Of a stretch of 64,000 bases of DNA, positions 1 to 64,000 are shown piece by piece. Origin of the DNA: Protonemura montana (taxonomy: Eukaryota > Arthropoda > Insecta > Plecoptera > Nemouridae); the NCBI GenBank assembly GCA_947568835.1, contig OX387607.1, positions 15,923,701 through 15,987,700 of the forward strand, written 5' to 3'. A program made the position numbers and the translations under genes. The number at the start of each line of letters is the position of its first letter. Position 1 is the first letter of the stretch. Below the pieces are notes generated by a model. The model had not been told where the DNA came from, searched no databases, and saw only the letters and a program-made list of their open reading frames with translations.

Positions 1-1392
1 ACTTTTTAAGACAGGTTTTGCAAATATTTTCAAATATTTTCAACAATAATTTGTCATTCTTGTATCCTAGCTTCCACCGGATTGCATTGACAATTGTAGC
101 TCGCATGCATTGCGTGAAAACTCATTTGAAAATTGAACTCAAATTCTTCAAAAGATCATTTAACAACGATGCATCTTAAACAGAAAAAAAACTCATTCAG
201 AAAACTTGAATTTAAACTCTAAGCGATTAATAAATTAAAATCGTACACAATTTCCAGTTGCACCTTGATAATTGATCGATGTCATTTTCTTTGTCGGTGT
301 AATTATAAAAAGCAAGTTTCTTATCCATCTCTCTCTTTAACTCTCTGGGGCATCGCTCTCTTCTTTGGCAAAATTACAATAATAATGTTCACTTTTTACC
401 TCGCTTTATTTCGATTTACCCTTTGCAAACGTGTCATTAAACTCCCTTTCATGAACATTGCTCTGCAGCAAAGACACTATATAGTCAGGTACATCAGCAT
501 TGTCTATGAAGAGCAAGGAATGCCATGGCTAGAACCAATTACCGTCCAATTAGTTTAGTACCCATGAGCATGATTATCAAAACAGGCATTGTTTAAAACA
601 TATACTGTCAATTACCACACACTTTCCGCCATTTTGTTTCGGCACCTAATTAAAAGGCGGTCTCTACCAGTGCATTGTGTTCAATTAGTTTGAAACTAAC
701 CGAGCTGGACGAAGAATTGGTTTTATATTTGAGAGATTTTAAAACAACGGATAATTGTGAATGCCTTTTTAAGCTTTCCATTGATTGTTTTCCTATTTAT
801 TTTATATGTTTCGATCGTGGACAGAACAATGCATTCTAATTGATTAGCTGAAATTGATTGCCGTTTTAAACGCTCTTTTCATAGCAAGCAATTTACTTAT
901 TTTCTTTCCACGTCAATTTATTTCCCTGTTTTTCTTTTAACTTGTCTCTCCAAAGCAAATGAGTGCAATAAATCCAGCAATACCCAATCAAAATCTCTTA
1001 CAATTCATGTACCTACCTATATAGCTATATATTTTAGAAGGTTGAAAACCAAGATGGCTGAAAATGTAATTTTGATTTTTCTTTTGGCGTGGAAAGCTTG
1101 GAAAACTCCTCCCTTCAGCCAACAGAAGTAACGCCTATGCGAAGAGGAAATGAATAACGTGATCAACACGCCAGGCCACTAACTTACGCTATAACTAAGT
1201 ATTAAATTATTCCGTATCAAAATCTGGCATCGGTTGCATGTGGAATTCAACGTCAGTCTGATTCGACCCACGATCAGGATTATAAATATAAGTCAGAATA
1301 AACACAAGAGCAAGAAATAAACTTCTTCACGAAATAACGCACTTTCGTTTAATTGGGATTTATAACGCACTTATAAAGTAAATCCGAGATAG
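1..1392. other. AT-rich non-coding stretch, presumptive ladybird-like intron
   Basis: No coding exon, RNA gene or repeat is recognised here. If the ladybird-like gene continues to the left, as its orientation implies, this is intron sequence. The short open frame near the start has no recognisable motif. Confidence 0.5.
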
Positions 1393-1705
1393 TATCAATT
1401 GGCAAATAAAGTTACACCACAAGCTTGGTTTTCAGACTTCTACCATAAAATAACCACTGCATCAAAAGTTTTTATTAGCAAAGATGAATCAGGGATAGAA
1501 AGTCGATACCATTTTCAGCAAACATTTAGGAAATCTTTGTTCAAATAGCAAATATCAATTGGCAAATAAAGTTAAACCACAAGCTTGGTTTCTAGGCTTC
1601 TACCATAAAATAACCACTGCATTAAAAGTTTCTATAAGCAAAGATGAATCAAAGATAGAAAGTCGATACCATTTTCAGCAAACATTTAGGAAATCTTTAT
1701 TCGCT
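1393..1705. repeat. Imperfect tandem duplication, about 160-bp unit, two copies
   Basis: The segment beginning TATCAATTGGCAAATAAAG at 1393 recurs at 1553, a period of 160 bp, with scattered substitutions and both copies running through the shared AACATTTAGGAAATCTTT. No coding potential is seen. It looks like a simple local duplication rather than a longer satellite. Confidence 0.85.
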
Positions 1706-4031
1706 GCAAGTGAAAACTAACTTCCAAGAGGTTTCTAAAATATAAAACTCCCAAATGTAGCTCATATCGATCTTGATTATCTCCAATCATCAATTGCTCT
1801 AATTCTAATTGCTGGTTCATCTAATGTATACTTTACCAGTAGCGCTCGAGCTACTTCGTCGCCAAATCGTTACCAGTCACAGACTAAGCCTCCATTATTA
1901 GACCATGTTTCAAGATTAGGTTGATTCAAATGTCTCCACAAATGTTCAATAAAGTTAAACCCCGAGGTTATTTATCCCCGGGGTGACAGAGAAGGGGATG
2001 CTGATTTAAAGCATGGACCGCTAAACGTGCAGATGCTTGTAACTGCAGTTCAAAGAAGAGGTCTGCGTTGCAAATAACACTTCTTGGGGACATTGTTTTT
2101 ACAATCCTTTACCAAAACACTCTAAAATATATTTGTTAAAATATGAAAGCTAGAGATTTTAAAGGAAAAATGAGTTTTTTATTCTATCTTGGGTGAATTT
2201 TTAGAAAATAATAAATCTTTCCAAGCTTCGAGAGGTTTCTGGTACCAAAATTTGCGTGTTTTTATCACTCGATAACTAAACGTGATGTTCCCTTTGAAAA
2301 AAAAAAAAATAAAAATGTCTATTTTATTTAATCTAGCTTCAAAAATGATCCATTTTCAGTTTCCCTATACGCGTAACGTCACAACTGTATCTTGGATATC
2401 TCGGCATCAACTCTGGCCATGTGTGAGTCAACACATGGAACACTTCTAGGCTTTCGATTACAATCCATCGCCAGCTCGAGGTGTCCAATAAATTGTCTCT
2501 ACGCTGGTCTAGAGATGGATGGACCACGAGCCGTTAGGAAGCAAGTCACGTGCGCAGGGCAATCATTGCTTGAAGTTAACAAAAAGCACGAGATTAGTTT
2601 GGTTTAGATGTTATACGGACAGAACAGGACGGGACGGGACGGGGAGGTATGCTTCGGATGGCACGAGCTATAGACGACCAGGACAAGGATGCTAACACTG
2701 GACCAACTTTATCTCAATTCAACCACGAATCTTGTCTGGCAATAAACCCTAATTTCGCTCGAGGAATTGTCTGCTGGTATTTACTCTTCGAGGACCGAAA
2801 TCTCGCTCTCCACAAATACGGTGGGCAAAAAAAAAGAAAATCACGCAGATATTTTTGTAGATTCTTTTCTTAGATTTTTGTTCATCTGAGATTTTAAGCA
2901 AATATTTGTAAGCATGTTCGCTGTCTTATGTGATCGATTTGGCTGCGTTGTCGAATCTTTATATGAAACCTGACAAGAATCGAACAAAAACTCCTGATTG
3001 GAACTCGAAATGTTTTTAAATCTCTTCACCTTTTACTTAGCATTATTATTATTATTTTTATTATTACTAAAAACCGCACACGAGTGACTTATTGTCGTAG
3101 AAAATTGAAAATCTTCACTTTTTAGCTATTTTCCTTGCAGTGTACCTTTCCGAATTTTGTTTTCGTCGCTATGACATTTTCACTAAAGATGAGAGACCCT
3201 CTGTGAGTTTGTCTGCGTTTTATGGACACCTGATTTCTTCGCTTACAATTTTTAATTATTCAATGAAAAACGCATCCCGGAAATTTAGGTGGACAAAAGA
3301 CCTGATATTTTGATCCAGAGGACCCGACCTCTAGAACACACTATCGAAGAGCGTTGCTGCTTGAAATTCCATCAACCCACATTCATTAAAAATTAATCGA
3401 CGCAAAGAATTTGACTTCCACAAAAGGTATCATCAAAAAACAGCACAAAAACTTGACCAATTTCATACTTAGCAAAAATAATCCGAAAAATAATATTCGC
3501 ATTAAAAACATCAAAATACCCCAAAGCGTGCAAGCCCCCCACAAAAACAAAATACCCCCCTCACCCCCCTCTACATATTGCAGTCGTTGTAACACCCTAC
3601 GGCTAGTTCATTCACGTTCAACAAAAAATGAATGCAAATTTTCGAGTCGATTCTAGAAATATAATTGTGCGCTTTACAGTGGAGCCTATGTGTGGAATAA
3701 TATAATGCTAGTTAGCCTTATGTCGACGCCCTACGCGGCCTAATGACTGTGCCGTGTCGGCTGCAGGACCCCGTCAAAGGTAGCTCTCCCCCCCCCCCCC
3801 CTCCGCCCCCGCTCGGCCAGAGTTCTCTGCTTCGACTTGAAACGCTGTCTGCTCTGCAACAACACGCGAGCCAGAGCCACGCGAGTCAAAGCTTAATTTC
3901 AGCCTGGAGCACCACTGATAACACCTCGTGGCAGTGGCGGGCGGACATTGGTGGCAAGCGAGTGAAGTCTTATCATTGTATGCCAGAGTTCAATGCGGTT
4001 TTATATACTTAGGCCGGGTTTAACCTAAATT
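1706..4031. other. Non-coding stretch with low-complexity patches
   Basis: Contains a short GGGAC-type run near 2620-2646, a TTA-rich run near 3038-3066 and a 14-base C tract at 3788-3801. Open frames here are short, overlap on both strands and show no recognisable domain. Presumptive intron of the ladybird-like gene. Confidence 0.5.
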
Positions 4032-4307
4032 TTCAACTATAAGTTGGGTCTCTAGCTCATAGAAACATCTGAATTTCACTGTATGTGATTGGAAGTCGTC
4101 ATGGCAACATTTTCAACAAAATGTTCAACTATAAGTTGGATCTCTAGCTCACAGAAACATCTGAATTTCACTGCATGTGATTGGAAGTCGTCATGGCAAC
4201 AGTTTCAACAAAATGTTCAACTATAAGTTGGATCTCTAGCTCACAGAAACATCTGAATTTCACTGCATGTGATTGGAAGTCGTCATGACAATAGTTTCTA
4301 CTAACAC
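4032..4307. repeat. 92-bp tandem repeat, three copies
   Basis: Units start at 4032, 4124 and 4216 with TTCAACTATAAGTTGG and share the block CATCTGAATTTCACTG. Copies two and three are closest to each other. The first two contain GTCGTCATGGCAAC (4095-4108 and 4187-4200), which fits the degenerate RFX X-box consensus; the third copy is mutated there. Function is unknown. Confidence 0.9.
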
Positions 4308-7300
4308 TTCAACTAGAAGGCGAGATTTTGGTAAAACCGAACCTGTATGACGGGTTGGTTTTCGTGTTATCTTGAGATTTATTTAATAGAGAAATGATAA
4401 AATAGTATATTAACAAATAACGATTAAAAATGACTGATATAATATAGATTTTATGAATTTTATATGCAGCAAATGATAAAATTGCATTAGGAAATGTACC
4501 CTAAAAAGTATTGGCTAAGTCTAGTTCTTGGTTAGAGTTCCTGAACAAAGACAACAGTTTGATAGGCGTTTTCTTGACATTGGATATTAGAAGAATATGT
4601 AGGTTAAATTGTATTTTTAAATTTGCTCGATATTTTCTGGGGGTTGATTGCTTTGCCCGCACGCTCTACGTGCCACTGGTAAAAGCAAATGTGTAGAAAG
4701 ACTATACGCGCACAATATCGATCCTGTCATTTCATTTTATACTCGGAATAATGTAATGAATTTATCGTTATGTCCCACACAACATTTCGGTGGACACATT
4801 GTTACGGCAATTTTTTTATATTTTTTAAAGTGAATTATCGTGTAGGTAATTGTAATAATTGTTATGATGTTGTAATTACAAAATTTAATACACGTTCAGA
4901 CTGCAATTATATTTTGAAATGGATGCTCATTTTATAAAGTACGTGGTGGGCATAGTGGATAATGACTCGTATTATCATACCTCCCGTCGGCCGGTCGCAT
5001 TCTCAATCAAAAGTACACCGAGATGGGAATATTTAATTGCAGTTAAGAGGATTAACACCCCGAAGGCGTGGTCGGGGTGTACGAAGGGTTGGTGGGACAC
5101 GACTGGGACTGGATATTAAGCATAATTAGGTTAGCATGAAGAGTGTGATGGGACAGGGAGCTCGAGAGCTGTTTGATAGATTGCCAAAATGGGGCAAGTT
5201 GTGGCAGGTGATTTTATAAAACAGGTGCCCCATGCACTGCTAGTTCCATGCACTAAGATGTAAGAAATCGTGTCAATTTTAGACCATTTTAATGCAAAAC
5301 CTTTTTTTTTATGTAAATGGTTGGCTTATTGTCGTCAATATTTTAGGTTTAAAGTATTTTCGCTCAAAAGGTTTGCCAATAAAGCCCCGACCAAACACAC
5401 AAGCGACAATGTTTACCAATTCACTATTATATTCAAACTGATATCTCTTCATTTCAATGTTGATTGTCGGATGTTGTAAGTAAAACGCGACTTGCGCTGG
5501 TCAAATGTACTAGCTCTTTATCGATTCTATAAGCCTGCAAATAACACCAGGTGTCGTAGTGGGTGATCCCCCCCGGCCCCCACCTGCCCCACCCCCACGG
5601 CGGCCGGGCGCTCCAAACAAACACACGAATTGAAAATGTCCATCATTTTATCACTCAACTTATCTAAGTTTTGATAGGTCGCCTACACCTTTTTCTGATT
5701 GCTTTGATAATTAATTAGAGAGACTTTGAAGAAGAAGTGTTCGCATGTTTAATCGGTGGGGAGAGTTATTTTTAGGCGTTCATGTTTTTGTGACTGGCCA
5801 TTGGGCCAATACAAGACAACGGGAAGACGTTTTGTATTTGTAATTTCGATGAAATTCGTCGCTGTCTGCAGCGACTAATGATTGTTATAAGATTAACCAT
5901 TTTATAAACATTTCTTGAAATTAATAAGAACTATCTTTTCATCGAGATACATATTTTGTATGCATTTTATGGCATTACCGATTGAAACTTGATTTTATAA
6001 ATGCATTATTAGATTTTATTAGATCACAGATAGGGCTACATGAATAAATAAGTCGTCATACATACTAAATAGGCATAATTTCAAAGTGTTGGAGAAATGG
6101 CGGTGGGTATAAAGCATGATGAAAATGAGTTGAAGTTAAAGAGAGAGCCATAGCGTGACGTGTAAATAGAGTGTATTGAGTGGTGAATAGCGTGAGCTGG
6201 ATCGACTAGTTGCACGTCATTGTATAGGCTGTGAATACCTTCATGCGAATTATTACCTAGAGCTGGACAAATGTCAGTAACATACATTTCTTTCCACGCA
6301 TTATTGTCCATATCAAGCAGAAATATACCAAGAATCTTTTAAAGGATTGATTGATTTCAAGTTGTTTGATTTGTGAGTGGTTTTGGCTTTTTAGGTGCTT
6401 AAAAAATATCTCAGGACCTAGTTGTGTCCTAAGTCATGTTTTAAGTTCAGCTGGTAAGTATATTTCTTATTTTTAATGGCAAATCTCTCCAAAAAAATGC
6501 TAATCTAACGGAATGGCCACCGTATTTCCTGTCTTGACTATAAAAACTTTTTTTTTGTTACGAAATTAACTAGCTTCTGATTTTAATTCCAAATTCGGTC
6601 ATTAGATATGATTGGTTATTGATCATTTCTGGTCGAGATGATCTTGATAAACAGTTGATTGAATTCCATCTGGCAAGTGCCGAAGATTGGGATGACTAAT
6701 TTTACAAGGTACCCCATCGAGTGTAATGCTACAGTAGTAATATGCAGTATTACCGATTACCGATTTGTTATGCAGTAGCCAAGCCAAGTATATCCTAGCT
6801 TTTATGCCAGTCAAGTCCTAATGCCAGGATATTTATAGTTTTTTTTCCAAAGTTTTGAACGCTGGTCTCGGATGAGCACAGGGTGGCGGTCAAATAAATT
6901 ACAGGCAAGTGAAGCTCTTTAAAGCCAAAGACATTTTGGTGCCCGGGGCTCGAGGGCGACGGTGGAAACAAATTTGAATCGCAGTGTTTTTTGTTTTGGT
7001 ACAATTTCTAAACTGTACTCATGGGTTTTTTGGCGCTATTATAGTTAAAATGTAGACGAATTACTGAATTATTGAGACATGCCATATGTGTAATTGTATA
7101 ATTTTAATTAATATCTTATTCTACCTTGTTATGTGTTTCACTATGACGTGATTGAGATATGCATGTATTATAAATGGAGTAATTATATAATCGCTTGGTT
7201 ATAATACTTATATGTATGGTTAACTAGCTTTTAAAGTGTAACTGGTATCTGCCCCATGGCCAGTACATTTCAAAGTACAGTTAAACACGGTGCTGTTTTT

Positions 7301-7974
7301 ATCACACATGGACATGAAATGATTTTCTTGTTCACCTGTAATTTTGTCTATTCCTGGAAATACGAACAAGGGACCCAAAAAAATTGACTTGGGGACTTGA
7401 TTTTATCGGAATTGATTTTTAAAATAATTACCATGCATAACAATTATTTGTAATAAATAAGTACCAATGGCTTATTTGGGACCTATATACAAATGTAGGT
7501 ATCTACCAATGCTGGGCCTAAAAATGTTTTACCGTAAAAGAAATTCAAGGTATGAAACAAATAAACAAGCTATTTATTTTATTTCCCATTGTCATTTTCA
7601 AAAAATTCTTCGCAATATCATGCGGTTTTCCATATACCTCGTTTCCATTATAATAAATATCTTCCAATCATTATTTCAAATTGATTTCCCAGTCTTTTTG
7701 CTCTGCCCGGGATACGAGTTATGAAATGATTTCTTATCAACGGCGTAGAATTCAGTAGCCGGCTTTCGTTGGTCGCCGTCCATCACGTTTTCAACTTAGA
7801 TCTTATAGACATGTGATTATTGCTATGGAAAATATGAGATCCAGACCGCAAATGGCCGTCAGTTCTGTGGGAACATTTCCAATGATTTTATTCCAACGCA
7901 TTGTTTTTTTTGTATCGTGTTTTATTCTGAATGTAATCAGAAAGCCATAGTTGATCGGAACTTCGTCTCCTGTA
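4308..7974. other. AT-rich non-coding stretch
   Basis: Nothing recognisable was seen: only short overlapping open frames and no structured RNA. A GC-rich patch with C runs lies near 5566-5610. Presumptive intron of the ladybird-like gene. Confidence 0.45.
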
Positions 7975-8018
7975 AGACCACGGTGAGACCACGGTGAGAC
8001 CACGGTGGGACCTCGGTG
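7975..8018. repeat. 11-bp tandem repeat, about four copies
   Basis: AGACCACGGTG is repeated three times, followed by a diverged fourth unit GGACCTCGGTG. Confidence 0.8.
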
Positions 8019-11000
8019 CCGGGACCCATGGGTAATGTACGTTGATCGTGTTCGCCTTGTACCCCATTTACACTGCCGGACGTAAAACTAATGCTAACCA
8101 TATCTCGTAACAAACGGTCAAATTGTTTGCGGTGTTCGCCATTGGAGCAAAAATCGCAGCAAGAACAAAAAATGTCGATAGAAAATGTGACCACAGGAAC
8201 CTTGTTTAGTCCGATGAAATTTTAATAGAAATTTATGGTTTATGACATCATTTCTGAGAGTGGTTTGTGTCGGTGTGTCATGAGCGAGCTCACAATATCT
8301 TTCCTAAAGCCAGGTTGTGTTGCCAGTGAAAAAAAGGCCAATATCTACAAATATAAGCCCAAAATTTTCAACCGAAACACCAAAAAATGTAAATCCAAGC
8401 AAGACTTTACAACACCAAAAAGAAACATAAAAAGAAAACTCTAAAAACACGGGCGTTAAGTCTTAAAATTCGCGCTAGCACCTTGCACATTTCCGCGATC
8501 GCTGCGCATAAATTTGCCCGGCCGCCGTCACGTCATTCCCCGGCATAGCGATCGCACCTTTGCCCGTGCTCCGACCGCACCACACAGCAATAATAATATT
8601 ATAACCTACTCGCTTTAATAGAAAAAGGTAGCAAGCCATCAGACAACTGCAATAAAGGATGAAGTTATTATACAAAAGGTGAGATGGGAAGACTACCTCT
8701 CCTCCACCCAGCTCCACGAGGCTAGTCAGAGCCGAACGCGGCAGACTCACAAACACCGAGTCTTTACATGTTCTTCTCTCCAATTAGGATACATTGCCGG
8801 TGCCCGAGGGTGTCCACAGGCGGCTTGCCTTTGATGTAGCTAAGATGTATCCCCCTGTACCCCTCGACTTCTCACGTCGGCTTGCCCCTGTTCCTCACAC
8901 TACCACATAGGTATAACGCGATCGTGCCGTCCTCTCATACCTCCCATGCTGCTAGCCGGAGAGGAACACTGTGTTATCCGAAGGTACAACTCAGAAGAGA
9001 TCAAACTATTTTGCAGTCTAGCGTGGATTATTTAAATTAAAGTCGCTTCGGTCGCGGTTCATTAATCAATTATTCCTTTTTCTTAAGTTGTTCCTGCGTG
9101 GAGAGGTAGAAATATGCACCGATTTCCAGTTATACCTGTGACCGTGGTTAAATTGGGGTGCGATTAAAATCAGGCCAGATTCAATTTCGGTTGAAATTGA
9201 CGACAAAATTGAAATTATCTAGAGAATCACATGCAGTATTTCCTGTAACGTGAATCTATTTAAAAACAACGTGCATTTATAGCAAATAATTCACTCGATT
9301 TAACAGCATGTATTCTATGCTCTATAACATTTATTATACGGGTAAACAGAAATGAGAATGATAATCTCTATTATTGTCGTCAATTATGTTCAACGCATGA
9401 ACTCTGAAAGTACTGACGCTAATAAAATGTGGTACATGCATTTAATTTCGCCATTAAATGCCATTTAAAAGGATGATTCGAGAAGTTGTTCTTTAAGTCG
9501 TTTGCAATATGTTTGCCGGCTTGGTATCTGACTGCATCGATGTCATGTGGAGGGATTTACAACCACCTTCATCACCCAGGGATACATCTCGCACGATCTC
9601 GTGTAAACTGTTAAATAGTTGCAATAACTTGTTAATTATTTACCAATCTGACACGTTATAGTTTTAGCTTCATCTCTAATAACAATGATTCAAACTTTAT
9701 ACCTGGCATAATTTTATAATTTCATTATATCCTTTCGACTTGATTGATTTTTATGACTTTTCACGGTATATCTTTCTCGCTCCGATGTAACTTTGTGGCT
9801 ACCTGGTCAGGTTAAACTTAAAACTATTGTACAGTACTCCCAACTTCATTCAAAGGTAATCAAAGAAGTCCGATGTCCATCTTTTCGGTCCATGAAAAAA
9901 CAATCTGCATTAGGTTCGAATCGAGCGGTAAAAAATGTGATGTGTTGTTTGCTACTACTTTAAAGCGAGATCAAAGACGCCGCTCGCTTTGAAAGGCGCA
10001 ATAAATACCGCGGAGAACGAGAATCATCCCCTAAATGAATTTTGACATCGTGTTTCTTAAAGTGGCTGTTAGCATTCAGTTTAACAGAGAGAAAAAAAAA
10101 TCACTTTAAGATGCGGTCAATTTTTCGAAGCCTCGCGGGCATTTAATTAGTAGAAATTATCAAATTTCATCGACTACATTTTGATGTAGGTATTATTTAA
10201 ATTAGATTGTTGCACCTTAAATTGTATTTATAGAATAAAATAAGCTTCAGTTTTAGTTTCTACATTGAAATAACTCTAATGATATGAAAATTGGGTGCTA
10301 TTATAACATAGTTAAGAAGCACCAGCATTTGAAAACATGCAGGTATGCATGGATATTTCAAACAGCCCATGTGCATATCATAGTCGGCCAGCTCTTTGTG
10401 TCAGTTCATATCAATGTTTGCTATGCTTCTTGCATTTCACATAAAGTGGATGCATTTTAACAACTTGCAGCCATCAACGCAAGGCAATTCACGGCCACTC
10501 ACAGCGATATCACAGCCAAGTGTCTCGTCTCACGTTTCCTACGCCTGAAATCGATCTGATCTTGTAATGAGTTTGTAACGTCTTGTAATTACCGGGGGCA
10601 AACGATGAACCACTAGCTGACCCCTCGTATAACGAGGCTCCTGCCGAGGTCCTGTCTGCGTGGGATATGCGTTGTAACTGGCGCCGACTTTCACAGGTTC
10701 ATTACCAAGTGCATGACAAAGTGCATCGAGTGCAATTATATATCTTGTGATAGATCGCTGAGATGCGAAGTGCATGGACCACTCTTTAACTTAGTTGGAG
10801 ACTCAATAAAATCTCTCTTGTGTCCTATCTGGAATAGGCACGATTCACAAAAGGCGTGATCGTGTCGTTTTGTGTTTTGAAATATCAGCTCGCCAAGGAT
10901 TGGCAAGCATTGTCAACAAGTAAAAAGTGGGTTTTATTTTAAAAAAAAATACTGTAATTTTTCAAAGTTTTTGCGATGCAAAGAGGTATTTATCGTTGTC

Positions 11001-11384
11001 AAGATATGGTTTTGGATTGGCAATTGGCCACATGGAAATCATATCGAGGGCTTCCTGTCCATACTCTGCAGCAAACGCTATACCCTCAACCCTATACGTG
11101 ATATTTTCTAGTTGCTAAATCTACCAGAGTGTTAACCTACCACTGACTTATCCAACAATGGATTTTTCACGATAAACCCTAATATAACGATGGGTAACCC
11201 ATCAAATTCCGAAGCAATTCTCATGACAAGAATGGTCACGGTTTTAGAAACCCGTTGCCGATTGTGATTGTTTTAGACTCATTGTTGCGGCGCTTTTGTT
11301 TCAAAAGGGTTAACGTAGATCCCAAAGCGCAAGTTTCGATTCGGTTCACAAGAGCAACATACTAAACTGCCAGAATCAACTCAC
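8019..11384. other. Presumptive first intron of the ladybird-like gene
   Basis: Immediately downstream (minus strand) of the splice donor at 11384. I looked for the reverse complement of a WFQNRRAK-type homeodomain signature from 1 to 11384 and did not find one, so the homeobox exon is probably outside the window. Nothing else is recognised. Confidence 0.45.
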
Positions 11385-12345
11385 CAGCAACAGCTTCGCC
11401 ATTGAGTTCGTCAAACGTCTTGCTTGTCATCTGGAAGAGAGCATCGAGTGGCGACGTATTGGCCCCTTTGACGCCGACCGCCGCCCCCGCATTTTTTCCC
11501 GTCGCGCCCGTCCTAGCAGGCTGATGTCCCGCCAATCTTCGGACCTGATGGGCATGTCTCAGTGCCGAACTGGTCGTGGGTCCACTCGTCGTCCAATTGC
11601 TGATGTCAGGGCTGGTGCAACAATCACTCGAAGCAATGCTGCCGCCGGTACTCGACCGACCGCTACTCGAGCTCAGCGTTTCGCTGGTGTAGCAAAAGTC
11701 TGCAGATTTCGGCCGGTTTCTGTGGTGGTATCTGTGCATCGAGTTCTGCACATTGTTGGGGGTCGTGCCCAGGTCCCAGGGCCGGACTATCCGCGTCTGG
11801 GACGCGTTCGGTTCACTGGTCGCACGTTCCGAAACACTCCTGTCCGGCCTGTGGTTCAATATGTCCAAAATAGAGAAACTTTTCACACCGGTTTGATTAG
11901 AATTGAACACAGTGGGCTCGACCACGGGCTGTTTTTGTACGATTTTTATATTTTGCTGTTTGACAGCTAGTTCTTTGTTGATTTGCATCATTTTTAATTT
12001 TTTTAACGGTTTGAAATAATCGTCACCCTCGAATGTTCGTGAGTCTTCGATGTCACTAGTGTCTACTCTCATACGGTCCCGGGTTTGACTGAACGGGGAC
12101 GACGAACGACTCGGGAAATTCTCGCGAAGTGGACTGAAATGTTTCTCGTTGGGATTGGACAACGCAGGCGACGGGCACCCAACGCTGATGTCGTCGTCTG
12201 ATGATTCGCGGTCGCCGGTCATCGAGTTCGGGGAGGACATCGGCGGGCTGTTGTCGTGATGAGTCAGAGATTCCTTGTGGTGACCACTCGACTTAACGCC
12301 GGCTTGCACCACTTCGGCACCCTCCATGATAAGGGTGCTACACAT
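11385..12345 (-). CDS. Ladybird/Lbx-like homeobox protein, 5' coding exon (partial)
   Basis: First coding exon of a probable ladybird-type NK-class homeodomain transcription factor, which in animals acts in the nucleus in muscle, heart and neural patterning. The exon gives 320 codons plus one base from the chosen ATG and ends at a good donor (GTGAGT, minus strand from 11384), phase 1. Two landmarks support the family. An eh1-type Groucho-binding motif FSILDIL at residues 157-163 matches the FSIEDIL/FSIADIL motif of Lbx/ladybird proteins. The segment SPLDALFQMTSKTF at 298-311 resembles the SPLCALEELASKTF segment that precedes the homeodomain in vertebrate Lbx. Between them are serine-rich and acidic stretches (for example ESSDDDIS). 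A second ATG six codons in (12327) is also possible. The open frame extends upstream to 12468 only through a GTG. No homeodomain is encoded here, so another NK-class gene with an eh1 motif remains possible. Confidence 0.7.
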
Positions 12346-13600
12346 CCCACATCCGAGCGATTGTGGAAAGCTCGAGTTTCTTCCCTTTAAGCCTTTCGTA
12401 AAAAGAGCCACAGCACTTTTGTAAACCGAATGCCAAAATCGCACGTACTTACTGAAAGTAATTAGCACACTAACACGTCAATTGTTCGACGTTAACGTCA
12501 AAAACTCACTAGAAAGTTGTACGCTTCGTGCAGGTAATGAGCTAAGTAATTTGTCACTCGACACTAAGTACGCGTGGCAGACACAAACGTGGTTTCTAAA
12601 CGCACAATCTGAATCAAGTGTCACAGCAGCACACGCGAATAACACGGGACACTGATCGGTGTGGTCCTCAGGAGCCGCCACCGAGATGAGTCGTTAGCCG
12701 GGATGCGTCGCCGAAAGTGCGATCTAACAAGACGAGTTGATTCCGATTTCGACTTCCGTTTCACCATGACCAATCAGAGACGAGGATTTTCGGCGCACCT
12801 CTTGGAGGGGATGATCGTCCGACAGATATTAGGCCGACACGGAAAGTGCGACCGTTTTCATCCCCTAAATAACACACACGGATTCACTAACGGGTTTCGA
12901 AGTTTGATTTAAATGCGAGTAGCGATTTGTTGGTGTAGTAGAGTCGTGTACACTGGCGAGCTGGTGGAGACGGGAGTCTGTAAGACAAGCTAGCTAGGCT
13001 GCAAGCTGGTTACTATTGCTGGTGCTGATCAACGGTGTGGCCAGCTCTTCGATCCCCTCCCAAGCCGATAGCTGGGAGCCTGTCGTAGCTCCGCCTGCCA
13101 CTTAGCAATGCTGACACCTCGTTGGCTCCGTCGACTGGTCGAAAACACTCCCATGCCGCTTGATCTTCGCCGACAAAACACCAATCCTGCTCGTCATACA
13201 AACTAAATGAGGCGTCAACATTGCCATTTGCTGGCGTCATTCGATAGTCGTGCTGATAACAGCGCGCGGTTTTATCTGTGGAAAATTGCGATGGAGAGCT
13301 CGTCAAGAAAAAGTGTTTTTTTTGGTAGCTTTGAGTGTTTTTTGTGTTTTTTTTTTGTCTTTCTCTGGGCAATACGTAGAGCCGGGTTCGATGTCGCGGC
13401 AATGTTTCCAATCGAGTGAACACCGCTTGGTTGCTAATTGCACCAATCTCCTCTCCTTTGCGACTTGCCGCCATTCTCTTGTCCTCTTCTATCGCCAACA
13501 ATTCGATGAAAAGGAAAAGACAAAACGTACCAACCCCTTGACTCTCGAGACCCCTTTTCGTTTCTCAAACCATTGTAACTCGATTATCTTCTAAATAAAA
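12346..13600 (-). promoter_or_regulatory. 5' UTR and promoter-proximal flank of the ladybird-like gene
   Basis: GC- and CpG-richer than the surrounding DNA and directly upstream (minus strand) of the first coding exon. A TATA-like ATTTAAAT lies at about 12908-12915, but no transcription start can be fixed. A 162-residue open frame at 13013-13501 (minus) has no recognisable domain and overlaps open frames on the other strand, so it is not called as a gene. Confidence 0.4.
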
Positions 13601-15948
13601 TAAAGGCCATACAAAAACTTATCATCTTTTATTACACATGGTCGCAAAATTTTGTAAATTAACTCTTATACATTTTAACATCCTAGCCGAGCCGAACGCT
13701 GCTGAAATTTGATTAAAAAATTAAAGATTTTCATGTTTTTATGTGAATTTCCTTCCTGTCATCACTGAAAAAAATAGTGCTCCTGACTTAGCTACAGATT
13801 GAAGGAACCTTTGGTCCCATCGCAGAGCATGGCGGCTTTATGCTCGACAAAACCAAATTACTGTCTCCACCTGTTCATCATCCCCATATCGGTATTTATC
13901 GATATAATCGAGCCTTGGACCGGGAGTTCGGGGGAAGGAAACATAATTTTCATCCAATATTTGATTACCTCTTTCGATTTACTCCGCAGGTGAAGCTGGG
14001 GTGGTGTTGATTTCAACGGACAATGCCATCGCGAATCAATTTTAGATTCGACCCCCATCTCCTTATCAGATTCACTCTGGTCGCGTATTTTCATCGTCAG
14101 GATATGTACTTCATGTTTATCTCAGGTAATGGCAGCACTGATTTGAAATCCTAAACTTTGAAGTTGGTACACGTGTGAGCTTACCAAGTTGAATTGGCAA
14201 TAATATTAGAAAGATTGGGTCATGCAAATACCCTTATGCATGGTATTCAATCTAATGGAGAAGCACGTGGGTAAATATTTTTGCCATATGCTTTTCACAA
14301 AAAGGACAAAGAAATAAACAAAAATGATATTTTACCGATGCGCGAAGCCACATTGGTCTTACAGAAATTGAAAAATTTTCTTAGTTTTCTTCAGATACAA
14401 AGGAAATCGTACAATGAAAAGATGAACAGCAAGAAAAGCTGAAAGTAAGGCACTTTAATATTTCTACAGCTCTCATTTTGTAACACGAAAAATCAGTCAC
14501 CATTTACAAAATACAAACTATACAACTACTAGCGCTCAAATTCAGGTATACTGGACATATTTGCAATCATAGGCGGTCAACTTTCAGGCTCTTTTCTACT
14601 TTTTTGTTGCGATGCTAACTCGGTCAATCAAAAATAACTCAAGACTTGCTCAAAACACGCGAAACTTTAATGTCTAAAATGTCGAATTGTTATCCCCTAA
14701 TAAACGAATTTATATTCCTCGACATCCCGCCCGAGGACGCTGCAAGCTCGACTCGAAATCATTTAAATACTAAATTGATATGTTCAACCGCATTTAAGCC
14801 TCTGGTCCCACTCATAGCATAGAAAGACCATCATCATTTAATTAACCAATATAATTGGACTAAACACGGCTAAAACATGGGAGTCCCTGCTTTTAACTGA
14901 ACATTAATGCAAATTTTCAATTCAAAATAACTTTGCGTTATAGAATTTGAACGCATTGCTATTTGAAGGTTTACAACATCCGTTTATGACTATTATTACC
15001 AGCAAAAGAGAGGTATGTTATTATCTTCGAACTGGTATTATAAGAAAACATGGCAAACACCGACTCCTGGACGTGTCTTGAAAGTTTGGAAGGTTTTCTT
15101 GTGTACCTATCTCCTGAGGAACCAATACGCTCACGCAACGTGAAGACTTCATTTCCCGGGTGATTATTTGAGGACTTTTGATAAAACCCAGCGCTTAGGG
15201 GATCTGAAAAATCGACTCTAAATCTCTCTTCGTATGATTCTTATACTCGAAATTTCTCAAAGGGAAATTTACCAAATTTTCTATTTTTTCAAAAAATTCT
15301 TTAGAGATTTAGACTGGAAGTAGACTAAAGTAAGAAAGTTTCATATTTTTTGAGCGGCATGAATGCTTCTCGGTAGATTACATATAAATTGGCTTACAAA
15401 TTAATTTTAATCCACCCCCTTCCCCCAAACGGCACCATGTGTTAAATTATGGCGATAAAATAGTAGCCCCTTCTTCCACCCTAGTCCTAACCTAACCTAA
15501 CCTAAACCTTCCTCAATATCTTTTGACTAAAATGCCAATCTGGTCATAATTCACATGTAAATGAGGCGCATGCATAAAAAGCAAGCAGCATTATGAAGGG
15601 TTGACGCTGTCACGGGGGTTGATATTAATTTGATAAACTTGTAACTCAACGTGTTGAACCAGTAACCGACCCGCCATGATTTCCCCGGACCTTCACTTCC
15701 GATTTGTTTGCTGAATTCAGAGCTAAGTTGATTAATTGTTGGGACACTTTTAGTAAAATTATACCGTTTGGATTATAAATTCCTGTCACACGATGCTCAC
15801 GTGCAATTCAGTCGCATTTAATTGATTTGCCACTTGGAGGTTACCCGAGTTACTGAGATGCACGTATATCCTCGTGATAGCAATTATTAGTAATTATTTA
15901 AATCAATGACCAGAGTAACAATGTTCCTGATTCCTGTACTGATTCCTG
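13601..15948. other. Intergenic AT-rich stretch with (CCTAA)4
   Basis: Nothing gene-like was recognised. A short run of four CCTAA units at 15486-15505 is the arthropod telomere motif (TTAGG on the other strand), too short to imply a telomere. Confidence 0.5.
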
Positions 15949-16314
15949 GATAGATGACAGAATAGATGACAGGATAGATGACAGGATAGATGACAGGATA
16001 GATGATAGAATAGATGACAGAATAGATGACAGGATAGATGACAGGATAGATGACAGAATAGATGATAGAATAGATGACAGAATAGATGACAGGATAGATG
16101 ACAGAATAGATGACAGAATAGATGACAGGATAGATGACAGGATAGATGACAGAATAAATGACAGAATAGATGACAGAATAGATGACAGGATAGATGATAG
16201 AATAGATGACAGAATAGATGACAGAATAGATGACAGAATAGATGACAGAATAGATGACAGAATAGATGACAGGATAGATGACAGAATAGATGACAGAATA
16301 GATGACAGGATAGA
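15949..16314. repeat. 12-bp minisatellite, about 30 copies
   Basis: Unit AGAATAGATGAC or AGGATAGATGAC, with rarer GATGATAG variants. The array stays in exact 12-bp register across its whole length, so copies differ only by substitutions. Because 12 is a multiple of three, long spurious open frames (ILSS repeats) arise on the minus strand; these are not genes. Confidence 0.97.
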
Positions 16315-19300
16315 AAAATGGGTTTCCTGCTTATGACCGTCAAGTTTCATATACCTACTTAGCTGCATTCAGCTATTTTTCACCTTTTCCTCGATACCCA
16401 ATCAAGATCAGATACCGTTGATAACATTGGTAAAAGCTATCATTATTGCACATATGTAAATGATATGCACATGCACTTAACATTGCAATCAAAAGCCTAT
16501 ACAAACAAACTGCACTGACAACCTATTATTCAATCATTTGATTGATTTATCAAAAATCGAAGTGTCACGTTAAATACATTTGCAGTGGCCTGTTTGAAAT
16601 TAGCCATGGTATATCGTCCTAGACACAAAAGCACCCGCGTGCGCGGACGTCATTGAAATCTCGGGACACGCCCAGAGAACCAGAAGTGTCATTAGGGGCG
16701 GTGGGACAAAAAGATTTCGCCAATTTTCAATGACAAAACTAAATGACAAACACGAGAGCTGCTGGTAAAATGTGACCACCGTTGTCCGTGGGCGATCGGC
16801 TTTGAATAACAGCTATTTAATGATGCTATTCATGCGGATGAAGTCGAATATAGGGTGATACGTGCTCCCATTTATTTATTGGGTGCTCTGCTTCTGTTCG
16901 GGGTTCAGTTTTTTTTTTTTGTAAAATATGAACGTTGCTTTTCCACCGTCACGATGCATTTTAAAGCGGTTTTATTCTCTGTGCGGTTTTAGTTTCTTTC
17001 TGGTATTTTTCTTTGCAGAGTAATACCGCAATACGTCTTAAATCAATGTATGTCCTAGCAAATTTCGAATTTTTACTACAAAAAAGTTAAATAGGTACGT
17101 TTAAAAATACAAAGTAAGCTTTAACTTGGCACCTCCACATTTTTTCATACATATTTCTTAATATTATTATTGATTTCAGATTAATTGCGATTAGGAAACA
17201 TAAACTTCAAGTCGATTTTAAAAAATGACCGCTTTGCGTGGAACGATAAAACACTGAAAACAGCCGTTAGAAATATTCGTTGATGCCCAAGTATGAACTA
17301 CTTTTCCTACCTCCCTGTAGCTCTATTGAACTACGAACGGGGCACTTACTCTATTTAAAGTACCCGAACCACGACCCCCCAAAAAGCAACGAGCCCACTT
17401 TTTCAATAGCTATTTAATAGACTCGCCGACATAATGGGCCAATCGTCAACTTTGTGCCGCTTTCGCTTCGCAACTTCGAACGTTTACCGACCTCCAAGCA
17501 TACGAACCAAACCGAGCTCCAAACGACAAAATCACTCGAAACCAAAAATCGATTTGCTTCAGAAACCACCGAAATCGATTATTCCTATAATCGAATGATC
17601 GATCAGAAAAAACTATAAAACACATCCACTGAATTCTCTAGAACGCAACAAAAATTTAAATGACATTCAAACAAAAAGCTAAATAACATTCCCAGCAAAT
17701 CGACACAGTTAACGGAATGACAAAAATCTCGTTAGAATTCAAATGCAATTTAGAACGTTTCTTGTCAACTGAAAATCAATTCCCTGCTCGTCGATGCGGA
17801 GCTAATTCAGTGGATCCATGGTTCAGTTAATTGATCGGTGTCCTTGATTTCCTTCTCATTGTAATCCACCTTAATCACCTCACTCTATGTCATTCTTGAC
17901 ACAGCCCCAAAGCTCGGAGGTAGCTGAGTTGGGGCGATTCACTAGAGCCACGTCAAGTACGGGGTCCAGCCCCCGATGCCGGGGTAATGGCTGATAATCA
18001 GGGTGGTCTAAGTCGAGGTTTTACCTGTATTAGGAAGCACTTTGATTGATTGTTGAAGCTTGTTGACAGCACTGAACTAGAGAACAGCTGGGTAACGTGA
18101 GAACTCCAGGGGAGACGTTGTTGTTGATAATAAATCAAGTGTTTTTGGGGATTTTAAGCTAGTGGGACACAATCAAATCATTTCGTGTTTTTATTTTTGG
18201 GGGGTAAATCGTTGATTTTTATCGGGTCTTTAAAAAAAACATGTTTTTTTTCCTTAAAGGGTTGTATATTTCTGTGTGTTATTATATATTTTACATTGTG
18301 TTTATCAGATAAATGAGTTAAAGCGTTTGAGTATGTACCTACTAAATATTTAGGATATTTCTTAATAACAATATGATGCAATCACAGGAATCAGCCACAT
18401 CATTTAGATCACTCTTATCACTCATGGCAGCTGCAAGTGCAGCGGGGGCATCGGGGACACGGTTTAAAATGTAAAAATATACAATATTTAATGTCAGAAT
18501 ATTTGAAACTATGACATTTTCGAGCAACATTGACTCTTTTAAGAGCAAAATACTGTAACCTGCACATGGTATTTCTGTCACACTATTGGCATACACTTTA
18601 AAGATCCACACTTTTTAAAATATCATATCACAATTTGCAACGGCAAGCACTGCACATTATTCTTGGAAAATTATTAATTTTACGACGATTAAAATTAATT
18701 TCCTCTTATTAAAGACGTGTTATGAACCGTAACTAAATTGCTTGTGGTTATTGCTATACAAGAGACCATTCACGTCACGGGTAGATTTTTTTTATTTTTT
18801 ACTTGTGCCAAAATTCTTGAAAAACATGGATCTCTTCAAGTTATCAATAAAGATATCAAAGTTAGTCGCATTGAAACCGAGGAACGCACGGTGCGTGCTA
18901 CAATACGCACTCAACGCGCCCACCGCACGCATAACAACCTACGCATTGTCATCTTTCAAACGGCTCGGCCAACAAGAAAACCTTTTCACCGTTTAGTGTG
19001 ACTAATTTTGGTAGCTCATATAACTTGTAGGAATAGAATAGACATTAATAGAGCTTCTCAACAATGGACTTGTAGTTTGTAAAGTCATCGGGATTGGCTT
19101 ATTGTGTGATTGTCATCAGGGTGAAATCATTTCTTCATCGAAGGCGCTTCTAAATGTGCAGCTGGCATCGAGACCCGATTGAAATGCGTTCATCTAATTT
19201 CATCTTCAAATTCTACTTAGCAGATTTATTCTACCTTTACAAATACCGAAACAGAGCTAAATATACTTTAATAACTTAATTTTTAAGCCTTAATTTTAAA

Positions 19301-20084
19301 ACGGCTTCCATTTTCAAACCCGAAATCAATTGTAGAAAATTGTTTAACCCTTAAAAAAAAAAATATGAGAAAATACTAAATTAAATAGTTCACCCCTTTG
19401 AACAAAAAAAAATACTTAAATTAAACCACCGGAAATTTAAGTGCAATATCACCAAAATATCAAACAGGCAAACAACCAAAAAAAAGGCTAATCTTGAGTC
19501 GCTTTTTTCGAATATCGTACCCAACTTTGTGCTTCTCTTTTGTTAGCGGCTGGCTCAGTGACAGCTGTTGGTCCCTGGGGCGTCAGAGTCGACCACGTGA
19601 CTGTCACAGAGCAGCGTGGACCACACAGGGGTACAATACAGAGACCAAGTGATACAAACCCGGGTCTGTGTCTATAGGAGGTACCGTCGGTCGATGCACT
19701 TTTCACTAGCGTTGTCGTTTGGGAAAGATACACACAAAAAAAAACAGGAAAGATGTCATTGAGAAATTTTGTAGGCTTTTAGCCAATTGGCTAAAGACGT
19801 TGATGTCATTGATGTCGTTGTCATTAAATCTTAACGGGTTTGTACCCAGATGCAAAGTTTAAGAGGACATGAGACCCTCTAATCATGTACTACTTTCCTC
19901 TCTGTCTTTTAAAGTTTTAGAAAAGCAGAGGGTGCGGATTGTTTTGCTTTGATGATGAACGTTCAGCTTGATTCGTGGGTTTCCCAAAGATCTTATCACA
20001 GACCAACCATAAAATGTGTCGTTTTTTTAATTAACGATATTTTTAAGAAGCTAATTTTTAATAGCATACATAGCACACATAGCA
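16315..20084. other. Intergenic non-coding stretch
   Basis: No gene is recognised. A GC-richer patch with short inverted complementarity (CCCCAA ... TTGGGG) lies near 17903-17935, without further RNA-like features. Other open frames are short and lack motifs. Confidence 0.45.
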
Positions 20085-20360
20085 ATAATAAAAATAATAA
20101 AATACTTTATTCCTTTACTCCCTTACCATGCCTAAATATGATTTAAATTCTTTGACGCTGTAAAGGGCATTCTTGATTAAAACATTTTTGATTTTAGTAT
20201 TAAAAGTACATGTTGTCTGGTTTTTTAAATCATTTGGCAGAGCATTGAACAACTGTAGACCTGAAAAATGAACTGTGTTTTGACCTTTTACCAGAGGCTG
20301 CATGTTGATGTATAAATTGTGCCGCATCGATATAAATCGACCAATTGATTGGTCGAGTTA
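20085..20360 (-). mobile_element. Non-LTR retrotransposon 3' end fragment
   Basis: A minus-strand frame (20115-20327, open a little further upstream) ends a protein containing FSGLQLFNALPNDLKN, the kind of sequence found at the C-terminus of jockey/CR1-type reverse transcriptase proteins (typical form: G..L.N.LP..IK). After the stop comes an AATAAA and then an AT-rich (AATAAT-like) tail on the minus strand near 20085-20112. The polymerase core is absent, so this is a 5'-truncated dead copy. Confidence 0.65.
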
Positions 20361-21470
20361 CACAGATAAACCTCGAAGTTTGTTAAAAACTGAGGGATGA
20401 ATAATGTACCGTCCAGAGATGATTAAAGTTCGCCAAGGTAGTCAACAAACCGTTCAGTTGGCCGAGCTTATTTTGATATCACCACAGATACAAATACATC
20501 CACAATATGCCTCCACTTGAATGATGATTTTATTTCTACATAGCAACCAAGAGGAAGATCTTGAAAATCTTGCCTACAACATTGGTATTTCTAGCTCTTG
20601 TCTCGGCTGTCATCAAAATGTAATCGTCCTTACCTCGAAAAACTTTTAAAATTCTGATAAACTGTGTTTACCTCGGTGAGATTGGCTACAAATTAGTTTA
20701 AGATAGTTCCTCTTCTGCAAATGTTTTTCACTTTCAGATAGCACTAAAAAAAAACTGGACACTTGTGTGTAAATTCTACTACATAGCGTTTGTCTAGAAC
20801 ACTATTAATACTAATTTGCAAAAAAAAAATCGATTTTTTTCCAATGTAAATGTTTAATATAACGTCACCTGTACTTACTGTACTGTAGTTTTTGTACTGT
20901 ACTTACTGTACTGTAGTTTTTGTACTGTACTTACTAGATATAAGATGGATCTCTTATTTAAAATGTCACTGTTTCTGTCAGCTTTATCACAGATTTTCAC
21001 AGTTTTCAAGACAGTATTTTGAGCTCTTTTCGATTTTGCCAGTAATTTTTGATAACCTACGACTGAATGAAACAGTGCAACTGTCACATTGGTAAACGCA
21101 TTTCCCCTTGGAATTTGTTGAAACCGAATTATAATACAAACTTTGGCTAAGACCGGCGACTATTTCTAATTCTACAAAGTTATTTTAAACAACAGATAGG
21201 CGGGAAAATAGGGGTTCACCCTGATAAATAACTGGAGTTATATTTATAATTATTTATAAAATCAATGAATATATTTATAATAAATTGGGATTTTCTTCCA
21301 AAATATCGCAAGCTTTTAATATTCAAATAGATATATTAGATTTCACCACTCGGTATCTACTGGTGCTCGGTATATTTTTCATATTAAAACATTTTGACCT
21401 GCAACTACGATTTAGATATTTTTAACTGACATCGTCAAAACATAGCAACCAATACCTGTCATTATTACCA
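20361..21470. other. Intergenic stretch with a 31-bp local duplication
   Basis: At about 20875-20936 the segment TACTTACTGTACTGTAG plus TTTTTGTACTG occurs twice in tandem. Nothing else is recognised. Confidence 0.55.
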
Positions 21471-21781
21471 CTGGCTAGAATGATAGAAATTCTAAATTTA
21501 GAAATTTAAATTGTAAACTAGGATTAGATACCCTATTATTTTAAACGTAAATTATGTAAACTTGAGTTGTAGTAGTTATGTTCTTGAAACTCAAAGAATT
21601 TGGCGGTGTTTTAGTCTGTTCAGAGAAACCTATCCCGTAATCGATATTCCACGTTAAACCTTACTTATTTTTGCTATCAGCTTGTATACCGCCGTCGTCA
21701 GAATGTCCTAAGAAGGGTTTAATTTTATTAAAAATGATGTCAGGTCAAGGTGTATAGCTTACGAATAAGTGGTGACGGGCT
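21471..21781 (+). pseudogene. NUMT: nuclear copy of mitochondrial 12S rRNA segment
   Basis: Contains hallmark small-subunit mitochondrial rRNA blocks in the right order: AAACTAGGATTAGATACCC at 21515 (the universal arthropod 12S primer site), TTTGGCGGTGTTTTAGTC near 21599, GTAATCGAT, CAGCTTGTATACCGCCGTC near 21678, and AATAAGTGGTGACGGGC near 21764. Sequence on either side is not recognisably mitochondrial, so this is an isolated fragment of roughly 300 bp inserted in nuclear DNA, in rRNA sense on the plus strand. It lacks the 3' end of 12S and cannot be functional. The start is approximate; the confident core is 21515-21781. Confidence 0.88.
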
Positions 21782-22426
21782 AGGATTATTACCACGGGCT
21801 GGACAATCGAAGTCCCATTACTTGTTTCAATCGCATCTGCTGCTCTCTGTCGATTAAATCCTTATTCATTAGCTACACATATCGTTTCATCTAATTATTA
21901 AATTCGGTAGCCAGTGATATCTAAAGGTAATAATTAAATTTAAATGACTGTAACTTGCAATTATTTATGTGTTAAGTTCAAATGATTATTATAGGGGCAA
22001 CGTGAAAATAATGGCACGTCACGCTCGCAGTCAAAGATATAGATAATTAAGTAATTATATTTTTGGTTATTTTTTTGTCTCAGGAAATGTTTGAGAAAGA
22101 CGTTGGTTGAAATGTAAAAAATTGTGTTTATCTCCGTTTTTTTTTGGGCGTATCGATGGTCCTAATCTGAGTTTGATGCTATCTTCAATCGTCAGGGTCT
22201 AAAAAACTTGTAATCACTTTATAATAACACGGGAAAAATACACCAATCATTATTGGTACAGAGTTTCGTGCAAAATTATGCCATGCATCTTTGCTTTCGG
22301 CTTCCTTTCATAATTAAGTAATTAGAAATGCGTGGATTTTCCTCAAATATTCCTGTAGATATTTTGTTTATTCAGGAATTTCCACGGATCTCTCCGATTT
22401 TACAAGGTTTTTTAATTCTTCCAACA
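21782..22426. other. Intergenic non-coding stretch
   Basis: AT-rich, nothing recognised. Confidence 0.45.
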
Positions 22427-22806
22427 ATGGTTTTTAGACTCATGTCTACTTGATGTAAACTTAGCACTAGTTTTAACAAAAACTATTTCAACTGGGTTTT
22501 GAATGCCAAGTAAAGGGCTACTAAATTTCCCGACGTTTCGTAACTTGTACCTGTTACTTCTTCAAGGGCTAGAGCAGTCCTGACAATTTTCCGAAAACAA
22601 AAGAATTACATAAAATTATAACAATTACCAAGTTCAAGCTTCCTTAATGCATCTAAATAAAATAATCAGGGTCAATAACTCAAAAACTAACATATTGCTC
22701 TAACCCTTGAAGAAGTAACAGGTACAAGTTACGAAACGTTGGGAAATTTAGTAGCCCTTTACTTAGCATTCAAAACCCAGTTGAAATAGTTTTTGTTAAA
22801 ACTATT
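22427..22806. mobile_element. Foldback element, inverted dimer of about 160-bp family
   Basis: The left arm (22427-22585) is in minus orientation and the right arm (22693-22806) in plus orientation. They are complementary over roughly 110 bp, separated by about 110 bp. Each arm contains the hairpin GTAAC-AGGTACAA-GTTAC followed by GAAACGT. The left outer end has TTTTTAGACTCATGTC, the family's 3' end; the right arm is truncated before that end. Other copies lie at 35434, 46654, 57516 and 59605. No target duplication was found for this copy. Confidence 0.85.
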
Positions 22807-25376
22807 TTCAAATTGCCAAAAAACGATTAACTATTTTTCCATCTTAAGTCGCTTCATATCAAGGGTCAAAACTCAATTTTATTGAAATCACAAAACCAAA
22901 CAATGAATTGTCTTCCATCTTATCGGCAAAATTAACAAACCAATGCTTACCCAAATATTCACGTTTCTTGCACTAATCCGAGCGATTTCCCGCGTTATTT
23001 GACTTGAATTTAAAATGTGATTCAGTGCCCCACCAAATCATCGAATACATTCCAATAGACTAAGTTTAATATATAAACCAACGCAAAGTAATTATTCTTC
23101 TAAATCACATCTAATATCTAGGTTTTTTTTAATTCGTCACAGAAGGCAGTAAAAACTGGTTGAATAGCAGACATTAATTACAAGCGATGCTAGTTGTGTT
23201 AGCCACGTGACACATTCTAACTTGATTGAGAATTATCTTCGAGTTCCACTCACGGGCAGCGACATTTTTACGATCTTGCCCCGAACCAAAGCGAATAATA
23301 AATAGTTGTACCTAACCCGACTCGGCGATCCGGCGCATTAATAGACAAATAACGGTTTTTCATTTAAAATTAGCGGAGGTCTTCTGTCAAAATAAAATGG
23401 CAGCGAGCGTCTTCTAGCGTCGATCGCTGCAACTAAAAATGTTTGGCAATTTTAATAATTGTCAGCTATGTCAAGAATGTTGATGTCTTTCAAAATAAAA
23501 ATCGCGTGAGTGCAATTGGAAAACATTATCTGTGATTGAAGAGAAAAACGTGCGCTGAGAAATAATATGTGTCACCTTTTTTCATCGGGTCATACAAAAA
23601 CAAAATAAGTTAATTACTAAAAACTTCTGTACATGAATTGCGCCAACATAATTCTGGCATTGGTGTTGCTAATACGTAATATTATAAATTAAAAATTAGG
23701 AATCACTAATAAATTACAGGTATATTACATTTAATTTTTTTTTTTTTTAAGTTAAATCATTCTCAAAATTTACTACCCATTAACTTATGGCGTGTCGCCC
23801 GAAGAAAAAAAGACACAGAAATACACACACCATATGAAAACGACTTGTGTATTTTTTTTAATAGCACTTTAAATCAAACGTTTAATTCACGTTCATGCTT
23901 GTAAAAGTGACAAACTCAAACATATTTCCCCGCACGAGTATTTTGAAAACAAAAATGGAGATACAGTTATAAGTTTCTTCGTCCCAAGGTCCGATCCTCG
24001 CCAGTTGAGCGGATCTCTGTGATCAAAAGAGATTCTTCTTCCATACAAGACTCAAATAAGCAGAATCTCATTCTTCTCCATAACTTGGCTATAATAAATT
24101 AACAAGTTCATCAAAAAGATTACCTATGTTATTTCCAACTACCCGCGGTGGTCTTCCATAAAGGCCACACATGTTTGAAAGCTGAAAAGATATCGGTACT
24201 TGATTACTTAATATCAGGTTAGTTCACACCTCATCGCCAAGCTTTTCATGTCTATTTCATAGAAATAAATCAATCAATACTTTTTCATCAATATCGACGA
24301 TGTAAAAATACTGCACACAATATATTCCGCTTGCAATTGCTTTCAAATGCAGGCTAAAAGTATGACAATTTACAAAAAAAATCAAAACTTCGTGGCAGGT
24401 AGAAATGTTGAAACGAGTTTCACTTTGATCGTTTCAATTAGGTTATGTCGTTAATACGACGTCTTGTTTATGAATATTTATAATTAAGTAATTTTTCAAT
24501 TTATGGTAGAGACATTAACCAGTAATATATCTGCCATGGATCTCTCAATTAAATTGATCTCTTCGATCTAAAGCCACGCTTGCTTAAACCTTGCTTTTGT
24601 GATGTTTCTTTATTTACGGTGAGACATTTTCTGAGCAAATTTGCAAATTAACTTTTCGATTTAACTTAATATTTATGCAGATTGTAATCAATTGTTTCTG
24701 CTAAGACATTCGTTGGTCGTAAATAACGATATGATGCCAATATTTTGAAACGGACGTATAAAGGTTGGCAAACATTTCAGAATTATTTTTTATAATTTAG
24801 CGCGTGATTTCTGGATGCCAATTAGCTATGAAAACACGTCAGTGAATTAGGTAAGATGCGATGACCACACAGAGCGTACAAATATTAGAAACATTGGTTA
24901 AAATGGCCAATCAATATTGCGAGTAAAGCTGGAATAATTTGCCAATAAACCGTGGTAAACAAAACTACAAACCTGCATTTCGTAGGTGACAAAACCGCAC
25001 AAAAGAAGAGATATACCAAAACTAAAAAATTCGTAGTAAAATCTGTATTTGATGCCAGCTAAAGCCCCCTTTGTCAAAATCTGATCTGAAATTCCACTTT
25101 TTTTAATAACTTATTAAATTTTTTGATGGACAGCAACTGGTTTTTAAATTTCCTTGAATTTAGCTCAAGTCAAGGCATCATCGAGGTTATTTTGGCAGAT
25201 CAGACCAAATTCTCAGATGAAAAGTTTCGAACTAAATCCAAATTTATAACTTTCTACTAATTATTGGTAAACTCCCGTCAGGAACGTAGAGGCTAGAAGG
25301 TCTGTTATAAAAAATAAATAAAAATGGGCTGTATGTCCTATTTTTGTGGCAGATACAAAATATTTTCCCATATATA
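22807..25376. other. Intergenic AT-rich stretch
   Basis: No gene, RNA or repeat recognised. Confidence 0.45.
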
Positions 25377-25970
25377 TATTATTTGTGGTGTTTTTCGACG
25401 CAATGTTTTGACATCCGGCCATGCGGCACTGGTCTAATGGCGTCGGTGAATTAGTTGATGATAATGAGGATGATGATGCACTTAACCTAGCCTAGAAGGG
25501 AGGAGGGGAAACCCGGTGTTGGCACGTAGCCCTGTCGAAGACCAAGGGGACCACCGGCTTAACGTTCCTTCCGAAGGACGGTACAAAGCGAACAACAGGA
25601 TTCCTCCACAAATCCATGCTGTCGAGAGGTTGATAAGCAAGGCGAGTGAAGTTGCTGTACTAACTTTCATCCCTCTAACCTCTCTCCCAAACAGAACTGG
25701 TCATGTGTATGATTGTCACCCATCCAATACCTGACCCAGCGCAGTGTTGCTTAACTTTCATCCCTCCAACCTCTCTCCTGAACAAAACTGGTCATGTGTA
25801 TGATGGTCACCCGTCCAATACCTGACCCAGCGCAGTGTTGTTTAACTTTCATCCCTCCAACCTCTCTCCTTAACAGAACTGGTCATGTGTATGATGGTCA
25901 CACATCCAATACCTGACCCAGCGCAGTGTTGCTTAACTTTCATCCCTCCAACCTCTCTCCCGAAAAGAAC
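25377..25970 (-). mobile_element. 5S-derived SINE copy A with 91-bp tandem head units
   Basis: Minus-strand element. Its 3' end is at the low-coordinate side (CACCACAAATAATA-type tail). The body (about 25377-25659) is shared with copies at 55291 and 58915. Upstream of the body are three full 91-bp units and a partial one (unit starts on the plus strand at about 25660, 25751, 25842 and 25933). Each unit carries a stretch matching 5S rRNA nt 51-92 (GTTAAGCAAC ... GGATGGGTGACC). The 5' end breaks off inside a unit, so the leading part of the 5S head is missing. No clean target duplication was seen. Confidence 0.85.
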
Positions 25971-26774
25971 CAATTTGAGTGAGAAACAACTTGAATTCCT
26001 TTTTTAGCAATGCACGGTTCTCAGCCCACGTGTGGCTCGCTGCATGTAAAGAGTACAGAGCAAGTAAAAGAGTACATAGCAAGTAAGAGAGAATAAAGTA
26101 CAGTGCATAAGTGTGATGATTGCACCCAACAGCTGTCACATTGCATTGCACGCTCTCCGTGATGTGCACTACACAGGAAGTTCAATGCAGCATATCAACT
26201 TCATCAACTTCATCAACTTCATCAACTTCATCAACTTCATGACTCGTTAATTACAAATGCAGCAGCCATCCAGCTTTTAAATACCACTTCACAATGTGAC
26301 AGCTTCCACATGATATGCAGTAGGTACGTGATGGTTCGATGCTTGCTCAGAGACAACATTTATGTTGGTTGCAATGTTGGAGTTTTTTCTTTGCAAAGTA
26401 GCAATTGGTTAATTGCATTTATGATTCAAGCAAAATGTTTAAATTATTCTGGATTAATGAAAAGATTTTTTGTGCCATGAACCGTTTTGTGGCAATCTTT
26501 GGAGTAGCTGTAATTTTGTAATAATTGCATAAAGATTATTTATAAAGAATCGATGGAAACTTGCACAGAGTTGCGGGACAACAGCGAACTTTACCTCTAG
26601 AGAATTGCGATTCATATTTTGAATCGTAACTAATGAAGTGGTATTGTGGTAAAATTGAGTTTGATTCGAAAGAAAGGCTTAGATTAGTAATCCTTTCTTC
26701 GGAAGAGATAAAGAAATGAAGACAAGTCGCTTTGTCCTTTCCATACTTCGCAAATCATCTGTGTTAACGGGTTT
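25971..26774. other. Intergenic stretch with a 9-bp repeat
   Basis: CATCAACTT-type 9-bp units are repeated about five times at 26194-26240. Nothing else is recognised. Confidence 0.6.
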
Positions 26775-27104
26775 GGGCTCGGGCTCGTGCTTGTGCTCGT
26801 GCTCGTGCACGGGTTCGGGCTCGTGCTCGCGCTTGTGCTCGTGCACGGGTACGTGCTCGTGCTCGTGCTCGTGTTCGGGCTCGTGCTCGTGCACGGGTCC
26901 GGGTTCTGGCTCGTGCTCGTGCTCGTGCACGGGTCCGGGTTCTGGCTCGTGCTCGTGCTCGTGCTCGTGTTTGTGCTAGTGCTTGTGCTAGTGCTAGTGC
27001 TAGTGCTTGTGCTAGTGCTTGTGCTAGTGCTAGTGCTTGTGCTAGTACTAGTGCTAGTGCTCGTGCTCGTGCTTGTGCTCGGGTTTGTGCTAGTGCTAGT
27101 GCTA

Positions 27105-27136
<32 letters not shown>

Positions 27137-27278
27137 GTTCGTGCTAGTGCTAGTGCTAGTGCTAGTGCTAGTGCTAGTGCTTGTGCTAGTGCTAGTGCTA
27201 GTGCTAGTGCTAGTGCTTGTGCTAGTGCTAGTGCTAGTGCTAGTGCTAGTGCTAGTGCTAGTGCTAGTGCTAGTGCTA

Positions 27279-27312
<34 letters not shown>

Positions 27313-27334
27313 ACGGGTCCGGGTTCGGGCCCGG
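26775..27334. repeat. Hexanucleotide minisatellite, about 93 copies
   Basis: Units GTGCTC, GTGCTA and GTGCTT, with longer GC-rich variants (GTGCACGGGTTCGGG) at both ends. From about 26941 to 27312 the phase never shifts. The 6-bp period opens several long frames (LV, ST, RA or HE repeats) on both strands; these are artefacts. Variants cluster, with GTGCTA in the middle and GTGCTC at the flanks. Confidence 0.97.
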
Positions 27335-28775
27335 GAACTCGAGTTTTCCAAGAAAAATATCGCATGAAGTTCCGTCATTGGTAAGATATTTGCGTGGTTG
27401 CTTCATGTTTTTTCTATCAAAGTAATTGGATTCTTTCGTTGCGTCGTTTAAGTATCATTTCACGCTGCGAAGAAAATGGGCCCCATTTATACGTAATAAG
27501 CTTTCATGTATATACCGAGAATATTATAAGCTAAATCATTTAGATTTGATTGATGAAATTAATTCACTATAATTCATCTCAATTTCAATTGCATTTCTCC
27601 ATGCATCTTGTTGTATAAATAATTCACGGCAATGCGCTGTAATTCTTTCTGATTCGCTAATTTATCACCTTTACAATTCTTTACAAGACAATGATTTCGA
27701 CCTTCGTGCGATCTTAAGTGAATTGCAAGAGGTAAACTATACTTGCTCCATAAGTTCCTGCACATAGAATCAAAGTGCATCACAATATTATTAAGGTAAT
27801 TACCAAGGAAATACTTGCTTGTACCCTTATGTATATCGCTAATTGGTGGGTGGTTACATAATTAAAAGCATATTGCATTTAAAGTCGCTCATCGTTTAGA
27901 ATTATTTTTATCTTTCCAGTGTAAACTGCTTCTGTTCTTCAAGGTGTTCTATGTACGTCTTGTATGAAATGTATGTAATTACTTTTGAATATTCTAGTTT
28001 TCATGCGCTAAAGTAATCGGGTAAAGACTTGTGCCAAGAGAAATCTTATATCAAACGGATTCCTATGAAATGACAGAATCATGCAAAGAAAGTTAAATAT
28101 TACCTGTGATATTACTGTATTATTAATTAACGTCTCAACGGTGAGATGTCCGATTTAGACAACTGAGTTTGCAGCGTTGGCCTGTCATTTTGAAAACCTG
28201 GAAAAAATGTGCATTTCATAAAATCCACCGCTCACTTGAAAAGATTATCTTGCTGAAAATTGAATGCGTTCAGAAGGCTCTGGAAAACATATTAGCGACC
28301 TAGAAAAAAAATAGCCATATGATACAATTCGCAAATTAAACATTTAAATCTCGCGTGATTTAAACACGAAGCCCGTAAAATGGTAACATTAAATTCAAAT
28401 TGTTTTCAGTTCAATTTAAAAACGATTTAACTTTTATTAGACTCTCGTGAACTAGGCTAGCAGCCTGTAGCCATCAACACCGCTCACTTCTGGTTAGAAA
28501 AAAAACACATACATAAAAACTTATCGACGCTAATAAAAAATAGTCCAATAAAAATTATTGTGTCGATATCCAGGGAATAATAATAATAAAGTATTAAACG
28601 TGAATACCGCCGCGGGGCTCAAACCTATAAACCGTCACTTCTTGTCTCAATCAATTTTGACAAAATTATTCATCGGACCCAACGAAAAGCGAACTCAGAT
28701 TTACAAGTTAATTAAGACGTGCTTTGGTCGTCGCTGTCGGCTGGCAATAAAACAAGCAGAGAACACCATCTAGTC
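27335..28775. other. Intergenic non-coding stretch
   Basis: Nothing recognised; only short frames. Confidence 0.45.
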
Positions 28776-29313
28776 CACGAGCAACGAGTCACGAGCAACG
28801 AGCCACGAATCACGAGCCACGAGCCACGAGCCACGAGCCACGAGCCACGAGCCACGAGCCACGAGCCACGAGCAAAGAGCCACGAGCATCGAGCCACGAG
28901 CTACGAGCCACGAGCTACGAGCCACGAGCTACGAGCCACGAGCTACGAGCCACGAGCCACGAGCAACGAGCAACGAGCAACGAGCAACGAGCAACAAGCA
29001 ACGACTCACGAGCAACGAGCCACGAGCAACGAGCAACAAGCAACGAGCCACGAGCAACGAGTCACGAGCAACGAGCCACGAGCAACGACTCACGAGCCAC
29101 GAGCAACAAGCAACGAGCCACGAGCAACGAGTCACGAGCAACGAGCCACGAGCAACAAGCCACGAGCCACGAGCAACGAGCAACGAACCACGAGCCACGA
29201 GCAACGAGCCACGAGCCACGAGCCACGAGCAACGAGCCACGAGCAACGAACCACGAGCAACGAGCAACTAGCCACGAGCCACGAGCCACGAGCCACGAGC
29301 AACGAGCAACAAG
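28776..29313. repeat. 7-bp minisatellite, about 77 copies
   Basis: Unit CACGAGC or AACGAGC with rarer TACGAGC, AACAAGC and TCACGAG variants. Frames through it (SHEPRAT-type on plus, LVARGSW-type on minus) arise because 7-bp units close a 21-bp, seven-codon cycle; they are not genes. Confidence 0.96.
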
Positions 29314-29710
29314 TTATTACAACGTCACCGTTCAGCGACCGTCAAATGATTCGCAAATTCAATTCTTCCAGCTAACATTACGACATCTGTGCACCGACGC
29401 TTTCATAACGCGATTCCCAATCCAATGCAATGTTATAATTAGCTATCAAAATAATACAACCTATTGATATCAACGGTTGTTTCTTTGAATGAAACAGAAT
29501 GAAGACTCTGCATTGCCGCGCGGTGCTCATATGTCGTTGTTGCCTGATTGTTTATGGACGTGATGTTGCTTGTCTTGTAGTTTGAGATGGTACCCCTCCC
29601 AAGGTGTATACCTCACGCCTCTGTTCCTTTGATCTTTGCCGCCGCCGTAGCGTCCTCGTGGGCTCAGCCCGATCCTCGGGTCTCCGGTACAGACCATGCA
29701 GGTGATGGGG
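29314..29710. other. Short spacer between two minisatellites
   Basis: A GC-rich part at 29580-29700 is open on the minus strand (residues such as RYTPWEGYHLKLQDKQ), but no family is recognised and no splice structure can be established. Confidence 0.4.
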
Positions 29711-30826
29711 ATAGCACTGACTAGCACTGATCAGCACTGACCAGCACTGGCTAGCACTGACCAGCACTGACTAGCACTGGCTAGCACTGACTAGCACTGA
29801 CTAGCACTGACTAGCACTGACCAGCACTGGCTAGCACTGACTAGCACTGACTAGCACTGACTAGCACTGGCTAGCACTGGCTAGCACTGACTAGCACTGA
29901 CTAGCACTGACTAGCACTGACCATCATTGGCTAGCACTGACTAGCACTGACTAGCACTGACTAGCACTGACTAGCACTGGCTAGCACTGACTAGCACTGA
30001 CCAGCACTGGCTAGCACTGACTAGCACTGACTAGCACTGGCTAGCACTGACTAGCACTGATCAGCACTGGCTAGCACTGACTAGCACTGACTAGCACTGA
30101 CTAGCACTGACTAGCACTGACTAGCACTGACTAGCACTGACTAGCACTGACTAGCACTGGCACGCACTGGCTGGCACTGGCCAGCACTAGCTAGCACTGA
30201 CTAACACTGACTAGCACTGGCTAGCACTGACTAGCACTGGTTAGCACTGGCTAGCACTGGCTAGCACTGACTAGCACTGACTAGCACTGGCTAGCACTGG
30301 CTAGCACTGACTAGCACTGGCTAGCACTGACTAGCACTGACTAGCACTGATCAGCACTGATCAGCACTGACCAGCACTGGCTAGCACTGATCAGCACTGA
30401 CCAGCACTGACCAGCACTGGCTAGCACTGATCAGCACTGACCAGCACTGACCAGCACTGACCAGCACTGGCTAGCACTGACTAGCACTGACTAGCACTGA
30501 CTAGCACTGATCAGCACTGACCAGCACTGGCTAGCACTAACTAGCACTGGCTAGCACTGGCTAGCACTGGCTAGCACTAGCTAGCACTGACCAGCACTGG
30601 CTAGCACTGACTAGCACTGACTAGCACTGACTAGCACTGACTAGCACTGACTAGCACTGATCAGCACTGACCAGCACTGGCTAGCACTGGCTAGCACTGA
30701 CTAGCACTGACTAGTACTGACTAGCACTGACTAGCACTGACTAGCACTGACTAGCACTGACTAGCACTGACTAGCACTGACTAGCACTGACTAGCACTGA
30801 CTAGCACTGACTAGCACTGACTAGCA
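29711..30826. repeat. 10-bp minisatellite, about 111 copies
   Basis: Unit CTAGCACTGA with variants CTAGCACTGG, CCAGCACTGG, CCAGCACTGA and TCAGCACTGA. The whole 1.1 kb stays in exact 10-bp register. Recurrent runs such as TCAGCACTGA-CCAGCACTGG suggest higher-order duplications of several units. No coding sense. Confidence 0.98.
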
Positions 30827-33800
30827 TCTGAACTGAAACGTTTAGACACTTCACATGTTGATCTGGGAAGATGCTCGGGGATGACTGATTTTCAGTGTGG
30901 GGGCGTTGAAAATCATGGCACGCAAAGGGAAAAATTCCTGTTGAATATTTGCTGAATGAACGCAGTTTTTTTTTTTCGCGATTGGTTTACTGAGTTGGTT
31001 TTGATGTCATCTTTGAGTCGTTAAACGAATTGTTCAAATGAGCTCGGTATTGGTTTCGACCGGCTTTTTAAAGCGGTTAATTCTTATGCTTCAGCGCACA
31101 TTAGAATACATTTCACATTTTGCATGCAGAACCACACAGGGATCTTGCAAATGAACATCATTTTGTTGTTTTTCTGCGCCTAACTAAAAGATTGTGTTCT
31201 AGTTGAATGCGTTTCCAACTCATGATCTCTTCATCATAACACGGAATATAATTCCAGACATAGTTTGCCATGAAACATGACAAATCATGAAAAGTTGATA
31301 CAAATTAGACCATCATTTCGATTGCGTCAATTTTGCCCGAGGAGGATCAAGCTTTCTTGTAACAAACAAAGGTGGAAAATAGGAATGACAAGCCGACACA
31401 TGGACTCCCTTCCATCTGTGTGTTGGGCCTCGTGGATTGAAACAGCATTGTTATTAAATTGATTAATTATATTTGAGGCGTTTAGAACGGATGGATCCTA
31501 TAGGTGCATTGCGTGGCTTCGTAGAAATTGCCCCCTAATCTACCGTTAATTACTCAATTAGTCGACACGGTGGTCCTCGATGGTTCATCTCGATGGTCCG
31601 GCCAGACTTGCAGAGTTAATGATATGATGATGGCGAACATTATCTTTCAATACCCGCTCGTGGACCGCACAATTATGTTATTTTCTGATAAATTTCAATA
31701 ATTCTCTCTTATAAAATCATAGTTTTTAACTAAAATTATCAACAATGACTCAATAACGAATAAAGAGAGAGGCGATACGGAGATGTTTCGTCGAGTAATT
31801 TATCCTAATTGATTTTAATAAGTTTACATTTCCTTATTATATGAAATAAAATAGTCACAAAAGTAACGTATAACCATCCAAGTCGTGACTTACCAGCACA
31901 TTTCGATGCTATCTTCGAAAAGGATTTGTGAATTAGAAAGCAAAGATGCTATGCTTGTCACACGGGCAATTAAAATAGCAGTGAAGCTCACCACGTTCTT
32001 TTCCTCTCGAAGAAAAGATATCAAGTTTCTTTCAATTAATCCCAAGTGAAAATTCAATCACGACCTTCCGCTAAGAAAATACACTCTCCAATCAGTCCAG
32101 CACGCGATCATACTAATTACTAATTACCTACAAGTAATAATCACACATTTCAAACATAAAACATATTTTTCCAAACACACACAAACCTGCATTTACTAAA
32201 CCAGCCTTTCTGCAAAGCACTAATTTACATAACAAGTACTATCAAATCAACTAAGAAGCATATTTATCAAATATCAGCATCTCTTATATGAATCTGTCAA
32301 TCCACACATGGTATTCTTGTCGGTGCGGATCTGTGAATGATTCCTTCCTAGGTGAGCTACTTAGTGGCTGGCGTGACTACTGGAGTTGCCAGAAGGGACG
32401 CCTGGCATATCCCAGACCTGCTGTCGGTGCTGAGGCCACCTAGACAGGTACCTTCAAGTCAGAGGCGGTCTCTGCCTGCCCTTTTCTATCGCCTCCACGC
32501 TGACGAGGACCACACCACGTGGCCGCCTCTCTTTCTCTCTCAAACGGAACCAAATAATAATCACAGAACACGAGAAAACTACTCAAGACATGTCTTGCAA
32601 GATGGTATGTTATGGGTCTATATCAAGGAATATACACCGATCCTTACGTGTCAAATTAATTGAAGTACATCACGAATATAGAATTTAATTTTTTTATTGT
32701 TGAAACAGATTGCAGACTCGCATTTAATTTTTTTCTGTTGATATTGAAATGTGTTGTATATTTTAAGTCAAAGTCTACATAAAAATGGAGTAAGTTATCA
32801 AGAGTTTTTTGCAAGCCTGAGTTAGCAACGTAGCTATACAAAGGCTGGCTCGTCTTGTGGGGTCCACGTTCAATCACGGACTGAAATTAGGAGCCGGCCA
32901 CTCTGGCCATCACCTCAGGTGTAGGAACCAGGGACAGGCGCGCGATAAATTGGGCTTATTACACGAGGGACGCGGCAAATGAGATATTATATTGTGTAGT
33001 TATATCCGTCAAGCCGGTCGGTGTGTGGAGGGGTGCCAGTGATCAACGAGGACCGGTCTGTGGTGGGACGGTTGGGTGGTGGGGGGTGAAACAATTTGTA
33101 GTTTTGATAGCGGATGACGCGGGGTATGTGACGTTGGGTCACGCTTTGTTGCTTGCTGGGATAAATAGTTTCGAGGAAATGGGATGGAAGCCATTATTCC
33201 CATGGTGATGACCGCGTCGTCGGCCGGTCGAATGAGAAATGGGGACAGCGCGGAAATTGTTTTCAACAAATTTAACGAACGAGGAAAATTGTGCAAAGAA
33301 AAATGCTAACTGCACGCGGCGGCGTATGAATTTTACTGAGCTGTGATTATATAAACTTAAAGGAGATCGTGACTGTAATTTGAATTTGTGAAGGCGAGCG
33401 GTTTGTCAACAGAACCTGTCGGCTTTGTCAAGGGATATATTCACAATTACACAAGTTGAGCAATCGTCCCACGCGTTCGAATGGCACCTACTCATAATCG
33501 GGGAACCCTTTTATCGCATCGAATTCTTTCTCTTCTTAAACGAAATGACTGCAATTACGATCGGGATCACGCCTATCGCGCTCTCTTACAAGAAAACGTC
33601 ACTTCGATGTCTTGAATGGAGCAAGTATCAGCTCTTGTAGAGGGCCTTGGTGTTGATAGAGAGAGGCTAACCCTCAACGGGCGCCATGTTGGAAAGAGTT
33701 TCAGATCCACTGCGAACCGGCTGTTCAGCTGCAGGAGCTAGTTATATTTTCTCTGTGCTTTGAAAAATGGAAATATTTTCTTGAGAAGCATTTATATAAC

Positions 33801-35433
33801 CTGAATTCAAACATGGTCGCGACCGTGACACATATTAAAATTTGATTTTTTTCAGGTAAATTTTACAAAATGTTACTAAAAAGTCAAAATAATACAAAAT
33901 ATTGTATTTGTTTCTTTATACCTAGATATCGTGTCGATCTAAAGTGTCACTGTACTGTTAGAAAGTCAAGACACCGCGGATATCGCTGCAAGATACGCAT
34001 GTTTATTTGATATGGCCGACCACCAATCAGGCAACTCCCTCGACACCCAAGCTCTCCGCTGATCCCACAAATCCTCGAGTGAATAATTCACCTCTGGGCC
34101 GACACGGGGAGGATTCGACCGATATGCACAAGGACCGGCCGCTCCTGACTTCTACTATAATTTCACTGGATTGGTCATGCTTTGATCGGCCTCCAGCCGC
34201 GGCTTGCAACGCGCGTTTAAAGACTCACACTAATTTACATCTGGCTTAATTAGGTAGGCCTAACCTTTATCTCATTATACCCTTCCTAGCCCATGTGCTG
34301 CATAAGCCGCGTTATGCCTTGGCATATAGAACACATGACGAATAATGAAGATATATTCTAGATTCCAATTATCTTAAGATGACTAACATTATGTCATTAT
34401 GAAGAATGTTGAATGCGAATATTTTATTGAGGTATGGTTTTTAATTAGGATGTAAGAATGGTTAACATGAGGCTAATTACATGCGTGTGTGTGTGTATTT
34501 TTCTGCTTACACATGTGTGATACGCCACTTTTAGCAAACCCGTGATATTTAAAAGCGAAGTGAAAGGAAATGGGCGAAATGAAAAGAAACATATCATTAC
34601 GATGTTTTATTACCGTGCGCAATTCGTAGCCCGTATAATCCTGTAATTAATTACGAATGATGGTATCATATGATGTTCACTCAAACAACATGGATTATTC
34701 AAACAAGTTTTAGATTTAATTCGATTTTTATTAAACGCGGGTGTTTGAAAATAAACTTACTTTATTGCCATGACGTTCATTCACGCTGAATGCTTGCAAA
34801 AAATGTCTATCAAAAACCCAGTTCAGGACATTAACGTCCCCGCATGGCAATCAGAGAAAAGGTACTTTTGATTGGCAAGTTTCTCAACCTACCGCCATAT
34901 TGAAATCACTCTCCAAACGCCCCCCACATAAACCACGTTGGTTTTCCACGACGAATAAATGGCCGAAAATGACGCCGATGAATAACGCCAAACTTGTCTC
35001 GTGTCTCGGGCCAATTTGTCGACACCAGCCAAGCCAGCTAATTGGCTTCACGTCAATCATCACCACGATATGGACAATGTACTCTGTATGTGCACTAACA
35101 TGTGTAGCCAACTCAGCGCCGACAAATTCGGTCGGAGCACGGCATGCCAACCGACGTCGAATATATATATATATCTCGAACTTGTGACCTCTCGAAAGCC
35201 TCTTATTATTATCATTAGTGATTACGCTAGTTCTTAGCTTGTGTGCTCGAGCACCCAGTGCTAAGGTGCAGTGGCGTTCCGCAGGGATTGTTTCTAGGTC
35301 CGAGAAAGTTTTCTAGTTGAAGAGGAGCTGGTTTAATATTTAGAGCGAGTTACTGTCCGGTAAAATTGACCCCTTCGAACAAACGTGAATCGAAACTAGG
35401 CAACGCATGCCATGAATAAAGATATAGGTCACT
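30827..35433. other. Intergenic stretch with weak exon-like segment
   Basis: No gene is confidently recognised. GC-richer patches lie at 32340-32540, 32880-33250 and 34040-34200. A minus-strand open segment at 32656-32880 follows a good-looking acceptor (CTAATTTCAG) and encodes IERGPHKTSQPLYSYV; its family is unknown. Confidence 0.4.
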
Positions 35434-35591
35434 AAGAAAAATTATTTGAAATGCGTTTTGAATGCTAAGTAAAGGACAACTAAATTTCCCAAAGTTTCGT
35501 AACATGTACTAGTTTCAAAACCCATTTCAAATAGTTTTTCTTAAAACTAGTGCTAAGGATAAATCAAATAGACATGAATCTAAAAACATTC
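35434..35591. mobile_element. Foldback family copy, inverted dimer with 12-bp target duplication
   Basis: The direct repeat ATATAGGTCACT occurs at 35422-35433 and 35592-35603, exactly flanking a 158-bp element. The left part is the reverse complement of the family (TTTGAAATGCGTTTTGAATGC), the right part is in sense (CAAAACCCATTTCAAATAG) and ends with ATGAATCTAAAAACATTC. The hairpin region is partly deleted. Length and structure match a non-autonomous element. Confidence 0.88.
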
Positions 35592-38500
35592 ATATAGGTC
35601 ACTGTTTGGAAAAATGTCACACACTGTTTGGCAGTTTTCACATATCCTGGTAGTTAATTATCAAATCATTTCTTGCCTGCTTGGTGCTTAGTAATTGTTT
35701 TGCTTAAAGTCATGTTTGGTACGCACTGATCGACTGTTCAGACTTCTGTTCTGTACAGAGTCAAAGCATTGCAGAAACATGTTCGCTATGCTTTTCCAGA
35801 GATAGCATATCGTCCACAAATGAGCCGAATAGAGAGAAGGCGAGACATAACTAAATAATCAAACAATGCCATCTATCATAAGACTTTCAGTACTTCCTTA
35901 TGCGAGTTCCTCTTGACACATTCTGTGAGCGCTTTATCTGTGATTTCATCATATAACTGCATTTAATTGATTCAAATAACTGCAAATTCTGCGATCGTCG
36001 ATGGTAGGTACCTCCATGCCGGGTTTTCGGCCCCTGCGGATACGCCACTGACGCCGACCGAAGGGAGCGAAGTCGCGTGCGCTCGGCACATGAGACCGAT
36101 CATGGGCACACAATTCCAACTTTGAACCAATAAAATCGTGGCGGTCGCAGCAGCAGATTATTCAAATGAGAGGTTCGCCCGCTCGCTCGCAGAGGGGGCG
36201 ACCAGAACGTGCAGTTGGAAAAGGCCAATGTTACTATTTATAAGCAATAGCTTTCCTTAATGTTTCTTATTACGTATTTGATATATACTGTTAGAAAGTT
36301 CACAAGGATTCGATTGGTCATGATTTTTAAATCTATGATAAATATGACTCGATTTAAAATCAAGTCTCGTGGCATTTTAAGCGCCGATGATTAGCAATTG
36401 GCATTTGAAAATAAAGCTTTCAGGCGATTACTATTCGTTCTTTCTAAAAACAAAATAAAACTGGTGCAATCAAATGTATCTCGGCTCATGCAGGATCCAA
36501 TCGGCACTGAAGTACACCCCTCGGCAGTCATTTTTTAATGAAGACAGCAAAGCGTCAGCTGTCACAATCAACGAAAAGCGGGACACAATTATGTTTATTT
36601 GGTGTCTCGGCGTATTAGAAAAGCTTCAGATAGGTAATTGTTTCATTACACTATCATTAAACCAGCTCCAACCGTAGATTAATTCTAATTGGTGGTTCAA
36701 TTTCGGTCGGTCGAAATTCAATTACGAGTTTAAGGGTTCTGTCAAATTATAGGTTAGTTCTGTCATAACAACGCGGTGTAGGTCGAACCCCCAAGCAGAT
36801 TGGTGCGTAGGATTTCTTCCCCCATGTGCTGTCCTTTTATTAACCCATTATTTTCACGCCGACCGTGCCGGGGTGGTTAGGTTATGTAGCAATCACCAAC
36901 ACCTGCATTACACATTTGAAATTGGAAAACCACAAACCGACATCCTCGGATTGGACTGTACGAACCGAGTTGGCTGATTCCACACATGCATCTAACTTCT
37001 TCTATATACCCGATGCAAAGGATTGCACCAATAAAGTTTAAAATAATTCCCATATCATATACCTACATTCCTCCCATAAAATCGACCAATGCAATTTATA
37101 AGGCTATCAAAGTTTTAATTTAACTTTTCTTTAAACACGTTTTATACTGATTGCTCTAATTGGTTTCAATTGCATTTATAACCACAGATCCCAACTTGTG
37201 CTCGAACTTTACAGATTATAAGCAAAAACTCGACATCAAATAGCATCAAAAAACACTTTTGATTGAAAAATTCAGTTGAAAAAAGCAAAAGTCATCATGA
37301 ATTCCATAAAAATATTGCGCTCACAATAACAAACAATATATATAGCAATCGTTTTAAAACGAACTTATACACGTTTTACAGGAAACGAAACTAATTGGCA
37401 GAATGGAAGTAATAACAGAAACCCGAACGCAGTACACGCATCGTAAAACGAGGGACTCCATTACTGGGTGCTTAGATATTATATGGCACCTGCTTCTTAT
37501 CCCTTTACCTAATTTATGTGCCGTACATCCTTGCCGCACAAACCCACTGCACGGCTTCTTGATTGGTTCCTTCGAGACAAGCTGATTGGCTTTTCGATAC
37601 AGAACGAGGGTTTGTGTAAATAGCCACTCCCAAAGAACACAACTGAAGACACCTGCCCGATTCTTCCACACTTGGTTTCCCCTTCGCCCCAAGGTGCTGC
37701 GTGCCACAGCACGTACCATATACCAGAGGTGGGCCATCCTATGCTAGAACTCTTTTATTGAGGATTCACTACCAAAAAATCTACATTACATCTCTATTTA
37801 ATAATTTATGATGATAGTTGAGATCGTATGTCTTATCTTGATGGATTGCAGCTATTGTTTTTAGAGCAGCTTTTCGGGGATTGTAAACTTGTCGCGGTGC
37901 TCTTTAAGAATATATCAAACATTTTTTTTTTCAGTTAATACTTAGTATCTAAAAGAGCAGCTGCTTTAAATATAGGAATACCGATCTCCCCGATATTTCA
38001 TCAACTTTCAAATCAACATCTCATGCGGCGAACAAATTTTAAATTTCGTCTAAAATTCGGTAAGTTTTTTTAACTAATTTTATACACCCTTCCAGAAGCG
38101 ATGCGGATGGAAAGGGGGATGCTTTCATCATTAAAACAATTTCACAGTGAAACTATAATGAATCTCACGTTAAAGTGTGAAGAAGAAAGAATACAGATGA
38201 CCGCGGAGACGCCGCCATATCAACTTATCAAGTGAACACATATGCTGCAGTCAAGATTTATATCTCTCGGCATTATGAAATCGTCCACGCGGCGGCTTCT
38301 TTGCATCATTTGCCGTCACTTTTAAGTAGCCATCAGCTAAATTGCAATATTAAGAACTAATTTATACTACATTGTTGAGCGTATTTTAATTGACGGTGCC
38401 GGCTAGAGGAAGAGGTGAATGAAGAAGTGGAGACGAAACGGGGATGAGAGCACATATATATATATCTCGCCTGTCCCTCTTACACTTACCAAGACGCTGA

Positions 38501-41500
38501 TCATGCTCTCTTGTGTATTAAGATTTTCTTTTTACCGTGACCTTTTCAATCGAGTTTTCTTCTTGTTTCCTGGCCTGCCTTTTCGAAGCCAACGCCGCGG
38601 TGTCGGCGCCTTTGACGATCCCCCCTTTCCCCTTCCTCAAGGAGCGATTGCCCCTCTTTTCGATACACACTTAGGAGCGCCCCACGCCCCCCCCCCCCCC
38701 CCCCCCTTACAAACCACCCAGCGCGGTCGAGTGACTGGCCCTGGGCGCTCTTGAAATACGCGATGTTAAGGAACTTGGACTTGGCTTGCATTGGAAATGG
38801 CGAAAAGTCCAAACAAAATGTCCGAATCGTATTCACGCCCACCGCCAGTGAGTTGAATTGACAATTTATTCAGAATTACAGACTACGGAACGTGACGAGA
38901 AATTGACCACCTTGAAGAGAAGTGGTGACCTAGGGCGATGTGGACGAGGAACTCTTGTTGATGGTGGAGGCGCCGGGGATTAGTTCTCTTGCGAGGAAGA
39001 GAGTGGTCATAAAGAATGGTTTCGATAAGGATTTAAGTAAAAATCAGTGACATTTCCTGGTTTTTCCTTCGGATTTGAGTCAACGTAACCTAATGGAAAG
39101 AGAACTTAAAACATGTTGACATGCGAAGAGGCAGAGAGTATTTGAAATAAAGTATATAATTTAACGGCGTTTTTAAAGTCTTGTTTTGCTAAATTTAAGA
39201 CCGTGAAAGCCCCGCGAGTCGGACGCAACAGAAGGCCGAATGAAATCTTTAAACGCCACTTCTTTTCATCGTTAACTTAATTGATCGACAAAGTGTTTTG
39301 AAAAAGATTTAATGAAATAAATATCATGGTCAGTTCTGCGGGCCTCCCCGGGCAGTGGTTTAGTATTGAGTACCTGTACTTTGAGTCAGAGTAATGATAT
39401 TTGGTGGCTACATAAGTAAGTACCCACATGCATTTCTTGCAATTACCCTTATGTGGAGACACATATTTTTGTCACATACTTGCTCCGAGCGAAATCGTTT
39501 CAAGTTTCACGCACATATTTTTTGTACTAATTTGAAACAAGAATATTTTGTGTACCAAATAAATGTTTTGGCATTTGGAATTATTTTAATATTTTAATTG
39601 CCTGAAATTGCAAGTCACAGGTATTCAATTACAACAATTAAAGTACCAGTAATACGACACGAAATGCAGTTAGCCAGGTAAGCGAAACAGTCAATACAGG
39701 AAGTGGAAATTAAAAAAATTGACAGATTATTTCTTGGGCGCAAGTCAATTCTTAAAAACAACTCTTCAAAAGTGCCAGGATATCTTCAAATTGTCCCAAT
39801 CTTGTCGCCTATGCAGAAAATAAGACTTGGTCTGTGACTTGGTAACATGTGTTTGAAATAGCATTCAGTTGTAACCAACGAACGCACTTTGAAGGTGAAC
39901 ACATGATGGTATGTTTTACAATAAACACAAGAATTGTCACTCACTCGGTGACTTCTGGCAGGTGAAGCAGGAGACAAAGTTGATAACGGACCGTTAACTA
40001 ATCGAGGTCTACATTTCATGTTCTCATAAAAGCGTGAAGACTTGAGTGCGGTATCGTATCTCGAACCATTCTAACATAGCTTGTAAATAGTAAATGCATG
40101 GGACAAAGATGGACAAAGTGGCAATAAAATAACTGACTTTACTGTGTTTTTATAGGTTTTAGTGGCTTTCTAAATTGGAAGCATATTCGATGTCATAAAT
40201 AGGTGGTCACGAGTTGTTTAAATACTTCAAGTTTGCCAGAACACGCCATTCTTGATCTAGTGTAACAATATTTCAGAATTAACGGCGGAAACATGAACGT
40301 TTTCAAAACATCAAAAGCAACGAAATTCAACTAGAAATATTACATATTTACCTTTTAATTAGAAACCGTTTAAAATTAATTAAAGCTAATTAGACAATGT
40401 TTTGCCAGAACAAGATAAAAGCCGATTCATATCACGAACCGTAGACAAGAACTATAGACTTTTCAATTTTCTACAAGTTTCATGACAAAAATAATTAAAC
40501 ATTTCATTAATTTAATTAGCAATTCTTTCTGCGCTCACGAGATTTGTTTCCTTCGACAACTTACCCACGTGATCTATAAATAATTTATATTTAATATCAA
40601 TTAAAAACTGAGCTGCGGTCCTCCCTGCTGAGGCGTTTTATAAACATTGAATCTCCCATTGAATTTTGTAACTCGCAGGCGAAACCCTGTAATCACACAA
40701 TTATATACGCCACATTTTAGAGGCAATTTAAGCAGAAATAATTTTACAAGCTTTGTATTCGACAAAAACACGGCAATGAAACATAATACGTCTATTAATT
40801 TAATAAAGTACTTACACAAATTATCTTCCAACACAATTTACCTTTTGTGTGTACCTTTACCTACCTACCAATTCCATGTGGTATCACAAAAATTTGAATT
40901 ATACATAGCACCTACTTCTATAAAACTATTACCACATTTGTTTTACTATTTTATTCTTTCATAAGTCATGGACATGCAGTTTTAATTACAAGTGTAATGA
41001 GGACATACATTTTAATTACATTTAAATATACATTTTTAGATCCCAATCATTTCTGCCGCATGTTGATTTTGTCCCAACATCGCCTCGCCTCTGGAAATTG
41101 TTAATTTGTTCTCATTTCCCGCGTCTTAGCTCATCTTTTGGCAGCATCACTAAACGTTTGAAGCTGTTGGCGATGTCGAGATGTCAGTACATCTTGATAG
41201 AGATTAGTCGTGTTTAGCCGTCTTCTAGTTAGTCCAAGCCGTCAACCGTGCTACCCGACAAATAGAAATGAGGCTGAGATGACATCGAAGACGCCAGGGG
41301 GGGCAGACAGAGGATGCTGGAGGCTGGATTTACCGACAACTTGTCATCTCCGATGTGACTTGTCATAATAAAAGAGATGAGCTCAAAGTAAATGTTGGTT
41401 TAGGTTGGTTTTTTTTTTTGGGTGGAAATGGAGACGGTTAGAATTGGTTTTGAAAACAGTTTGGTAATCGGCTGGGTTGACAAGTGCTTGGTTTTTGAAT

Positions 41501-43510
41501 TAGCAGGTTTTTATCTCGTGTTTGTGGATTTTGGATAAATTAAGTAAGTCAGCTAGCGGCTACTAGTAAGGCTACTTGAATAGTAAGGTAAGTAAGGCTA
41601 GTAATTTGAGTAAGCTTTAGTAAAGCTCCTAAGTAAGCTGGTAGGATGATAAGACTTCTACAATTAAAAGTAAGTTAATCTTCAGGTCAAACAAATGGGA
41701 ACTGTGAGATCAATTTTAAAGATATTTTTATTTGGTTTATATATAGCAAACTCTTGATTCGTTGCTGTAATAAAATTTTGATAGAATTCTAAAACATCTA
41801 TCAGTGTTGAAATGATGCATTGCCGTTCTCTTTTCCCCCAATAAAAATCCAGGGGAAAGGTTCTTGTGCAAAATTGCATGTGCAAAGTTCTTGTGCTATC
41901 AATAATCTTACTTTATTGATTTAATTATAAAACAAACAATACAAACTAACGTTCCTGGTAGAAGCTATAGAAGCGAATGTCTTAATGATATGCCATCCAT
42001 GACTTAATTGAGCCATAAAGATAAAGTAAAAAGTTTGGAGTGATTTTATAATTATTATTATATTTTGAAATTAAAGTTTTAGGACTTTAAAATTCCGCTT
42101 GGCCGATTTATCTTTCGATTTAAAAAAACTACGCAAGTCGCAAAGGCGATGCATTTAATTTAAAATCGCAATTTTGCTTTCTTCATGCGACAGTGTTTTG
42201 CTAAAATGTTCAATTCCCAAAACACCAACAATTATACGGGTTAACAATTGACCTAACATCTAACACATGTTCCACATTTTCTAACCAAAATCCAAACAAC
42301 CGACAAATCGCACAAAGTTCCCATAAATCGTGGCCGGTGTGTTTGAATAATTCGAAGCAGTTCCACGCTTGAGCTTGATTAGTACGTCTGGCTTCGAGGA
42401 GGAAATGAGAATGTGGCCGACGCAAACTGGGATAGACTCGGATGGACTCGGATAGACTAGGATAGTAAGCCAAGCAGCTGTCTGGTAGCCGTCACTGGAT
42501 TGTCGCACGGCAGATTTACTAAGACAAATGGGATGTGTTAGTTGTTCGAACATAATAGACAAACATTAGTTGGCTACTCAAGTCATCCGTGAAAACCATC
42601 TCTGTATGTGTTTTCAAATAATGTCCCCGTCAAGTTGTGTGGTGGACCGACTTTTCACCGGGGTTTTGTGCCAATATGGTTTGCCATTACAAACTTGGGA
42701 TCCTTACTATGTCCAAGCCTGGGTACAGATGTGAAAAGTGGGGCTGTGATTTGCGGACAAATGCGCTCTTATGTGTCATAGAAAATTAATGGGTTGTTTT
42801 TGTTGGAAGGGAATTATAGGCTCGACGTTGAGAGATATTTCCCAGATATTTATTTTAAAATTGAATATAATTTTGTAATTCCTTGAACTTGTCACTGAAG
42901 TTTCGCTGGGTCTAAGGCTTACTATTCTTGTAATTGGAGTTCTAATCATTGACCAATTGCATCTAATTCAAAACTTTGTCGCGGCTTCGATCGGTGAAGG
43001 TTGGAATATTTTCAATTTAAGGAAAAACACTTTTGAAATAACGTTACATTTCAGTTTTGATTATCTTAAAAAAATGCGTTTTTTCAGGTAATACTTAGAA
43101 GCTTATAGCTTTCTTAATTGCCATTCCGTTTGTAATTAAAAATCCCTCAAATTTACATGCAAGCCTAAACATTTTTGATATAAATTCGTTATTTTTGCAA
43201 ATATTTTCAAAATTATTAATTGCTATTGTGGACCTCGTGCAACCCTTTCTCACAAAATGAAATAAAAAGCTCCCGTCACCAATACAAGCACAATGTTTAC
43301 AGTATTTACAAACAAATTTCTAGCGAATGTCAAACAAGATAACTTTGCCGTGACCGTGCGCCACTGGTTTGTCGCTGTCGGTAAAGTTGTTTGGCTCGAC
43401 AGTCGTTAGTAGCGTTTGATCCAACATAAATAGAAGTCAGTCAGTTGTCAACCAGCATTAGTCCAAGCATTCACTAGAAAAACTCCAGAGACAACTTCCA
43501 CACAGAGGGT
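35592..43510. other. Intergenic stretch, mostly AT-rich
   Basis: No gene is recognised. A GC-rich patch at about 36045-36210 and a 20-base C tract at 38687-38706 stand out. A patch rich in AAGTAAG/GCTAGTAA words lies at about 41540-41640. The 127-residue minus frame at 37354-37737 has no domain and is discounted. Confidence 0.45.
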
Positions 43511-43810
43511 CGCACAGAGGGGCACACTGAGGCACACTGAGGCACAGTGGGGCACAGTGGGGCACACTGGGGCACAGTGGGGCACACTGGGGCACAGTGG
43601 GGCACAGTGGGGCACAGTGGGGCACACTGGGGCACACTGGGGCACAGTGGGGCACACTGGGGCACAGTGGGGCACACTGGGGCACACTGGGGCACACTGG
43701 GGCACACTGGGGCACAGTGGGGCACACTGGGGCACACTGGGGCACACTGGGGCACACTGGGGCACAGTGGGGCACAGTGGGGCACACTGGGGCACACTGG
43801 GGCACACCGG
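43511..43810. repeat. 10-bp minisatellite, 30 copies
   Basis: Unit GGCACACTGG or GGCACAGTGG, in exact 10-bp register through 30 units; the edge units are the most diverged (CGCACAGAGG, GGCACACCGG). The C/G toggle at one site is the main variation. Long frames of CAPVCPSVPQ type on minus and GHTGAQWGTL type on plus come from the 30-bp, ten-codon cycle and are not genes. Confidence 0.98.
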
Positions 43811-46301
43811 GACAGGGCATCTTAGTGTGGCTTTCCATGCAAGTCCAGGAGCTGGCTTCTTACAAACAGAAGCAGCAAAATGAAGATTGCTGCTAATTTA
43901 TGGACAGATACCGGCACAGCTGGCTTCACACACCAATATTTAAAGCAAAATTAATCAATTACCACAATAAAAGCAAGTACAGATAACTTAAATGGATTCA
44001 GAATTGAATGCCTAAAAACGTTTATTTCGCTTGATGAAAATTTGAGAGGTTATCGAAAGACTGCGCTGTTCTAGTGGTGCCGACAGGATGCTGTTTCTAG
44101 AAAATTAAACAATTCTAAAAAAAACTAATTAGCATAAAAATAGTTTGGCTAATGTTGATTTACTAATCGCTTTTAATTACTAAATTCATCATACAATTCC
44201 TAACACACCCACCCATCCTCCCACACCTTCATTATTTTCTGTAATTTCATTGAGATTAATTAATTCCCTCGTCATGTTTTTACGCATCCTGTACCTGAAA
44301 AAAAGCGGTGCGTCTTGGCATCTTTCTCTGGCCGAAGATAGCTGCTAATTGGCAAGACGATCATCCCGAACTCATCCCGAACTCATCCCGAACTCAGCTC
44401 GTCTAAATGCCGCTCTGTTTTACAAAACAACATGCAGTTCGTTGCTTGTTTCCCCCCCCCCCCCCCCCCCTGTTTCTTCCCTCCAGACTAACATTGACTC
44501 AAACAAATCTCCCTTCCACCTTGAGAAGGACGGAAACTTTACCCATTCAAACTCAGCCCCACAACGGCCCAATAGCACAACGGTTTCAAGCCAAATAGAC
44601 CAGTCCTTGAGATGGACAACAACATTAATTCAACACCAACATCAACATTTTACTATAGGAAGAGAGAAAATATAAAGGAAATTGCATATAAAAAGTGAGC
44701 ACAGCAATTGTCATCAGATAACACGGTCATTCTTAACTTTAATAAGCTCTCTACAACTATTAAATGTACTCCATCAACAACTTGTTGTTAATTCTTGTTA
44801 ATTGACAAAGCATGCTTTAATGTACAAGACTTTATAGACTGTTTATAATAAGTGATCTCAGGATAAGAATATTTTAATCAGATGCAATTTTAATCTTTTA
44901 CAAATGCATGTTTGTACACCAGCATTTCTCAGCTTATGTAATGGTTTTGATGACAAGAAACAAATAATTATTAATTCAAAGTTGATACAAACTTCATCAC
45001 ATGCAGCTCTGTCACCGGCTGCAAAAGTGAACTAATTCTCAAGCAGCAATTAGGCATAGGACTGCTATAATTTGAATGTGACATATGCAGAGCATCTTAC
45101 CAGGACGTTTGTGATATGCCGCGACATCTAAAGACAATGATGTCATTGTGAGAACGAAGAAGAGACAGGATGAGAATGAAGAGGATGGTTCCGATAGAGA
45201 TCCGAGAGAATGGTGATTAGTTCCTTTCCACAAACCAGATTAGTTAAGCGCTTGAATTTAAAAATGATCCTCCAATTACGGAGGTATTTTCAGGGGTTGG
45301 TATTCTGAGATTTTAAAGGTGGTAACATTTTAACCACCAACTGCAGGGGCTAATGATTTTTAGCTTGAATTCTGCTTTGATGATTCGCTATCTTTAACCA
45401 TTCTGTTCTAGGTTTTACCGAATTGATCGACGAAAATAATTACAAAGCAATTTGACAATTTCTTGTCGTCCGACAGCATTGGCCGTGAAAGTAGAAGTTT
45501 AAAAATAAAATGAACCTGCATCTGTAATTTACCCGTTGGCAGTTCTCGTATGCGGGATTCGCAAAAGGAACGGAAAGAACAATTACCGGATTGTCACCTT
45601 GTCCGTTCGCATTCTAAGAATCTTATGTTTTGTCGGCCACCAGTATTGTCCTGCTAATTATAATTTACACGCATTGCGTAATTGAGTTATGTTTTTTAGC
45701 GATGCTCGTTCGGTAATTGAGTGCAATTCGCACTTTAGTCAAAAAACATCCCGTTAATTTACCGTCGGTCCTGTACATACGCTCGGGAAGGAAATGCCAT
45801 CCGATTTCCCGCAAAAAAAAACTCAAGTTTAATTTCAATTCTATTCGCTAGAGAAAACCGTTTAATTGATGTTTAATTTCATTGCCAAGTCTGTAAGCAT
45901 GGCAACAAAATAACAACTCAACTTTGTATCTATAAGTGCACATACGGACGGCAATTAAACTAGATTAAAGTGCATTTATCTCATGGGTAATGCATGGCAT
46001 CGAAGTGCTTGGCTCGGTACCGAATTCATGTGTCACGTGATCTGGATTCATGTCTGTCGCACCTGTGACAGATCAAAGAGATTTCAAGAAGTGAATGTCA
46101 TGCACCGAAAGTTAGTCATGCACCCAAACAGTGCACTTTATAGCGGCGATGAAATGTTCCTAATTTCTAAATCTCGGTATGTATAATTTGTTTAAACTGT
46201 AGCCAGGATATATCACGTCAGTATGATATCTTGTAGGACACAAAATATCAAACAGAAATAGGTAAATTGTGTGGTTCCTCTAGCTCAACATTTAAATAAC
46301 C
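43811..46301. other. Intergenic non-coding stretch
   Basis: Contains an 11-bp repeat (ATCCCGAACTC, three copies, about 44363-44396) and a 19-base C tract at 44452-44470. Nothing gene-like is recognised. Confidence 0.5.
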
Positions 46302-46873
46302 TCATTGAAAACATCTTAAAATACTTTTGTAACTTTCATAACTACAAAACTCATGACAGGATGTATTTAAAAAAAGGCATTTTCTTATCTCTGGTAACTT
46401 CTCAAATAACACAGAAATAAAAGCAGCACCAATGTACGTGTCGCTAATCTGGGAATTCTCTGAAAAAAATTTTCTGATTGCCAGCCAAAATAAAATTGCA
46501 ATTATCGGTATCCCAAATAAAAGATTGCTCGCAACAAATTTTGGGGCATATTTTGGTTTCAGTTTAGTCTTGAAGACAACAATCCAAAGAAGAAGGTGAC
46601 CAGAATCGACGATAAACACTACAGGCAATCTTATAAGCGATACACGTAAGTATGATTGTTTTTAGACTCATGTCTACTTGATGTAAACTTAGCACTAGTT
46701 TTAACAAAAACTATTTCAACTGGGTTTTGAATGCTAAGTGAAGAACAACTAAATTGCCCAACGTTTTGTAACTTGTACCTGTTACTTTATCAAGGGTAAG
46801 AGCAGTCCTGACACGTAAGTATATTTCTAAATACCAGGGACAGGAATAACGAACTTTAAAACTGATTAGAAGC
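46302..46873 (-). pseudogene. Possible membrane-protein exon interrupted by a foldback element
   Basis: A 108-residue minus frame (46302-46628) has two hydrophobic segments, around VVFIVDSGHLLLWIVVF and LLFGIPIIAILFWLAI, suggesting membrane helices. The frame stays open upstream to the edge of an inserted foldback element (46654-46810). If the element and one copy of its 12-bp target duplication are disregarded, it continues open to about 46873, roughly 134 codons in all. The 169-bp insertion is not a multiple of three and breaks the frame. A degenerate chemoreceptor exon is one guess, but no diagnostic motif was seen and chance in AT-rich DNA is possible. Confidence 0.28.
46654..46810 (-). 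mobile_element. Foldback family monomer with 12-bp target duplication
   Basis: A near-complete 157-bp monomer on the minus strand, from CAGGACTGCTCTTACCC to GAGTCTAAAAACAATC. It is flanked exactly by ACACGTAAGTAT at 46642-46653 and 46811-46822. It contains the GTAAC-AGGTACAA-GTTAC hairpin; the following motif is mutated to AAAACGTT. This copy defines the monomer length. Confidence 0.9.
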
Positions 46874-47901
46874 AATCATTAGTATTGGATAACAGGAATC
46901 TCCTTAGCATTGTGTGCCGTTGTACGAGCAAGGAGCGGTTACCTGTCATTGCATATGACGCTCTTCTGATTAGACATTATAACCCGAGCGATATTTTCGT
47001 TCTGTTGTCCCAAGACTTAACGACGTCCCAAACGTCGCTCGCACCCAACAGCAACCCTTTCATAACGACGAGTCTACCTTGGTTTTAAAATGCTATTTCC
47101 AGCGCTAGGACCGCGGTCTGTTACTTAATTAACGTAACTAATTAAGGTGCAGATGATCATTTATTATCAGCGTGCTTTGGGAGGGTTGACGGTTGCTGAG
47201 ACGAAAAGCACCTGCAACAGTTTTATTATTTTCTTGATAAAAGTTTGGCACTCGATGCTTGTTTTCTATGAGACATTGATTGAATGTGCGTCGCTTTGTC
47301 TGCGTCATCCCTTAATTAAGACAAGACTGATGTCACTAATTACAATGTTGAAAATATTTGCGCGAGAACGCGGTAAGGAAATGAAATGTCTTTTTTGATG
47401 TCCCGTATTAATTACTGTAGATTACTGGCTTGGAATAATGTATTTTTTATTATTATTATTGAATTAATTTTGTAAGCAGAATTGTCTCATTGTTTCAATG
47501 GTGCAGTTTTTTTTTTATAAATTCATGCTTCTATTTCGTTTTCAATTGAATTATCAGGTAAGAATTTGTTCATCTGAAACGCTGCTAGTTTCGGCCAACG
47601 CTGATTTCTTGTGCTTGAACGCTACCTAGCGTGAAAATGTACTACTAAAGTAAATGTTGATAACTGGTTAGCTGCTAGAGACACCTAGGAGAGAAAAATG
47701 TAACCTAACACGTTGCCAAAAGTCGCTGTTCGCTTGAGCGTTTGTTCGATAGAATGCGCGCGACCGGCTTTTAGCTTTTCGTATTGATAATTTGTAGAGA
47801 TAAAAATGTTTACGCAAATAAAACTATGTGTTGATTATATCTTATGTGGTTGACTTTCGATAAGAGCAATAAAATATCAAAAAAATTCTTAATTTAATCA
47901 C
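46874..47901. other. Intergenic stretch upstream of the 5S rRNA gene
   Basis: Nothing recognised apart from short frames without motifs. Confidence 0.45.
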
Positions 47902-47907
47902 TATAAG
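47902..47907 (+). promoter_or_regulatory. TATA-like box of the 5S rRNA gene
   Basis: TATAAG lies 31 bp before the 5S start, where arthropod 5S genes commonly carry a TATA-like element used with the internal control region. Confidence 0.55.
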
Positions 47908-47932
47908 TAGCTTAAAAACTCTCACTGTTCTT

Positions 47933-48051
47933 GTCAACGGCCATACCATGTTGAAAACACCGGTTCTCGTCCGATCACCGAAGTTAAGCAACATCGGGCG
48001 TGGTCAGTACTTGGATGGGTGACCGCTTGGGAACACCACGTGCCGTTGGCA
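47933..48051 (+). rRNA. 5S ribosomal RNA gene
   Basis: Complete 5S rRNA of about 119 nt, a component of the large ribosomal subunit transcribed by RNA polymerase III. The terminal stem pairs: GTCAACGGC at the start with GCCGTTGGC at 48042-48050. Diagnostic blocks are intact: TCTCGTCCGATCACCGAAG, GTTAAGCAAC, CATCGGGCGTGG and CTTGGATGGGTGACCGC, covering box A, intermediate element and box C. A TATA-like box precedes it and a T5 terminator follows. It is a single copy here, not part of a visible tandem 5S cluster. Loop A and the other arms look undamaged, so it could be functional. It is the natural reference for the 5S-derived SINE heads elsewhere in the window. Confidence 0.96.
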
Positions 48052-48058
48052 ACCATAC

Positions 48059-48063
48059 TTTTT
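48059..48063 (+). terminator. RNA polymerase III terminator of 5S rRNA
   Basis: Five T residues starting about 8 bp after the end of the mature 5S sequence, the usual polymerase III stop signal. Confidence 0.8.
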
Positions 48064-50525
48064 GCATCTCCTCCTATTTGTTTATTTTTATTTAGGAATT
48101 CGAACATAGATAGTCATTTTTATCATATAATATTACCCTTGCTTTCATAATTCAAAACTATTTCCTTATAAACCGCTAACTTTTGGACATCTTTTCCATT
48201 TTCCCATTCTTTACTTGATGCCAATTTCTGATCACTTCCTTAACGTTAGCCATTTCAATAGACTTAATTCCCTCTGAGGGCCTTTTTAATGAACACTGTA
48301 TTTTAAACTAATCCAATCGACTTTGAAATAACATTTTTAAACTAAAAGAAATTATTTCCATCACGTACATTCTTTCAGACTCATTCCAGACGATTATCCC
48401 ATTGAATTGATCCAATTCTAGCGATCAATTGAAATTAGCCCTTAATCCCCTTCCTCGTTTCGACACAACCCCAGTAGTTCACCCGCTCATCCTCGCTCAT
48501 TTGCCGCAATCCCGCAACATTTGGTCTCCCATTCAATTTCCAACCTATTACCCAAACTGAAAGGGAGAGATGGGACACGATCGAGATTCTAGAGAAGGAG
48601 GAAAAAAAACCCATCAATTCCTCGTCTGAACTAAACTCATTGGCAATCAAGAACCTCTTGAGTTGATTCAATCGCTTGTCGTATCACCTTCTTCGATTTC
48701 TCTGCGAAAATGGCGGCCAATTCGTTTCATCTTTCAGGTTTACGCCACCGCGATATACGATGGTCAATCGTGGGATTCAGAAATATATTGTTATCAACGC
48801 ACTTGCAAAGTTTACTAGCGGTACTTGACGATGAAATTAAGTGAACGCATCGTTGTTCTTGTATGGCTAGTCAAGGGCAATATCAATAGCATCCCTGAGA
48901 TCTGATAGCACTAAGGTTGTATCCAGTGGTGTAGTCGAGGGTATATACGCCGTATACCCAAAACACTTTTTGACACCGAGCGTTTACCCAAAAAATATAT
49001 ACAGGGTATACGCCCAATAAATACTCTTTGCAAAACTTCAAAATGCGTTTTGCAACGACAATTCTTAATCTCCCTACAACCTGCACTATAAAAACTCGAA
49101 AAGCAAAGTTTATTCCGAAAAGTGGGGTAGTCCGTGTATGGTAGCGGTTCGTATGATCTGGATGGGTATGCAATGGTTTTTCCAAGCAGTCAACGTACTC
49201 ATTCAACCCACCCGAGGAAAGCGCGATTGCAGCTACCCCAACACCAAGTATTAGTTTTAGTGTTGATAGGAATTAACTATCTATGAACTATAACTAGTGA
49301 ATAGACTAAAGGTAAAGAATTAGAAACACCCCCCCCATCCAGTACCTAACCTAGTGATAACCACGGCATTTGGAACTCACAGCCTGATAACTCAGCGTAT
49401 ACCAAAAAAAATGTAGGACTACAGCACTGGTTGTATCAGAGAAGACTGCACCTACATCCTATTATCAAATCGTATGTCGAAATAAAAGTCCGAGTTAACA
49501 CTGCGCTAATTTACAGAGAACTTAGTTATTTTTTAGTCATTGCTTTCAATGTCGTAGTCCTTCCATAAAAACCACAATAATCTGCATCGTTCTGAGCGAA
49601 TTACTCTTATAAATCTGAATGTAGGTCATTTTTAATGACAATTCTAACCCTAAATGTCATAAATATCAGAGAAATATTACATGCAACGTAACTGATCATT
49701 GTAGGTATGCAATACCATTATTTTAATTACCCTACCTGCGACCTAGTGGGTTCCTAGCTATGTTTCGTTGGCAGAAATGGTCAGGTATCGTCAGACTACT
49801 GGAGTGGTTAGAGTTGGAAGGAAGACCGGAGTTCTAAACGTGATTATTTCTAACAGTGCAAGGCTTCTGATAGATTTGAAGAAACTTCTCTAACCGCAGT
49901 TTACTTATCTGTGAAAATTGCTGTCAAGGAGTTGCAAGCTTGGAGTACATCTGTCGTGCAAGTGGTGCAAGGTAATGTTCTTATTTGTATTTCTTCCAAG
50001 AGTAGTTTGACAGCAATCTGTTGGACTGGGCTCTCGATTCTAAGCGATTGCAATGGAGTGGGTTTTTTATTTTCACAGAAAAACATTGTGCAAGAAGAAA
50101 TTGTCATTTTACATTTGTATGGACGATTTAAAACTCGTCAATGTTGTAAAAACAACATTCAATGAGATAATTCTTTAGTCTTCGTTTAAAATCCCATCCA
50201 TTCTTATCTTTCAGTTCTAGTGTCAGTACATTGTAAAATAACCAGCCTGCATATGAAGGTACTTTCTTATCAATGAAGAGATTTGCTTTTTGTAACTCCA
50301 ATTGATTCTTTTCTCTTGTTTCATAATATGCATTTGTCCTGGCTGAAGATGAGCTTTAATGCAAACTGTAATTACAGTCCATGAAGTTAGTTGTTGACTT
50401 CAGATTGTTACCGGACGACATTGACTACAAAACACTCAAATTTTGACTTGGTTACAGAAACCCGAACGAAAGTTTTTAGACGAAATTTGATTTAAATTGC
50501 AAACGCTTGCAATGCGCGGGGTATT
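48064..50525. other. Intergenic non-coding stretch
   Basis: Nothing recognised. Short related words GTATATACGCCG, GTATACCC and GGGTATACGCCC recur at 48940-49015 without forming a clear repeat. Confidence 0.45.
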
Positions 50526-50639
50526 TTATTATTATCAACACTGTAACCGTCTCACAAAATGATGCCCAAGTGGAGATCGGGGTTCGAGTCCCTGTTTGGG
50601 CATCAATTTTTGAGACGGTTAGAGTGTTGATAATAATAA
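50526..50639. mobile_element. Palindrome with tRNA-like T-arm, probable SINE-derived foldback
   Basis: A 114-bp near-perfect inverted repeat. The outer arms are TTATTATTATCAACACTGTA and its complement, then AACCGTCTCA with GAGACGGTT, then TGATGCCCAA with TTTGGGCATCA. The centre holds GGGGTTCGAGTCCC, which matches the B-box/T-arm of tRNA genes. No full tRNA cloverleaf can be drawn. The AAT-type ends on both sides look like SINE tails facing outward, so this is read as two inverted SINE 3' parts. Confidence 0.6.
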
Positions 50640-53555
50640 ACCAGAACGAAGGTCTTGGTAAGAAATAGGCAAATGCGACTGAAGCCACCAATAAAATAAT
50701 TATGATTAGTATGAGTTCAACAATAATAAAGAGAGTAATGAGAGAGATGGTCAAGACTTTTTAGGATGGGTTTGATATCAAAGTGCAAGATAATGTTTGA
50801 CATGTAATACTCGTTGACCGGTGCACGGTTTGGTTCGTTGAAACCGTGGCTTATTTTAGACTCGCAAGTACTCATAAACTTTACCACTGGCATAAATAAA
50901 AGAACATGATGAAAGTCAATAAGTGGCATTGATATATTATACACAATATTATCATCAATGTCTGCTTTTGAACCAGAAAAGTGAATGTTGTTGTAATGTT
51001 TTGGTACCGAGGTACCAGACCAATTGACAGCTTTGTGAGACATCTGGACTTGGGCGGAGAAAAGAGTGGTAATTCCAGAAGTTGAGCATGAACATCATTG
51101 TGACAATCTTTGCCTCCTGCATATAAGAGGATCGTCTCCTTATTTCCAAAGCATTCATCATTGTTTCTAGCTATAACTTTGTATGCTGTAAGTTGCTTCA
51201 TTCGACTCAAACGCAAAGCTTTCTAACTTCAAGCGCTGCTTTGCACGCATCGGAATTGATTCCAATCACCTCGCCGATCCGTCAATAAATTCGCTACACG
51301 ACCACGCAGTCCCAATTGTGTAGTTTGTTCACATCATCCCCAGCAACCCGACGTCTCAAGCAGCAATTTAAACTCCCACCCTACACTCGCACCCCTTTTT
51401 TCCACTGCCACCCGAAGGGCCACCCCGGGGTGGAAGGGGGGAGGGGGGGGGGGACAAGGCACGTTCCAAAAGTCGGCGACTTCTAAACTAGCAAAGTGGA
51501 CTTGCTCTAAGAACTCCCGTCTTATTCCACACTAACCTAGGGACGTACGCGTTCATTTTCCATGCTACGGGAACCGGGGGCGGGTATAAAGTTGGGATGA
51601 ATAAACTTCAATGTTAAGTAAATGCATTCAAAGTGGGCGATAAAGTGAGGCTCAAGAAATTGGGGATGAGATTTATTCGATTCAAATCTTTGGAAGTTTT
51701 TGGCTGCCAGAAGTAGCGAGGTGCACGTTGGGCTGTGAGTCGCGAGGCTTTGCGGTTAATTTTTGCTATTCTCATGCGAGTGAAGCGTTGCAAAGTGCAC
51801 TTATTCTGCACGAAGAGGTTAAATATGACAAATCTTGCAGTGAAATCTGTTAAAAATCACTTCCTAACAAAGAAAACAACGCGAAAATAAAAGCTTGAAT
51901 TCCAAATTGGCAATACTTTGTTTTCTAGCAACAATTATCCCGGCCTCGTGTCCCGTTTCCCCCCCTATTTAGTAAAAGGATCGTCGATCCCGAATCAAGC
52001 CGTGGAGTTCGGGACAGTCGGTGAATTGCTTCGTCTTTATTCAGGACAGCAACTCGTTCATCCCGTCTCGAGCCCACTTTTCAACCAATTTCACTTTCTT
52101 TCAATCTCGAGCGAAACGAGTTCGCCGCCCGCGCGGGAACCGTGGCCCAAACTTCCAGCGAAGAGATTTCGCCAAAGAAAAACTTTTTCATATTTTTTTT
52201 TATGTAGTAGTTCGGTTTTATGAAATTATCGCAAAGCCATTTTTTGATTTCGCGTTTTTTTTTGCCCCGAAATATTGCCTCGTTTGGACTTCTTGTCGTA
52301 GGAACCAAAAAAAAACCCTCGATTAACTTTCAATTGCCTTTCCTTTTAAAACCCTTGGAAACTAATGTCCATTAAACATTTCCCCTGTGATTGAAAATCT
52401 GTCACGCGTTCCTAATTTCACCACCAAACATTCGTGCATTAACGGCTTAAAAGCCTCTTTATAAAACCTATACATGCCAAGCATTATCCACACCTGTAAC
52501 CTTCTAGAACCTACAACGTCGCTTCACCTTTACACATGGTAGCCAGTCATTAATAAAATGAAAACATCCCTCAGCTCGGTGGCTGGTACCACCATCGAGT
52601 GGGAGGGTGCACGGGGTGGGGGTAACTCTTCGGTGGGAAGCGTTTACCGAGGTGTGTTTTCACAGAGAATGCATTCAGGAAGTGACGGTGCTTGTGTTTC
52701 GACGCATGGTCACTGGCGTGGAACTTATGCTACCTCGTGGTCCACCCTATGCTGTGACAGGTGACATAGGGCAAGACATAGGGCAAGACATAGGACCGAT
52801 GTCGCCAAAATCAAGCTGAACTCTAGGTTTCAATTTGGTTTCAGGTCAAATTAAGTTTTACTGATTTTATTACCTTTTGAACTGTTGAAAAAAAATTACA
52901 CAAATACTAAAAAAAAATACATGGAAATTGAAATTTAAACGTGGTATTTATTCAAGTAGGCGGTGTCCTGTCACATCAAACAAAATGTATTTTGTAGCTG
53001 TCAGTATTTGCTTCTTCTGCTTTAACACCAATCAAAGTTCAGCCAGTCTTCAAGTTTATAAAGACACAGCCGCAATGTATTTCTAAATCTCAAAACACTC
53101 CCATATTGATTTGAGATCTGCGCTCGAAACTTGTATTGTATTTTTGTTTCACGTTTGTTTCCTAAATTTACTTTCCAAAATGTCGTTGATTTCGAGAATT
53201 TCAAATCTGGAAGCTAAACCGAATTTTAACCAAGTTATAGCCTGATGTTGGCTCGTGTGGACACTTTCTAACCAGGGCTTTAACCATCCGTTAACACGCT
53301 ATCCAGGAGGCACTGCTTCTGATGAAAACCCATGGCAAAACGCTGTAAATACTTACATTGTATAGCAAACATAATATTAAGACGATAAAAATTTATCTAA
53401 ATTCTGTGAAAACATAAAACACTTGGGTTCTTATCTTCAAGTTTGTTATGTTTTCACCGGAACAGATCGTCGCTACCGGGTGCTGCCTTCTAGGTGGGGT
53501 GTGGTTCATGAAAACTGATTGTCAACCAGTGATACGAACCTTTTAAGGACTTATA
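50640..53555. other. Intergenic stretch with minor repeats
   Basis: At 50717-51216 all three minus frames are open over much of the segment, with no recognisable domain. A G-rich tract lies at 51437-51453, and a 12-bp unit ACATAGGGCAAG is repeated about three times at 52765-52794. Nothing gene-like is supported. Confidence 0.45.
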
Positions 53556-53931
53556 GGTAGAGAAACAACGTCAATGTTACAGTCTCTGCGTGAAAGATGG
53601 CCGCCAAATGACTACCTTACCGACAAAAATGCAGAGTACCGGAACATCACGTTAAGTGGAGCCACTGTCGTATGAAATTTAATTTCGATATTTCTCGTAG
53701 GTTAACTCGCTTTTGAGACTTTTTATGCTCAAAAAATCTCCATCAATGTTTACCTCAACAATTGATATACATGTAAGGAAATTAAAAAGCGATTAACCTA
53801 CGAGAAATATCGAAATTAAAATTCATACGACAGTGGCTCCACTTAACGTGATGTTCCGGTACTCTGTATTTTTGTCGGTAAGGTAGTCATTTTTCACGCA
53901 GAGACTGTAACATTGACGTTGTTTCTCTACC
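53556..53931. mobile_element. Foldback MITE, long terminal inverted repeats, TA target
   Basis: A 376-bp element with terminal inverted repeats of about 155 bp starting GGTAGAGAAACAACGTC, nearly identical except that the left arm carries an extra GATGGCCGCC-like block. The loop is about 65 bp. TA dinucleotides flank it at 53554-53555 and 53932-53933, which fits a non-autonomous Tc1/mariner-type element, though TA duplication alone is weak. No coding capacity. Confidence 0.85.
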
Positions 53932-55290
53932 TAGAACCTGCACTCAACGCTTAAACCTAACATTCCAGGCAAGCGATGGAGTTCCGTTGCGAATTCCATT
54001 TCAACCAATATCGGAGGTCTATTTTTTTACCAATATTTTGGCCTTTGAATGAAACAACGATTGTCTTTTTTCTATCATCGAGCTGTTGAGGCTCAGATCA
54101 TACACTTTCCGTGTCAATCACGCGTAATTGTTTTGTCTTAATTGCGTATCAATTAATCAACAACGTTGTCAAATTCAATCGAACTAACCAACGTCATATC
54201 AGCTACGCGATTTTTTTTTTTTAATTTTAATTTCCTAAGTATTCCGGTCCTTGTGCACCCTCCTTGTTGTAAGTTGAGTCTCTCTCCGCTAGGGTTGCTG
54301 ATTCTCCCCTGCGCACCCCATGGTGTACCCCCCTCCCCCCGCCCCCTCTGTCAGCAATCACATCAGATTATTCCTCATCAAGCTAATCACGTTCTTTTGT
54401 AGTTGAAATAATCGCCGCTAGAATTTATTCAACGCCAGATTGATACGTGAATCGGTACAATCGGTATGGCCGTGTAGTAAAAAAAAAAAGTGTCGATTAT
54501 TCTGAATTTGATTGGAGCAAGGCTCGGGTAGCGAATCTTTGTCACGTGACTAATTGGTTCCACTTGTCGCCGCCAGAGGGCTCCCGCGTGCGCGCTCCAT
54601 CTCGATCGTTCCTAATTTAAAATTTAAAACGAGCGACATTTTCTCTTTTTAGCTCGAGTTAATGGTACGGTAAACTGGCTTCGATTAACTACATATATAT
54701 AGCTGACGTAAATACATTGGGATTTCGCGGATTTTTTTTTTTTGAATAGAAATTAATGCGTTGGTGAAAAATCGAGGTGGCGCCGTAACAAAAGGTTAGT
54801 AACGGTCACGGCGGGGTGGTGGGGGGTTCTTCGAATTCTTCACGGGGACCGTTACCCAAAGAGTCGACGCTGTGCGGCTGTTTTTCGAGTGTAGCGTTGA
54901 TTGAGTTACGCTGATTAATTGATTCGAAGCGACGAAAATAGGTCCTCGAGCCGAATTACAAATTACAAATTACAACGGGTGGTTTTCACATTATTACTTC
55001 CTTGACGTGCATCTCGCGCCCCCAGTGTTAAACGCCTCGGTGACAGCTGAGTTACCAGATGGAAAGTCAGCGTATTGCTATTCTTTCAAAACTAACTCAC
55101 TATTCGTTTTCAGTGTTTTTATTTCTTAATTTTAAAGTGGCAAATGTTGGCCAAATGCCTCGCTTGTAATATTAGCAGTTTGTCTATAAAGACTTTAATA
55201 TTAAGTCCCAGTTGAACAAATTTTAACCCGTTTTTTTTTTGCTGGGAAGCGACCATCGATGTTTGCATGCGAGTCTGAATAATTTCTCGA
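53932..55290. other. Intergenic non-coding stretch
   Basis: Nothing recognised beyond poly-T tracts and a GC-richer patch near 54570-54600. Confidence 0.45.
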
Positions 55291-55910
55291 GTATTTTTTA
55301 TTTGTGGTGTTTAACGACGCACTGTTTTGACATCTGGCCATGTGGCACTGGTCTAATGGCGTCGGTGAATGAGTGGATGATGATGAGGATGATGATGAAC
55401 CTAGCCTAGTCTAGAAGGGAGGAGGTGAAACCTGGTGCCGGCACGTAGCCTACTCCTGTCGGAGACCAAGGGGACCACCGGCTTAATGTCCCTTCCGAAG
55501 GACGGTACAACGCGAACAACAGGATTCCTCCACAAATCTATGCTGTAGAGAGGTTGATAAGCAAGGCGAGTGAAGTTGCTGTACTAACTTTCATCTCTCC
55601 AACCTCTCTCCCGAACAGAACTGGTCATGTGTATGATGGTCACCCATCCAATACCTGACCCAGCGCAGTGTTGCTTAACTTTCATCCCTCCAACCTCTCT
55701 CCCGAACAGAACTGGTCATGTGTATGATGGTCACCCATCCAATACCTGACCCAGCACAGTGTTGCTTAACTTTCATCCCTCCAACCTCTCTCCCGAACAG
55801 AACTGGTCATGTGTATGATGGTCACCCATCCAATACCCAACCCAGCGCAGTGTTGCTTAACTTCAGTGATCTCACAAGAATCGGTGTTTCCAACACGACA
55901 AACCGTTCGG
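55291..55910 (-). mobile_element. Full-length 5S-derived SINE copy B
   Basis: A 620-bp element on the minus strand, flanked by the 8-bp duplication TTTCTCGA (plus strand, 55283-55290 and 55911-55918). Its 5' end aligns with 5S rRNA from about nt 1: AACGG, GTGTTGGAAACACC, then GATCACTGAAGTTAAGCAAC, ending at GGATGGGTGACC (5S nt 92). About 49 bp of unrelated sequence follows, after which the 5S nt 51-92 part recurs, giving 91-bp units (boundaries on plus at 55584, 55675, 55766 and 55857). The body (55291-55583) ends in TTAAACACCACAAATAAAAA, a LINE-like 3' end with an A-rich tail. This is the structure of a 5S-headed (SINE3-type) retroposon with internally amplified head. Confidence 0.88.
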
Positions 55911-56938
55911 TTTCTCGATTTTTTTCCACTCATCGCGGTTACGCTTGTTTTTACCAAAAAACACGCACAAAATCACGCAAGCAGTTTTGTTTGAAACGCG
56001 AGCACGCGGTGTTTAACGTCAACCATCACCCAAAAGAACAGAGTTTACGAAATTCCCTGCAAGCGACGGCTTGTGCTTCAGCCCCGCAAACCGAATGTTT
56101 ACTCCTATGGACTGCGTGTTAAGTTAAGGGTCTCAATCGACGCTGGAGTGTTTTGCTTAAAGCTTGAATTAAAAATAACCAAATACTTCCCCAGAGCAGT
56201 TCATATGTCGTCGTTGAACAGTTTTTTTTTCCCCCCAACCTATACTTTGTTACAAGTGCTGGTGTTTTGTTTTTCCTTGGTAATGGTAAGCAGACTTCTT
56301 TGTTAAACTTGTGATGTATTTGGTGTGGACGCGTTAGGGTAACACGTTGCGTTGAAACAAGATTCTTCCCGTTAATGCAAGGAGATGATGTTCGCTCTGT
56401 CTTATGTAATGCTAGAGGGAATATACTTTCTTATAGCGTAGTTTAGAAATAAAAAATACTTGCAAAAGTAGAAGCAAATCGATACGTTTATTTGGACTCA
56501 TATCATATTTTTTTGATGAGCGTAGCGACAAAAGCAAAAACTCAATTTGACTACCAGGAAATAAATAGTTTTTTTTTATATGTGTTTGCTTTTCTCCGGG
56601 AAACGGTTTGAAATCAGCTGGACACCTCATGGATATCGCCAAAATTGTGTGTGCTACATTTATTTATAGTAAATTGTCTTGATTATTTTATTTAAATCAA
56701 GATTTACATACATTTTTAGTGCGATTTTCATCAAAAAACACAGACTCATTGAACGTTGTCGAAATTCAAAATTTAAAACGTTGAAATTCGGAGATACAGT
56801 TACGATAGGAATATGTTGACAGTGCGATTTTGACAGAACATTCGGTGAAGAAAAAGGACCGAAAGTAAAGAAATAAAATAAATGGCAAAATAAAATACGG
56901 TCATCTTCAAGCGCATCTAGTTGCCCAGTTATTATTGT
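55911..56938. other. Intergenic non-coding stretch
   Basis: Nothing recognised; short frames only. Confidence 0.45.
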
Positions 56939-57032
56939 TATTGTTGGTAGTATTATTATTATTACTATTATTATCATTATTACTATTATTATTATTATTA
57001 TTATTACTATTATTATTATTATTATTATTATT
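56939..57032. repeat. TTA trinucleotide microsatellite
   Basis: Mostly TTA (ATT) units with single substitutions (ACT, ATC) over about 90 bp. Confidence 0.95.
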
Positions 57033-57515
57033 CTGACGGGTAACCCATGTTCTTACTGTCAAGTAATTGGATGGCACAAGTACACTGGATTGAAGACACC
57101 GCGATCCTCCGCATCGCAGACCACCAGAGTTAAAAGTGCGTGGTTTCTATGTGAATAGCTTCTTTGTTCGATCTTCTTCTTCTTGGCACCCGTTCCTCGG
57201 GATCTGGCACATTTTGACACAAACTTACAAACAGTTTCGACTTTACGACAAGGTGGCGATAAAAAAAAATACATCTCATTCGATTTGATTTCATGCATCC
57301 TATTTCCTCTCCCCATAAACACATGATTATTCCAAGATTTATGATCTGGGGAATTGAAATTAAGTAATATAATTTTAATGATTCTGACTAAATCATTGAC
57401 TTCGAAAACGTGCAAAAGCTAATTCTCAAAGTAACGTGATTAATAAAAAAAATATTTTACATATTTTACTTAATCATATTTCTATCGAAACTCTGATAAG
57501 GAACAATAGATTTAA
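57033..57515. other. Intergenic non-coding stretch
   Basis: Open minus frames at 57059-57415 overlap each other and have no recognisable domain. Confidence 0.4.
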
Positions 57516-57679
57516 GAAAAAAAATTTGAAATGGGTTTGTAATGCTAAGTAAAGGACAAGTAAAGGGAAATTTAGTTGTTCCTTACTTAGCATTACAAAC
57601 CCATTTCAAATAGTTTTTGTTAAAACTAGTGCTAAGTTTACATCAAGTAGACATGAGTCTAAAGACCATCATAAGGGAC
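57516..57679 (+). mobile_element. Foldback family copy, inverted partial dimer
   Basis: The left arm GAAATGGGTTTGTAATGCTAA is the reverse complement of the stretch at about 57584-57609. The right part continues to the family 3' end AGACATGAGTCTAAAGACC. Possible target duplication ATAGATTTAA / ATAGATCTAA (57506-57515 and 57680-57689, one mismatch). Confidence 0.8.
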
Positions 57680-58578
57680 ATAGATCTAAAAAAAAAAAAC
57701 ACTTGTAACTCATTTAATTAAAATTACCAGTGATTACTAATCGATTATAAAGTCTAAGACAAGGTAAAATTATCTCTCTGATATATTACATCAATTAATT
57801 ATATCAATATACACATATTTTATATAAAATATGTAATTCCCCGTGTATTTCCCATCCCATCCCAAGCCAACACTTACTGGTATAAGAAGTTACCTCAGCA
57901 CCAGCTGTTTATACAAAACACCCATCCTTGTGTATGTAGATGTCTTTAACTCAGATGCTCTGGTCTTATGTACTTAAAACAGTTCCACGCGTTTAACTGC
58001 GACGAAAAGCAGCTTTATTTTCCACACTTGAAGCAGCCCACCATTTTCAATAAAACGAGACGAATTAAACGGAAAGAACAGTGCTTCGTTGATCTAGTGT
58101 TGTACGAGTTGTAAACATTGTCCAGGATTCGACGGTTTCCCTGCTCGAGCGTTTGTAAAACCAGTAAAAAAGATAATGATAATAATAATAATATGGTTGC
58201 CATCGTATAACAAATATATCTTCCTTATGTTGGGTTCGACTCTCACCGACCAATTGCTAGTTTTTTAAAACCTTTTTACAGTTTATGCTCCGAAATTGGG
58301 GTGGGCCTTGACCCCGGTTTATTGCAATTGTTAAGTCTAATTAAATTATGTCAGTTTAATCTGAAGAGGAAGTCAAAGCGGACGAGGTGATTATGTTTTG
58401 GTTAAACGACTCATATTCAAACTGAGTTGTATTAAATCATAAAAGTGAAGTTTAGAAAAATTTTTAGTTGACAGCTCAAGGGAATCGGTATTTCCTCATT
58501 GCTTTTAAAGTGGGTGATTAAAAATTAGTTAAAAAATCGTTAAAACTCATATTAAATACGTGAAGTTTATGGTTTTTG
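57680..58578. other. Flank upstream of the odorant-binding protein gene
   Basis: An (AAT)-rich run lies at about 58173-58192 and a GGGTTCGACTCTC word resembling a tRNA T-arm near 58233; the two may be a degraded SINE. Nothing else is recognised. Confidence 0.4.
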
Positions 58579-58584
58579 TATAAC
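58579..58584 (+). promoter_or_regulatory. Possible TATA box of the odorant-binding protein gene
   Basis: TATAAC about 75 bp before the start codon would place transcription start near 58610. This is weak, because AT-rich DNA gives many such words. Confidence 0.3.
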
Positions 58585-58655
58585 ATGGGCAAATATTTGC
58601 AACATTTTTGACAGATTTGTTGAAACCTTCGAAGAGGAAGAACTCTCGACGCCAA

Positions 58656-60249
58656 ATGTTGCTCGTGTTCGCCCTGGTTTTGTGTGGAGCGGCGATTGTT
58701 GCGGTAAGAACACAGGGTTTTGATTTCTTCTTGACTTCTGTGATTATATAAAGGTATTACAAACTCACCTGCAGAATGTCAATCTTCCTTCAGCAGGCGG
58801 GGGAATCGTTGAGTATGCAAGACATGGTCATGTACTCGAAGAATCTCGAGGACTGCAAAGCTGCTGAGATGCCGACTCCAAGTAAGTCTTTCAGTTTAAA
58901 TGTCATACACTTTTATTATTATTTGTGGTGTTTAACGACGCACTGTTTTGACAACTGGCCATGCGGCACTGATCTAATGGCGTCGGTGAATGAGTGGATG
59001 ATGATGAGAATGATGATAAACCTAACCTAGCCTGGAAGGGAGGAGGGGAAACCCGGTGCCGGCACATAGCCTACTTCTGTCGAAGAGCACCAAGGGGACC
59101 ATTGGCTTAACGTACCTTCCGAAGGAAGGTACAACTCGAACAACAGGATTCCTCCACAAATCCATGCTGTCGAGAGGTTGATAAGCAAGGCGAGTGAAGT
59201 TGCTGTACTAACTTTGATCCCTTCAACCTCTCTCTCGAACAGAACTCATACACTTTTCAAGTGAAAATCTCTTGGATGTAGAAAAGGACATCTTTGTATT
59301 CTTTCAGATGACCTGGAAATTTTACTCAACTTCTCGGCCTCGATTCAAAACGCAACTCCTCAAGGAAAAGTAAGTTTCCCAATCGAATTTCCGATGAGCA
59401 AAACAAATCGAAGCGAAAGCAAAACAAAGAAAAAGCTACTTTCACTACCATGACACTTAAAGTGCGTTTGCAAAGCCCTTATATGTGAAAATAATGAGTT
59501 TCCTTAGCAAATTGGAAAGTTCCAGCGATTTTTCAGGCAATTTTCTGAGCTTACGGCTGTGAAATAACGGAAAAGCAAGTAAAAATCTTGTTCTGTAGAT
59601 TTACTGTACCTTTACTTAGCATTCAAAACCCATTTCAAATAGTTTTTGTTAAGTCAAGTAGACATGAGTCTAAAAATCATCATAATGAGTTGACTGAGTT
59701 TTCTTTCCAGTGCTTCATGGGTTGCATGATGGAAAGGGCAGGCTTTCTCTTGGACGGAACAATCCCAAGGTCAGCGATGGAAGAACTAATTGTCAAGAAG
59801 ATGAAACCGAAAGATCAACCGACGGCTCTTCATTACCTCGCAGAGTGCGAGAAGGATATGGGTCAGAAAGCACTTGAAGTTGCTTATGTGTGAAATGTGT
59901 TATTATTGTTATTATTGTCAATATTTCTCACTTCATTTCTTGCAGTCGGGATATCCAAGGACAAGTGCGTGGCAGGCGTGGTGGTCGTCGAATGCATACG
60001 AAAGTTTGAAGCAGCGGTAATTGAAAATCAGGTCCCGAACCCGGATCCCCGAAGCGGGGGACATTTCGATGCAGCCAATCGATTAATTAAATATAATAAT
60101 AATTCAGTCATGCTATTGCTCAACTAGCTCGAGGCTGTTTGAAAACTCCGCTTTGTGGATCTGGGACTAATAGATTTCATGTCGTGGGTCTAAAGTCGAG
60201 AGAATATCTGAAAAGGTCCACTTTTTCTTTTACACAGATGAGGACTTAG
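58656..60249 (+). CDS. Odorant-binding protein (PBP/GOBP family), six exons
   Basis: Small secreted carrier of hydrophobic ligands, in insects typically in the sensillum lymph of antennae. Exons: 58656-58703, 58794-58881, 59308-59369, 59711-59861, 59946-60016 and 60238-60249, giving 143 residues, a normal family length. Exon 1 is a clean signal peptide (MLLVFALVLCGAAIVA). Six cysteines follow the classic pattern: C1 in LEDCKAAE, C2-X3-C3 in CFMGC, C4 in AECEKD, and C5-X8-C6 in DKCVAGVVVVEC; the C4-C5 gap is 11 under this splicing. Donors are GTAAGA, GTAAGT, GTAAGT, a weaker GTCAGA and GTAATT; all acceptors end in AG. The last exon adds only MRT before the stop. Reading through the last donor instead gives about 37 extra residues. 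Introns 2 and 3 contain SINE-like insertions. Confidence 0.88.
58915..59245 (-). mobile_element. 5'-truncated 5S-derived SINE copy C in an odorant-binding protein intron
   Basis: Only the body of the family plus a little of the adjoining unit-derived sequence. It is flanked exactly by the 12-bp direct repeat TCATACACTTTT (58903-58914 and 59246-59257). On the minus strand it ends TTAAACACCACAAATAATAAT, directly at the duplication. Truncation from the 5' end together with a variable-length target duplication is what target-primed reverse transcription produces. It sits in intron 2, antisense to the gene. Confidence 0.92.
59605..59694 (+). mobile_element. Truncated foldback-family copy in odorant-binding protein intron 3
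   Basis: Starts within TTTACTTAGCATTCAAAACC and runs to the family 3' end GACATGAGTCTAAAAATCATC, with an internal deletion around TTTTTGTTAAGTCAAG. The acceptor of exon 4 lies only about 16 bp further on. Confidence 0.8.
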
Positions 60250-60337
60250 AGCGACTGCGCACGCGACGCCGCTGCAATCACGGCACGTGAACATTAAGCG
60301 GGCTTAAAAACAATTGTCGGACTGGAACAATTGAAAC

Positions 60338-60343
60338 AATAAA
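60338..60343 (+). promoter_or_regulatory. Poly(A) signal of the odorant-binding protein gene
   Basis: AATAAA about 90 bp after the inferred stop, fitting a terminal exon that starts at 60238. Confidence 0.7.
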
Positions 60344-60383
60344 GAATACCATCTCATTTGCTTGAAAACTTTTTTTTATTTCT

Positions 60384-61282
60384 TGTCACCCATCCAATAC
60401 CTGACTCAGCGCAGAGTTGCTTAACTTTCATCTCTCCAACCTCTCTCCCAAACAGAACTGGTCATGTGTATGATGGTCACCCATCCAATACCTGACTCAG
60501 CGCAGTGTTGCATAACTTTCATCCCTCCAACCTCTCTCCCGAACAGAACTGATCATGTGTATGATGGTCACCCACCCAATACCTGACCCAGCGCAGAGTT
60601 GCTTAACTTTCATCCCTCCAACCTCTCTCCCGAACAGAACTGGTCATGTGTATGATGGTCACCCATTCAATACCTGACTCAGTGCAGTGTTACTTAACTT
60701 TCATCCCTCCAACCTCTCTCCCGAACAGAACTGATCATGTGTATGATGGTCACCCACCCAATACCTGACTCAGCGCAGTGTTACTTAACTTTCATCCCTC
60801 CAACCTCTCTCCCGAACAGAACTGGTCATGTGTATGGTGGTCACCCATCCAATACCTGACTCAGCGCAGTGTTGCTTAACTTTCATCCCTCCAACCTCTC
60901 TCCCGAACAGAACTGGCCATGTGTATGATGGTCACCTGACCCAGCGCAGTGTTGCTTAACTTTCATCCCTCCAACCTCTCTCCCGAACAGAACTGGTCAT
61001 GTGTATGATGGTCACCCATCCAATACCTGACCCAGCGCAGTGTTGCTTAACTTTCATCCCTCCAACCTCTCTTCCGAACAGAACTGGTCATGTGTATGAT
61101 GGTCACCCATCCAATACCTGACCCAGCGCAGTGTTGCTTAAATTTCATCCCTCCAACCTCTTTCCCGAACAGAACTGGTCATGTGTATAATGGTCACCCA
61201 TCCAATACCTGACCCAGCGCAGTGTTGCTTAACTTTGGTGAAATTACTAGAGCCAGTGTTTCCAACACTTGCGATGTCACGA
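60384..61282 (-). repeat. Head-only array of the 5S-derived SINE, about ten 91-bp units
   Basis: Unit boundaries on the plus strand are at 60421, 60512, 60603, 60694, 60785, 60876, 60956, 61047, 61138 and 61229: all 91 bp apart except one 80-bp unit with an 11-bp deletion. On the minus strand the array begins with a near-complete 5S-like head (GTGTTGGAAACACTGG ... AAAGTTAAGCAACAC). Each unit carries the 5S box A, intermediate element and most of box C. The SINE body is absent; at the low-coordinate end the array stops inside a unit, beside a T-rich stretch. Units 60512 and 60694 share private changes (ACTGATCATG, CACCCACCCAA), showing duplication of pairs of units. It starts about 40 bp after the odorant-binding protein poly(A) signal. 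Confidence 0.92.
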
Positions 61283-64000
61283 CTCTAAATTAAACCGGAA
61301 AGGTTTTCAGAGATTTGTCAATTCTGTCCGAGTGAATACAGGGATCTTGTTAATTCGTCGTGACTAAACCCCGTCGCATTAAGCGAGTGTAAGAAACACA
61401 AACAAGCCGCGAGTCCGGAGGGGACATCTGGAAGGTAATTTCCATCCGTTGAAAGTAAACTTCCCCCCGGTGGAAAGCGTCCACGTCGAGTTGAAGCTCG
61501 ACTAAATAACCCAGTGCAGTAAAACTAGTCGAGCGATCTTGTTTACCTCGGGTTGTGATTCTCTTCTGGTATTTGTTTGCTGATCCACGCCAGTCATCAT
61601 GTGTCTTCAAGACACTTTTATTAACCAGCGACGTTGTAAACAGATCATCTTATTGCTGACTACCCAACCAATCGTACAAGAGTTGAACAGATCATATAAT
61701 ATACTAAATCGCTTTAATTGCCTGTGTGGGCTGGCTTGGAAATCGGTTTCGAAAATACTTGTAAACAGTCTTTTCGAGAAGTATACACATTTCGTTTCTA
61801 ATTTTATTTCCATCATTACAAACTTGAGGTGAAAGTGTGACTTTATCGCAGGTTTTTATCTTTCCAATCTTATTTCCGATCTTCATGGGTATGACCGATC
61901 TTTCACAGGCTTTTAAACAGGCACTTAGGGTACCTACGATTCTGATTTTCGGTTTGTATTTTCTAGCAACGTCATGGCAAAGATGTAAAATCTTAGAGAA
62001 TACCCAAAAGATCACTGCTTGGTTGTTCTAACACCTTATTTATCTCGTTTCTGGCCGCAGATTTACTCAATTTTTCCCGAAACAACAACGCGCTCCCCTT
62101 CCACTCCGGTTTTCTTTACCAAAGTCCTTTTCTTCACCACAAGTGTTCAGCTTAACTAAGGACTCTCTCAGGACTTTCTTTCAGTGTTTGTCCCCATCTC
62201 GAAATGGCCCTCAACCTTCTGATTTCCCGATGATTCAAGTGCTTTGCAGGAACATCAAAACTCTAAGCTACCAGACAGATAATTCGCACTTGTATTTACC
62301 AGGACTTGCCTTTGTAAGTGAAGGAACACGCTTCAACTTTATTTTCGTCCCAACACTTTGAGATAACTTACGGACAAGACAAGAGGCCATGGCGTTCTAC
62401 ATTTTCAATCTCAGATCGTATTAAGGCTCTTAAAGACTCGAGTGATGTCTGCGATGTAGAGTTCGGCGCCTCTGTCTTTTGCAACGCTCTAAAACTTTCG
62501 ACTACTCTCATTTCCTTTTTCGATTTGCAGAATAAAAGAGATCATTATGAGGATCTTCTGCTGGAGCTAGTTTGTTTGAAAAGTTTTTGAGGATTAGTTA
62601 GTTTCATCTTCGAGTAGAGTTGAGTGCAGACAGTGGATTTTATCTACGTGCATTAATTAGAAATTGAGTAAGGAAATGTTCTTATTGGCAAAGTGATCTG
62701 GAAAAATTGATGAAGCCAAATTGTATAGGAAGTGAAAAGAGTGTTGTGTGCCACATGGTTAAAACCACATGCTTCTTTCCCCAAACAATAATTTCTTTAA
62801 AAATGTACGAAAACACTTTCGAAGAAATCTTATATGAACCAGAGTTGTTTACACACTTGAAGCGATTTAAGTGGCGCAATAATCGTAAATAAATCGCATG
62901 GAAATCGTAATTTCCAAGTGAGTTGTACGCTAATGAACCAATTATGACTGTTCTAGCTGTTGCAAATAGTAAAGTTGTATTTTGTTTAGTATACAATTTA
63001 GCATTGCTCTGTTAGGAAGTGTTGGCTGGCGAGCAACCAGATGGTACATCTCAATGGGGATGGATATACTGTGGCTCAGATTTAATACACTCGTTTTACT
63101 CTAAACAATTCGTCAATCTCCTGAGCGCCTTCTACACAGATGAGAAGTTTATGCTGCAGGCGGGCGAGGAATGGGATGGAAGCTAAAACTGAAACATATG
63201 ATGGAAGTGTGAAGGAATATCTCGCTTTGATATCAGTTTCATTGGTAAAGATGCCGTTGATTTAACAAGATGATTAGGAAAAGTTTCTCTTCTGTATTAT
63301 TTGTCAATTGAACAGATCAAATACACATATAAAGATGTAATTAATCTCTGATCTTCTGCGTTATATGATTTAATCACACATAAATCTTACCTGTAAATAC
63401 CATTTTCTTAGCGGTCGACCTAATTGAGGTTCCATTCTGTGAGCGTTGTTAATATTACCCCTTTTTAAAGTCTTTTTGGACCCAGAATTTTACAAAAAAA
63501 TTACCACTTTTGAAAATGCATACTAGGAAAATGGTTTCTCAATCAGGTGACTTTAAAAAAGTGTCATTTCCTTTTAATTTTCTCCCGTTTTCTCAGGAAA
63601 TTTCTTTGCCTCCTTTCTTTTCCTGTGTAGGTACTACATGTGTCTAGCCCACGGCTGTTTAAAATGGTGTCTATAACGCACTATAATACGGACCACCCAC
63701 GCACCAACTTTCAAGAGGGTCTCTATTTAAGAGATCTTAAAACTTTTGTTTATAATATGGAAATTTGTTGGACTTGAGTGTCTGTTAAGGAGTATGATTC
63801 CGTTCAGTGGGTTCTTTGAGAAGGATCCAAGGAAAGTCAATCGACACGCGAGGTATTCAGAGTAGCTCGGTTTATATTCCACAAGAATCGCTTCAATATC
63901 ATTTCATTATTTGTGCAAGTCAAAACTTTTCATCTTTTCCAATATGTGGTCGACTCAACTTTTCAAGCTCCTATTGCTGTAAATGTGGAAAAAACAGCAG
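61283..64000. other. Intergenic stretch to the window end
   Basis: No gene is recognised. Frames at 61599-62590 and 62682-62996 overlap on both strands and lack motifs. No second odorant-binding protein with the six-cysteine spacing was found. Confidence 0.45.

Follow-up and report, generated by a model that had tools for sequence, protein, structure and literature searches.

The genome of Protonemura montana (Plecoptera) carries a SINE3-type element that, as far as the literature covered shows, is apparently new, as it combines an array of 1 to 16 units containing an internal control region with a head predicted to keep the fold of 5S rRNA. A complete copy lies in the 64,000-nucleotide stretch of DNA analysed here, referred to throughout as the window (Table 1). 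The original prediction had placed a minus-strand element with a 5S-like head and a 91-bp period at 55291-55910; coordinates, strand, head and period are all present, and tandem-repeat analysis of the window finds 3.1 units of this period there. The one-unit form of the SINE measures about 434 bp. Coding capacity is absent, as none of the five open frames of at least 200 amino acids in the window overlaps the copy.

Table 1. Copies of the 5S-headed SINE in the window, with the parts of the complete copy and the 5S rRNA gene used for comparison
Feature	Position	Strand	Remarks
Complete 5S-headed SINE copy, three 91-bp units	55291..55910	-	Rfam, tandem-repeat and HMM analysis
Head, 49 nt, 5S-like nt 1-50	55862..55910	-	CCGAACGG at start is the helix I 5' strand
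Unit 1, 5S-like nt 51-120 plus a linker of ~20 nt	55771..55861	-	Head and unit 1 form the whole predicted 5S-like fold
Unit 2	55680..55770	-	
Unit 3	55589..55679	-	
3' body, about 290 bp	55301..55588	-	Final 24 nt like the 3' end of the RT and RNase H LINE
A/T-rich tail, short	55291..55300	-	
Target duplication TCGAGAAA, 5' side	55911..55918	-	8-bp direct repeat
Target duplication TCGAGAAA, 3' side	55283..55290	-	8-bp direct repeat
Second copy, three full units and body	25373..25970	-	Start within a unit, position about 55-59
Third copy, without a full unit	58916..59246	-	11-bp target duplication; start at unit position 58
Fourth copy, decayed partial head and about 9.5 units, without body	60383..61268	-	
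Ordinary 5S rRNA gene, comparison sequence	47933..48051	+	Same as many 5S copies on contig C11

Two matches to the Rfam model RF00001 occur in the window, namely the 5S gene at 47933-48051 (116.7 bits) and the SINE at 55791-55911, which scores 47.9 bits against a gathering score of 38 (E 7.1e-7). This difference in score, together with 40 substitutions, rejects the head as an ordinary 5S rRNA gene. BLAST aligns the units of the window copy with that gene at 84-85% identity over 45-47 columns, in agreement with the 34 of 42 identical positions originally reported for nt 51-92. The 5S likeness had been thought to end at nt 92 and each unit to hold 49 bp of other sequence. The 5S-derived head and the 91-bp unit both stand, but the likeness in fact spans nt 1-120: RF00001 matches at full length in 19 of 20 genomic stretches (40-66 bits; L068 without a match), and thus about 29 of the 49 bp are an altered 5S 3' end that includes the 3' strand of helix I. 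By sequence comparison, and with box limits as in 5S genes, a 5S-like box A, the core of box C and a portion of the intermediate element (IE) recur in every unit; serial 5S control regions were a correct description of the anatomy of the SINE.

The family is large. Junction patterns of 33-35 nt, with at most two mismatches, were searched in the whole genome (258.5 Mb in 34 contigs, 11 large contigs accounting for 247.6 Mb), each alongside a reversed control. This yielded 25,133 unit-unit junctions (12,634 + 12,499), 7,605 unit-body junctions (3,847 + 3,758) and 6,022 head-unit junctions (3,033 + 2,989), with 0 in every reversed control. A search of the whole genome for further copies had been proposed, and these thousands of matches answer it; the head-unit junctions also bear out common ends and a shared 5S head, headless copies being a minority of the sample. 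The sample consists of 30 loci from the best whole-element matches, 30 from the best matches of most of the body, 20 short stretches from the best matches of the headless window copy, and the window itself; some loci overlap. Merging left 111 distinct pieces, in which full units number from 0 to 16; the array of 16 runs into the edge of its locus. Since the loci are best-scoring matches and not random ones, unit-number frequencies in the sample are not those of the genome. Picked with a query that lacks a full unit, the 20 stretches carry exactly one unit in 17 instances and 2, 3 and 5 units in the others; a head was called in 18, that of L078 is interrupted and L068 starts less than 30 bp from the edge. 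As none of these best matches is plainly headless, the idea of headless copies as a separate family was dropped. A plasmid search with the element gave no match.

Evidence for mobility comes from the flanks. Target duplications scoring at least 8 surround 38 of 59 headed copies, compared with 1 of 1,158 mispaired flanks (0.0009); none reaches that score in the other 21. This count required the body to position 286 and enough flank, edge-cut or bodyless pieces being excluded. The 8-bp duplication that had been cited as the mark of a single mobile unit is present, and the element is indeed a single unit of mobility, but 8 bp is one value within a family range of 8-15 bp, mostly 11-13. Around the second window copy (25373..25970) a target duplication was sought and none found. 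Copies with 3, 4 and 14 units are also flanked by duplications, and as these lie outside the array in the 14-unit L021 and the 4-unit L054, the array belongs to one insertion.

The SINE tails consist of AAT or AAAT repeats. Over its final 24 nt the element agrees at 18 positions with the 3' terminus of a LINE that encodes reverse transcriptase (RVT_1) and RNase H (PF00075, 47.1 bits), a match equalled by none of 5,000 shuffles of the LINE 3' region. The end of this LINE is common to all seven of its loci, four of which have one same flank, leaving four distinct flanks. Because the 24-nt match is short and ten LINE 3' ends were examined, the LINE is a candidate partner. LINE families with frames of 1239-1261 amino acids (L092, L093, L094) have 3' ends GTGCCGTTAAACCCCAC, GCGCCTATAAACCCTAC and GCGCCGTTAAGCCCCAA that are alike by eye; the first of these, from L092, is the candidate partner end. 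Target duplications of 8-15 bp and a LINE-like 3' end together point to a LINE-mobilised element of the SINE3 type. The 5' part is 5S-derived with a type 1 internal control region, the copies are dispersed with target duplications of variable length, the 3' end is in common with a LINE (by a short match among ten LINE ends) and the element is short and non-coding. From the sequence, the SINE probably has a LINE partner, and we infer transcription by RNA polymerase III (Pol III). TTTT is absent from the 431-nt consensus, which is uninformative, as 26% of shuffles also lack it; it was accordingly dropped as evidence of Pol III use.

Two-sided changes seem to have preserved the entire 5S architecture in the SINE. 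The unit segment CTGTTCGG pairs with CCGAACGG at the element start to give helix I. The first 120 nt of L072, the best-scoring stretch, equal the majority sequence of 55 headed copies; their unguided folding gives the 5S three-way junction at -45 kcal/mol (z -3.71), a stability that none of 200 shuffles attains. The 5S gene itself gives -43.4 (z -1.86) in the same folding, and the window copy also reaches the three-way junction, at -37.4. The 40 substitutions that separate the majority head from the 5S gene fall into nt 1-49 (14), 50-92 (9) and 93-120 (17). Of 34 canonical 5S pairs, 31 are kept, 7 of them with changes on both sides, and 3 are broken, a count favoured by an alignment fitted to the 5S model. 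Random substitution with equal numbers per region keeps 18.5 pairs (sd 2.5, maximum 28 in 20,000), and when the new letters are permuted across the changed columns 26.0 remain (sd 1.8), with 31 reached in 0.7%. Unguided folding arrives at the junction in 37 of 55 real headed copies (18 do not), compared with 7 of 1,000 randomly substituted 5S genes.

Three sites in the unit separate subfamilies, and two of them, positions 32 and 45, face each other in a stem. One-unit copies carry GC (11), AT (11), AC (3) or GT (3) here, with one gap. Counted over the full set of 285 units, AC, which leaves the sites unpaired, is no rarer than AT (21 vs 18), and the two sites thus lend the pairing little support. 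The predicted stem of the unit, from position 16 to 60, corresponds to the 5S helix IV/V arm. The arm alone gives z -1.65 and -2.05. Neither the whole 91-nt unit (z -1.33) nor the window copy over its opening 435 nt (z -0.29) is unusually stable. One tentative model, which we regard as possible though on the doubtful side, is that the SINE RNA is under selection for the 5S fold, which would allow its uptake by 5S-binding proteins (uL18/uL5, TFIIIA) or the ribosome and place it beside nascent LINE protein. A comparable use of SRP9/14 has been proposed for Alu. Under such selection, extra units would add serial helix IV/V arms. Alternatively, the ancestor of the head may have been an older, divergent working 5S gene.

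Whether internal units start transcripts can be read from where copies begin. A 5S-type promoter starts RNA ~50 nt upstream of box A, and by this geometry an RNA driven by unit k+1 would begin at position 42-43 of unit k. Among 52 body-bearing copies with at least two units, the head is complete in 40; 6 begin within a unit and in another 6 no head was called, two of the latter (L011, L068) having the fetched edge within 30 bp; edge-cut or bodyless pieces are excluded. Most of these RNAs, then, were not started at an internal unit. Whatever their unit number, ten copies begin inside a unit, three of them without a full unit downstream. By BLAST their starts lie at 40, 46, 51, 55, 57, 57, 58, 59, 59 and 65, five of the ten within 3 nt, for which a uniform model gives P 0.0005. 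As an HMM puts several of them up to 11 nt earlier, the firm starts are the four that a target duplication delimits: 51 (L051), 57 (L030), 58 (window 58916-59246) and 59 (L033, whose duplication shares up to 3 nt with the unit). None of these four is at 42-43. They are close to the base of the predicted stem (16/60), and stalled reverse transcription is the simpler reading. Internal promoters were therefore rejected as start sites, and the idea that the amplified segment matters as a promoter finds no sign of support in the insertion starts.

The borders of the unit point to how it is duplicated. Both bear the same word AAGTTA, within ...CCGAAGTTAAGC at the start and ...TGAAAGTTAGTAC at the end, and slippage at this word gives exactly the recurrent unit-unit junction TGAAAGTTAAGC. 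Other parts of the SINE are amplified as well. For instance, body nt 7-48 (42 bp), bounded by ACAGCA, are repeated 3 to about 27 times in L050, L059, L056 and L057, and L052:4-369 is a near-uniform 92-bp tandem array of 5S-like nt 1-92 with joints GGTGACCA/CCGAATGG. Since short-word duplication occurs at several places in the SINE, the promoter segment is not singled out. Many copies, moreover, have one unit.

The mutations carried by the units bear on when arrays form. In copies with at least three units, mean divergence is 4.05% between neighbours, 4.6% between other units of the same copy and 4.95% between copies. Rare mutations were counted after excluding those found more than twice outside the array, cut or bodyless arrays being included. 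Of 93 rare mutations in the 44 arrays with 2-4 units, 7 recur among units of one array (in 6 arrays), compared with a mean of 0.6 and a largest value of 3 under permutation. So few shared mutations indicate that most of these arrays were multi-unit at or soon after insertion, and the excess over the permuted maximum indicates that some short arrays did grow in place. In 15 arrays of at least 5 units, 23 of 77 are shared (in 9 arrays; permuted mean 2.9, largest 11), a mark of growth in place, although more units also mean more chances to share. The ratio of observed to independent divergence (columns 20, 32 and 45 excluded) is 0.875-0.88 and lies below the permuted 0.975-0.986, so that some dependence between units remains. 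Nor does subfamily determine unit number, as the most frequent body haplotype, present in 13 copies, occurs with 1, 2, 3, 4 or 11 units. At unit position 20, which is A or G, 24 three-unit copies show AGG (6), GGG (5), AAA (4), AAG (4), AGA (3) and GAA (2). A is found there in 28 of 41 first units vs 19 of 59 last units, a bias implying that some order is inherited.

Location adds a further dimension. One-unit copies lie at a median relative distance of 0.338 from the nearer contig end (n=25), copies with 2-4 units at 0.098 (n=43) and those with at least 5 units at 0.020 (n=9), edge-cut or bodyless pieces being excluded. The Spearman correlation of unit number with this distance is -0.45 (P 0.002) in the 43 copies that came from body or partial-unit queries alone and -0.49 overall. 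A rise towards contig ends fits growth in place near chromosome ends and, as 2-4-unit arrays are also distal, birth with several units is by itself no explanation. On contig C1, exact arrays and heads among the matches listed stand at 18:7 in the first 2.3 Mb and 1:18 at 2.3-19 Mb (Fisher 8e-6, in bins chosen after inspection of the match lists), then 12:8 at 19-27 Mb and 11:17 at 27-29.6 Mb. Elsewhere on this contig, the stretch G000:C1:30295010-31173290 has at least 31 exact unit-body junctions, all on the + strand among the matches listed; heads occur there on both strands among the matches listed, and the one-sidedness of the junctions may stem from the listing itself.

We lean towards the reading that a SINE3-type element, transcribed by Pol III from its first base and copied by a LINE, acquired its array mainly through slippage in reverse transcription, with later growth in place. 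Transcription would start at the first base of the SINE through the 5S-like control region in the head and first unit. The resulting RNA would have a predicted 5S-like domain of 120 nt at its 5' end and, at its 3' end, a segment like the end of the RT and RNase H LINE, and LINE machinery probably copies it into new sites. Slippage between the AAGTTA words that flank the 91-bp segment would take place mainly during this copying. If the enzyme were to stall close to the base of the helix IV/V stem and then re-anneal at a distance of one unit, a new copy could be born with 1-4 units. Some arrays would later expand in place, chiefly near contig ends, as other minisatellites of the genome would. 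In the window copy the first unit completes the predicted 5S-like domain, and extra units may for that reason be tolerated. That duplication belongs mainly to the reverse transcription stage is what we think from the mutation pattern and the start sites.

The strongest competitor, which we nonetheless consider rather unlikely, has one-unit SINEs inserting and arrays forming only afterwards by replication slippage or unequal exchange, as in a minisatellite. The rise of unit number towards contig ends, the array excess in the first 2.3 Mb of C1 (18:7 vs 1:18, among the matches listed) and the rare mutations shared within arrays of at least 5 units all speak for it, as do the wealth of minisatellites in the window and loci and the amplification of other SINE segments. 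It sits poorly with the 7 of 93 shared mutations in 2-4-unit arrays and with neighbours (4.05%), other units of the same copy (4.6%) and units of different copies (4.95%) that diverge so similarly. If instead several fixed source genes existed, a two-unit family, a three-unit family and so on, each passing on its number, then short arrays would mostly behave as multi-unit at insertion, as they do, and the A at position 20 in 28 of 41 first units would also be in keeping. This proposal was rejected, and we hold it improbable, as one body haplotype spans 1 to 11 units and six position-20 patterns occur among 24 three-unit copies.

It is just as hard to credit that serial units are kept since each is a working Pol III promoter, in the manner of mouse L1 monomers. 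Every unit retains the 5S-like box A, part of the IE and the box C core, and the mouse monomers add promoter strength according to the available part of the report (PMC10620060); against this, 40 of 52 multi-unit, body-bearing copies have a complete head, the firm starts lie at 51-59 and not 42-43, and segments of body and head are amplified too. Very improbable is an identity other than a SINE, either a small LTR element with a 5S sequence of the Cassandra/Ajax kind or a DNA transposon making 8-bp duplications. The 5S sequence and the 8 bp at the window copy would suit them, but the duplications range over 8-15 bp, tails are short repeats, copies start inside the element and the 3' end is LINE-like. 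The termini, CCGAACGG... and ...CACCACAAATAA, do not repeat each other in direct or in inverted orientation. For these reasons, including the lack of long terminal direct repeats in one case and the varying duplication length in the other, both a TRIM carrying 5S sequence and a DNA transposon were rejected.

Several known systems offer comparison. Insect SINE3 families include HaSE3, PxSE4, PxSE5, LaSE2 and CsSE2, as well as SINE3-1_TC of Tribolium (PMC3272025, PMC8010984). In the available parts of these papers they resemble the present SINE in a 5S-derived head with boxes A, IE and C, in target duplications and in a short-repeat tail, and PxSE5 also has its 3' end in common with a LINE (PMC3272025, PMC8010984). 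They differ in having one 5S head per element without, in the same parts, a described repeated unit, whereas the present SINE has 1 to 16 or more 91-bp units and, by prediction, a head that retains the 5S fold. Indeed, those excerpts present 5S SINE heads in general as one per element, described chiefly by promoter boxes (PMC3272025, PMC8010984). Among literature titles and abstract openings, no 5S SINE with repeated units was found, which is no proof of absence in print. Cassandra and Ajax likewise place a 5S-derived promoter on a mobile element; as far as the available text goes, however, they have LTRs, Ajax makes 5-bp duplications and its predicted structure is reported to be unlike 5S (PMC10886601). 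Mouse L1 is alike in its variable number of promoter-bearing tandem units within a retroelement but, in the portion available, is a Pol II system with units of about 200 bp at the 5' end of a LINE, and five daughters had 0.6-1.8 units fewer than their donors (PMC10620060). In contrast, the unit here is of Pol III type, lies inside a SINE and gives no sign of internal starts. SVA (SINE-VNTR-Alu) is a composite non-autonomous retroelement with a variable tandem array; the repeat unit of the present SINE differs in being part of the 5S-derived promoter domain.

Other features of the genome were noted in passing. At the right end of C1 (L084) and the left end of C13 (L086), arrays of (TTTGG)n and (AAACC)n are oriented as in telomeres. 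The four other contig ends viewed, one being N in the part shown, lack TTTGG/AAACC arrays, TTAGG arrays are found in 0 of 6 ends and TTTGG arrays are absent from the 64-kb window. For the rice weevil, TTTGG has been proposed as the telomere motif, according to the available part of one report (PMC12134996). On C11, at 0-106 kb, 5S genes recur in a ~9.5-kb repeat with three near-identical 5S copies per period in places listed, and a 6.1-kb segment (L087, G000:C11:2300-8400) has frames resembling histones H2B, H2A, H4, H3 and H1; the H2B frame, the sole one compared, scores 240-244 bits with PDB chains such as 2nqb and 2pyo, which are from Drosophila, and at most 203 bits with the group of single-histone chains that comes next. 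Minisatellites of 6-14 bp lie in the window at 15950-16314, 26777-27312, 28777-29307, 29712-30831 and 43519-43811 and also in L025, L026, L033 and L050, several with long pure-repeat open frames. An open frame at 11362-12468 (minus strand) contains the motif FSILDILN, which occurs in some homeobox proteins, and is a possible host gene exon.

Taken together, the arrays of this family amount to thousands of natural records of when tandem duplications take place, during reverse transcription or later near chromosome ends. If the 5S fold is kept, it would make the question of why SINEs derive from ribosome-bound RNAs testable outside Alu.
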